A stretch of 33,742 nt of DNA, from positions 1 to 33,742 of the forward strand of contig JALEHU010000037.1 in assembly GCA_022770365.1 (NCBI GenBank). Direction: 5' to 3'. Source of the stretch: Blautia sp. (GTDB lineage: Bacteria; Bacillota; Clostridia; Lachnospirales; Lachnospiraceae). A program made the translations under genes and the position numbers. Below, one piece after another: positions 1 through 33,742 of this stretch. A model generated the notes under the pieces. That model was not told the DNA's origin, did no database searches, and was given only the letters and a program-made list of their open reading frames with translations. Numbering within the stretch: the first letter of the stretch is position 1; every line of letters begins with the position of its first letter.

Positions 1-1803
1 TCATACAGAGGTCGACCACATTCAACGATTTCGAGTCCAGTGTATTTTTCATTTCAACTCACGACCTCATACAGAGGTCGACACTTTTGTGGGAGCTTCA
101 TCCTGCTGTTCTTTGCATTTCAACTCACGACCTCATACAGAGGTCGACGAACGGTTGATACACCTTCGGCCGCTGAAGAACCATTTCAACTCACGACCTC
201 ATACAGAGGTCGACCTCCTGATACCCGCTTCATCATGTGTCTGATCATATTTCAACTCACGACCTCATACAGAGGTCGACAATTTTTTGCTGCATGATTC
301 CTCCTATGCCAGATCATTTCAACTCACGACCTCATACAGAGGTCGACTCGACCACAATGCCGTGTATATCAACAGTCTTGGATTTCAACTCACGACCTCA
401 TACAGAGGTCGACAATATACTGTTTTATTCTGTCCTTGCTGTTACTTATTTCAACTCACGACCTCATACAGAGGTCGACGTATCACTTCTTTTCTGGAGT
501 AGTTCCTCTTTGTTATTTCAACTCACGACCTCATACAGAGGTCGACATGCCGAAGGACCTGCATTGTATATCATGGCTAAATATTTCAACTCACGACCTC
601 ATACAGAGGTCGACAATTATCGTTAATCAAAACCGCTTCCCGCTAGAGATTTCAACTCACGACCTCATACAGAGGTCGACAGATTTCAGTTTCGTATATG
701 CTTCATCCTGACTCATTTCAACTCACGACCTCATACAGAGGTCGACATATTTCAACAAGAATCATTGATTCAGAAGGAAATTTCAACTCACGACCTCATA
801 CAGAGGTCGACCAGAAACAATTGCATGGATGCCATTACCGTGGATATTTCAACTCACGACCTCATACAGAGGTCGACAGATTCTGATCAAGTCGGAGCAC
901 ATATTCATGGAATTTCAACTCACGACCTCATACAGAGGTCGACGGTTGTTAGTGCTATAAATAATTTCTTTTTCATTGTATTTCAACTCACGACCTCATA
1001 CAGAGGTCGACCAATTCTCCGGAACCAAGATTATAACACCAACTAATTTCAACTCACGACCTCATACAGAGGTCGACAGCATCTGGTATACAACGCAACA
1101 CATGTGAAAGATATTTCAACTCACGACCTCATACAGAGGTCGACAATATGCCTCGTAGAGACCTTGAAGGCCTTGGAGATTTCAACTCACGACCTCATAC
1201 AGAGGTCGACCCTTGAAAAACCTGAAGAAGGCCCAGGAAGCAGCATTTCAACTCACGACCTCATACAGAGGTCGACGCAGGACGCAAGGAGGGATAACGA
1301 TGGCAACATATATTTCAACTCACGACCTCATACAGAGGTCGACAATCTATGTACAGGCACTGCCATGCCGAGTTTTATTTCAACTCACGACCTCATACAG
1401 AGGTCGACTACATGCTGAAAGGATTCCAAGAAGAATACAATATTTCAACTCACGACCTCATACAGAGGTCGACTGGGGATGCGAAATAAGTGTTGTATTC
1501 TCGTAATATTTCAACTCACGACCTCATACAGAGGTCGACAAATACATCCTCCTGGGAATATGTAACATCCTGGTATTTCAACTCACGACCTCATACAGAG
1601 GTCGACTTTTGCCTTGTCCCAAGGATCAAGTGTTTCTTCATTTCAACTCACGACCTCATACAGAGGTCGACATGAATTCAAAACCAAGTCAGCTTTCTTG
1701 TTTCATTTCAACTCACGACCTCATACAGAGGTCGACCGTCAGTCCTCCTTACTTCCTGCGAATCTCGGAATATTTCAACTCACGACCTCATACAGAGGTC
1801 GAC
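1..1803 (-). CRISPR. Type I-C CRISPR array (27 full repeats plus one cut by the window edge)
   Basis: A 32-bp direct repeat occurs 27 times in full (first full copy 51-82, last 1772-1803), plus a truncated copy at 1-16, so the array continues off the left edge. All copies read as identical. There are 27 unique spacers of 33-36 bp. Read on the minus strand, the repeat begins GTCGACCTC and ends GAGTTGAAAT, the ending typical of type I-C repeats. It folds into a 7-bp stem (CGACCTC/GAGGTCG, loop TGTAT) that leaves exactly 11 nt, TGAGTTGAAAT, after the stem, which matches the crRNA 5' handle left by Cas5d. The cas genes lie to the right and are also on the minus strand, so the leader end is at 1804 and the newest spacer is 1737-1771. 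The invariant repeats suggest a recently active array. Open reading frames across the array are repeat artefacts. Confidence 0.98.
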
Positions 1804-1970
1804 AGCAATTTCAAACAAAGAATCCATTAAATCCAAGCAATATTTGTCGTATTTCTACAAATTAACATTTTTTCACATGATTTTTTTATAATCTCCCTGT
1901 TTGAAATATGTAAAATCATTATTTTTATGGTGCGAATCCTCTGCGAATTTCTGTGAACTTCACATTCGCA
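1804..1970 (-). promoter_or_regulatory. CRISPR leader
   Basis: This AT-rich, gene-free 167-bp stretch lies between the cas2 stop codon and the leader-proximal repeat. It holds the array promoter (1885-1914) and an inverted repeat next to cas2 (1930-1971). Its position and composition are those of a CRISPR leader, which both drives pre-crRNA transcription and marks the spacer integration end. No other gene is visible in it. Confidence 0.85.
1885..1914 (-). promoter_or_regulatory. Array promoter in the leader
   Basis: On the minus strand a -35 box TTTACA (1914-1909) is followed after 18 bp by a -10 box TATAAA (1890-1885). Transcription would start near 1878 and enter the first repeat about 75 nt later. 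This is inferred from consensus matching only. Confidence 0.6.
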
Positions 1971-1971
1971 C
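1930..1971. repeat. Nested inverted repeat at the cas2/leader junction
   Basis: GTGCGAAT (1930-1937) is complementary to ATTCGCAC (1964-1971). Inside it lies the 13-bp palindrome TGTGAACTTCACA (1952-1964). The outer arm overlaps the first base of the cas2 stop codon. No U-tract follows on either strand, so it is not a classical terminator. It may separate cas mRNA from leader transcription or be a DNA site used in spacer acquisition. Confidence 0.5.
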
Positions 1972-2261
1972 TATAATATTAAAGTATCTGTCACATCAAA
2001 TCCTGGTTTTGCACCTATATGCTCCACTTTATTTTTATACTTATCTCCCAGATAATAAAACCTTAAACTATCCACCTCTTTATCAATAATTTTTTCCAAA
2101 ATATCTTTCACCTGTCTGCATTTAGTGGAATCCATATGACATTCAAATACAGAATTCTGTACTCTTTGCCCATAGTTCACACATTCCTTTGCAACTTTTC
2201 GAAGTCTCCTTTTCCCCGCATCGGTCTGGGTATTTACGTCATATGTAATTAATACAAGCAT
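1971..2261 (-). CDS. cas2: Cas2, CRISPR adaptation endoribonuclease-fold protein
   Basis: Cas2 forms the central dimer of the Cas1-Cas2 integrase that inserts new spacers at the leader end. The protein starts MLVLITYDVNT, a classic Cas2 first strand carrying the conserved Asp (D8), and continues with the RRLRKVAK and QNSVFEC elements of the ferredoxin-like fold. I chose the ATG at 2261 (96 aa), because the longer reading starts at a TTG inside the cas1 stop region and adds six residues not typical of the family. An AGGTG element seven bases upstream fits the ATG. The cas1 stop is 8 bp upstream, so translation is probably coupled. It is the last gene of the cas operon, directly next to the leader. 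Confidence 0.96.
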   Translation of the reverse strand: MLVLITYDVNTQTDAGKRRLRKVAKECVNYGQRVQNSVFECHMDSTKCRQVKDILEKIIDKEVDSLRFYYLGDKYKNKVEHIGAKPGFDVTDTLIL

Positions 2262-2269
2262 TTGATCAC

Positions 2270-3301
2270 CTACTTCCAAAAAAACGGCGGATATTCATCC
2301 AAATCACCTCGCAGATACCTTGCCAGAAGCATACATTGAACATAGGGAACCATTCCCCATTCCACCTTTTCATCAAGAAACGGATGCTTAATTACTTCCT
2401 GTTTTTTAGACTGCCATGCTGATAAGAAAGTTTTCCTTCCTTCATCATTTAAAATAACGGCCCCATTTTCCTTTTTTATAAAATGCTCCTTCTTGATTAT
2501 CCTTTTGTTAATCAGCGTCAATACAAACCGGTCCGCCATGATACTTCTGAATTCTTCCATGACATCTAATGCCAATGACATTCTTCCCGGACGATCCGTA
2601 TGGAGAAAACCCACATAAGGATCTAAGCCAACTGCCTCCAATGCAGAACCACACATTCCGGCTAATAACGAATATGCAAACGACAGCATGGCGTTTACGT
2701 TATCCATTGGAGGCCGTTTATTCCTGCCATGAAAATAAAAACTTTCTTTTTGCTGAAGAATCAACTGGTCAAATACCGAAAAATATACAGTTGCGGCTTC
2801 CCCTTCCAGTCCAAGCAATCTATCAGCGTTTTCACACTTTCTTATATCTGTCAGACTTTGCGCCAGACTACCTGATTTTTTCTTAATCAGATCGGCATCC
2901 AAACGCAGCGCATAATCTCTGGAAGCTCTTTCCAGAACCCATCTCGCATTATATACTTTTCCTAAAATAAAATTCCTGGCAATATGTATTCTTTGCTGCT
3001 CATTTTCACTGATTCGATACTGTTGCTTTCTGAGCATCACATTTCCTTTTACTTCACCTGTAATTCTGGCAAGAAAGCGGCCATTCCCGGACATAAAAGA
3101 CAAATCAATATTCCGCTGTGCACAGGCTCCCATCAAGGCCGGACTGGCTCCTGTATATCCGAATGTTACGATCGCCTGTAAATTATGAAGCGGAACTCTG
3201 CCAATCTCTTTCTGTTCTTCCAAAACAACAACATTCTCTCCCTCCAGAGACAAATATCTGTTTCCCGAAGTTACATACAATGTGTTTAAAAGTCTTTTCA
3301 T
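2270..3301 (-). CDS. cas1: Cas1, CRISPR integrase (type I-C)
   Basis: Cas1 is the metal-dependent integrase that joins prespacers to the repeat ends. Its 343 residues match the usual type I-C length. The expected metal ligands are visible: Glu166 in LLGLEGEAA, His234 in GFLHTDRPGR, and Asp246 with Glu249/250 in LALDVMEEFR. The N-terminal beta domain (about 1-80) and the helical catalytic domain are both present and uninterrupted. The ATG at 3301 overlaps the cas4 stop by 4 bp (ATGA), so cas4 and cas1 are translationally coupled. This fits the Cas4-Cas1 complex known for type I-C, where Cas4 selects PAM-containing prespacers. No sign of decay. Confidence 0.98.
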   Translation of the reverse strand: MKRLLNTLYVTSGNRYLSLEGENVVVLEEQKEIGRVPLHNLQAIVTFGYTGASPALMGACAQRNIDLSFMSGNGRFLARITGEVKGNVMLRKQQYRISENEQQRIHIARNFILGKVYNARWVLERASRDYALRLDADLIKKKSGSLAQSLTDIRKCENADRLLGLEGEAATVYFSVFDQLILQQKESFYFHGRNKRPPMDNVNAMLSFAYSLLAGMCGSALEAVGLDPYVGFLHTDRPGRMSLALDVMEEFRSIMADRFVLTLINKRIIKKEHFIKKENGAVILNDEGRKTFLSAWQSKKQEVIKHPFLDEKVEWGMVPYVQCMLLARYLRGDLDEYPPFFWK

Positions 3302-3969
3302 GTTTCTTCCTCTTCCGCAAGAATCTTTTCAATATATCCGGAAACAGATTTCTTTTTATTTAATACCGGAAGACAGATATCTTTCAGAGAACAGGCATTG
3401 CATTTCCTGCTGATTTTTACCTTAGGAGTATACTGCTGATCATAATACTTATGCATTTCGGTAAACATACTTTTTACTTTGCCTTTTATCTCATCAGTAA
3501 ATACCACCTTCATACGATGTCTTGTTTCTCCATAATAGATATATCCATATGGAATTATACAGCAAAGCATCTCCTCCAGGCATAATGCCTGCGCCGTCAC
3601 CTGTAAAATATCCACATCATTCTCTTTTGGCTTCCCTCTTTTATATTCGACAGGAACAACTGCATAACTGCCATCTCTTCCATCCAAAGATACTCCATTA
3701 GTACACCTGTGAAATTCAACTACATCACATTCACCACTCACGCCCATTTCTCTGGAATGGATCGGCATTGCCCGTACGATCAGCAAATCTCCTCTTTTTT
3801 CCCTGAGGCTGGCATCATGAGCATTTTCATGAAGAATTTTTCCTTCGACAGTCCTCACATTTTCCTGCCATTGCATTTCAATATAAGCCAACGCCCACTG
3901 TCTGCGGCAAAATGCAAAGTGCTGGATTCCGGATAATTGGAGAAATTCATCCTCATTATACAAAATCAA
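3298..3969 (-). CDS. cas4: Cas4, RecB-like Fe-S nuclease for prespacer processing
   Basis: Cas4 trims prespacers and ensures PAM-side orientation during adaptation. The four cluster cysteines are visible: C21 (FAFCRRQW) and C190, C193, C199 in KCNACSLKDIC. The RecB nuclease residues are also present: His48, Asp82, and E108/K110 in VPVEYKRG. At about 223 aa it has normal length. The frame has no ATG at its start. Either TTG at 3969 or the second TTG at 3963 initiates, and the GGAGG inside the end of cas7 lies 9 nt from the latter, which I prefer slightly (221 aa). The gene overlaps cas7 by 8-14 bp and cas1 by 4 bp. Confidence 0.96.
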   Translation of the reverse strand: MILYNEDEFLQLSGIQHFAFCRRQWALAYIEMQWQENVRTVEGKILHENAHDASLREKRGDLLIVRAMPIHSREMGVSGECDVVEFHRCTNGVSLDGRDGSYAVVPVEYKRGKPKENDVDILQVTAQALCLEEMLCCIIPYGYIYYGETRHRMKVVFTDEIKGKVKSMFTEMHKYYDQQYTPKVKISRKCNACSLKDICLPVLNKKKSVSGYIEKILAEEEET

Positions 3970-4813
3970 ATTCCTCCGGTTTCATACAGCCATCCACATT
4001 CCATTGGATCTCATAATCCTTAAATTCTGACGGATGTTCAATTTCTTTATTCATACAAAATCCGCGCTGAATCTTTCCACTGGAAATTGCCGGGGTTTTT
4101 TCATCATGCTGCCACCAGTACAATTTGCAGACTTCCATACTTCCTTCCGGTCTCGCTGAAGATGCATCATTTTCAAACAAGGTTTTCAATGCTTCTTTCA
4201 AAAGTTCTGCATCTTCCTGGCTGAATCCAGTTTTCTCAGCAAGCTGTACGTTCACACTTCCCATCACTTTATAAACAGCAAATCCGACTCTGTGTTTTGT
4301 CCCCATCGTATCAGATGCTTTACTTTCTTTCCCCGCTTCGCTGTTCACGCTTTTCGTAATCTGCATACTAATAATATCGATTGGAGATAAACTTACTGCC
4401 TGATGGATAGAAACAGGGCCTCTTACGCCAAACGAAACATGTTCTCCTTTAAAAGCGAAAACCTGACCAAAGGCTCTTACATCCAGCCATTCCTTACATG
4501 CAATCTGTGCACATTTATCACGATTTGCCTCCTTCTTATTATTCATCTCTTTCTTCAGTTCTGCACATCCTTCTGCCCGTTCTTTCAGACTGTTAAAAGA
4601 ATCATCTGAACGGTCATCTGACTGTACAAATATTTTCTGTCCCATATCCTGAAGGCGGTTCCTTATTTTTCTTTTGATACAAACATCGGAAATTTCTCCA
4701 TATCCATCCAGATTAATTCTCGGTCGATTACCATTTAACGGATCTCCATTTGGATTGGCATTGTGTACGCTGATAAATAAAGTAAAATCAATTTTTCCTT
4801 TTAACTCGCTCAT
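3956..4813 (-). CDS. cas7: Cas7 (Csd2), Cascade backbone subunit
   Basis: Cas7 polymerises along the spacer part of the crRNA to form the type I-C Cascade backbone. The Csd2 signature is visible at the N-terminus: HNANPNGDPLNGNRPR (residues 17-32). The 285-aa length is typical for the family. Its Shine-Dalgarno (GGAGGAA) lies within the last codons of cas8c, whose stop is only 3 bp away, and its own 3' end overlaps the cas4 start. Cas7 binding flips out every sixth crRNA base, which is relevant to the mismatch pattern of the pseudo-guide target near 10640. The frame is intact. Confidence 0.97.
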   Translation of the reverse strand: MSELKGKIDFTLFISVHNANPNGDPLNGNRPRINLDGYGEISDVCIKRKIRNRLQDMGQKIFVQSDDRSDDSFNSLKERAEGCAELKKEMNNKKEANRDKCAQIACKEWLDVRAFGQVFAFKGEHVSFGVRGPVSIHQAVSLSPIDIISMQITKSVNSEAGKESKASDTMGTKHRVGFAVYKVMGSVNVQLAEKTGFSQEDAELLKEALKTLFENDASSARPEGSMEVCKLYWWQHDEKTPAISSGKIQRGFCMNKEIEHPSEFKDYEIQWNVDGCMKPEEFDFV

Positions 4814-4816
4814 AAG

Positions 4817-5296
4817 TTATTCCTCCTCTTTATTATCCTGTCTATAATTTTTCAGATCATATGACTGGCTGTGAAATCCAAGTAAATATAAGCCATTTAA
4901 TTTGCGGTTATCCTTGTATTCCCCAATATTAAAAAGCTGATTTATTTCATCAAGCTGATTCTCATAATACCGTCTTTCCGGTGCATTTAACTTGTAAAAA
5001 TACGGCTGTATATTCTCCTCAATGATCTTCCATGTCTCAAATGGACGCTGAGAAAAATGATTCATATATCGTTTTGCATTGGTAGCTCTTGACCCGTCTT
5101 TATCTCTATCATAAGTACGATATTCTACCCGATCCGCAATTGCCAGCAGCCTTCCATATAAATAATCCCGTTCTCTGCAAGTTCTGTCCAGTGCCACTTT
5201 CCATTCCTCCTTTTTCGTTTCTTTCCTGTATTTTTTTGTCATAGAGCATGCCAATGTCAAAATCCGCTCCCAGTTTTTTCTGTCTTTATAAGCCAT
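4817..5296 (-). CDS. cas11c: Candidate internal Cas11c small subunit within cas8c
   Basis: Type I-C Cascade is known to contain Cas11c made from an internal start in cas8c. Here the in-frame candidates are the ATG of NPMAYKD (codon 482, 159 aa product), a TTG in RILTLACSM preceded at 6 nt by GGGAG (codon 494, 147 aa), and the ATG of SMTKKYRK (codon 500, 141 aa). The GGGAG-TTG pair has the best ribosome-binding site. The product would be the basic, helical C-terminal domain. The existence of a product is inferred from the family, and the exact start is uncertain. Confidence 0.45.
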   Translation of the reverse strand: MAYKDRKNWERILTLACSMTKKYRKETKKEEWKVALDRTCRERDYLYGRLLAIADRVEYRTYDRDKDGSRATNAKRYMNHFSQRPFETWKIIEENIQPYFYKLNAPERRYYENQLDEINQLFNIGEYKDNRKLNGLYLLGFHSQSYDLKNYRQDNKEEE

Positions 5297-6739
5297 CGGA
5301 TTAGATGCCTTATTAACTGCTCTGTCAACATAATCACGAGGGATTCTCCGAGCATCCCATATACACGGAATTAATCTTTTTGCCACTTCGGCATACATTT
5401 TTTTACTGTTTGCATCAGGAATCGTAAGCATCCCTTTACTTTCCACGCCAAAAAGAATATCTGCTGCATCTCTGACTCCAACCATCCCCCGGAATTGTGT
5501 CCGTTTTCCTTCCTTCCATTTTTCATGCACCCATTCACATTCTTCATGCCATTTTTTTATATTTGCAAGATATCTCGCCGACTCCAGTGTCTTCGTCTCA
5601 ACCAAAGACAATCTTCCGGTCGTTGCTGCATCTACCCCTAACAATATCATTGCAGATGTATTACTGATCTGTCTCCCGTATCCATTGAGGGCTTTATAAA
5701 ATGCTTCTGCTGTGATTCCATTTCCATCAGAAACATCATCCTCTTCATCCTCTTTCTGCCAGGAGAAACCTTCATTTTCATAATCTGTGATGATCATATC
5801 TGTGTCCGCATCCCATCTCGGCATTGCAAGTTTATTGGATTCCCAGGTTGCTATAGTAAGTGTGTCAAAGGATCTTCCCTGCTTTCTGATAATCCACTTT
5901 AAAGCATTATGCATTTTCTGAGAAGTCTCATTCCCGACAGCAAAAGCTTCTTCCTTGTCAGTAAATCTTCCCCGATATGTAAAGTTCTGACTGTCATTTG
6001 CAGAAATTAATTTTGCTCCATCGCCTTCATTTCGGATTTTTTTTGAGTGTAAATAAGTAATTGACTCCATATTACCGCTCAGATAACAAATCTCTTTGTT
6101 TTTTTCCAAAGATCTGCTATATTCAATGTAGCACTTCTGAAGAGACTGATCACTCCAGCATTTATCCTGAATGTACACATCATCTGAAAGAGCGCCCACA
6201 GGCCTCACGACAAACCTGACAAATGCCTTGGTCTGTGCAATTCCCTGAATCGTTTCTTTCTCATCCAGTCTTCCTGCCTCATTCAGCTTCAGAACTTTAT
6301 AGTCCAATAGATCCTTTATTAGTGTATTTTTCTGTAAATAACAATAGATCGCGCGGACTTTCTCATGAGAATAATCCGAGTTACACCACTTCTCCAGCTG
6401 TTTTATATACAGATCATGGCATACACCATCATCCTCACAATAATATTTATAATCCCCTGCAAGATATCTTAAATTATCACATAGCGGATGAGGTTCTTTA
6501 CCGGCAGTTCGGCTTCCTGATTTCTCAGTGATTGGAATAATAGTAAACTTTTCATTGTTATCTACAGGTTCAGCCCTCATAAACACACCATTCTCATCAA
6601 TCGTAACTTCTATCTGAGCTGTCACAGTTGTATGAAACGGCGGAAGCAACACATAAGGCATCTTATTTCTTTCTTCAACAATTCCTGCTTTGTCACTGTT
6701 TTTTTCATATAAATCAATAAGTTCTTCTGCCCAGTTCAC
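4817..6739 (-). CDS. cas8c: Cas8c (Csd1), large Cascade subunit
   Basis: Cas8c recognises the PAM (canonically TTC in type I-C) and recruits Cas3. At 640 aa it has full family length and begins like other Csd1 proteins (MNWAEELIDLYEKN). The start codon is GTG at 6739, overlapping the cas5 TGA stop (GTGA), with AGGAGGTGA just upstream. The C-terminal third contains the helical region from which type I-C systems also translate a separate Cas11c small subunit (see 4817-5296). I see no frameshift or truncation. Gene order and spacing place it between cas5 and cas7 in the same mRNA. Confidence 0.97.
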   Translation of the reverse strand: MNWAEELIDLYEKNSDKAGIVEERNKMPYVLLPPFHTTVTAQIEVTIDENGVFMRAEPVDNNEKFTIIPITEKSGSRTAGKEPHPLCDNLRYLAGDYKYYCEDDGVCHDLYIKQLEKWCNSDYSHEKVRAIYCYLQKNTLIKDLLDYKVLKLNEAGRLDEKETIQGIAQTKAFVRFVVRPVGALSDDVYIQDKCWSDQSLQKCYIEYSRSLEKNKEICYLSGNMESITYLHSKKIRNEGDGAKLISANDSQNFTYRGRFTDKEEAFAVGNETSQKMHNALKWIIRKQGRSFDTLTIATWESNKLAMPRWDADTDMIITDYENEGFSWQKEDEEDDVSDGNGITAEAFYKALNGYGRQISNTSAMILLGVDAATTGRLSLVETKTLESARYLANIKKWHEECEWVHEKWKEGKRTQFRGMVGVRDAADILFGVESKGMLTIPDANSKKMYAEVAKRLIPCIWDARRIPRDYVDRAVNKASNPMAYKDRKNWERILTLACSMTKKYRKETKKEEWKVALDRTCRERDYLYGRLLAIADRVEYRTYDRDKDGSRATNAKRYMNHFSQRPFETWKIIEENIQPYFYKLNAPERRYYENQLDEINQLFNIGEYKDNRKLNGLYLLGFHSQSYDLKNYRQDNKEEE

Positions 6740-7479
6740 TCACTCACCTCCTCTTCCGTAAATTCATTCAGACCGATAAAATTCCCATCTCCAAAAACTC
6801 GTCTTTTCATTTCCCTGATATGTCTTTTCTGTATACATTCTTCCGGTCTGACAAACTCAATAATTCCCCCTTTTTTCATAACCGGCTTCCAGAAACGTAC
6901 CGTCATTTTATTCTGGTCTTCCGGCAAAACTGCTTCATCTGCATAGGTTATTCCGTGATACATAAAACCGTATTCCACTTCTCCCGGCATTGAATCATAG
7001 TAACTTTCTCCTTCACCAAATATGCAGGGCTCCGCAAAGGCCTGACACTCTCTTGTCCCCAGGAAAATATCTCTGCGGCCACCTCTTTCTACCATTCTCT
7101 TTGCAATATTGTGATGTTTGTTTTCATTTCTGTCCTGCTCCAGTTCCGGATGATTCAGGTTAAATTCAAAATGGGCTCTGACCTGGTAACATACATCTTT
7201 CAAATATGTATAATATGCCAGCTCATTTCCGCCATTATAGGCAATCGGCCGTATTCCTTTGGTTTCCGTCTGAATGGGTTTCATAACACGCACTGCATCA
7301 ATAATCCAGATAATTGTAGGTTTCCAGTAAATACTTTCCACGATTCCTTTTAATGCTTCATACGTAGGAATATGGTAACTTGTCTTTTCACCGCCTACAC
7401 GCATAACCGGATCCGCAAACAATGCATACCCGCCGTAAACTTCAAATTCTATTGTATTTCTGTATTTTTTCAAAAACAT
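6736..7479 (-). CDS. cas5: Cas5d, crRNA-processing endoribonuclease
   Basis: In type I-C, which lacks Cas6, Cas5d cuts the repeat at the base of its hairpin and stays on the 11-nt 5' handle. The 247-aa protein starts with the RAMP-like strand EFEVYGGYALFADP and contains the I-C motifs SYHIPTYEALKGIVESIYWKP and KGIRPIAY. Candidate catalytic residues by family analogy are a tyrosine near 47-51 and Lys121/His122 (ENKHHN). The ATG at 7479 is preceded by GGAGGTGAA. The stop of cas3 lies 10 bp upstream, and the 3' end overlaps the GTG of cas8c by 4 bp. Confidence 0.97.
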   Translation of the reverse strand: MFLKKYRNTIEFEVYGGYALFADPVMRVGGEKTSYHIPTYEALKGIVESIYWKPTIIWIIDAVRVMKPIQTETKGIRPIAYNGGNELAYYTYLKDVCYQVRAHFEFNLNHPELEQDRNENKHHNIAKRMVERGGRRDIFLGTRECQAFAEPCIFGEGESYYDSMPGEVEYGFMYHGITYADEAVLPEDQNKMTVRFWKPVMKKGGIIEFVRPEECIQKRHIREMKRRVFGDGNFIGLNEFTEEEVSE

Positions 7480-7489
7480 TTCACCTCCG

Positions 7490-9970
7490 TCACATCATCA
7501 GAATATCCATCTTCGGATCGTCTGATACCCCGACTTCTTCATCATAATAACCCTTGCTCAGCACCAGTATTTCATTATCGCATATCTGATGTATGGCATT
7601 ATTTAATTTATCTCTTCTCCATTCCGAAATACCAACCGTATATCTTTGAAGCAATCTGATTTCCTTTCGCTTTTCATCTCCTTTTAAATGATTGCTTTCC
7701 AGTTTTTCAATGGAAGTCTTCGCCTTCTCATCATATGGAATTACAATACTGATCTTACTTTCATTGGAAATAACTTCAAACTCTTTTCCTGCTGTCTGGA
7801 ATGCCTGCGCAAATAACGGTCTTTTAGATTTTGGATTATGACTGCGTTTATACTGATTACGTCCTGTATTATCTTTCCCCAACAGATCTACTAAGGTTGT
7901 ATGGTAATTCTTCGTTGGATATTTTGCTTCCTCTGTGCTTAATTCATGATTGTAATTATCATAATACTTTTTTATTGCTTCCTGAGAATCCAGTGAACCA
8001 CCAGGATTATCCGGAATATTTCGATATTCATCCAGTACCTTTTGCAAGGCATTCTGCGCTGCTCTTATTTCCGGCAAGTGGCTCAGGTTTTCCGCTTCTT
8101 TAGACATCTGTACAATATAGACAGCACCAAGTCCTTCCAGTTCTTTGTGCCGATTGCATCTTCCCGCAGCCTGAATGATATTATCCAGGCCGGCCTTTGA
8201 ACGCACTACACATCCAAATGAAAAATTCACACCAGCTTCTACCAGCTGTGTACTGACACATATCACCTTTTTTCCAGTTTTAGCTTCCTTCAATGCAGCT
8301 TTAATTTGTTCCAGTTTATCCAGCTTATGCTCAGCGCACATATTATTACTTAAATGGAACAGCTGATATTCACTCTCATTACATTCTCCTTTGAGCGATA
8401 AAAACAGATTGCGGGCACAGGTCGTAGTATTCACAATGATTAATATGCTTTTAAACACTTCTGTTTTATCCAGAACAAAATCCCTTAGATCGGTTATCTC
8501 CATCCCGCCAGGGCAAAGACCGGTCTTATCGATAATTTCTGTCCTTTTAAATGTATCGGCATATTTTTTTATTTCACCTGTCATCTCCATACATTCACAT
8601 ATATTATTTTCTGCGCGAGGTGCCAGAGTAGGCTGTGTAGCTGAACATAAGATTACGGTTATATTACAGAACACCGTCAGAAAGTTCACTGCCAGATTAA
8701 ATAGTTCTGTACATTTATCAGGGACAGCCTGTACTTCATCAAAAATAATGATGCTGTTGCACAGTGTATGCATTCTTCTGATACAGCTTTTTTGTTCTGA
8801 AAACAGCGTGTTTAATATCTGAACTGCCGTAGTAACAATAATCGGAGAATCCCATGTCTCTGTTAATTCCCTGTATTTTCTTTCCTTCTTTTCATCTTCG
8901 CAGATCACATTACAATGGTGTTCCAAAACTATCTCCGGATTTCCCACTGCTCTCCGGATTTCCAGAGCATTTTGTTCCAATATTGAATTATAGGGGGCGA
9001 CATAAATAATATGCTGTTTCTTCTGCTCTATCGCATGATGAAGTGCGAAACGCAGACTGCTGAGAGTTTTTCCTGCACCTGTAGGAACTGTCAGCCTGTA
9101 AAGTCTTTGCTCGTCTTTTGCCGCTGCCATACATAAATCTGAAATTTGCTGTCGATATTCATTTAACAGATTTCCGTTTGATGGATCTTTCCGAACCTGC
9201 GGCAGGAAACAGTTTTCAAAATAATACGTACTGTCTTTCCAGACCTGCTGCGTTTTTTCTGCAGAAATTCTCTCCGGCAAAGAAATACCTTGCGAAAAAC
9301 AGGATGTATCTGTCCAATCGCTGTCAATTAACATGGATATCAGCAAACGTATATACATACCCATGAAAAAATCACCATTTCCGCACTTACGGTTATGTAA
9401 TTGATCCTTTTTCATGAAAGAGCCGATTTGGTTACTGATATACTCAAAATCTCCCTTTGCAGCTGTACATTTTTCTTCCAATGCATTTTTATCAAACATC
9501 CGGAAAAATCTCTGTTTGATCAATTCATCGTCAATACTTTTTTCACTTCGTCTCTCTTCTAAGGTCCGTCCTGTCTGTAAATCGATACAATCCTGCAATC
9601 CATGATGGGAATACACTGCAATCCCGATTATTTCTGAAAACATTCTATTTTCCGCCAGTTCATTGGCAATACGTCCTCCTGCAGTAGAATGATCCAGATT
9701 ATGTTTATGTACATTTTCTCCATATTTCAGAATTGCCCGAAAGTCATCCTGATTCTCCTCACCTGCTTTTCCGGCATCATGAAGAATTCCCGTAAGGTGA
9801 CACATATTTTTCAGTTCCGGAAGCGGACATATTTTTTCCGCATATTCCGCAACATTTTTAAGATGTTCCTTCAGTAACTGTTTTCTCCCGGTTTCATAAA
9901 TGACATGTGCCAGATATTCCTCTTTTAACGAAGTGCCTTCATTATAATTCAAACTGTAATTGTCTTCCAT
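7490..9970 (-). CDS. cas3: Cas3, HD nuclease-helicase
   Basis: Cas3 is recruited to the Cascade R-loop and unwinds and degrades target DNA. The 826-aa protein carries an N-terminal HD nuclease (HD pair H64-D65 in GILHDAGK, further His at YSHHGL) and a superfamily 2 helicase: Walker A PTGAGKT at 296-302, DEVQ at 411-414, SAT at 443-445, and motif VSTQLVEAGVNFSFG with the QAAGRCNR arginine motif in the second RecA domain. All motifs are intact, so the effector should be active. An ATG at 9970 is preceded by GAGGTG. It is the first gene of the operon. Its promoter lies at 10034-10062. Confidence 0.98.
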   Translation of the reverse strand: MEDNYSLNYNEGTSLKEEYLAHVIYETGRKQLLKEHLKNVAEYAEKICPLPELKNMCHLTGILHDAGKAGEENQDDFRAILKYGENVHKHNLDHSTAGGRIANELAENRMFSEIIGIAVYSHHGLQDCIDLQTGRTLEERRSEKSIDDELIKQRFFRMFDKNALEEKCTAAKGDFEYISNQIGSFMKKDQLHNRKCGNGDFFMGMYIRLLISMLIDSDWTDTSCFSQGISLPERISAEKTQQVWKDSTYYFENCFLPQVRKDPSNGNLLNEYRQQISDLCMAAAKDEQRLYRLTVPTGAGKTLSSLRFALHHAIEQKKQHIIYVAPYNSILEQNALEIRRAVGNPEIVLEHHCNVICEDEKKERKYRELTETWDSPIIVTTAVQILNTLFSEQKSCIRRMHTLCNSIIIFDEVQAVPDKCTELFNLAVNFLTVFCNITVILCSATQPTLAPRAENNICECMEMTGEIKKYADTFKRTEIIDKTGLCPGGMEITDLRDFVLDKTEVFKSILIIVNTTTCARNLFLSLKGECNESEYQLFHLSNNMCAEHKLDKLEQIKAALKEAKTGKKVICVSTQLVEAGVNFSFGCVVRSKAGLDNIIQAAGRCNRHKELEGLGAVYIVQMSKEAENLSHLPEIRAAQNALQKVLDEYRNIPDNPGGSLDSQEAIKKYYDNYNHELSTEEAKYPTKNYHTTLVDLLGKDNTGRNQYKRSHNPKSKRPLFAQAFQTAGKEFEVISNESKISIVIPYDEKAKTSIEKLESNHLKGDEKRKEIRLLQRYTVGISEWRRDKLNNAIHQICDNEILVLSKGYYDEEVGVSDDPKMDILMM

Positions 9971-10028
9971 AAAACACCTCTTCGAATCGTGTGCATCTTT
10001 CTTTTATTCAGTTTTACATTTTCTATAT

Positions 10029-10062
10029 GATAAATTTTATCAGACAAAAGCCAGTTTCACAA
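10029..10062 (-). promoter_or_regulatory. cas operon promoter with palindromic operator-like site
   Basis: On the minus strand TTGTGA (10062-10057) and TAAAAT (10039-10034) are 17 bp apart. They give a start near 10027 and a leader of about 57 nt before cas3. A 13-bp perfect palindrome, GATAAATTTTATC (10029-10041), covers the -10 box and could be a repressor site. The -35 box sits in one arm of an 11-bp inverted repeat (10059-10069 with 10100-10110) that may end transcription coming from the upstream gene. Inferred from sequence only. Confidence 0.6.
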
Positions 10063-10110
10063 GGCTGTTGTCTCATATATTTCGTTTGTATGCAAAACAA
10101 ACAGCCTTGT
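10059..10110 (-). terminator. Inverted repeat between the DUF3892-like gene and cas3
   Basis: ACAAGGCTGTT (10059-10069) pairs with AACAGCCTTGT (10100-10110), an 11-bp stem with a 30-nt loop. On the minus strand it follows the DUF3892-like gene and is trailed by a moderately U-rich stretch (GGCUUUUGUC). It could act as a weak terminator or attenuator, or just be a DNA inverted repeat at the cas promoter. Confidence 0.35.
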
Positions 10111-10125
10111 TTATCAGCCTGGCAA

Positions 10126-10395
10126 TTACTCTCTTGGCAATTTCAGCAAATTATCAGCTGAAGTATGATTCGCCTCCGAACGAACGTACTTCTCACCTGT
10201 AGAACTTACTGCCGGAATTAAAAATGGATAGGGCGGAATATTTACCTGAATTGATTTGGGATATCGCTTAAGAAAGTCATATACCTCTGCTTTCTTCCAG
10301 TATGAATTTGTGGCATCCATATAAATAGAGTCAATGTCACATACATCCTGAGAATAGGCACAGCAGTGCTTCATTTTGATTTTTATTGCTTTCAT
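10126..10395 (-). CDS. Small DUF3892-like protein upstream of cas3
   Basis: This 89-aa protein ends KYVRSEANHTSADNLLKLPRE, matching the closing motif of the DUF3892 family (Y-[VI]-R-[ST], DNL, LP), short proteins of unknown function. The N-terminus is basic (MKAIKIKMKH). No membrane segment or signal peptide is visible. An excellent Shine-Dalgarno (AAAGGAGG, 8 nt before ATG) shows it is translated. It lies on the same strand as the cas operon, 155 bp upstream of cas3, and downstream of the structured RNA at 10456-10600, so it could be cotranscribed with either. Whether it has any CRISPR role is unknown; the position may be fortuitous. The family call rests on motif memory. Confidence 0.65.
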   Translation of the reverse strand: MKAIKIKMKHCCAYSQDVCDIDSIYMDATNSYWKKAEVYDFLKRYPKSIQVNIPPYPFLIPAVSSTGEKYVRSEANHTSADNLLKLPRE

Positions 10396-10474
10396 AGAAA
10401 AAGCCTCCTTTATAAAATTTTTTCGCAGGAATTATTAATTCCATATTATGGGTTGAAAAAACTTCGCAGAAAGC

Positions 10475-10503
10475 TTTACAAATTAAGAAATTATATGTAG
10501 AAT
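10475..10503 (+). promoter_or_regulatory. Plus-strand promoter for an antisense RNA
   Basis: TTTACA (10475-10480) and TAGAAT (10498-10503) are separated by 17 bp, each with one mismatch to consensus. The start would be near 10510, 88 nt before the strong terminator at 10561-10598. It points opposite to the promoter at 10607-10635. Confidence 0.6.
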
Positions 10504-10509
10504 AAAAGT

Positions 10510-10598
10510 GGTTGGGTTTTATTCAAATTATTATATTCTTAATTTGAATAGGCTTTCTGTAAGATCACAATGTACGCCAATACATTGTGATCTTTTTT
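10510..10598 (+). ncRNA. Small antisense RNA (about 88 nt)
   Basis: It is bounded by its own promoter (10475-10503) and a strong intrinsic terminator. It would fold into a 10-bp hairpin, ATTCAAATTA (10521-10530) with TAATTTGAAT (10540-10549), followed by the terminator hairpin. Its whole length is complementary to the minus-strand RNA from 10600, so the two form a convergent sense/antisense pair such as a type I toxin-antitoxin or a copy-control-like regulator. No ORF of note. Inferred from promoter and terminator architecture. Confidence 0.5.
10561..10598 (+). terminator. Strong intrinsic terminator
   Basis: AAGATCACAATGTA (10561-10574) pairs perfectly over 14 bp with TACATTGTGATCTT (10581-10594), loop CGCCAA. 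The U-tract runs to 10598 on the plus strand. On the minus strand the same hairpin has no U-tract. Confidence 0.85.
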
Positions 10599-10606
10599 CT
10601 ATATTG

Positions 10607-10635
10607 AATATATCACTACTTCTTGTTCGTGTCAA
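10607..10635 (-). promoter_or_regulatory. Strong minus-strand promoter
   Basis: A perfect -35 TTGACA (10635-10630) and a -10 TATATT (10612-10607) lie exactly 17 bp apart, predicting a start at about 10600. It is one of the best consensus promoters in the window. Its -35 box lies inside the 10621-10655 site that resembles the pseudo-spacer. Confidence 0.75.
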
Positions 10636-10655
10636 TATTAAATATATATTAATGT
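10621..10655 (-). promoter_or_regulatory. Putative Cascade target of the crRNA-like guide
   Basis: Read on the minus strand from 10655, the first 16 bases equal the first 16 bases of the pseudo-spacer (10741 downward), except at positions 6 and 12. Beyond position 16 the match is poor. Every sixth crRNA base is flipped out and unpaired in Cascade, so this is a functional-looking 14/14 seed. The adjacent PAM-side triplet is TTT, one base off the canonical I-C TTC. The site covers the -35 box at 10630-10635. The DNA is AT-rich, so chance similarity is possible. Confidence 0.5.
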
Positions 10656-10681
10656 AAAATAATTATATGGTTATTAATACT

Positions 10682-10753
10682 GCGGTTAGACATTTATTTC
10701 TTCTAACCGCATCAATATATAAAGAAAATTTATATCAATGTCTTTCAACTCAC
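10682..10753 (-). ncRNA. crRNA-like RNA: lone degenerate repeat handle, pseudo-spacer, 3' hairpin (CreA-like candidate)
   Basis: CGTGAGTTGAAA (10754-10743) is identical to the 3' part of the array repeat. With the next base it reproduces 10 of 11 handle residues. It is the only such sequence I found outside the array. The promoter at 10759-10788 predicts a start at about 10753, so the RNA would begin with the handle and need no Cas5d cut. A 31-nt pseudo-spacer (10741-10711) follows, then a 9-bp hairpin GCGGTTAGA/TCTAACCGC (10710-10682) in the place of the normal 3' repeat hairpin. The overall size and order copy a mature I-C crRNA. It may guide Cascade to the neighbouring promoter. It may also be a decayed mini-array. 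Confidence 0.6.
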
Positions 10754-10758
10754 GGACA

Positions 10759-10788
10759 TTTATACCAATATATCCGACAACAGGTAAA
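10759..10788 (-). promoter_or_regulatory. Promoter of the crRNA-like RNA
   Basis: On the minus strand TTTACC (10788-10783), an 18-bp spacer and TATAAA (10764-10759) with an extended -10 element (TGG before it) place the start at 10751-10753, at the base of the repeat handle. Consensus inference. Confidence 0.6.
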
Positions 10789-10864
10789 TAATGTAAGGAA
10801 CCCAAATAAATTCCCGACATTATTTTACCTTTAAACTTACAAATCTTTACTCATACTCTGAATC

Positions 10865-11020
10865 TTATGTTTCATGAGCTTCAAACTGCGTCATGCAGTA
10901 CTTTTCAGCAAGCTGTATAAATTCATCTGCCACAGCAACCTGCCTCTCGGATTCTTCCCGGCTGGCAATATGGCAAAGGCATACCTCCTTCCCATTGCAA
11001 TCCTTTACGAAAACTACATA
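10865..11020 (-). pseudogene. Possible 3' remnant of a gene between the CRISPR locus and guaA
   Basis: A minus-strand frame open from after a TAG at 11021-11023 to a TAA at 10865 reads VVFVKDCNGKEVCLCHIASR followed by EESERQVAVADEFIQLAEKY and a short tail. The composition looks protein-like (amphipathic, Glu/Ala/Lys-rich C-terminus), but there is no start codon with a ribosome-binding site. I do not recognise the family. The opposite-strand ORF over the same region is hydrophobic and has no Shine-Dalgarno. It is best read as the tail of a gene lost when the locus was rearranged. Confidence 0.3.
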
Positions 11021-11086
11021 CTACGCAAATTACATACTCTATTAATTACATTGTATCCCCTGACCTATATTCTAACAGCCGGATTT

Positions 11087-12631
11087 TCACTCCATTTCTA
11101 TCGTAGCCGGCGGTTTCCCTGTACAGTCATATAGTACCCTGTTAACATGCTTCACTTCATTCACGATTCTGCTGGTTGTCTTTCCGATTACTTCCCACGG
11201 GATCTCTGCGCTCTCTGCAGTCATAAAGTCGGTCGTGGTCACAGCTCTCAGGGCAATTGCATAATCATAGGTTCTCTCATCGCCCATGACGCCGACGGAT
11301 TTCATATTGGTCAGGGCTGCGAAATACTGGTTTACTTTCTTGTCCCAGCCGGCTTTGGCGATTTCTTCGCGCCAGATGGCATCAGCATCCTGAACCATTT
11401 TCACTTTTTCGGCGGTGATTTCCCCGACAATGCGGATGCCAAGACCCGGACCCGGGAATGGCTGACGGAATACAAGATAATCCGGAATGCCAAGTTCAAG
11501 TCCGGCTTTGCGCACTTCATCCTTGAAAAGATAACGCAGAGGCTCGATAATTTCTTTAAAATCCACATAATCAGGAAGACCTCCCACATTGTGGTGGGAT
11601 TTAATGACTGTAGACTCGCCGCCCACGCCGCTCTCAACCACGTCCGGATAAATCGTTCCCTGTACAAGGAAATCCACAGCACCGATCTTCCTGGCTACTT
11701 CCTCAAATACACGGATGAATTCCTCACCGATGATCTTGCGTTTTTCCTCAGGTTCTTCTACGCCTGCCAGTCTGCTGTAAAATCTCTCCTGAGCATTCAC
11801 GCGAATGAAGTTCAGGTCATACGGACCTTCCGGCCCAAAAACAGCTTCCACTTCATCGCCTTCGTTCTTTCTGAGAAGGCCGTGGTCTACAAATACACAG
11901 GTCAGCTGATTTCCAACTGCTTTTGACAGAAGAACTGCTGCAACAGAAGAATCCACGCCGCCTGACAGTGCACAGAGCACTTTGCCGCTGCCGACCTTTT
12001 CGCGGATGGATCTGATGGAATCCTCGACGAAAGAGTCCATCTTCCAGTCACCGGCACAGCCGCAGACATTGTAAACAAAGTTGGAAAGCATCTTCGTTCC
12101 TTCCTGGGTGTGAAGAACTTCCGGATGGAACTGGATTGCGTAAAGATTCTTATCGGTATTCTCCATACCGGCTACCGGACAGTCATTGGTCCATGCGGAA
12201 ATCTCAAATCCCGGTGCGGCTTTGGAAATATAGTCGTTGTGGCTCATCCAGCAGATAGTCTTCGGAGATACATTTGTAAAGAGTTTGGAATTTGTATCTA
12301 CATTTACCTCAATCTTACCGTACTCGCGGACAGGAGCTTTTTCTACCTTGCCGCCGAGAAGGTGCATCATCAGCTGAGCGCCATAGCAGATGCCCAGGAT
12401 CGGAACACCCAGCTCAAAAATCTCTTTTGTATAGGTCGGTGAATCCGGCTCATAACAGCTGTTCGGTCCACCTGTAAAAATAATTCCCTTAGGCTGGATA
12501 TCTTTAATTGTCTGAATGTCCGTCTTGTAGGAATAAATCTCGCAATACACATTACATTCTCTGACACGGCGTGCGATCAGCTGATTATACTGTCCGCCAA
12601 AGTCAAGTACAACAACGGTCTCTCTCTTCAT
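11087..12631 (-). CDS. guaA: GMP synthase (glutamine-hydrolysing)
   Basis: GuaA converts XMP, ATP and glutamine to GMP in the cytoplasm, the last step of guanine nucleotide synthesis. The 514-aa protein has the class I glutamine amidotransferase domain (Cys82 in GICYGAQL, His169 and Glu171 in QFHPEV). The ATP pyrophosphatase domain follows, with PP-loop SGGVDSS at 223-229. The C-terminal dimerisation domain ends in the conserved PPATIEME. The ATG at 12631 is preceded by AGGAGG. It stands alone with its own promoter at 12751-12779 and a leader of about 110 nt, in which I see no purine riboswitch. Standard length and no oddities. Confidence 0.99.
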
Positions 12632-12750
12632 CGTCTTCCTCCTAAAAGTAATTATGCCGCAGGAAAGAGTTTTTCGTTACCGGCCACACAATGGGCAATA
12701 ACATTTCTGCTGCTTTTCTTATTTTTTATTCTTCTACTGTTTCTGCACCC

Positions 12751-12779
12751 ATTATAAGGGAGCTCTGAAAATTTTACAA
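12751..12779 (-). promoter_or_regulatory. guaA promoter
   Basis: On the minus strand TTGTAA (12779-12774) and a perfect TATAAT (12756-12751) are 17 bp apart, giving a start near 12744 and a 5' leader of about 112 nt. Confidence 0.75.
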
Positions 12780-13063
12780 CATTTTTTTAAACCGTTTTCT
12801 TCTATAACCAGGCTCACAGTTGTCATCCTGTTTAGAAGTTTTTTAGAAATCCATCATCTTTTTTTCAAATCTTCCTCACACTTTCATCACATTTGGGCAG
12901 TATATTATTAATCAAATAAAGCGAAAGCTTTTTTACATAGATTAGTTATTTTGGATGTGGCACCAGCCACTCCCATACTATTTTTTCTTTTTCATACTCG
13001 CCGGGCTCCGCAAGGGTCCGGCCCTCCTTCTTTTATAAGCATTTTTTTAATTCTATAATTTCA
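12780..13063. other. Gene-free stretch with several small hairpins
   Basis: No convincing ORF. On the plus strand there is a mini-hairpin AAAGC-GAAA-GCTTT with a following T-run (about 12920-12937), a GTGGC/GCCAC hairpin followed at a distance by TATTTTTTC (about 12957-12990), and a 9-bp G+C-rich hairpin at 13000-13022 followed by CCTCCTTCTTTT. These could be terminators or a small RNA, but I found no clear promoter. Confidence 0.4.
13000..13034 (+). terminator. Possible intrinsic terminator
   Basis: GCCGGGCTC (13000-13008) pairs with GGGTCCGGC (13014-13022), 9 bp including two G-U pairs, loop CGCAA. A pyrimidine-rich CCTCCTTCTTTT tail follows. No gene is visible upstream on this strand, so what it would terminate is unclear. 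Confidence 0.4.
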
Positions 13064-13140
13064 ATGATACAAGGGTCATAAGGTCATGTGTTTCATGCTT
13101 GCATAAAAAAACATGACTTTTGGAACCCGCAAAAACATGA
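13064..13140 (+). repeat. Dispersed hairpin repeat, copy 1
   Basis: This 77-bp element begins ATGATACAAGGGTC and ends CGCAAAAACATGA. It is nearly identical to 33603-33678, with about four differences. It folds into nested stems: GTCATGT with ACATGAC and, inside it, TTTCATGC with GCATGAAA (weakened here by one substitution). An outer GGGTC pairs with the closing ACCC region. A short frame, MIQGSKGHVFHACMKKHDFG in copy 2, is broken here by a TAA after codon 5, so the element is kept as DNA/RNA structure rather than as protein. Probably a high-copy non-autonomous element. Confidence 0.8.
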
Positions 13141-13286
13141 ATTTCCACTATATCGTCACACAGGAAAAGCCTATGCTGGACAACCGTTGTACCGAAGATT
13201 TTGATGGAATTCCGGTCACTATTGACGGAAAGCCGGTCACTATCCTTGAATGGCTGGCTGCTCACCGGAAAGAATCTGACGTATGA
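13137..13286 (+). CDS. Small hypothetical ORF beginning at the repeat edge (49 aa)
   Basis: The ATG is the one that closes the dispersed repeat. The frame reads MNFHYIVTQEKPMLDNRCTE, then a duplicated-looking PVTIDGKPVTI segment, and ends AAHRKESDV. Composition and codon use look like real coding sequence, with no membrane segment. No Shine-Dalgarno is visible before the ATG, so it may be the tail of a gene whose 5' end was replaced by the repeat. Not recognised. Confidence 0.4.
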   Translation: MNFHYIVTQEKPMLDNRCTEDFDGIPVTIDGKPVTILEWLAAHRKESDV

Positions 13287-13312
13287 AACAGTACGAAATT
13301 CTTTTATGTCAC

Positions 13313-13341
13313 TTTACTTTCATAAATAACTTTTGTATAAT
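13313..13341 (+). promoter_or_regulatory. Promoter of the DUF554 gene
   Basis: TTTACT (13313-13318) and a perfect TATAAT (13336-13341) with 17 bp between them predict a start near 13348, about 80 nt before the gene. Confidence 0.7.
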
Positions 13342-13428
13342 GTTTGGAGTTTATTTTACATAAAAACAATATACATAAGAACAAGAATACATAAACTCCT
13401 CAACAGCAAAAGATAAAGTGAGGCAATC

Positions 13429-14154
13429 ATGTTTGGATCAGGTACGATCATTAACACCGCGGCTGTCATTGCAGGCGGACTCATCGGTGTGACTTTAAAG
13501 AAAGGAATTCCGGAAAAACACAGCCAGATTCTCATGCAGGCCTGCGGCGCTTCCACGATTTTCATCGGCGCCGCCGGCGTCATGGAAAAAATGCTGGTTA
13601 TCAAAGACGGGGCATTATCCACTCAGGGAACCATGCTGCTTATTTTTTCCATGGTACTCGGCAGTCTTGCCGGAAGTCTTCTGGATATTGAATCTCATCT
13701 TGAAAATTTCGGAGAGTTTCTGAAGCGAAAATTACATACGGAAAATGATACTCATTTTGTTGAGGGTTTTGTCACCTGCACCCTTGTGATCTGCATCGGA
13801 GCTATGGCGATCGTCGGCGCTATCAAGGATGGACTGACCGGTGACTACTCCACTCTTACAGCTAAAGCGATTCTTGACTTTGTGATTGTAGTTATTTTTG
13901 CGTCCACCCTTGGAAAAGGTGTTATCTTTTCTGCGCTGCCTTTGTTTCTTTATCAGGGACTGATCACCTGCGCAGCTGCTGCTTTCGGTGATTTTATGAG
14001 TGCTGCACTGATTTCCGATATTTCCTATGTAGGTTCCGCACTGATTTTCTGTGTCGGCATCAACATTGCCTTCGGCAAGAAATTCCCGGTAGGCAATATG
14101 CTCCCGGCACTGCTGATTCCGGCGGTTTACGCAGGACTCCGGCGTTTTTTATAA
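13429..14154 (+). CDS. DUF554 family integral membrane protein
   Basis: The 241-aa protein is hydrophobic with about six to seven membrane segments. It matches the DUF554 family (YdfK/YqgA type): MFGSGTIINTAAVIAGGLIG at the N-terminus, GSLAGSLLDIE in the loop, EGFVTCTLVICIGAMAIVG in the middle and a VGNMLPALL end. The function of this family is unknown; a transport role is often assumed. The ATG at 13429 has a GTGAGG ribosome-binding site and a good promoter upstream. The glycosyltransferase follows after 165 bp on the same strand, possibly in the same transcript. Full length, no defects. Confidence 0.93.
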   Translation: MFGSGTIINTAAVIAGGLIGVTLKKGIPEKHSQILMQACGASTIFIGAAGVMEKMLVIKDGALSTQGTMLLIFSMVLGSLAGSLLDIESHLENFGEFLKRKLHTENDTHFVEGFVTCTLVICIGAMAIVGAIKDGLTGDYSTLTAKAILDFVIVVIFASTLGKGVIFSALPLFLYQGLITCAAAAFGDFMSAALISDISYVGSALIFCVGINIAFGKKFPVGNMLPALLIPAVYAGLRRFL

Positions 14155-14319
14155 AGGAAAGGATACCTCATTTCTGAAAATTATCAGATAATATGATGTT
14201 GAGAACAAAAGGTATTTTGACCCCGGTATCAGAATATATCAGAATAAAGAACCGGAAACAGAATGCATAAAAGAAATGATATTGCATCCGCCAACAACTA
14301 AAATATCAGGAGGTTTCCT

Positions 14320-15057
14320 ATGGACATACTTTATATTGTCATTCCGGCATATAACGAGGAAGCAAACATACGACAGGTAATTGAAGACTGGTATCCGGTC
14401 GTCGAAGAGCATTCTGCCAGTCAGCAGTCAAGACTGGTTATTATTGATGACGGAAGTAAAGACAACACATACAAAATCATAACAGAATGCGCTGCTTCGC
14501 GCCCCCTTTTAAAAGCTGTCACCAAAAAGAACAGCGGCCATGGTCCCACCGTACTGGATGGATATCGTTATGCCCTGAAGCATGGAGCTGATTATATTTT
14601 CCAGACAGATTCTGATGGTCAGACACGCCCTGAGGAATTTGCGGAATTCTGGTCTCAAAAAGACATGTATGACATGGTAATTGGAAATCGCAAAGGCCGT
14701 CAGGATGGTGCATCCCGTGTATTCGTGACGAAAACATTAAAACTGGTTCTTCGTCTCTGCTTCGGAGTAACCGTTCCGGATGCAAACACTCCTTTCCGCC
14801 TGATGAATGCAGAAACACTGAAAAAATATATCGACCTGATCCCCAGAGATTTCAACCTTCCAAATGTACTCATTCCGGTAATATATACAAAACAGAATTG
14901 TAAGATAAAATATATTCCCATTACCTTCCGTCCCCGTCAGGGAGGCACGAATTCCATTAATATGAAAAAGATTACAAAAATCGGTATACATGCCGTCAAA
15001 GACTTTCGGACTATCAATAAGACAATACCGGCATCCGGTTTACATAAGAAAAAATGA
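14320..15057 (+). CDS. Family 2 glycosyltransferase
   Basis: A soluble 245-aa GT-A enzyme of the dolichol-phosphate-mannose-synthase-like group that would transfer a sugar from a nucleotide donor to a lipid or polymer acceptor at the membrane face. Visible motifs are IVIPAYNEEANI at the N-terminus, VIIDDGSKDNT (nucleotide-binding Asp pair) near 47-57, and QTDSDGQTRPEEF with the metal-binding DSD around residue 97. There are no C-terminal membrane helices, unlike the longer GtrB-type members. The ribosome-binding site AGGAGG lies 7 nt before the ATG. A weak TTGACC-17-CAGAAT promoter may exist at 14217-14245. Donor and acceptor cannot be told. Confidence 0.92.
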   Translation: MDILYIVIPAYNEEANIRQVIEDWYPVVEEHSASQQSRLVIIDDGSKDNTYKIITECAASRPLLKAVTKKNSGHGPTVLDGYRYALKHGADYIFQTDSDGQTRPEEFAEFWSQKDMYDMVIGNRKGRQDGASRVFVTKTLKLVLRLCFGVTVPDANTPFRLMNAETLKKYIDLIPRDFNLPNVLIPVIYTKQNCKIKYIPITFRPRQGGTNSINMKKITKIGIHAVKDFRTINKTIPASGLHKKK

Positions 15058-15082
15058 CTGCAACAGTCCGTCACATAATAGT

Positions 15083-15130
15083 ACAGAGGTGTTTTCATGC
15101 AGCAATACATGAAAACACCTCTGTTTTTTT
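15083..15130 (+). terminator. Intrinsic terminator with 17-bp stem
   Basis: ACAGAGGTGTTTTCATG (15083-15099) pairs perfectly with CATGAAAACACCTCTGT (15108-15124), followed by TTTTTT to 15130. It ends the plus-strand glycosyltransferase transcript. It also forms the hairpin directly after the stop of the converging Mrp operon, although without a U-tract in that direction. Confidence 0.95.
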
Positions 15131-17252
15131 ACCACCAGATAATATAAATCAACGTCAGGCAAAGCCCGATTCCCACAAGCATCAGTCCAAAAGACAGACT
15201 TCTCTGAATGATCATATTCGTCTCTTTAAACTCTTCATTCCGCACAGCCAGAAGATGAACATAATCTTTCTCTCCCGGATGTTTGCGGTTCCAGAAACGA
15301 TTTCCCAGATTCTGGAATCCATTCAGGAACTTACCCACAAATTCCGTTACCGCATTGCCCTCCGGCCGTTCATGCGGCAGCGGACTGTCAGAATAGATCG
15401 TCTTTCGCAGCACAACAATCAGAAGTTCCAGGATACTGTCCGCAATCCTGCAGAACACACCACATACAAAAGGCAGAAACTGAAGAAGAACCGGACGGTA
15501 GATCAGATTTTCAAGATCCAGCCACTTCGGCCACGCATCGATATAACACCTTGCACTGCCTTTCTTTTCCGAAGTTTTTCTCATCAGATACCGGCGGATC
15601 ACAAACAGATAAACCACCGCACCGATTCCGATGGAAATCAGTGCTCCGGAAAGATTTTTCAGGCTGAAATATACCACCGCATGTCCTGTCTCTTCCAGAT
15701 TCATAAGCCCCTGCCCGAGCTCTGCTATGCGATCCATAATCGTATGCGGGAACAATCCCCAGATCAGCAGCACAGCCGCACTGATTCCCAGCGCCAGGGA
15801 GCTCTTCAGATTCATGTATTTTTTCATCTGGTCAAATTTCCGCTGCACTTCTGCACTGGAATTTTTCTCCACAAAAATTGCCGCATATAATTTTGTCATA
15901 TACGCAACAGTCAGACCGCCGCTGAACAGGAAAATATATTCCACAGCATGCATCACCCAGTCGCCGCCGTATTCCACAATGCTTTCATGAATCAGGGTTT
16001 TGCTGATATATCCACCAAAGAACGGAATGCCTCCGATTGCCAGTGCTCCTGTGAGAAAAATCGCCTTCAAAAGCGGTTTTTTCCTTCCGAAGCCCCGTAT
16101 CTCATTAAGCTTCAGCGCATGTGTATTCATAAAAATCACACCTGCAGCCATAAACAGTACCAGCTTGATCATGGAATGATTTACCATATGAAGCAGCGTT
16201 CCATGCACAGCCATGGCATTTTCTTCTCCCAGCAGTCCCTGCATTCCCACACCAACCAGTATAAAACCGATCTGAGACATGGACGAGCAGGCCAGTGTTC
16301 TCTTCAGGTCTATGGAAAATACCGCCAGAAGAGCCCCTCCGAACATGGTCAGCACACCGATTCCCAGAATCAGATTCCCCCATGCGGTATCATGTAGAAA
16401 CAGATTGCTGCTGATGATCAGAATCCCGAAAACACCGGTTTTTGTAAGAATACCGGACAGCAGAGCTGACGCCGGGGCCGGTGCCACGGGATGAGCCTTT
16501 GGCAGCCAGATATGAAGAGGAAATGCTCCGGCCTTTGCACCGAATCCCACCAGCATACAGGCACCTGCCGCATAAAGGGCATCCTTATTCTCATATACAC
16601 GTGCTGCCGGTAAAAGTTCAGAGATCACCAGGGTTCCCAGTTCCCGGTAAAGCAGGAACAGGCCCATAAGCATGACCAGTCCTCCGATCACCGCGACTGC
16701 CAGATAGGTAGCCGCAGCCCGAAGTGACTCGGGATTTTCCTCCTGTGCAACCCATACATAAGAAGTAAAGGACATAATCTCAAAAAAGATAAACGTCGTA
16801 TACAGATCTGCTGACAGAAAAACACCCATGGTCGCTCCCAGTGTCAGCAGCAAAAACAAATAAAACCGGTTTCTGTTTTCATGATGGAGGAAATATTCTC
16901 CGGACAGAAGCGTTGTCATCATCCACATCAAAGCTGCAATAACACTGTAGACCACACGGAATCCATCCAGCGTAAAACTCAGTCCGAATCCACAGATTTC
17001 GGGAATATGTACCTGCGCATAAATTCTGTCGTACACGCCCGATTCCACGGTGCCGGACAATGCTGAAGCACCTGATACCCCTGCAGCTCCTCCAAGACTC
17101 ATAACTGCCAGCATCACAGCCAGCAAAAATTCACTGATCACCACAGATTCCGCCAGATAATTGCGGTATTCCTCGCGGTATCTACCCGCCGCATAAGAAA
17201 GGAGTCCGCCCAGAAATGGATAAAATACCAGAATCATCACGATTATATTCAT
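15129..17252 (-). CDS. MrpD/NuoL-type proton-translocating antiporter subunit (fourth copy)
   Basis: This large (707 aa) NuoL/MrpA-D-like membrane protein is the last gene of the operon. The core antiporter fold is seen in LSADLYTTFIFFEIMSF (key Glu158 in TM5), KAGAFPLHIWLPKAHPVAPA (Lys in TM7) and LLHMVNHSMIKLVLFMAAG (Lys of the broken helix). It has extra C-terminal membrane segments and a soluble stretch ending in two helices, which explains its length over MrpD (about 500). It may play the role of MrpA or NuoL in the complex. The ATG at 17252 has GGAGG upstream, and the preceding gene ends 16 bp before. Exact subunit naming is uncertain. Confidence 0.9.
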   Translation of the reverse strand: MNIIVMILVFYPFLGGLLSYAAGRYREEYRNYLAESVVISEFLLAVMLAVMSLGGAAGVSGASALSGTVESGVYDRIYAQVHIPEICGFGLSFTLDGFRVVYSVIAALMWMMTTLLSGEYFLHHENRNRFYLFLLLTLGATMGVFLSADLYTTFIFFEIMSFTSYVWVAQEENPESLRAAATYLAVAVIGGLVMLMGLFLLYRELGTLVISELLPAARVYENKDALYAAGACMLVGFGAKAGAFPLHIWLPKAHPVAPAPASALLSGILTKTGVFGILIISSNLFLHDTAWGNLILGIGVLTMFGGALLAVFSIDLKRTLACSSMSQIGFILVGVGMQGLLGEENAMAVHGTLLHMVNHSMIKLVLFMAAGVIFMNTHALKLNEIRGFGRKKPLLKAIFLTGALAIGGIPFFGGYISKTLIHESIVEYGGDWVMHAVEYIFLFSGGLTVAYMTKLYAAIFVEKNSSAEVQRKFDQMKKYMNLKSSLALGISAAVLLIWGLFPHTIMDRIAELGQGLMNLEETGHAVVYFSLKNLSGALISIGIGAVVYLFVIRRYLMRKTSEKKGSARCYIDAWPKWLDLENLIYRPVLLQFLPFVCGVFCRIADSILELLIVVLRKTIYSDSPLPHERPEGNAVTEFVGKFLNGFQNLGNRFWNRKHPGEKDYVHLLAVRNEEFKETNMIIQRSLSFGLMLVGIGLCLTLIYIIWW

Positions 17253-17268
17253 TCTCTCAACTCCCTCC

Positions 17269-18744
17269 TCAATTCATTGCCGCAGCAATCGATTCCAATG
17301 CTGCGATCATCGGTTCCGGATGAAGACCGAACACAAACATGGCAATAACAAAAATCACCAGCGGAAGAATCATCATCCAGTTGGGATCTTCCACATCCGA
17401 AATCGTATCATAGTCAAAATCCTTTCCCGGAAAAAAAGCCCGGATGGAAATTGTCATCATATAAATTGCCGTCAGAAGCGCAGACACCAGAAGCGCGGCC
17501 ACGCCCAGATAACCCAGCGGATTCTCACTTGACACAGCAGCTTTTGCCAGATTCCATTTACTGATAAAACCACAGAGTCCCGGTACGCCCATCAGAGCCA
17601 TTCCGGAAATGGTAAAAATCGTAAAAACTTTTGGCATTTTCCAGCCAAATCCCCTCAGTTCGTGAATATAGTTCCTGCCGGTCTTGTAAATAACTGCCCC
17701 GGCGCAGAAAAAGGAGCAGATCTTCATTACCGCATGAAATACCATGTGACTCAGCGCGCCAACAAGTCCCAGCGGCGTCATTAACGCTGCTCCGAACAGG
17801 ATGTAGGAAAGATTGCTGACTGTAGACCATGCAAGACGCCTTTTCAGATGTGTTTCTTTCAGCGCTCTGCTGCATCCGTACACAATGGTAAAGATCGTCA
17901 GGCCCAGCACAACCATCTGTGCCCAGGTTCCTCTGAGAAGTTCTGTGCCAAAACTGTAATATGTCACACGGATCACGGTAAAAGCTCCGGCCTTGACAAC
18001 TGCCACCGCATGCAGAAGCGCTGTTACAGGAGTAGGCGCCACGCCGGCTTTTGGAAGCCAGGAGGAAAAAGGAAACATTGCCGCCTTAACACTGAACCCG
18101 CAGAAGCACAGCACATAGATCAGAAGCATCAGCCCCTGCCTGTCTCCCAGCGCAGCCGCATCAATCACTCCACCCGGCACGAACACGGAAGTTGTTCCGT
18201 AAGTCAGGATAAAAATCATTCCGATAAACGCAAATGCCGCGCCGCCCAGAGAATAATACAGATATGTACGGCTGGCCAGTATCGCCTCTCTAGTCAGCGT
18301 ATGCATGATCAGAGGCAGGGTCACCAGACTCAGCATTTCATAGAAGAAATACATGGTCAGAATATCTTCTGCCAGAGCAATTCCCAGTGTCACTCCATAA
18401 GTGATCACATAGAACATAAAAAAGTATTTCTCATGCCCCTCATGCTTCATATATTCAAACGAATACAGTGTAGCCAGCGGCCACAGAGAAGACAGGATTC
18501 CGGCAAACACCGTTCCCAGTCCGTCCAGGCGGAAGCTGACACTTAAATTACCGGTAAACCGGAACAATGTAAACGAACCGTCCGGTCTGGATATCAACAG
18601 AGCCCACACCAGCAGAGAAGTAAGCAGAACAATGCCTTCCACATACCATGTCATATGCCTGCGGGTTTTAAACGGAATCAGGGGAACCAGAACCCCGAAG
18701 ATGATCGGAAGCAAAACGACTACTACCATCATATTTGCACTCAT
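17269..18744 (-). CDS. MrpD/NuoM-type proton-translocating antiporter subunit (third copy)
   Basis: A 491-aa polytopic protein of the proton_antipo_M family. It conserves the pump Glu in ILTMYFFYEMLSL (about 136), the Lys in KAAMFPFSSWLPKAGVAPTP and the Lys in LSHMVFHAVMKICSFFCAG, so it should be a working ion channel unit. It follows the second copy by 17 bp with its own GGGAGG Shine-Dalgarno. Its loop KAGVAPTPVTALLHA differs from the AHPVAP(S/A)PASA of its neighbours, so it is not a recent tandem duplicate. It belongs to the same nine-gene antiporter operon. Confidence 0.92.
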   Translation of the reverse strand: MSANMMVVVVLLPIIFGVLVPLIPFKTRRHMTWYVEGIVLLTSLLVWALLISRPDGSFTLFRFTGNLSVSFRLDGLGTVFAGILSSLWPLATLYSFEYMKHEGHEKYFFMFYVITYGVTLGIALAEDILTMYFFYEMLSLVTLPLIMHTLTREAILASRTYLYYSLGGAAFAFIGMIFILTYGTTSVFVPGGVIDAAALGDRQGLMLLIYVLCFCGFSVKAAMFPFSSWLPKAGVAPTPVTALLHAVAVVKAGAFTVIRVTYYSFGTELLRGTWAQMVVLGLTIFTIVYGCSRALKETHLKRRLAWSTVSNLSYILFGAALMTPLGLVGALSHMVFHAVMKICSFFCAGAVIYKTGRNYIHELRGFGWKMPKVFTIFTISGMALMGVPGLCGFISKWNLAKAAVSSENPLGYLGVAALLVSALLTAIYMMTISIRAFFPGKDFDYDTISDVEDPNWMMILPLVIFVIAMFVFGLHPEPMIAALESIAAAMN

Positions 18745-18761
18745 TGATTCGTCCTCCCTTC

Positions 18762-20279
18762 CTACATCAGTCCCGAAATCAGCTGACTGATATAGTCGAT
18801 CAGCGGATTCGGCAAAACACCAAGAATTATTGTCAGGCTCGCAAGGATACCCAGGGGAATCAGCATCATCATGGATGGTTCCTTCTTTTGTGCATCCCGG
18901 ATATCCACGGCACTGCTTTTCATTTCAGAATTTCCCGCAGACGTTTTTTCTCCGTCCCTTTTCCCGGGGAAAAATCCCTTCATCGTCACCGGAAGCAGAT
19001 ACCCCGCTGTCAGCAGAGCACTGAGCAGCAGCACCACCGGTCCCAGCCAGCCAAACACGCCCACATCCGCATTCAGCGCACCTTCCGCCAGATACCACTT
19101 GCTCACAAAGCCGCAGGCCGGCGGAATTCCGATGAGCGCCAGAGAAGCAAAGGTATAGCACCATACTGTTTTCGGCATCCGCTTCCCGATTCCTGTCAGC
19201 TCACTGACTCTCGTTTTTCCACATTCAAATATAAATACTCCGGCAGTGAGAAACAGCGCGCTTTTGATAAATGCATGAAACACTGTATGGAGCAATGCTC
19301 CCGTTATTCCCATGGGTGTCAGCAGAGACAGCCCGAACAGAATATAGGAAATCTGGCTTACTGTAGAATATGCAAGCCTTTTTTTGAAAACAGGTTCCCG
19401 ATAAGCCAGCATGGAACCCATAAATACCGTAACAAGTGCCAGCACCATCCATGCAGTCTGCACCCAGGTTCCCCTGATAAAATCCGGTCCCACTACATAG
19501 TAAACCGTACGGATTGCCGCAAGCACACCGGCTTTTACCACAATTCCGGAAAACACTGCGGATGCCGGAGAGGGTGCTACCGGATGAGCGGCAGGCAGCC
19601 ATGAGTGGAGCGGCAGCATACCGGCTTTTGCACCGAATCCTGCCAGCATGGCAAAAACTGCGATTAAAAGAATTGTCCTATGATCCTGCGCCAGAACCGG
19701 ATTCAGCGTTCCCCCCGGCGTAAATGCCAGGGTATCACAGTTCTGATATAAAAAATATATTCCGAACAGTCCCATATAGGCTCCGCACAGAGAATAAAAC
19801 AGATATTTCAGAGCAGCCATGACCGCCTCCCTGGAACCGTTATGCAGTACCAGAGGTGCAGAGGTCAGTGTCATCAGCTCGTAAAAAATATACATCGTCA
19901 CAAGATTTCCTGCGAAATCCAGCGCCACAATCACCCCATATACAATGAGATAGAGGCCGAAAAAGCGTTTTTCCCCGCCTTCATGCTCCATATAAACAAA
20001 AGCATAGATTCCCACGCACACCCACACAATGCTTGTAAAGGTTACATAAAGCCTGCTGATGCCGTCAATATGGAAATACACAGGAATATCTTTCATAAGA
20101 TAAAACAGCGTCACGCTTTTGTCCCCTGTCCAGGCTGCTGCAACAGCGAGGACAGCCGATATTACCAGAACAGCTCCCGCAGCCTGATGCAGACGACGGC
20201 GTTCGCACTGAGACATCAGCAGCAGAAAAATACCGGCAATCACCGGCAGAAATACCGGCAGCAAAATCCAACCATTCAT
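18762..20279 (-). CDS. MrpD/NuoM-type proton-translocating antiporter subunit (second copy)
   Basis: A 505-aa polytopic antiporter subunit. Family residues are visible: Glu134 in NLVTMYIFYELMTL, the Lys in FGAKAGMLPLHSWLPAAHPV and the Lys in LLHTVFHAFIKSALFLTAG. A long charged loop near residues 430-470 (PGKRDGEKTSAGNSEMKSSA) precedes the last helices. An ATG at 20279 has GGAGG 8 nt upstream, 25 bp after the first copy. It is presumed to form part of the distal ion-pumping array of the Mrp-like complex. Confidence 0.92.
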   Translation of the reverse strand: MNGWILLPVFLPVIAGIFLLLMSQCERRRLHQAAGAVLVISAVLAVAAAWTGDKSVTLFYLMKDIPVYFHIDGISRLYVTFTSIVWVCVGIYAFVYMEHEGGEKRFFGLYLIVYGVIVALDFAGNLVTMYIFYELMTLTSAPLVLHNGSREAVMAALKYLFYSLCGAYMGLFGIYFLYQNCDTLAFTPGGTLNPVLAQDHRTILLIAVFAMLAGFGAKAGMLPLHSWLPAAHPVAPSPASAVFSGIVVKAGVLAAIRTVYYVVGPDFIRGTWVQTAWMVLALVTVFMGSMLAYREPVFKKRLAYSTVSQISYILFGLSLLTPMGITGALLHTVFHAFIKSALFLTAGVFIFECGKTRVSELTGIGKRMPKTVWCYTFASLALIGIPPACGFVSKWYLAEGALNADVGVFGWLGPVVLLLSALLTAGYLLPVTMKGFFPGKRDGEKTSAGNSEMKSSAVDIRDAQKKEPSMMMLIPLGILASLTIILGVLPNPLIDYISQLISGLM

Positions 20280-20304
20280 GTCATTTTCCTCCTATGCAGA
20301 CATC

Positions 20305-21813
20305 TTAAGAAAACATTGCGAGGCCGCTGCGAAGCAGTCTGATGACCGGTTCCGAACTGAGGCCGAGAAGCATGTTCAGTATAATAAAGAAAACAAGTGC
20401 CGCCGATTTGTACGGCTGTTCTTTTACAGAAACAGACCTGAATCCTTTTTTCTGCAGAAGCTTCTGAGGAACAGGCGTATAAATCCTGATCACTGTTTTC
20501 ATAAAATATACCGCATTTAAAATAGTACTGATTGCAAGGGCAATCAGTGTCGGAAGCATTTTATGCAGACTTTCCATACCTGCCTGAGCAAACAGCAGCT
20601 TGGAGATAAAGCCGGAGAACATCGGTACACCAACCATGGAAAGAGAACCCACGGTAAAAGCCACGCCTGCCAGCTTGTTCCGGTAACCGGCTCCCGTCAG
20701 TTCCAGAAACTCTGTATTGTCTCCGGAAGCATCCGTAATACCGGAAGCCGCCACAAAAAGCAGCGATTTCGTAGCTGCATGGGAAAGAACATGATAAAGG
20801 CTGGCCAGAACTCCGGCCGTCGTTCCAAGACCGAATCCCATATAAATATAACCAATCTGGGCAACCGAAGAATAAGCGATCATTCTGCGGATGTTGTTCT
20901 CCCGGATCGCATTTATGGATCCCATAATCATACCTGCAACGCCGAAAACGAACAGGACATTTACCACTTTACTGTCACGGACAATATTAAATCCGATCAC
21001 ACGGAAAAAAATCTTGGCCAGAAGGAAAATATATCCTTTCGAAACCAGAGAAGACAATATCGCCGCCGAGGACAGTGTGGAATATCCATAAGCATCGGGC
21101 AGCCAGGCATGGAACGGAAACAATGCGCTTTTGATCGCAAGACCTACGGAAATCAGGGCCAGCGATACCAGAAGCGGAATATTATAGGTGCCTGACTGGT
21201 GAAGAAGCTGCACCTGTTCTCTGATATTACTCATGAGAAGATGCCCCGTCAGGTCATACAGAAAACAAATACCAAGGAGCAGAAGACCTGACCCCATCAG
21301 GCTCATGATCATATATCTGGTCGCCGCTTCCAGTGTACGTCCGTTCTGGCGGATCATGATCAGTCCGCAGGCGGAAATAGTATTAATCTCCACAAATACA
21401 TAAGCAGTAAAAAGGTCATTGGTGTAGATCAGCGTAAGCAGTGAAGACAGCAGCAGATTGACCATGACATAATACAGATTCTGCTTGGTATCCTCCAGTT
21501 CCCGCTCTCTTTCATATACACCGCCGACCACGCACAGAAACATAATCACACAGAAGAACACTGCCATAAATGCTTCCAGGATTCCCACACGGATCTCGTT
21601 TCCCCAGGGTGCCGGGAAATGTCCCATGGTATAAACATAAGAACTTCCGGAATTTAACACAAATACCAGAACCGCGCAGGACATCACCGTGATCACGGAC
21701 ATCACCGCCAGATTGACGCGCTTGGCTTTTTTTCCATCCAGAATAGAGGAAAGCGGACCGGAAAACAGGGACAGGATAATGGTCATAAACGGAAAATTCT
21801 GTACAAACTGCAT
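20305..21813 (-). CDS. mrpD: MrpD-type antiporter subunit (first copy)
   Basis: A 502-aa proton-translocating subunit that directly follows mrpC, the usual place of mrpD. TAYVFVEINTISACG carries the TM5 Glu (about 142), IKSALFPFHAWLPDAY the TM7 Lys, and LYHVLSHAATKSLLFVAASG the broken-helix Lys. The ATG at 21813 overlaps the mrpC stop (TGATG) and has GGAGG 7 nt upstream. A GTG one codon earlier is possible but less likely. Of the four paralogues this is the best candidate for the true MrpD. Confidence 0.94.
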   Translation of the reverse strand: MQFVQNFPFMTIILSLFSGPLSSILDGKKAKRVNLAVMSVITVMSCAVLVFVLNSGSSYVYTMGHFPAPWGNEIRVGILEAFMAVFFCVIMFLCVVGGVYERERELEDTKQNLYYVMVNLLLSSLLTLIYTNDLFTAYVFVEINTISACGLIMIRQNGRTLEAATRYMIMSLMGSGLLLLGICFLYDLTGHLLMSNIREQVQLLHQSGTYNIPLLVSLALISVGLAIKSALFPFHAWLPDAYGYSTLSSAAILSSLVSKGYIFLLAKIFFRVIGFNIVRDSKVVNVLFVFGVAGMIMGSINAIRENNIRRMIAYSSVAQIGYIYMGFGLGTTAGVLASLYHVLSHAATKSLLFVAASGITDASGDNTEFLELTGAGYRNKLAGVAFTVGSLSMVGVPMFSGFISKLLFAQAGMESLHKMLPTLIALAISTILNAVYFMKTVIRIYTPVPQKLLQKKGFRSVSVKEQPYKSAALVFFIILNMLLGLSSEPVIRLLRSGLAMFS

Positions 21814-22190
21814 CACAATCCCTCCTTTTTCAGCCTCGTGGAAATTTCGTCAAGATCCAGGGTGTGGTATCTCCGGTAAAGCCGGATAGTCAGTGAAAGC
21901 ATCAGAGCCGTTACGGACACGGATACTACGATTCCCGTAAGAACAAGACCGCTGGGAATAGGGTTGATATACGCATCCACGCTTTGAATTCCATCGGTCA
22001 CGATGGGGGCTTTGTGTCCGTCAATATATCCTTTCAAAGCCAGAAACAGATACATCGCTGTATCCATGATATTCAGCCCGATAATTTTTTTGATCAGATT
22101 TCTCTGCAGAAGCAGATTGGAAAAGCCGATTCCAAAAAGGATCATTGCAATCGCCTCTTCATAATTGGTGAAAAGATTTGCAATATTCAT
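21813..22190 (-). CDS. mrpC: MrpC, NuoK-like antiporter subunit
   Basis: MrpC is the small NuoK-like membrane subunit that bridges the antiporter-type subunits. The 125-aa product from ATG 22190 has three membrane helices. Visible motifs include IAMILFGIGFSNLLLQRNLIKKIIGLNIMDTA (NuoK-like second helix, split here by my reading) and the PIPSGLVLTGIVVSVSVTAL segment typical of MrpC. I rejected the longer frame from 22259 because an AAAGGAG site lies 9 nt before the ATG at 22190, and the extension overlaps mrpB with non-conserved residues. Its stop overlaps the next ATG by one base. Confidence 0.93.
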   Translation of the reverse strand: MNIANLFTNYEEAIAMILFGIGFSNLLLQRNLIKKIIGLNIMDTAMYLFLALKGYIDGHKAPIVTDGIQSVDAYINPIPSGLVLTGIVVSVSVTALMLSLTIRLYRRYHTLDLDEISTRLKKEGL

Positions 22191-22191
22191 A

Positions 22192-23166
22192 TCAATAGGC
22201 TCCTTTCCGGAACATAACATAAAATGTATACATGGTTCCTGCCACAACGATTCCCACACAGATATTCAGGATCAGGATCAGACCGCTGCTTAAGATCGCA
22301 CCGGGAGTGCCCAGAGGGATCACACTCTCAATATGATTGGCACCTGTGTAGAAAGAATAACTTTTTGCAAGAGCATAACATGCCAGAGCACAGAAACTTG
22401 TCCTGCGGTAAGTTTTCTGTGTGAAAAATCTCTCTGTCTTTGCAAAGCCGAATGCATTCAGATACAGGATAAGTCCTGCTCCAATGACCGCTCCTCCGGA
22501 AAATCCGCCGCCGGGCCCCAGATGACCGCATAAAATAATATAAATCCCGAAAATAAAAATCGGCGGAACCAGAATTCTGGCCACCGTCTGAAGAATAATA
22601 TCATTCTTCGGCTCGTAAATACGGTCATTCTCCATACTGTAACCCATACCGCTCCGGCCTTTTTTGTCCCCGTCAATGCGCAGCAGGATCAGTACGGTAC
22701 ACGTGGCAATAAACAGCACATGGGATTCTCCCAGAGTATCAAAAGCTCTGTAATCCAGAATCATGCCTGTAACAATATTCACAGCTCCCGTCTCCTGAAG
22801 ACCGCTTTCGATATATCTCTCTGAAACTTCATTATTCACCGGGTTGGACGCATTTCCGAAACTTGGCAGATTAGACACTGCGGTAAGGAGCATCGTCACA
22901 AGAAACAGGCAGAAAAGAACACTGAATATCCGGTACGCTTTCCGGAAAACGCGTACTTCAGGGTTATTCTTGAGATCATAGACTTTTTCAAAAGTCTGTC
23001 TCTTTTCTTTTCTTCTTTTGATCACCGTTTTTTTATCTTCCGTAAACGGCTTCTGCGGCTTCATTTCCACATGATCCAGCAGCAGGTCTCCGGATCCGTC
23101 CAGCCACTGTTTCAGCCGGAAGGACAGGGTATGTTCATAATCTTTTTCTGATACTTTTTTACTCAT
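22192..23166 (-). CDS. mrpB: MbhE-MrpB fusion antiporter subunit
   Basis: A 324-aa protein. The first about 80 residues are charged and soluble. A membrane helix and an MbhE-like segment follow (GAVNIVTGMILDYRAFDTLG, near 125-145), then the MrpB/MnhB domain (GGGFSGGAVIGAGLILYLNA). In Pyrococcus-type Mbh these two domains are separate genes (MbhE, MbhF), and in standard Mrp the first is part of MrpA. The gene overlaps the upstream MbhD-like stop by 8 bp, and mrpC begins 1 bp after its stop. It presumably forms the junction between the proximal module and the D-type subunits. The charged N-terminal extension is unusual. Confidence 0.9.
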   Translation of the reverse strand: MSKKVSEKDYEHTLSFRLKQWLDGSGDLLLDHVEMKPQKPFTEDKKTVIKRRKEKRQTFEKVYDLKNNPEVRVFRKAYRIFSVLFCLFLVTMLLTAVSNLPSFGNASNPVNNEVSERYIESGLQETGAVNIVTGMILDYRAFDTLGESHVLFIATCTVLILLRIDGDKKGRSGMGYSMENDRIYEPKNDIILQTVARILVPPIFIFGIYIILCGHLGPGGGFSGGAVIGAGLILYLNAFGFAKTERFFTQKTYRRTSFCALACYALAKSYSFYTGANHIESVIPLGTPGAILSSGLILILNICVGIVVAGTMYTFYVMFRKGAY

Positions 23167-23422
23167 CCTCTTCCTCCTCGTCCGACTTCATAATGGCATG
23201 AATCTTTTTTAGCGTAATAAAGAACAGGACACTGGTGATTCCGGCACCCACGGCAGCCTCTGTAATAGCAAGGTCCGGAGATTCCAGAAGGATCCAGATG
23301 ACCGACATTACAAGGCTGTAAGACATAAAAATCAGAATGGAATTCAGCAGGTTTTTGGAAAAGCTGACAGAGACTGCGCAGACTACCAGAAAACCCAGTA
23401 AAATACATGTAAAAATCTGCAT
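23159..23422 (-). CDS. MbhD/DUF4040-like antiporter subunit
   Basis: A small, 87-aa protein with three membrane helices. It matches the MbhD (DUF4040) domain: SKNLLNSILIFMSYSLVMSV, then LLESPDLAITEAAVGAGITS carrying the conserved Glu/Asp residues. This domain is the C-terminal part of MrpA in classical Mrp systems, here freed as its own gene as in Mbh-type clusters. I start at ATG 23422, because AAGGAGG lies 9 nt upstream and the longer frame overlaps mrpG with a lysine-rich stretch. The mrpG stop is 1 bp before. It ends in a very acidic tail (DEEEEDE). Confidence 0.9.
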   Translation of the reverse strand: MQIFTCILLGFLVVCAVSVSFSKNLLNSILIFMSYSLVMSVIWILLESPDLAITEAAVGAGITSVLFFITLKKIHAIMKSDEEEEDE

Positions 23423-23423
23423 A

Positions 23424-23810
23424 CTACGCATCCTCCTTCTGTTCTTTCTCTTTTTTCTGTTCTTTCTCTTTTTCCAATTCTTCCAGGGTAATCCTGCGAT
23501 AGTGTACTTCCTGGTCTTCATTAGTAGTAACCTCAAGTCTGGAGATCAGATGGGAAGACACCGGCGAAGAAAACCACAAAAAAACAATCACCAGAAACAG
23601 CTTCAGCGTGGTAAAATTCCACCCGCTCATGATCATCAGTCCTACAAGAGAAAAACCGATTCCCAGTGTATCTCCCATTGCCGCCGCATGCATCCTGTTC
23701 AGCACATAGCGGAACCGGAAAACCCCGATCATTTCAATCGCAAAAATCCCGAGTCCGAACAGCAGGAATGCCGCCCCCGCCAGGAAACGAATCCACTCAA
23801 TCACAGTCAT
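23424..23810 (-). CDS. mrpG: MrpG antiporter subunit
   Basis: The 128-aa MrpG (PhaG/MnhG family) has three membrane helices. Motifs include GAAFLLFGLGIFAIEMIGVF, RMHAAAMGDTLGIGFSLVGL (the conserved R-x-H-A-x-x-x-x-D-T-x-G signature) and SSPVSSHLISRLE. The start is ATG 23810 with GGAGG 9 nt upstream. A longer frame begins at a TTG and is rejected. It overlaps mrpF by 14 bp. The C-terminus is a low-complexity KEKEQ repeat encoded by a near-perfect tandem DNA repeat (about 23438-23470), which could vary in length by slippage. Confidence 0.93.
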   Translation of the reverse strand: MTVIEWIRFLAGAAFLLFGLGIFAIEMIGVFRFRYVLNRMHAAAMGDTLGIGFSLVGLMIMSGWNFTTLKLFLVIVFLWFSSPVSSHLISRLEVTTNEDQEVHYRRITLEELEKEKEQKKEKEQKEDA

Positions 23811-24129
23811 TTTTCTTCGCCTCCTCAATTTTCTTCCCCTGATAAACGCCCAGGTAAACTTTGGTCAGGCAGACAACTGCCAGAAAGCTGATCATTGCGT
23901 AGATCAGACAGATATCCACCAGATATCCCTCCTGCAGCATCAGAGCCAGAATGGCAATTATGACCATGGTCATCGTTCCCATCATATTGGTGGCAACGAT
24001 TCTGTCTGCAACTTTCGGGCCGATGATGGCACGGATCAGACACAGCACCACCATAACAGACAGGAAAATCAGTGCTGCGACAAAAAGTATATGATATGCC
24101 TGCCCAAGAGCAGCTGATGTATTTTCCAT
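23797..24129 (-). CDS. mrpF: MrpF antiporter subunit
   Basis: A 110-aa protein with three membrane helices of the MrpF/PhaF/MnhF family. It is recognised by LCLIRAIIGPKVADRIVATNMMG (the conserved G-P-x-x-x-D-R-[IV] motif, residues about 30-50) and YLVDICLIYAMISFLAVV. The ATG at 24129 is preceded by AAAGGA. It follows mrpE by 14 bp and overlaps mrpG. In Mrp complexes MrpF with MrpE and MrpG forms a membrane module beside the antiporter subunits. Confidence 0.95.
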   Translation of the reverse strand: MENTSAALGQAYHILFVAALIFLSVMVVLCLIRAIIGPKVADRIVATNMMGTMTMVIIAILALMLQEGYLVDICLIYAMISFLAVVCLTKVYLGVYQGKKIEEAKKNDCD

Positions 24130-24143
24130 AACTTTTTTCCTTT

Positions 24144-24608
24144 CTATTTGTCCTGTTCAATGTCGGAAAGCAGCTTCACAAATATGGAATCTGCCATTCC
24201 TACCGCAAATTCATCATCCAGACAATGTACTACATAATCAGACTCTTCCAGTGACACCGTAATCGTGCCCGGTGTCAGGGTAATGGCATTTGCCAGCATC
24301 GCCCTTCCCACAGGAGTCTTCATATCTGAATGAAAGCTCACCAGTGCAGGCTCCGCTTCTTCTTTTTCGGACAGGATCATGTGAATGACCGCAAAATTGG
24401 CTTTTACAATTTCCATGATCAGTACACAGGAATATCGCAGAAATTTGAATACTTTCCGGTAATTCTGCTTTTCTTTTTCCACACTGTAGTCCATAAATTT
24501 ACAGGTAAATGCAAAAATCGCTCCCGCAATCACAATTCCAAAAATGCATATTTCCAATGTGAATTTACCATTAAAAATGATCCATAACAAAAAATACAAC
24601 AGATACAT
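24144..24608 (-). CDS. mrpE: MrpE antiporter subunit, first gene of the operon
   Basis: A 154-aa MrpE/MnhE family protein: two N-terminal membrane helices (MYLLYFLLWIIFNGKFTLEI), then a soluble domain with LANAITLTPGTITVSLEESD and the YVVHCLDDE motif typical of MrpE. The ATG at 24608 has AAAGGAG 6 nt upstream, and the seven-residue longer start is rejected. It heads a nine-gene operon that runs to 15129 with gaps of at most 25 bp. The likely role of the complex is Na+(or K+)/H+ antiport for pH and sodium homeostasis, possibly linked to membrane energy conservation in this anaerobe. Confidence 0.94.
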   Translation of the reverse strand: MYLLYFLLWIIFNGKFTLEICIFGIVIAGAIFAFTCKFMDYSVEKEKQNYRKVFKFLRYSCVLIMEIVKANFAVIHMILSEKEEAEPALVSFHSDMKTPVGRAMLANAITLTPGTITVSLEESDYVVHCLDDEFAVGMADSIFVKLLSDIEQDK

Positions 24609-24646
24609 CGTTGTCTCCTTTCCTGCCATTTATATAAACAAACCTA

Positions 24647-24655
24647 AGTATAACA
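24647..24655 (-). promoter_or_regulatory. Extended -10 promoter of the Mrp operon
   Basis: On the minus strand TGTTATACT (24655-24647) is an extended -10 element. The -35 region is poor. A start near 24640 would leave a leader of about 30 nt before mrpE. Confidence 0.45.
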
Positions 24656-24688
24656 TATTTCTTTTCAAAATACCTCATTTTCTTACAA

Positions 24689-24716
24689 AAAAAGAGCACC
24701 TTGCAGCGCTCTTTTT
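24689..24716. terminator. Bidirectional hairpin terminator
   Basis: AAAAAGAGC (24689-24697) pairs with GCTCTTTTT (24708-24716), giving U-runs on both strands. It separates the flavoprotein gene from the Mrp operon and would stop minus-strand readthrough. Confidence 0.75.
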
Positions 24717-24803
24717 AGCCATCTCATACACTCCGTTTTCTGTTTCCGGCCGATACTTCCTGTAAATTGCACAAATTCTCCTGACGTTTTCGTCTTCACT
24801 CTG

Positions 24804-24842
24804 TCAGAATCGGTCTTTCATCCTGAAAGATTCTGATTTTTT
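24804..24842 (+). terminator. Terminator-like hairpin next to the flavoprotein gene
   Basis: TCAGAATC (24804-24811) pairs with GATTCTGA (24829-24836), with an inner CTTTC/GAAAG stem. A T-run follows on the plus strand (24837-24842). It lies just after the stop codon of the minus-strand gene, for which the U-run is on the wrong side. Confidence 0.4.
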
Positions 24843-25392
24843 ATTCTTCTTCATTAAAATACCGGATAATATCTTTCAGTTCTTCAACAGCATGTTCATT
24901 CGCTATAGCCGGCGTTGTATCTGTGTTATTGCAGAAAACTTTCCGGATATCACGGCAATTCATATCATGGAGAAGGATACAGGCAGTATCATACGCTTTA
25001 TCCATTCCTCCGCTTCCGCCGCCTACCAGCACGACTGCTCCTTTTTTCGGTTTTTCAATACATTTTTCTTTTCTCAGAAAGCCGGCACTGAAATAAGTCT
25101 GCAGCCTGCTTCCGACATCCAGCAGCTTCCCGGTCAGCTCCGAAAAATAAAGAGGGGATGCAATAACGATATTGTCACATTCCTGAATGTATGCATATAC
25201 ATCCTGCATTTCGTCCTTAATGGCGCAGCCGCTGTTTTTCCAGCAATACCGGCAGTCTACGCAGGGAGAGATATCGCATCTGTAGGCATTTACAAGCTTA
25301 TATTCCCCCTTGATATTCTCTGTCACCATATTAATCAGGCTCACAGTATCTCCCTTTGCTCTTGGAGAACCGTTAAAAATCAATGTTTTCAT
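24841..25392 (-). CDS. Iron-sulfur-flavoprotein-like NADPH:FMN reductase family protein
   Basis: A 183-aa flavodoxin-fold protein: phosphate-binding loop FNGSPRAKGDT (residues 6-16), then SPCVDCRYCWKNSGC (about 43-57), a cysteine cluster resembling the compact Fe-S motif of archaeal and clostridial iron-sulfur flavoproteins. IVIASPLYFSELTGKL, the FMN-contact loop, follows. It probably shuttles electrons or reduces quinones or nitro compounds in the cytoplasm; the substrate is unknown. I start at ATG 25392 (AAAGGA upstream). The longer frame reaches toward the MATE gene, which ends 28 bp before, so the two are likely cotranscribed. Confidence 0.88.
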   Translation of the reverse strand: MKTLIFNGSPRAKGDTVSLINMVTENIKGEYKLVNAYRCDISPCVDCRYCWKNSGCAIKDEMQDVYAYIQECDNIVIASPLYFSELTGKLLDVGSRLQTYFSAGFLRKEKCIEKPKKGAVVLVGGGSGGMDKAYDTACILLHDMNCRDIRKVFCNNTDTTPAIANEHAVEELKDIIRYFNEEE

Positions 25393-25420
25393 TTCCCGTT
25401 CCTTTCTCACTGTAAGATTT

Positions 25421-26707
25421 TCACTGCTTTCGCTTTTTCTGCCTTTCATCTTTTCTGCTTTTTATCTCTTCCGGCATTTTCCTGCACGTCACAAAATAAT
25501 ACGGTATCTCAAACATCAGCATCAGGGACCATCCGGTCACACAGGCAAATGCAATCCCCTCCATTCCCAGCTCCGGTGCCAGAAGGTACGTACAAACAGT
25601 ACGAACGGAAATCTGTATAGTCGTTCCGATAATGGTAGTATACATTTTTCCCATCCCACGGAAGAATCCCTGGAAACCATTGGTCAGTGCAGGCCATAGA
25701 TAAAAAACACACATGTACATCAGATATCTGCTTCCAAGATTGACAACTTCCTTCGCTCCTTCCCCCGTTACAAACATGGAGATCATTGGTGTTCTGAAAA
25801 GTGCTGTAATGCTCCCTATGATCAGCCAGTAACAGATTTCCAGACGGATTCCTGCGCGAAATCCCGTTCTGATTCTGTCATATTTTTTTGCTCCTTTGTT
25901 CTGTGCAATATACGTAGAGATCGCAGAAGCAATTCCCTGTTCCGGAATACACGCAAAGTCATCAACCCTTGTCACCGCATTAAATGCAGCAATCGTACTG
26001 ACTCCCAGCGCATTCACCTGTCCCTGGATCAGCACCTTCCCCACCGGCTGAACTGCCTGTTGAAAAGCTGTAGATCCTCCGTAATTCATAATCCTTTTCA
26101 GCATCATACGGTCTATTTTCCACTGTCCTTTGCGCGGCCAGAGTTCCTTCACTTTCAGCAGCATATAACCGCATGCCAGCACTGCATTCAGAACCGCGGA
26201 AAAAGCGAGAAATTTCAGGGGTGTTTTGGAATCTCCCACACTTTTGAGACCGGCTGCCAGTGCATTATAAATAAATGTAAACGGCATTCCCAGAAAAGTG
26301 ATCCTCAGATAAATCACCGTAATGTCATATATTTCTTCCGGTACAGCCATTACCTTCAGAATATCCGGTGTAAAGATCATACACAGAGCTGCCGCTGCCA
26401 CAGAAACAGCAGACCCTGAAAGCAGCATCGTGGCCATTGACTGACGCAGCAGTGTAAATTCTTTTCCGCCAAAATACTCACTCATGAGTACACCCGCACC
26501 GATGCACAATCCTGTAATTGCCAGTATTACAAGATTCATGACCGGACTTGCGATCCCCTCAGCCGCAAGCGCATTTTTCCCGATAAATCTTCCCGCTATA
26601 ATAGAATCCACCGCATTGTAGGCAAGCTGCAGCCAGTTTCCCAAAAGAAGCGGCAGCGCATATCGCCATAAGTGGCTGTGAGCCGAACCTTTTGTCATAT
26701 CCCGCAT
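25421..26707 (-). CDS. MATE family multidrug/cation efflux protein, apparently missing a segment
   Basis: A polytopic exporter of the MATE family. It begins MRDMTKGSAHSHLWRYALPL (initiation may be at the second Met, 26698) and has the LGNWLQLAYNAVDSIIAGRFIG first helix and RVDDFACIPEQGIASAISTYIAQNKGA of the second half. At 428 residues it is shorter than the usual 440-460. After VLNAVL, where the family normally continues through a further loop and helix (…GVAGAAIATVISQ), the sequence jumps directly to ACGYMLLKVKELW, so about 30 residues seem deleted in frame. It might still fold or be inactive. The flavoprotein gene follows 28 bp downstream. Confidence 0.88.
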   Translation of the reverse strand: MRDMTKGSAHSHLWRYALPLLLGNWLQLAYNAVDSIIAGRFIGKNALAAEGIASPVMNLVILAITGLCIGAGVLMSEYFGGKEFTLLRQSMATMLLSGSAVSVAAAALCMIFTPDILKVMAVPEEIYDITVIYLRITFLGMPFTFIYNALAAGLKSVGDSKTPLKFLAFSAVLNAVLACGYMLLKVKELWPRKGQWKIDRMMLKRIMNYGGSTAFQQAVQPVGKVLIQGQVNALGVSTIAAFNAVTRVDDFACIPEQGIASAISTYIAQNKGAKKYDRIRTGFRAGIRLEICYWLIIGSITALFRTPMISMFVTGEGAKEVVNLGSRYLMYMCVFYLWPALTNGFQGFFRGMGKMYTTIIGTTIQISVRTVCTYLLAPELGMEGIAFACVTGWSLMLMFEIPYYFVTCRKMPEEIKSRKDERQKKRKQ

Positions 26708-27078
26708 AATCTGTAAACTTCCGTTCTATACTCCAGGCAAAGCGGTCATACATGATTCGCATCCCTGCCTGATATTTCCAGTTGTCTTGTGTAGTTATTT
26801 TGAAACCGATGTACTACGAATCCCGCACAAATATAACTTATAACATAATTCTTCATATGGCAACATGATTTCCGATTTCTTTTCTGATTTCCGTTTTTTA
26901 AAATATTGTTCCGATTCCCAAAAAGAAAGAAGATTGTTACTGTGCACTTCGTTCACAGCAACAGAAGGTTCTGCTCCACCGATCATAATTGACCTTTGGA
27001 GCAGAACCCCCTTTATGATTTGATTATTCGAATACTTCTGCGCAAAATCATATTCGATCTGCATCCTGCCGGATTCTC
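26708..27078. other. Gene-free region between the MATE gene and the ABC importer
   Basis: It holds a 12-bp perfect hairpin (26967-27008) followed on the minus strand by a second small CTGTG/CACAG hairpin and a T-rich tract, together a likely end for the ABC operon. Next to the MATE start, one minus-strand frame (to about 26762) reads MRIMYDRFAWSIERKF, which looks coding-like and may be a gene scrap. The 89-codon minus-strand frame at 26795-27064 runs straight through the hairpins and is not credible. Confidence 0.45.
26967..27008 (-). terminator. Strong hairpin downstream of the ABC importer operon
   Basis: GGTTCTGCTCCA (26967-26978) pairs with TGGAGCAGAACC (26997-27008), 12 bp without mismatch and an 18-nt loop. 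No immediate U-tract, but a second hairpin and a T-rich stretch follow on the minus strand. It probably protects or ends the operon mRNA. Confidence 0.5.
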
Positions 27079-27951
27079 TTAGCCTTTTACACCGCCTGAG
27101 GTCAATCCGCCCACCAGATGCTTTTCAATGCAGACAAACAAAATAACAACCGGTATCGTTGCAAATAAAGATGATGCAAACAAATACTGCCATTCAATCA
27201 TATTGTAACCATTAAATACTGTAATACCAACAGTCAGAGGTTTCAGCAGATCACTGGAGATCAGCGTCAGCGCAACCGTATACTCATTCCATGCATTGAT
27301 AAACACAAAGATCAGGGCGGTTACAATACCAGGTGCAGCTACAGGGATCAGAACACGGATCATCGCCTGAAGCTGATTACATCCGTCAATGGTCGCCGCC
27401 TGCTCCATCTCCGAAGAGATAGACATAAATGTTCCTCTCAGAAGCCAGATAGCAAAGGCCTGATTAAAAGCTGCATTGACAAAAACCAGAGCTATCAGAG
27501 TATCTGTAAGGTGAAGCACGCTCATAACTTTGTAGATACCTACCAGAAGTACTACCGGAGCAAACATCTGAGAGATAATTACCAGACCAAGGAAAAATTT
27601 CTTGCCTTTAAATTTCATACGGGACAGCGCATAAGCTGCCGGAATTCCACAGATGATGGCAATTGCAGTAGCCCCTCCGGCTACAATGATCGAATTCAGG
27701 AAATATCTTGCCAGAGGTGCCAGGGTCCAGATATCCGTAAAGTTGTTCCATTCCCATTCGATAGGAAGAATCGTGCCCTTCATGGCATAAATCTCGGCAC
27801 GGGATTTCAGAGCAGTGGTAAACATTGCAAAATACGGATACAACGTAATCAAGGATACGATGATCACAGACACATAAAGGAGTACGCGAAGTGCCTTTTC
27901 TTTAGGAGTCTGCGCTTTTTTTATGTATTTCTTTTCTTTTGTCTTACTCAT
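27079..27951 (-). CDS. Carbohydrate ABC transporter permease, MalG type
   Basis: The second membrane permease (290 aa, six helices) of a CUT1-type sugar importer. After a lysine-rich N-terminus, the first helix is LLYVSVIIVSLITLYPYFAM. The ATPase-contact EAA loop is EMEQAATIDGCNQLQAMIRVLIP (about 195-217), and the protein ends LVGGLTSGGVKG, the MalG-type GLTxGxVKG. It overlaps the upstream permease by 8 bp. No ATPase gene is present, so a shared MsmK-type ATPase encoded elsewhere is expected. Substrate unknown. Confidence 0.95.
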   Translation of the reverse strand: MSKTKEKKYIKKAQTPKEKALRVLLYVSVIIVSLITLYPYFAMFTTALKSRAEIYAMKGTILPIEWEWNNFTDIWTLAPLARYFLNSIIVAGGATAIAIICGIPAAYALSRMKFKGKKFFLGLVIISQMFAPVVLLVGIYKVMSVLHLTDTLIALVFVNAAFNQAFAIWLLRGTFMSISSEMEQAATIDGCNQLQAMIRVLIPVAAPGIVTALIFVFINAWNEYTVALTLISSDLLKPLTVGITVFNGYNMIEWQYLFASSLFATIPVVILFVCIEKHLVGGLTSGGVKG

Positions 27952-28834
27952 CCTGCTCCTCCTTTCTCAGGGACACTACCATATAAACAGAGGCGCAGAT
28001 ACATAAGATCATAAAACCGATGACGGAAATAGCAGCTGCCTCGCCGGTTCTTCCTTTATAGAAAGCCTGCTTATACAGGTATGTAACTAATGTATCAGTT
28101 CTGTTCGCCGGATCGCCCTTGGTAATCGTCCACACGATCGGGAAGGAGTTGAATACATAAATAATATTCAATACTGTGCTGACAGTAAGAGAAGATTTCA
28201 CAAGCGGCAGAGTAATTCTGAACAGTTTCTGCCAGAAACCAGCTCCATCCACAGTAGCCGCTTCATAATAAGAAGCATCAATACTCTGCAGTCCTGAAAG
28301 TACACAGAATGTTACAAATGGAATCGTTACAAAAATACCAACCCAACATTCCCATGCAAAGTACACTGCCGGAGTAGGTGTCCAGTTCACAGCCTTATTG
28401 ATGATCCCCAGCTTCATCAGAAGAGTATTTAATGTACCGTAGTCACCGTCAATAATGAATTTCCATACACTTGCCTGGATGATCAGGGAAGTTGCCCAGG
28501 GAAATACTACGATTGCGCGAACGATCTTTCTTCCGCGGAATTCATTATTCAGAACAAGGGCCAGCACAAATCCAATCAGCGTAGATAATCCTACAACCAC
28601 GATCGTCCATACCACCGTATTCTTCAGCACCATACCAAAGCTTGCACTTTTCAGTACTTTTGCAAAGTTATCTAACCCTGCAAATCCTTTGATCAAGCCG
28701 GATCTGCTCACTTCACTAAGGGATGTACGGAACACTTCAAAAATCGGGAACAGGATAAATATTACCATCAATAATATGCTCGGGCAAAGCCAGATGTACG
28801 GGCTGGCTGCCTTCAATAATTTCTTTTTTTTCAT
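27944..28834 (-). CDS. Carbohydrate ABC transporter permease, MalF type
   Basis: The first permease (296 aa, six helices) of the importer. It has the typical start SPYIWLCPSILLMVIFILFP and the EAA loop ASYYEAATVDGAGFWQKLFR (about 208-227) that docks on the ATPase, followed by ITLPLVK. A long periplasm-facing loop as in E. coli MalF is absent, as usual in Firmicutes. Its ATG at 28834 follows the binding-protein gene by 153 bp across a hairpin (28868-28894) that likely sets a lower expression level for the membrane part. Intact. Confidence 0.95.
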   Translation of the reverse strand: MKKKKLLKAASPYIWLCPSILLMVIFILFPIFEVFRTSLSEVSRSGLIKGFAGLDNFAKVLKSASFGMVLKNTVVWTIVVVGLSTLIGFVLALVLNNEFRGRKIVRAIVVFPWATSLIIQASVWKFIIDGDYGTLNTLLMKLGIINKAVNWTPTPAVYFAWECWVGIFVTIPFVTFCVLSGLQSIDASYYEAATVDGAGFWQKLFRITLPLVKSSLTVSTVLNIIYVFNSFPIVWTITKGDPANRTDTLVTYLYKQAFYKGRTGEAAAISVIGFMILCICASVYMVVSLRKEEQDE

Positions 28835-28867
28835 ATTTCACCACCAGTTCCAAACTCATCTGTACAA

Positions 28868-28894
28868 AGAGCCGGACCATTTAAGCCCGGCTCT
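28868..28894 (-). terminator. Attenuating hairpin between binding protein and permease genes
   Basis: AGAGCCGG (28868-28875) pairs with CCGGCTCT (28887-28894). On the minus strand it is followed by a short UUUGU. Such hairpins after binding-protein genes reduce readthrough and stabilise the upstream mRNA, giving more binding protein than permease. Confidence 0.6.
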
Positions 28895-28987
28895 AGGTTT
28901 CAATCTCATGAAATTATGTTTTCATCTGTTCTGTATGACAGAAGACAGCACGGGATATTTTCCGCCGAACAGCTGTCATTCCTCTTA

Positions 28988-30220
28988 TCAGCCTGCAATA
29001 TCAGCCTGAAGCTCGTCTAACAGTTCTCTTACATCCTCACCAAGAAGTGCTCTCTGCTCAACATCGATAACGCCCTGTTTTACATCTGCCCATTCAGCTT
29101 TTGCTGTCGGATAGAATTTGCTGGAACCTACAATGTCAACCCATGCAGCCATGCTCTCGTCTGCAGCTGCAACTGCTTCGCCGCCTGCTTCTGTTGCCGG
29201 AAGGAAGCCTTCCATCAGTACCCAGTCAGAGTAACGTGCATCTTCATAGAAATAGTCGAAGAATTTTGTGATAGCAGCAAGCTCTTCATCTGAATATCCA
29301 TTGTCGAAGCACATGAAACGGTCCATAACACCTGCGGATACGGATTCTGTTCCGTTAGCCGGAATTGCTGCTACTCCATAGTTCACTTCGTGTCCGCCGT
29401 CTGCTATGTAAGTCGGTAAGCTGTTCGGTGCAATAACCATAGCTACCTGGCCTGCGCCAAACATATCCTGCAGATCGTAACGTGTATCGTTGGCCGGATC
29501 ACTGTTGGTGTAACCGGAATTAACAAGACCAATAGCATATTCAATAGCTTCTACGTTCGCGTCGCTGTTAAGTGCCCACTCACCGTTCTCATCAACAAAA
29601 CCGCCGCCATTATTCCATGTATAGTAAGCAAAAGCAGCCTGTCCTTCATCTGTGGTCATGTCAATACCCCATGGATAAATGCTGTCGTCATAAGCCTTGA
29701 TTGCTTCGCATGCAGCTGTCAGTTCTTCCCATGTAGTCGGAACTTCTACTCCTGCTGCCTCAAGAATATCTTTGTTGTAATACATGGCACGTGCGGAAGC
29801 CAGATCCGGAACTGCCCATACAACGTCGTCCACTACAGACTGTTCCAGGAAAGAAGGATACATTTTGGCATATGTTTCTTCAGAAACATAGTCCTGAGCC
29901 GGAAGAAGGAGTCCGTCAGCCTGATAGTCCGCGAATACATCGATATTCAGAACGTCCGGTGCATTGTTGCCCTGGATACGTGTATTTACTACAGTATAAA
30001 TATCGTTCCATGAAACAACTTCTACATTCAGATTAATGTCCGGATTGTCTGTGTTAAAGGAATCCACAAAGTTTGCCCACCATTCTTTGGTGTTCTGGCC
30101 ATACTCTGCTGCAATGACATTAACTTCCACTTTGTCGCCTTCGGATGCCATAACTCCCGTTGTCATGGATCCAACCATGGTCATTGCCAAAAGTGCTGCA
30201 AAAATTCTTTTCTTCATCAT
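28988..30220 (-). CDS. ABC transporter sugar-binding protein without a visible lipobox
   Basis: A 410-aa extracellular solute-binding protein of the UgpB/MalE-like family (type 1): signal sequence MMKKRIFAALLAMTMVGSMT (about 1-25), then WWANFVDSFNTDNPDINLNV, NAPDVLNIDVFADY, and TTWEELTAACEAIKAYD, the usual ligand-lobe motifs. It is acidic, with codon choice suggesting high expression. Unlike most Gram-positive binding proteins there is no Cys in the signal region. The cleavage-like site is VMA-SEG, so it may be released or held by the permease. AAAGGAG precedes ATG 30220, and the next codon is also ATG. Strong promoter at 30336-30364. Confidence 0.94.
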   Translation of the reverse strand: MMKKRIFAALLAMTMVGSMTTGVMASEGDKVEVNVIAAEYGQNTKEWWANFVDSFNTDNPDINLNVEVVSWNDIYTVVNTRIQGNNAPDVLNIDVFADYQADGLLLPAQDYVSEETYAKMYPSFLEQSVVDDVVWAVPDLASARAMYYNKDILEAAGVEVPTTWEELTAACEAIKAYDDSIYPWGIDMTTDEGQAAFAYYTWNNGGGFVDENGEWALNSDANVEAIEYAIGLVNSGYTNSDPANDTRYDLQDMFGAGQVAMVIAPNSLPTYIADGGHEVNYGVAAIPANGTESVSAGVMDRFMCFDNGYSDEELAAITKFFDYFYEDARYSDWVLMEGFLPATEAGGEAVAAADESMAAWVDIVGSSKFYPTAKAEWADVKQGVIDVEQRALLGEDVRELLDELQADIAG

Positions 30221-30335
30221 AAATCTCCTTTCTTTTCAAGGCTTTAAAGCAAATAAGACGTAACCGAATCCGATTCTGTTATCTGATTTGTTACGCCTTT
30301 GTTGTTCTTTACCTTGTATTCTTTGATATGTGATT

Positions 30336-30364
30336 ATTTTACAAAATGTTGTCTCAATTGTCAA
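30336..30364 (-). promoter_or_regulatory. Promoter of the sugar importer operon
   Basis: A perfect TTGACA (30364-30359) and TAAAAT (30341-30336) lie 17 bp apart on the minus strand. The leader of about 110 nt contains an inverted repeat CGTAAC/GTTACG (about 30260-30298), a possible regulatory structure or operator. Confidence 0.75.
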
Positions 30365-30427
30365 TCGATTTTGTTATTATTTTTCGAATATTCCATCTTT
30401 CATAACAACATTCGATATTTCAAAGTA

Positions 30428-31123
30428 TTATTCAGACTTTGGTGTTTTTTCTGTTGCTCCACTGTTCTCTTCTGTTGCTTCAGCTGCATGCACATCGCTG
30501 CCCTCAGGCTCATTTTCTCTATCCTCAGGCTCCTCCTGGAGTCTTGCCTGCATGACTGCTCTTTCATGAATACTCTTGCCTTTCTTCTGCTCAGGTGCAG
30601 CATGACTCTGTGCCTTTGTTTTTGCAGTTTCTACCGCATAAACCCGCTCCGGTTCCGCTTTTGCGATCTTGCGGTATCTTCCTGCTCCCCATAACAAAAA
30701 CAGCGGAATCGCGATTGCCGTGAATAACATTCCCAGATTCATCATGTGAATGAAAAACAGGAATATCTGCATCACCACTTCCAGAATCAGAAGTGAAAGT
30801 ATCAGTCGAAATGTCCTAAGAGATCTGTCCACCCGATTGTTGCTTCGCACAGCCCAAAGGCCTACCGTTGCCTCCCACATTCCAACTATCAGGAAACAGA
30901 TTCCCACACCTCGTGCAAGCCCGATACTGATTCCTGCATCTTGAAGAATTTCCACACATTCACTGGTACCTTTTGCCGCCTCATGAGCAATTGTAAAAAA
31001 GTTGATTCCATACATGATCGTAGAAGTCACCGCTGTAAAAACCAGAAAAATACCGCCTGCAAAAAGTATCATTTTGGCATTCATTGCCTGGCGCAGCTGT
31101 TTCTGCCGTTCCATAGGATCCAT
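30428..31123 (-). CDS. Hypothetical tetra-spanning membrane protein with charged C-terminal tail
   Basis: A 231-aa protein of unknown family. Four membrane helices are evident (about 17-40, 70-90, 104-124 and 128-148), arranged in two pairs. Its last about 80 residues are hydrophilic and charged, rich in Glu, Lys and Ala (QARLQEEPEDRENEPEGSD), predicted disordered and cytoplasmic. The ATG at 31123 is preceded by AGGCGG, and a strong extended -10 promoter lies at 31165-31193. It is upstream of the sugar importer on the same strand, but that operon has its own promoter. No functional motif is recognised. Confidence 0.85.
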   Translation of the reverse strand: MDPMERQKQLRQAMNAKMILFAGGIFLVFTAVTSTIMYGINFFTIAHEAAKGTSECVEILQDAGISIGLARGVGICFLIVGMWEATVGLWAVRSNNRVDRSLRTFRLILSLLILEVVMQIFLFFIHMMNLGMLFTAIAIPLFLLWGAGRYRKIAKAEPERVYAVETAKTKAQSHAAPEQKKGKSIHERAVMQARLQEEPEDRENEPEGSDVHAAEATEENSGATEKTPKSE

Positions 31124-31164
31124 ATATTACGCCGCCTTTCTTAATGAAAATTTACAATACAGGT

Positions 31165-31193
31165 ATTATAGCATTTCCGACGGAGTTTAACAA
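31165..31193 (-). promoter_or_regulatory. Promoter of the membrane protein gene
   Basis: On the minus strand TTGTTA (31193-31188), 17 bp, and a perfect TATAAT (31170-31165) with a TGC extended -10. It lies between the ATPase stop and the membrane protein start. Confidence 0.75.
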
Positions 31194-31203
31194 ACAATAT
31201 CCT

Positions 31204-31243
31204 ATTTTTCCATTTTGTCTATATCACATTTTTCCATTTTGTC
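31204..31243. repeat. Short direct repeat at the 3' end of the ATPase gene
   Basis: A 16-bp sequence, ATTTTTCCATTTTGTC, occurs at 31204-31219 and again at 31228-31243, a period of 24 bp. The second copy encodes the last codons of the ATPase gene; the first lies just after its stop. It looks like a local duplication of the gene end. Confidence 0.7.
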
Positions 31244-32684
31244 CATCTGCTTCAGCTTTTCCAAGCAGATACAGAAATGCTATGGCAGGTATTCGCAAAA
31301 TCGGCACTTTTGTTTCGTGCTTTGTGATACCAAAATCATCTAACCGCTTTGTTACAAGGAAAGCAGTTGTGACTTTTGATTTATCATCCCTGCATAACTC
31401 GACGATGGCATCCGAATCAGAAATATGGGAGTTATTGCGATATTTAACCTCGCATAGAATTTTCTCACGGGGAAGCTCAATTACCACATCAACCTCTTTC
31501 TGATTATCCTTTGCCTTTCTGAAATATCCCAATTGTGCTGCACTGCCCTGATAAAATGATACCATATGCTTATAAACACACGTTTCCACCATAACTCCAA
31601 GTTCTTTTTCATCTGACAAAATGTCATCAATCATCAAAACAGCATTTCGAATGGCTGCATCAGCGATAAAAATTTTCGGCTTTCCTTTCAATGCTCCCTT
31701 ACTTCCCACATCCATTGGTTTTGCCAGATAGATAAGATTTGACATCTCAAGCGCCCGGATATATCCGTCAATCGTATTGACAGAGGTATTCTCCAGCTCT
31801 TTCGCAGCTGTCGTCACACTAAAAATTTCTGTCGAATTCATACAAAGATATACAAACAGCTTTTCCATTAACAGCGGACTTCGAATATTAAAGAGAGTCA
31901 TCACATCACGCTTTATGACCTTATCCACCACATCTTCACGCAGCATCCTCTGAGCATAAATATCATCATCAGACAATACAAGTTCAGGAAAACCGCCAAT
32001 CATAAGATAACGGTTGAAATGCGCCTCCAGCGGAGCAAACCTGTCCACCAAATCTCCAAGTTCCGCATTATTCATTTTGACAAGTTTTGTCATTTTCAGA
32101 TTATCCGGAAGTATCGGTTCTTCAAGTTGAAGCAGACGGCAATATTCATAGAATGACATCGTTGGGATCTTTAAAACACTCCATCTGCCTGTACCACTGT
32201 CTGCAGCACCTTTTTCCAATATGGGGCTGGCTGAACCTGTTGCTGTCAGACGGATGTCCTTTCTGCAGTCATAAATAACCTTCATCCATAATTCCCAATT
32301 TTCCGTATATTGGATTTCATCAAGAAAAATATACCTGGTTCCCTCAGTCAGGTAAAGCGAATCATAAATGGAAAGGACAGTTTCCACATTGACAAGCTTT
32401 ACAATCGGATTATCAAAAGATACATACAGAATATTTTTCGGACAGACTCCCTCATCTATCAGGTTATCAATCATCTGGTACATAATCGTTGTCTTGCCGA
32501 CACGCCGCGCTCCAGACAATACTGCAAATCGCCGGAGTGTTTTATGTTTTATCATTTTCAGAGCTTCATAATAAGCAAGACGTTTCTGTGGTTTGCTTTC
32601 ATCTTTGATCGAGGATGGACTGCGCCACCACGGATTATATTGCCGCAGCACTTTAATAACCTGTTCATCACTTACAATTGCCAT
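31224..32684 (-). CDS. AAA (AAA_14) ATPase with DUF4143 domain
   Basis: A 486-aa P-loop protein of the common AAA_14-DUF4143 family, often found in accessory DNA and of uncertain function. Walker A is GARRVGKTT (58-66), Walker B YIFLDEIQ (118-125), sensor TATGSAS (147-153). The winged-helix/DUF4143 part follows from about 215. Near the end EVDVVIELPREKILCEVKYR (397-416) has the D…E-x-K pattern of a PD-(D/E)XK nuclease-like fold (D399, E412, K414). The ATG at 32684 has GGGGGTG upstream. No partner gene is adjacent, so a toxin-antitoxin or defence role would be speculation. Confidence 0.92.
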   Translation of the reverse strand: MAIVSDEQVIKVLRQYNPWWRSPSSIKDESKPQKRLAYYEALKMIKHKTLRRFAVLSGARRVGKTTIMYQMIDNLIDEGVCPKNILYVSFDNPIVKLVNVETVLSIYDSLYLTEGTRYIFLDEIQYTENWELWMKVIYDCRKDIRLTATGSASPILEKGAADSGTGRWSVLKIPTMSFYEYCRLLQLEEPILPDNLKMTKLVKMNNAELGDLVDRFAPLEAHFNRYLMIGGFPELVLSDDDIYAQRMLREDVVDKVIKRDVMTLFNIRSPLLMEKLFVYLCMNSTEIFSVTTAAKELENTSVNTIDGYIRALEMSNLIYLAKPMDVGSKGALKGKPKIFIADAAIRNAVLMIDDILSDEKELGVMVETCVYKHMVSFYQGSAAQLGYFRKAKDNQKEVDVVIELPREKILCEVKYRNNSHISDSDAIVELCRDDKSKVTTAFLVTKRLDDFGITKHETKVPILRIPAIAFLYLLGKAEADGQNGKM

Positions 32685-32752
32685 AAAAACACCCCCATAC
32701 CTTTATTATTTCCACGGAGTTATATTATTATACTTATACGACATTCAAGAAT

Positions 32753-32774
32753 TTATATCATTATACTGATATAA
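32753..32774. promoter_or_regulatory. Palindrome upstream of the ATPase gene
   Basis: TTATATCA (32753-32760) and TGATATAA (32767-32774) form a perfect 8-bp inverted repeat in the promoter region of the ATPase gene, a possible operator. Confidence 0.4.
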
Positions 32775-33107
32775 CACTCATGAAATTATGTAAGTATATT
32801 ATAACAACAGTCGATAATAAAAGCAAGATGGATAATAACCAGCAGCGGTAAGGAATATATTCTCTTATTTCTATCTTCCATTACATGTCCAGAAAACATA
32901 CTCTGTTAAGCTGCTTGTTTCTGCTGTATCAAGTGGGCTTACATCAAATATTCTTTCTTTTTAATTTTTTAGGTATACCCATGGCAATCCATCCTTTCTT
33001 TTTCAGAAAGAATCTATTTGCCGAATCAGGCAGTCCAAATCGGACACTCTGATTCCCGTTTTAGATTACTGTCAGTTCCTGCACTTTGCTGCTGTCTTTC
33101 TGCGCAC

Positions 33108-33131
33108 AAAAAAAGCACCGTCCCCGCGGCA
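33108..33131 (-). terminator. Probable terminator downstream of tRNA-Lys
   Basis: On the minus strand UGCCG and CGGUG (33131-33127 with 33120-33116) form a short stem, followed by seven U (33114-33108). It lies about 35 nt after the tRNA 3' end. Confidence 0.5.
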
Positions 33132-33163
33132 ATCACATTGTCCACAAAAACAGTACTTCTTAG

Positions 33164-33236
33164 TGCGCCTTCAGGGGCTCGAACCCTGGACACCCTGATT
33201 AAGAGTCAGGTGCTCTACCAACTGAGCTAAAAGCGC
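33164..33236 (-). tRNA. tRNA-Lys (anticodon CTT)
   Basis: A 73-nt cloverleaf on the minus strand. Acceptor GCGCTTT pairs with AAGGCGC (one G-U pair), discriminator A. The D-arm is AGCTCAGTTGGTAGAGC. The anticodon stem CCTGA/TCAGG carries loop CTCTTAA (anticodon CTT, reads AAG). The T-arm is CAGGGTTCGAGCCCCTG. The CCA end is not encoded. It is transcribed from the promoter at 33258-33286. Confidence 0.98.
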
Positions 33237-33257
33237 TTATTTCTTAACGCAAGTGAT

Positions 33258-33286
33258 ATTATACGGGATGTTCCAACCAAAGTCAA
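33258..33286 (-). promoter_or_regulatory. tRNA-Lys promoter
   Basis: TTGACT (33286-33281), 17 bp and a perfect TATAAT (33263-33258) on the minus strand place the start near 33251, about 15 nt before the mature tRNA. Confidence 0.85.
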
Positions 33287-33317
33287 GTTGTTTTTTATAA
33301 TTTTTTTACAGTTTTTT

Positions 33318-33587
33318 TCATTTTTCTTCATCTTCGGATTTTTTATTATTTTTCGGGGGCAGATTATCCAGCATACGGCTCAGTTCCCCGGCAGATTTCC
33401 GGACCTTCACAAACTGTGTATTAAGGTTCTGATGGTCATAGCCAAACTGTGCAAGCTTATTTTCCCAGCGTTTCTTTCTCATGAAACTCCCGTCTGATGC
33501 CAGGATATAGCGGGCAGAAATATTCCGATTCTCTGATATACGGATTTCTTCACTCTTATTCTTCCCGATATCCCGGCAGCACATCAC
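33318..33587 (-). CDS. Small hypothetical protein, possibly 5'-truncated by the dispersed repeat
   Basis: An 89-aa basic, soluble protein. After a weakly coding-like start (MMCCRDIGKNKSEEIRISEN) it has a convincing C-terminal part, MRKKRWENKLAQFGYDHQNL then VRKSAGELSRMLDNLPPK, ending in an acidic tail. No Shine-Dalgarno precedes the first codons (GTG then ATG), and the dispersed repeat ends only 15 bp upstream. The real 5' end may therefore have been replaced, or translation may begin at the internal Met36. No family recognised. Confidence 0.5.
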   Translation of the reverse strand: MMCCRDIGKNKSEEIRISENRNISARYILASDGSFMRKKRWENKLAQFGYDHQNLNTQFVKVRKSAGELSRMLDNLPPKNNKKSEDEEK

Positions 33588-33602
33588 GTTTTGCTATATT
33601 AT

Positions 33603-33678
33603 ATGATACAAGGGTCAAAAGGTCATGTGTTTCATGCTTGCATGAAAAAACATGACTTTGGGACCCGCAAAAACATGA
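33603..33678 (+). repeat. Dispersed hairpin repeat, copy 2
   Basis: A 76-bp element almost identical to 13064-13140. Here the inner stem TTTCATGC/GCATGAAA and the outer GGGTC/GACCC are perfect, so this copy is closer to the consensus. It contains a short frame, MIQGSKGHVFHACMKKHDFG, closed by a TAG 8 codons later. Beyond it (33679-33742) another frame stays open to the window edge and reads VARIGRISNVFRISGAQSAE, which I remember as a recurrent sequence in Blautia-type genomes. The repeat unit may therefore be longer than 76 bp. Confidence 0.8.
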
Positions 33679-33742
33679 GAAAGTAGCCCGAATAGGGCGG
33701 ATTTCGAATGTTTTTAGGATTTCGGGAGCACAAAGTGCGGAG

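What the first reader, a model, noticed from the sequence alone, without database searches (positions are those of the whole stretch)
10682..10788. A stand-alone crRNA mimic with its own promoter upstream of the type I-C cas operon
Seen: a 12-nt exact match to the 3' end of the array repeat (10743-10754) lies alone about 770 bp upstream of cas3. A TTTACC-18-TATAAA promoter with extended -10 puts the transcription start right at the crRNA handle. A 31-nt pseudo-spacer follows, then a 9-bp hairpin where a crRNA has its 3' repeat hairpin. Known: CreA antitoxins and crRNA-like autorepressor guides in other type I systems have degenerate repeats next to cas genes. Inference: this is such a guide for type I-C Cascade, and it may mature without Cas5d cleavage because it already starts at the handle, a feature I do not know from described examples.
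Basis: partly seen in the sequence, partly recalled or inferred. Interest (0 to 1): 0.92.

Follow-up and report, generated by a model that had tools for sequence, protein, structure and literature searches.

The report
CRISPR guide RNA repressing neighbouring gene
Just upstream of a type I-C CRISPR-Cas operon lies a tiny gene for a look-alike CRISPR guide RNA whose guide part matches the promoter of the next small gene, so the immune complex probably keeps that gene switched off unless the complex is lost or blocked.

Summary
On the minus strand, 10754-10743 matches the array repeat's last 12 nt bar its final base, the only such match in the window outside the array, and a 10-bp hairpin follows. 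Guide positions 1-16 match 10655-10640, next to a TTT PAM, with mismatches only at 6 and 12, bases flipped out in type I Cascade. Pattern searches of the held 3.0-Mb genome hit only this site; 0 of 20,000 random guides did as well. The target abuts a TTGACA-17-TATATT promoter leading into a DUF3892 gene; cas3 appears to have its own.

The arrangement recurs: 12 of 80 I-C loci, window included (0.93 expected), and 2 of 20 held-out loci (0.055 expected). Other guides target promoters before cas3 or before small ORFs, one Hol_Tox-like.

I read it as a CreA/CreR-kind guide for cas6-less type I-C Cascade, most likely repressing DUF3892. Repression, processing and DUF3892's effect are untested. Novelty: a variant of a known kind.

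The parts
10742..10778 (-). Degenerate repeat (psiR1) with 7-bp stem 10776-10770 / 10759-10753 (one G-U) and 10-nt loop
   Evidence: stem ends exactly where the 11-nt handle starts, as in the array repeat; 5' GTC retained
10742..10752 (-). 11-nt 5' handle TGAGTTGAAAG (repeat has T at the last position); the 12-nt identity is 10754-10743
   Evidence: the 11-nt handle length of type I-C crRNA is from a passage of PMC5965380
10759..10788 (-). Candidate promoter of the guide gene: TTTACC-18-TATAAA, extended -10, start at the handle
   Evidence: best-scoring site for this guide; not listed by the stricter scan
10712..10741 (-). Guide (pseudo-spacer) ACATTGATATAAATTT...
10681..10711 (-). 10-bp hairpin with 11-nt loop in the place of the 3' repeat hairpin (psiR2-like; no sequence resemblance to the repeat seen)
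10640..10658 (-). Target: PAM TTT (10658-10656) plus matched protospacer positions 1-16 (10655-10640)
   Evidence: mismatches only at positions 6 and 12
10607..10635 (-). Promoter TTGACA-17-TATATT next to the target; a 33-nt protospacer would cover its -35 box
   Evidence: 11 of 12 matches, highest-scoring promoter-like site of the 6 found in the region
10126..10395 (-). DUF3892 gene (89 aa), ribosome-binding site AAGGAGG
   Evidence: PF13031 E 1.3e-7, 32.4 bits against cut-off 22.3
10475..10597 (+). Candidate antisense RNA over the DUF3892 leader: promoter TTTACA-17-TAGAAT (10475-10503), terminator 10561-10594
   Evidence: the same layout is predicted in L045, but not in L103 by the scan
10034..10062 (-). 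cas3's own promoter-like site TTGTGA-17-TAAAAT (TG)
   Evidence: 9 of 12 matches; same-spaced site in L045, L046 and L088, 3 of 11 relatives compared
1971..9970 (-). Type I-C cas operon: cas3, cas5c, cas8c, cas7, cas4, cas1, cas2
   Evidence: TIGR01876, TIGR01863, TIGR02589 and TIGR03640 above cut-off
1..1803 (-). CRISPR array, 32-nt repeat

Best explanation
This is a crRNA-like guide gene of the CreA/CreR kind for type I-C Cascade. A short transcript carries the I-C 5' handle, a guide of about 30 nt and a 3' hairpin. Cascade loaded with it binds a TTT-flanked site from 10655 downward through guide positions 1-5, 7-11 and 13-16, and so covers the -35 box of the promoter at 10635-10607. The match is partial, so I infer that, as reported for CreA, Cascade represses rather than destroys its target, and that it holds down the DUF3892 transcription unit just upstream of cas3. 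When Cascade is lost or blocked by an anti-CRISPR, DUF3892 would be switched on, which would guard the CRISPR system if DUF3892 slows growth or acts in defence. Shown from sequence: handle, repeat stem, guide, hairpin, PAM-flanked match, promoter-like site, gene order and recurrence in other I-C loci. Inferred: transcription, loading, repression, and what DUF3892 does, which is the weakest step.
For: Only match to the repeat 3' end in the window outside the array. Guide-target match: 0 of 20,000 random guides equal it; patterns for PAM plus match hit only this site in the held genome, reversed-pattern controls 0. The target lies beside the highest-scoring promoter-like site of the region, which precedes DUF3892. 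Recurrence: 12 of 80 I-C loci, window included, against 0.93 expected; 2 of 20 held-out loci against 0.055. In 13 pairs found with no guide position favoured, 18 of 26 mismatches fall at positions 6 and 12 (P 3e-11 if mismatches are independent), the flipped-out positions (passages of PMC5965380 and PMC11127173). Features not used to select: repeat stem in 8 of 12 (background 9.4%), hairpin in 9 of 12 (background 2.0%). The PAM's third base is a pyrimidine in 14 of 14 (background 59%, P 6e-4). Two relatives target promoters of separate small ORFs: Coprococcus catus L046, a 29-aa ORF, matched at guide positions 1-17; Merdimonas L049, a Hol_Tox-like 27-aa peptide (E 8e-5, 22.9 bits against cut-off 23.3), matched at 16 of 17.
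Against: No expression or binding data. L045, with the same DUF3892 gene before cas3 (60% identity), shows no guide in the roughly 835 nt available. 86 of 100 I-C loci show no pair by this rule, among them close relatives L044, L047, L082 and L105. No minus-strand terminator separates DUF3892 from cas3. Promoter calls are consensus matches, no more frequent here than in shuffles (6 found, 6.5 expected). DUF3892 has no match in PADLOC or NCBIfam and nothing shows that it is toxic; the paper that discusses the domain casts it as a sensor fused to another effector domain, which is absent here. 8 of 26 mismatches lie at other positions. The TTT PAM is not the commonest in the set, which is TTC. 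Thresholds were set on loci that are also in the 80.
Confidence: 0.68

Rival explanations
1. CreR reading: the same guide mainly damps the cas genes. The target promoter would start one long transcript, DUF3892 then cas3 and the rest, so Cascade limits its own supply; DUF3892 is a passenger.
For: No terminator predicted between DUF3892 and cas3 on the minus strand. In 7 of the 13 other loci with a guide (L069, L089, L114, L118, L121, L154, L156) the target lies just upstream of cas3 on the cas3 strand; in L053 and L123 it lies near cas3 on the other strand. CreR in types I-B, I-E and V-A is described (PMC13131331 passage).
Against: cas3 has its own promoter-like site at 10062-10034, with the same spacing in L045, L046 and L088 (3 of 11 relatives compared). 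In L046 and L049 the target sits upstream of a separate small ORF.
Confidence: 0.22
2. A decayed mini-array: it once guided Cascade but is no longer transcribed or loaded.
For: The repeat is strongly degenerate, the 3' unit has no repeat-like sequence, and close relatives lack it.
Against: Handle, both stems and 14 paired guide positions are all intact, and degeneration is normal for such guides (PMC9458426 passages).
Confidence: 0.08
3. Anti-CRISPR decoy RNA (Racr/solitary repeat unit) from a mobile element.
For: A Racr is reported for type I-C (PMC10651486 passages), and DUF3892 genes occur on plasmids.
Against: The repeat is far below the 90% identity used to call such units. It lies beside the cas operon and has a guide matching a host promoter.
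Confidence: 0.02
4. Chance resemblance in AT-rich sequence.
For: The guide, target and flanks are AT-rich, and promoter-like sites are as common in shuffles (6 found against 6.5).
Confidence: 0.02

Closest known systems
CreTA (CRISPR-regulated toxin-antitoxin; haloarchaeal I-B, Acinetobacter I-F)
   Same: Degenerate repeat next to cas genes; pseudo-spacer partly matching a PAM-flanked site in a nearby promoter, at positions 1-5 and 7-11 in Halobacterium hubeiense (PMC8501985, PMC10097628; passages)
   Different: Type I-C has no cas6 (Cas5d processes, passage); the regulated gene here encodes an 89-aa DUF3892 protein, not a known RNA toxin; the 3' unit is a long hairpin without repeat-like sequence
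CrePA (protein toxin held off by CreA and Cascade)
   Same: A protein gene beside the cas operon under a crRNA-like guide (PMC12737573 passages)
   Different: CreP is described there as typically carrying a KilA-N domain; DUF3892 does not, and its toxicity is unknown
CreR (cas-regulating RNA)
   Same: crRNA-like guide partly matching a promoter in the cas locus (PMC12737573 and PMC13131331 passages)
   Different: The target promoter here leads into DUF3892; the passage names I-B, I-E and V-A, not I-C. Seven other loci found here look CreR-like
Mini-arrays with spacers matching cas or cargo-gene promoters (a 2023 Nucleic Acids Research survey)
   Same: As I recall it, many type I loci carry such elements, some aimed at cargo such as toxin-antitoxin genes
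   Different: Recalled, not read (not held under the DOI I tried); whether it lists type I-C cases like this I could not check

Membership tests
CreA (antitoxin guide of CreTA/CrePA) | Repeat-like psiR1 with an intact handle beside cas genes | tested here: met
CreA (antitoxin guide of CreTA/CrePA) | Pseudo-spacer positions 1-5 and 7-11 match a PAM-flanked nearby site | tested here: met
   PAM TTT
CreA (antitoxin guide of CreTA/CrePA) | Second repeat-like unit (psiR2), seen in most | tested here: inconclusive
   10-bp hairpin in the right place without repeat-like sequence
CreA (antitoxin guide of CreTA/CrePA) | Target is the promoter of a toxin | tested here: inconclusive
   Promoter-like site before DUF3892; toxicity not testable here
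CreA (antitoxin guide of CreTA/CrePA) | Cascade-dependent repression | not testable with these tools
   Needs a reporter or RNA-seq
CrePA with KilA-N toxin | KilA-N protein | tested here: not met
   DUF3892 is the only family above its cut-off
CreR | Target is the cas operon promoter | tested here: inconclusive
   Target promoter precedes DUF3892; cas3 has its own promoter-like site, but no terminator between
Racr / solitary repeat unit | At least 90% identity to a CRISPR repeat | tested here: not met
   Longest unbroken identity 12 nt of 32; criterion from PMC10651486
CRISPR array unit | Near-identical repeats flanking a spacer | tested here: not met

The most novel reading that the evidence does not exclude
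Cas6-less type I-C systems recruit antisense-RNA-controlled small genes (here a DUF3892 protein, in Merdimonas a Hol_Tox-like peptide) as guarded effectors held off by Cascade. In this window the guide RNA is born at its handle by transcription from a promoter inside its own degenerate repeat, so it loads without Cas5d cleavage and its 5' end is a triphosphate.
Probability: 0.13. Interest if true: 0.85.

Novelty: new variant of a known kind. Interest (0 to 1): 0.62.

Why it matters
In the passages I read, guides of this kind are described for types I-B, I-E, I-F and V-A, and a 2025 review asks whether other types have CreTA-like guards. The type I-C loci here, which rely on Cas5d rather than Cas6, suggest yes, with at least two outputs: cas promoters and small accessory genes. 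If DUF3892 is the guarded gene, that mobile, uncharacterised family gains a testable role: a protein released when Cascade fails. The search rule used (handle plus skip-six guide match) may find strongly degenerate guides that repeat-identity searches miss; I did not compare the two.

Tried and rejected
Rejected: chance; a Racr decoy; the idea that the guide aims at cas3's own promoter (the window's one pair is at the DUF3892 promoter). Rfam gave nothing above gathering score in the region, and its weak hits (rliA, Gut-1) I treat as chance. The DUF3892 scan of viral contigs found no relative; the phage records gave one. The DUF3892 leader structure was not tested by covariation, with three divergent leaders only. 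A DNA search of 64 same-genus genomes (own included) with the region matched the window's own alone. The order-wide DUF3892 search matched 2 of 392 genomes, one of them the window's own.

Rows dropped. One search set: of 99 entries (58 + 40 + window), L098 had no cas7 match, L091, L104 and L107 were exact duplicates, 10 had no cas3 found and 5 had too little upstream DNA, leaving 80; near-duplicates may remain. One search set: of 26, two duplicates, three without cas3 and one short upstream left 20. L154 and L156 are from one genus, so they are not independent. One search took 14 stretches that I chose from the hits. The stem and hairpin tests used only the 12 guides. Looser pairs not counted in the 14: L058, L061 and L115, L167 and L175, L067.

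Full report
Observation. The window carries a type I-C system read on the minus strand: array (1-1803), cas2, cas1, cas4, cas7, cas8c, cas5c, cas3. About 784 nt upstream of cas3, CGTGAGTTGAAA (10754-10743) equals the array repeat's 3' end except for its final base. It is the only stretch of 10 nt or more shared with the repeat in window 1831-33742.

First, the handle ends a degenerate but complete repeat, GT-CGGATAT-loop-ATGTCCG-TGAGTTGAAAG (10778-10742), whose stem stops exactly at the 11-nt handle. Second, the guide has a target. Its positions 1-16 match 10655-10640 on the same strand after a TTT PAM, with mismatches only at 6 and 12. Those are bases flipped out of pairing in type I Cascade (passage of PMC5965380). 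The same pairing logic, 1-5 and 7-11 beside a PAM, is reported for a haloarchaeal CreA (passage of PMC8501985). The target abuts TTGACA-17-TATATT (10635-10607), the highest-scoring of 6 promoter-like sites found in the region; shuffles give 6.5 on average, so such sites are weak evidence one by one.

Chance. Of 20,000 guides drawn from an order-2 Markov model of the local sequence, none scored as well, and of 2,172 real 30-mers of the region one reached 14 or more. Patterns for PAM plus match hit only this site in the 3.0-Mb, 85%-complete genome, with reversed-pattern controls at 0. The RNA fold is moderately stable (z -2.20, 6 of 200 shuffles as good).

Relatives. I collected I-C loci by Cas3, Cas8c and Cas7 searches (fetched) and searched up to 3 kb upstream of cas3 for a handle-like word (8 of 11 or more) followed by a guide matching a [TC]TN-flanked site within 1.2 kb while skipping every sixth base. 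In 80 loci, 12 of 681 candidates reached a prefix of 14, against 0.93 expected from 405,415 non-handle positions: L046, L049, L053, L063, L069, L089, L090, L114, L118, L121, L123 and the window. In 20 further loci, fetched after the rule was fixed, 2 of 142 candidates did, against 0.055 expected (L154 and L156, one genus). With a rule that favours no guide position (1.5 kb, handle 9 of 11, at most 3 mismatches in 16), 13 pairs gave 26 mismatches: 7 at position 6, 11 at position 12, 8 elsewhere (P 3e-11 if independent). Three features agree that were not used for selection, or only in part. A stem directly 5' of the handle scores at least 5 in 8 of 12, against 9.4% of 9,600 random positions. 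A strong hairpin starting 22-39 nt into the guide scores at least 12 in 9 of 12, against 2.0% of 3,600. The PAM's third base, left free in the search, is a pyrimidine in 14 of 14, TTC in 8.

Against this, 86 of the 100 loci show no such pair by the rule, including close relatives L044, L047, L082 and L105. L045, which shares the DUF3892 gene, shows none in its roughly 835 nt. These guides, if real, turn over quickly.

What is repressed. In the window the promoter leads through a leader that folds strongly on its own (no shuffle control) to an 89-aa DUF3892 gene (PF13031). cas3 has its own promoter-like site TTGTGA-17-TAAAAT (10062-10034), with the same spacing in L045, L046 and L088, 3 of 11 relatives compared. 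Other loci differ (by inspection). In L069, L089, L114, L118 and L121, and in L154 and L156, the target lies just upstream of cas3 on its strand; in L053 and L123 it is near cas3 on the other strand. In L046 it precedes a 29-aa ORF with a good ribosome-binding site and no Pfam match, and in L049 a 27-aa Hol_Tox-like peptide (E 8e-5, slightly under Pfam's cut-off). L090 and L061 have other small ORFs in between, and L063 an ORF that by eye resembles a Cas8c C-terminal piece (not searched). I favour repression of DUF3892 over cas autorepression for the window, but no terminator separates the two genes and the CreR reading stays open.

DUF3892. One passage of PMC12419801 describes its fold as like dsRNA-binding and ribosome-hibernation domains. 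It concerns proteins in which DUF3892 is fused to a Min-Wnt effector, and proposes that they sense viral RNA or altered ribosomes and trigger dormancy or suicide through the Min-Wnt domain. The gene here is DUF3892 alone, so a growth effect of its own is my guess. Homologues sit on plasmids of Enterococcus and other lactic acid bacteria (37 records), including a 3.2-kb plasmid with rep, DUF3892 and mobV. In the window and L045 a candidate antisense RNA ends over the sense leader; L103 was not supported by the scan. L049's peptide gene also has an opposing promoter-like site, though no terminator was found.

The 'starts at the handle' idea. Scoring promoters upstream of 17 guides, only the window's best site starts at the handle; in 15 of the other 16 the best starts 25 nt or more upstream and in L053 14 nt upstream. 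The retained stem argues for Cas5d processing, the promoter for birth at the handle; the sequence cannot decide.

Known or new. CreA, CreR, CrePA and Racr RNAs are described (passages seen; no paper was read whole). For CreA and CreR those passages name I-B, I-E, I-F and V-A; PMC10097628 says earlier creTA genes surround cas6, which I-C lacks. The listings of my ten paper searches showed no type I-C CreA or CreR report, but most subscription papers are not held, and a 2023 survey of mini-arrays that I recall was not found. I rate this a new variant of a known kind.

Noticed in passing
L049:4300-4888: Merdimonas I-C locus: a Hol_Tox-like 27-aa peptide gene with an opposing promoter-like site and a crRNA-like guide matching its promoter region at 16 of 17 positions, just upstream of cas3. 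Probably the clearest guarded-toxin case.
   Followed up: partly
L046:4435-4840: Coprococcus catus I-C locus: guide with a 17-nt unbroken match beside the promoter of a 29-aa ORF whose end overlaps the cas3 promoter-like site.
   Followed up: partly
L058 and L061, about 270-400 nt upstream of cas3: Two Lysinibacillus species share a divergently oriented guide-like element; a 60-aa ORF before cas3 in L061 looks, by eye, decayed in L058.
   Followed up: partly
L063, about 1.1 kb upstream of cas3: The target lies just upstream of an ORF that by eye looks like a free-standing Cas8c C-terminal part; the guide resembles those of L154 and L156.
   Followed up: no
window 10475-10597, + strand: Candidate antisense RNA over the DUF3892 leader, with a 14-bp terminator hairpin; similar in L045.
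   Followed up: partly
window 33604-33742 and 13064-13134: Clostridiales-1 RNA (Rfam RF01699) at the window end; a 71-nt stretch 90% alike to its start lies at 13064.
   Followed up: no
L045:1-850: DUF3892 gene before cas3 as in the window, yet no guide found in the available upstream DNA.
   Followed up: partly
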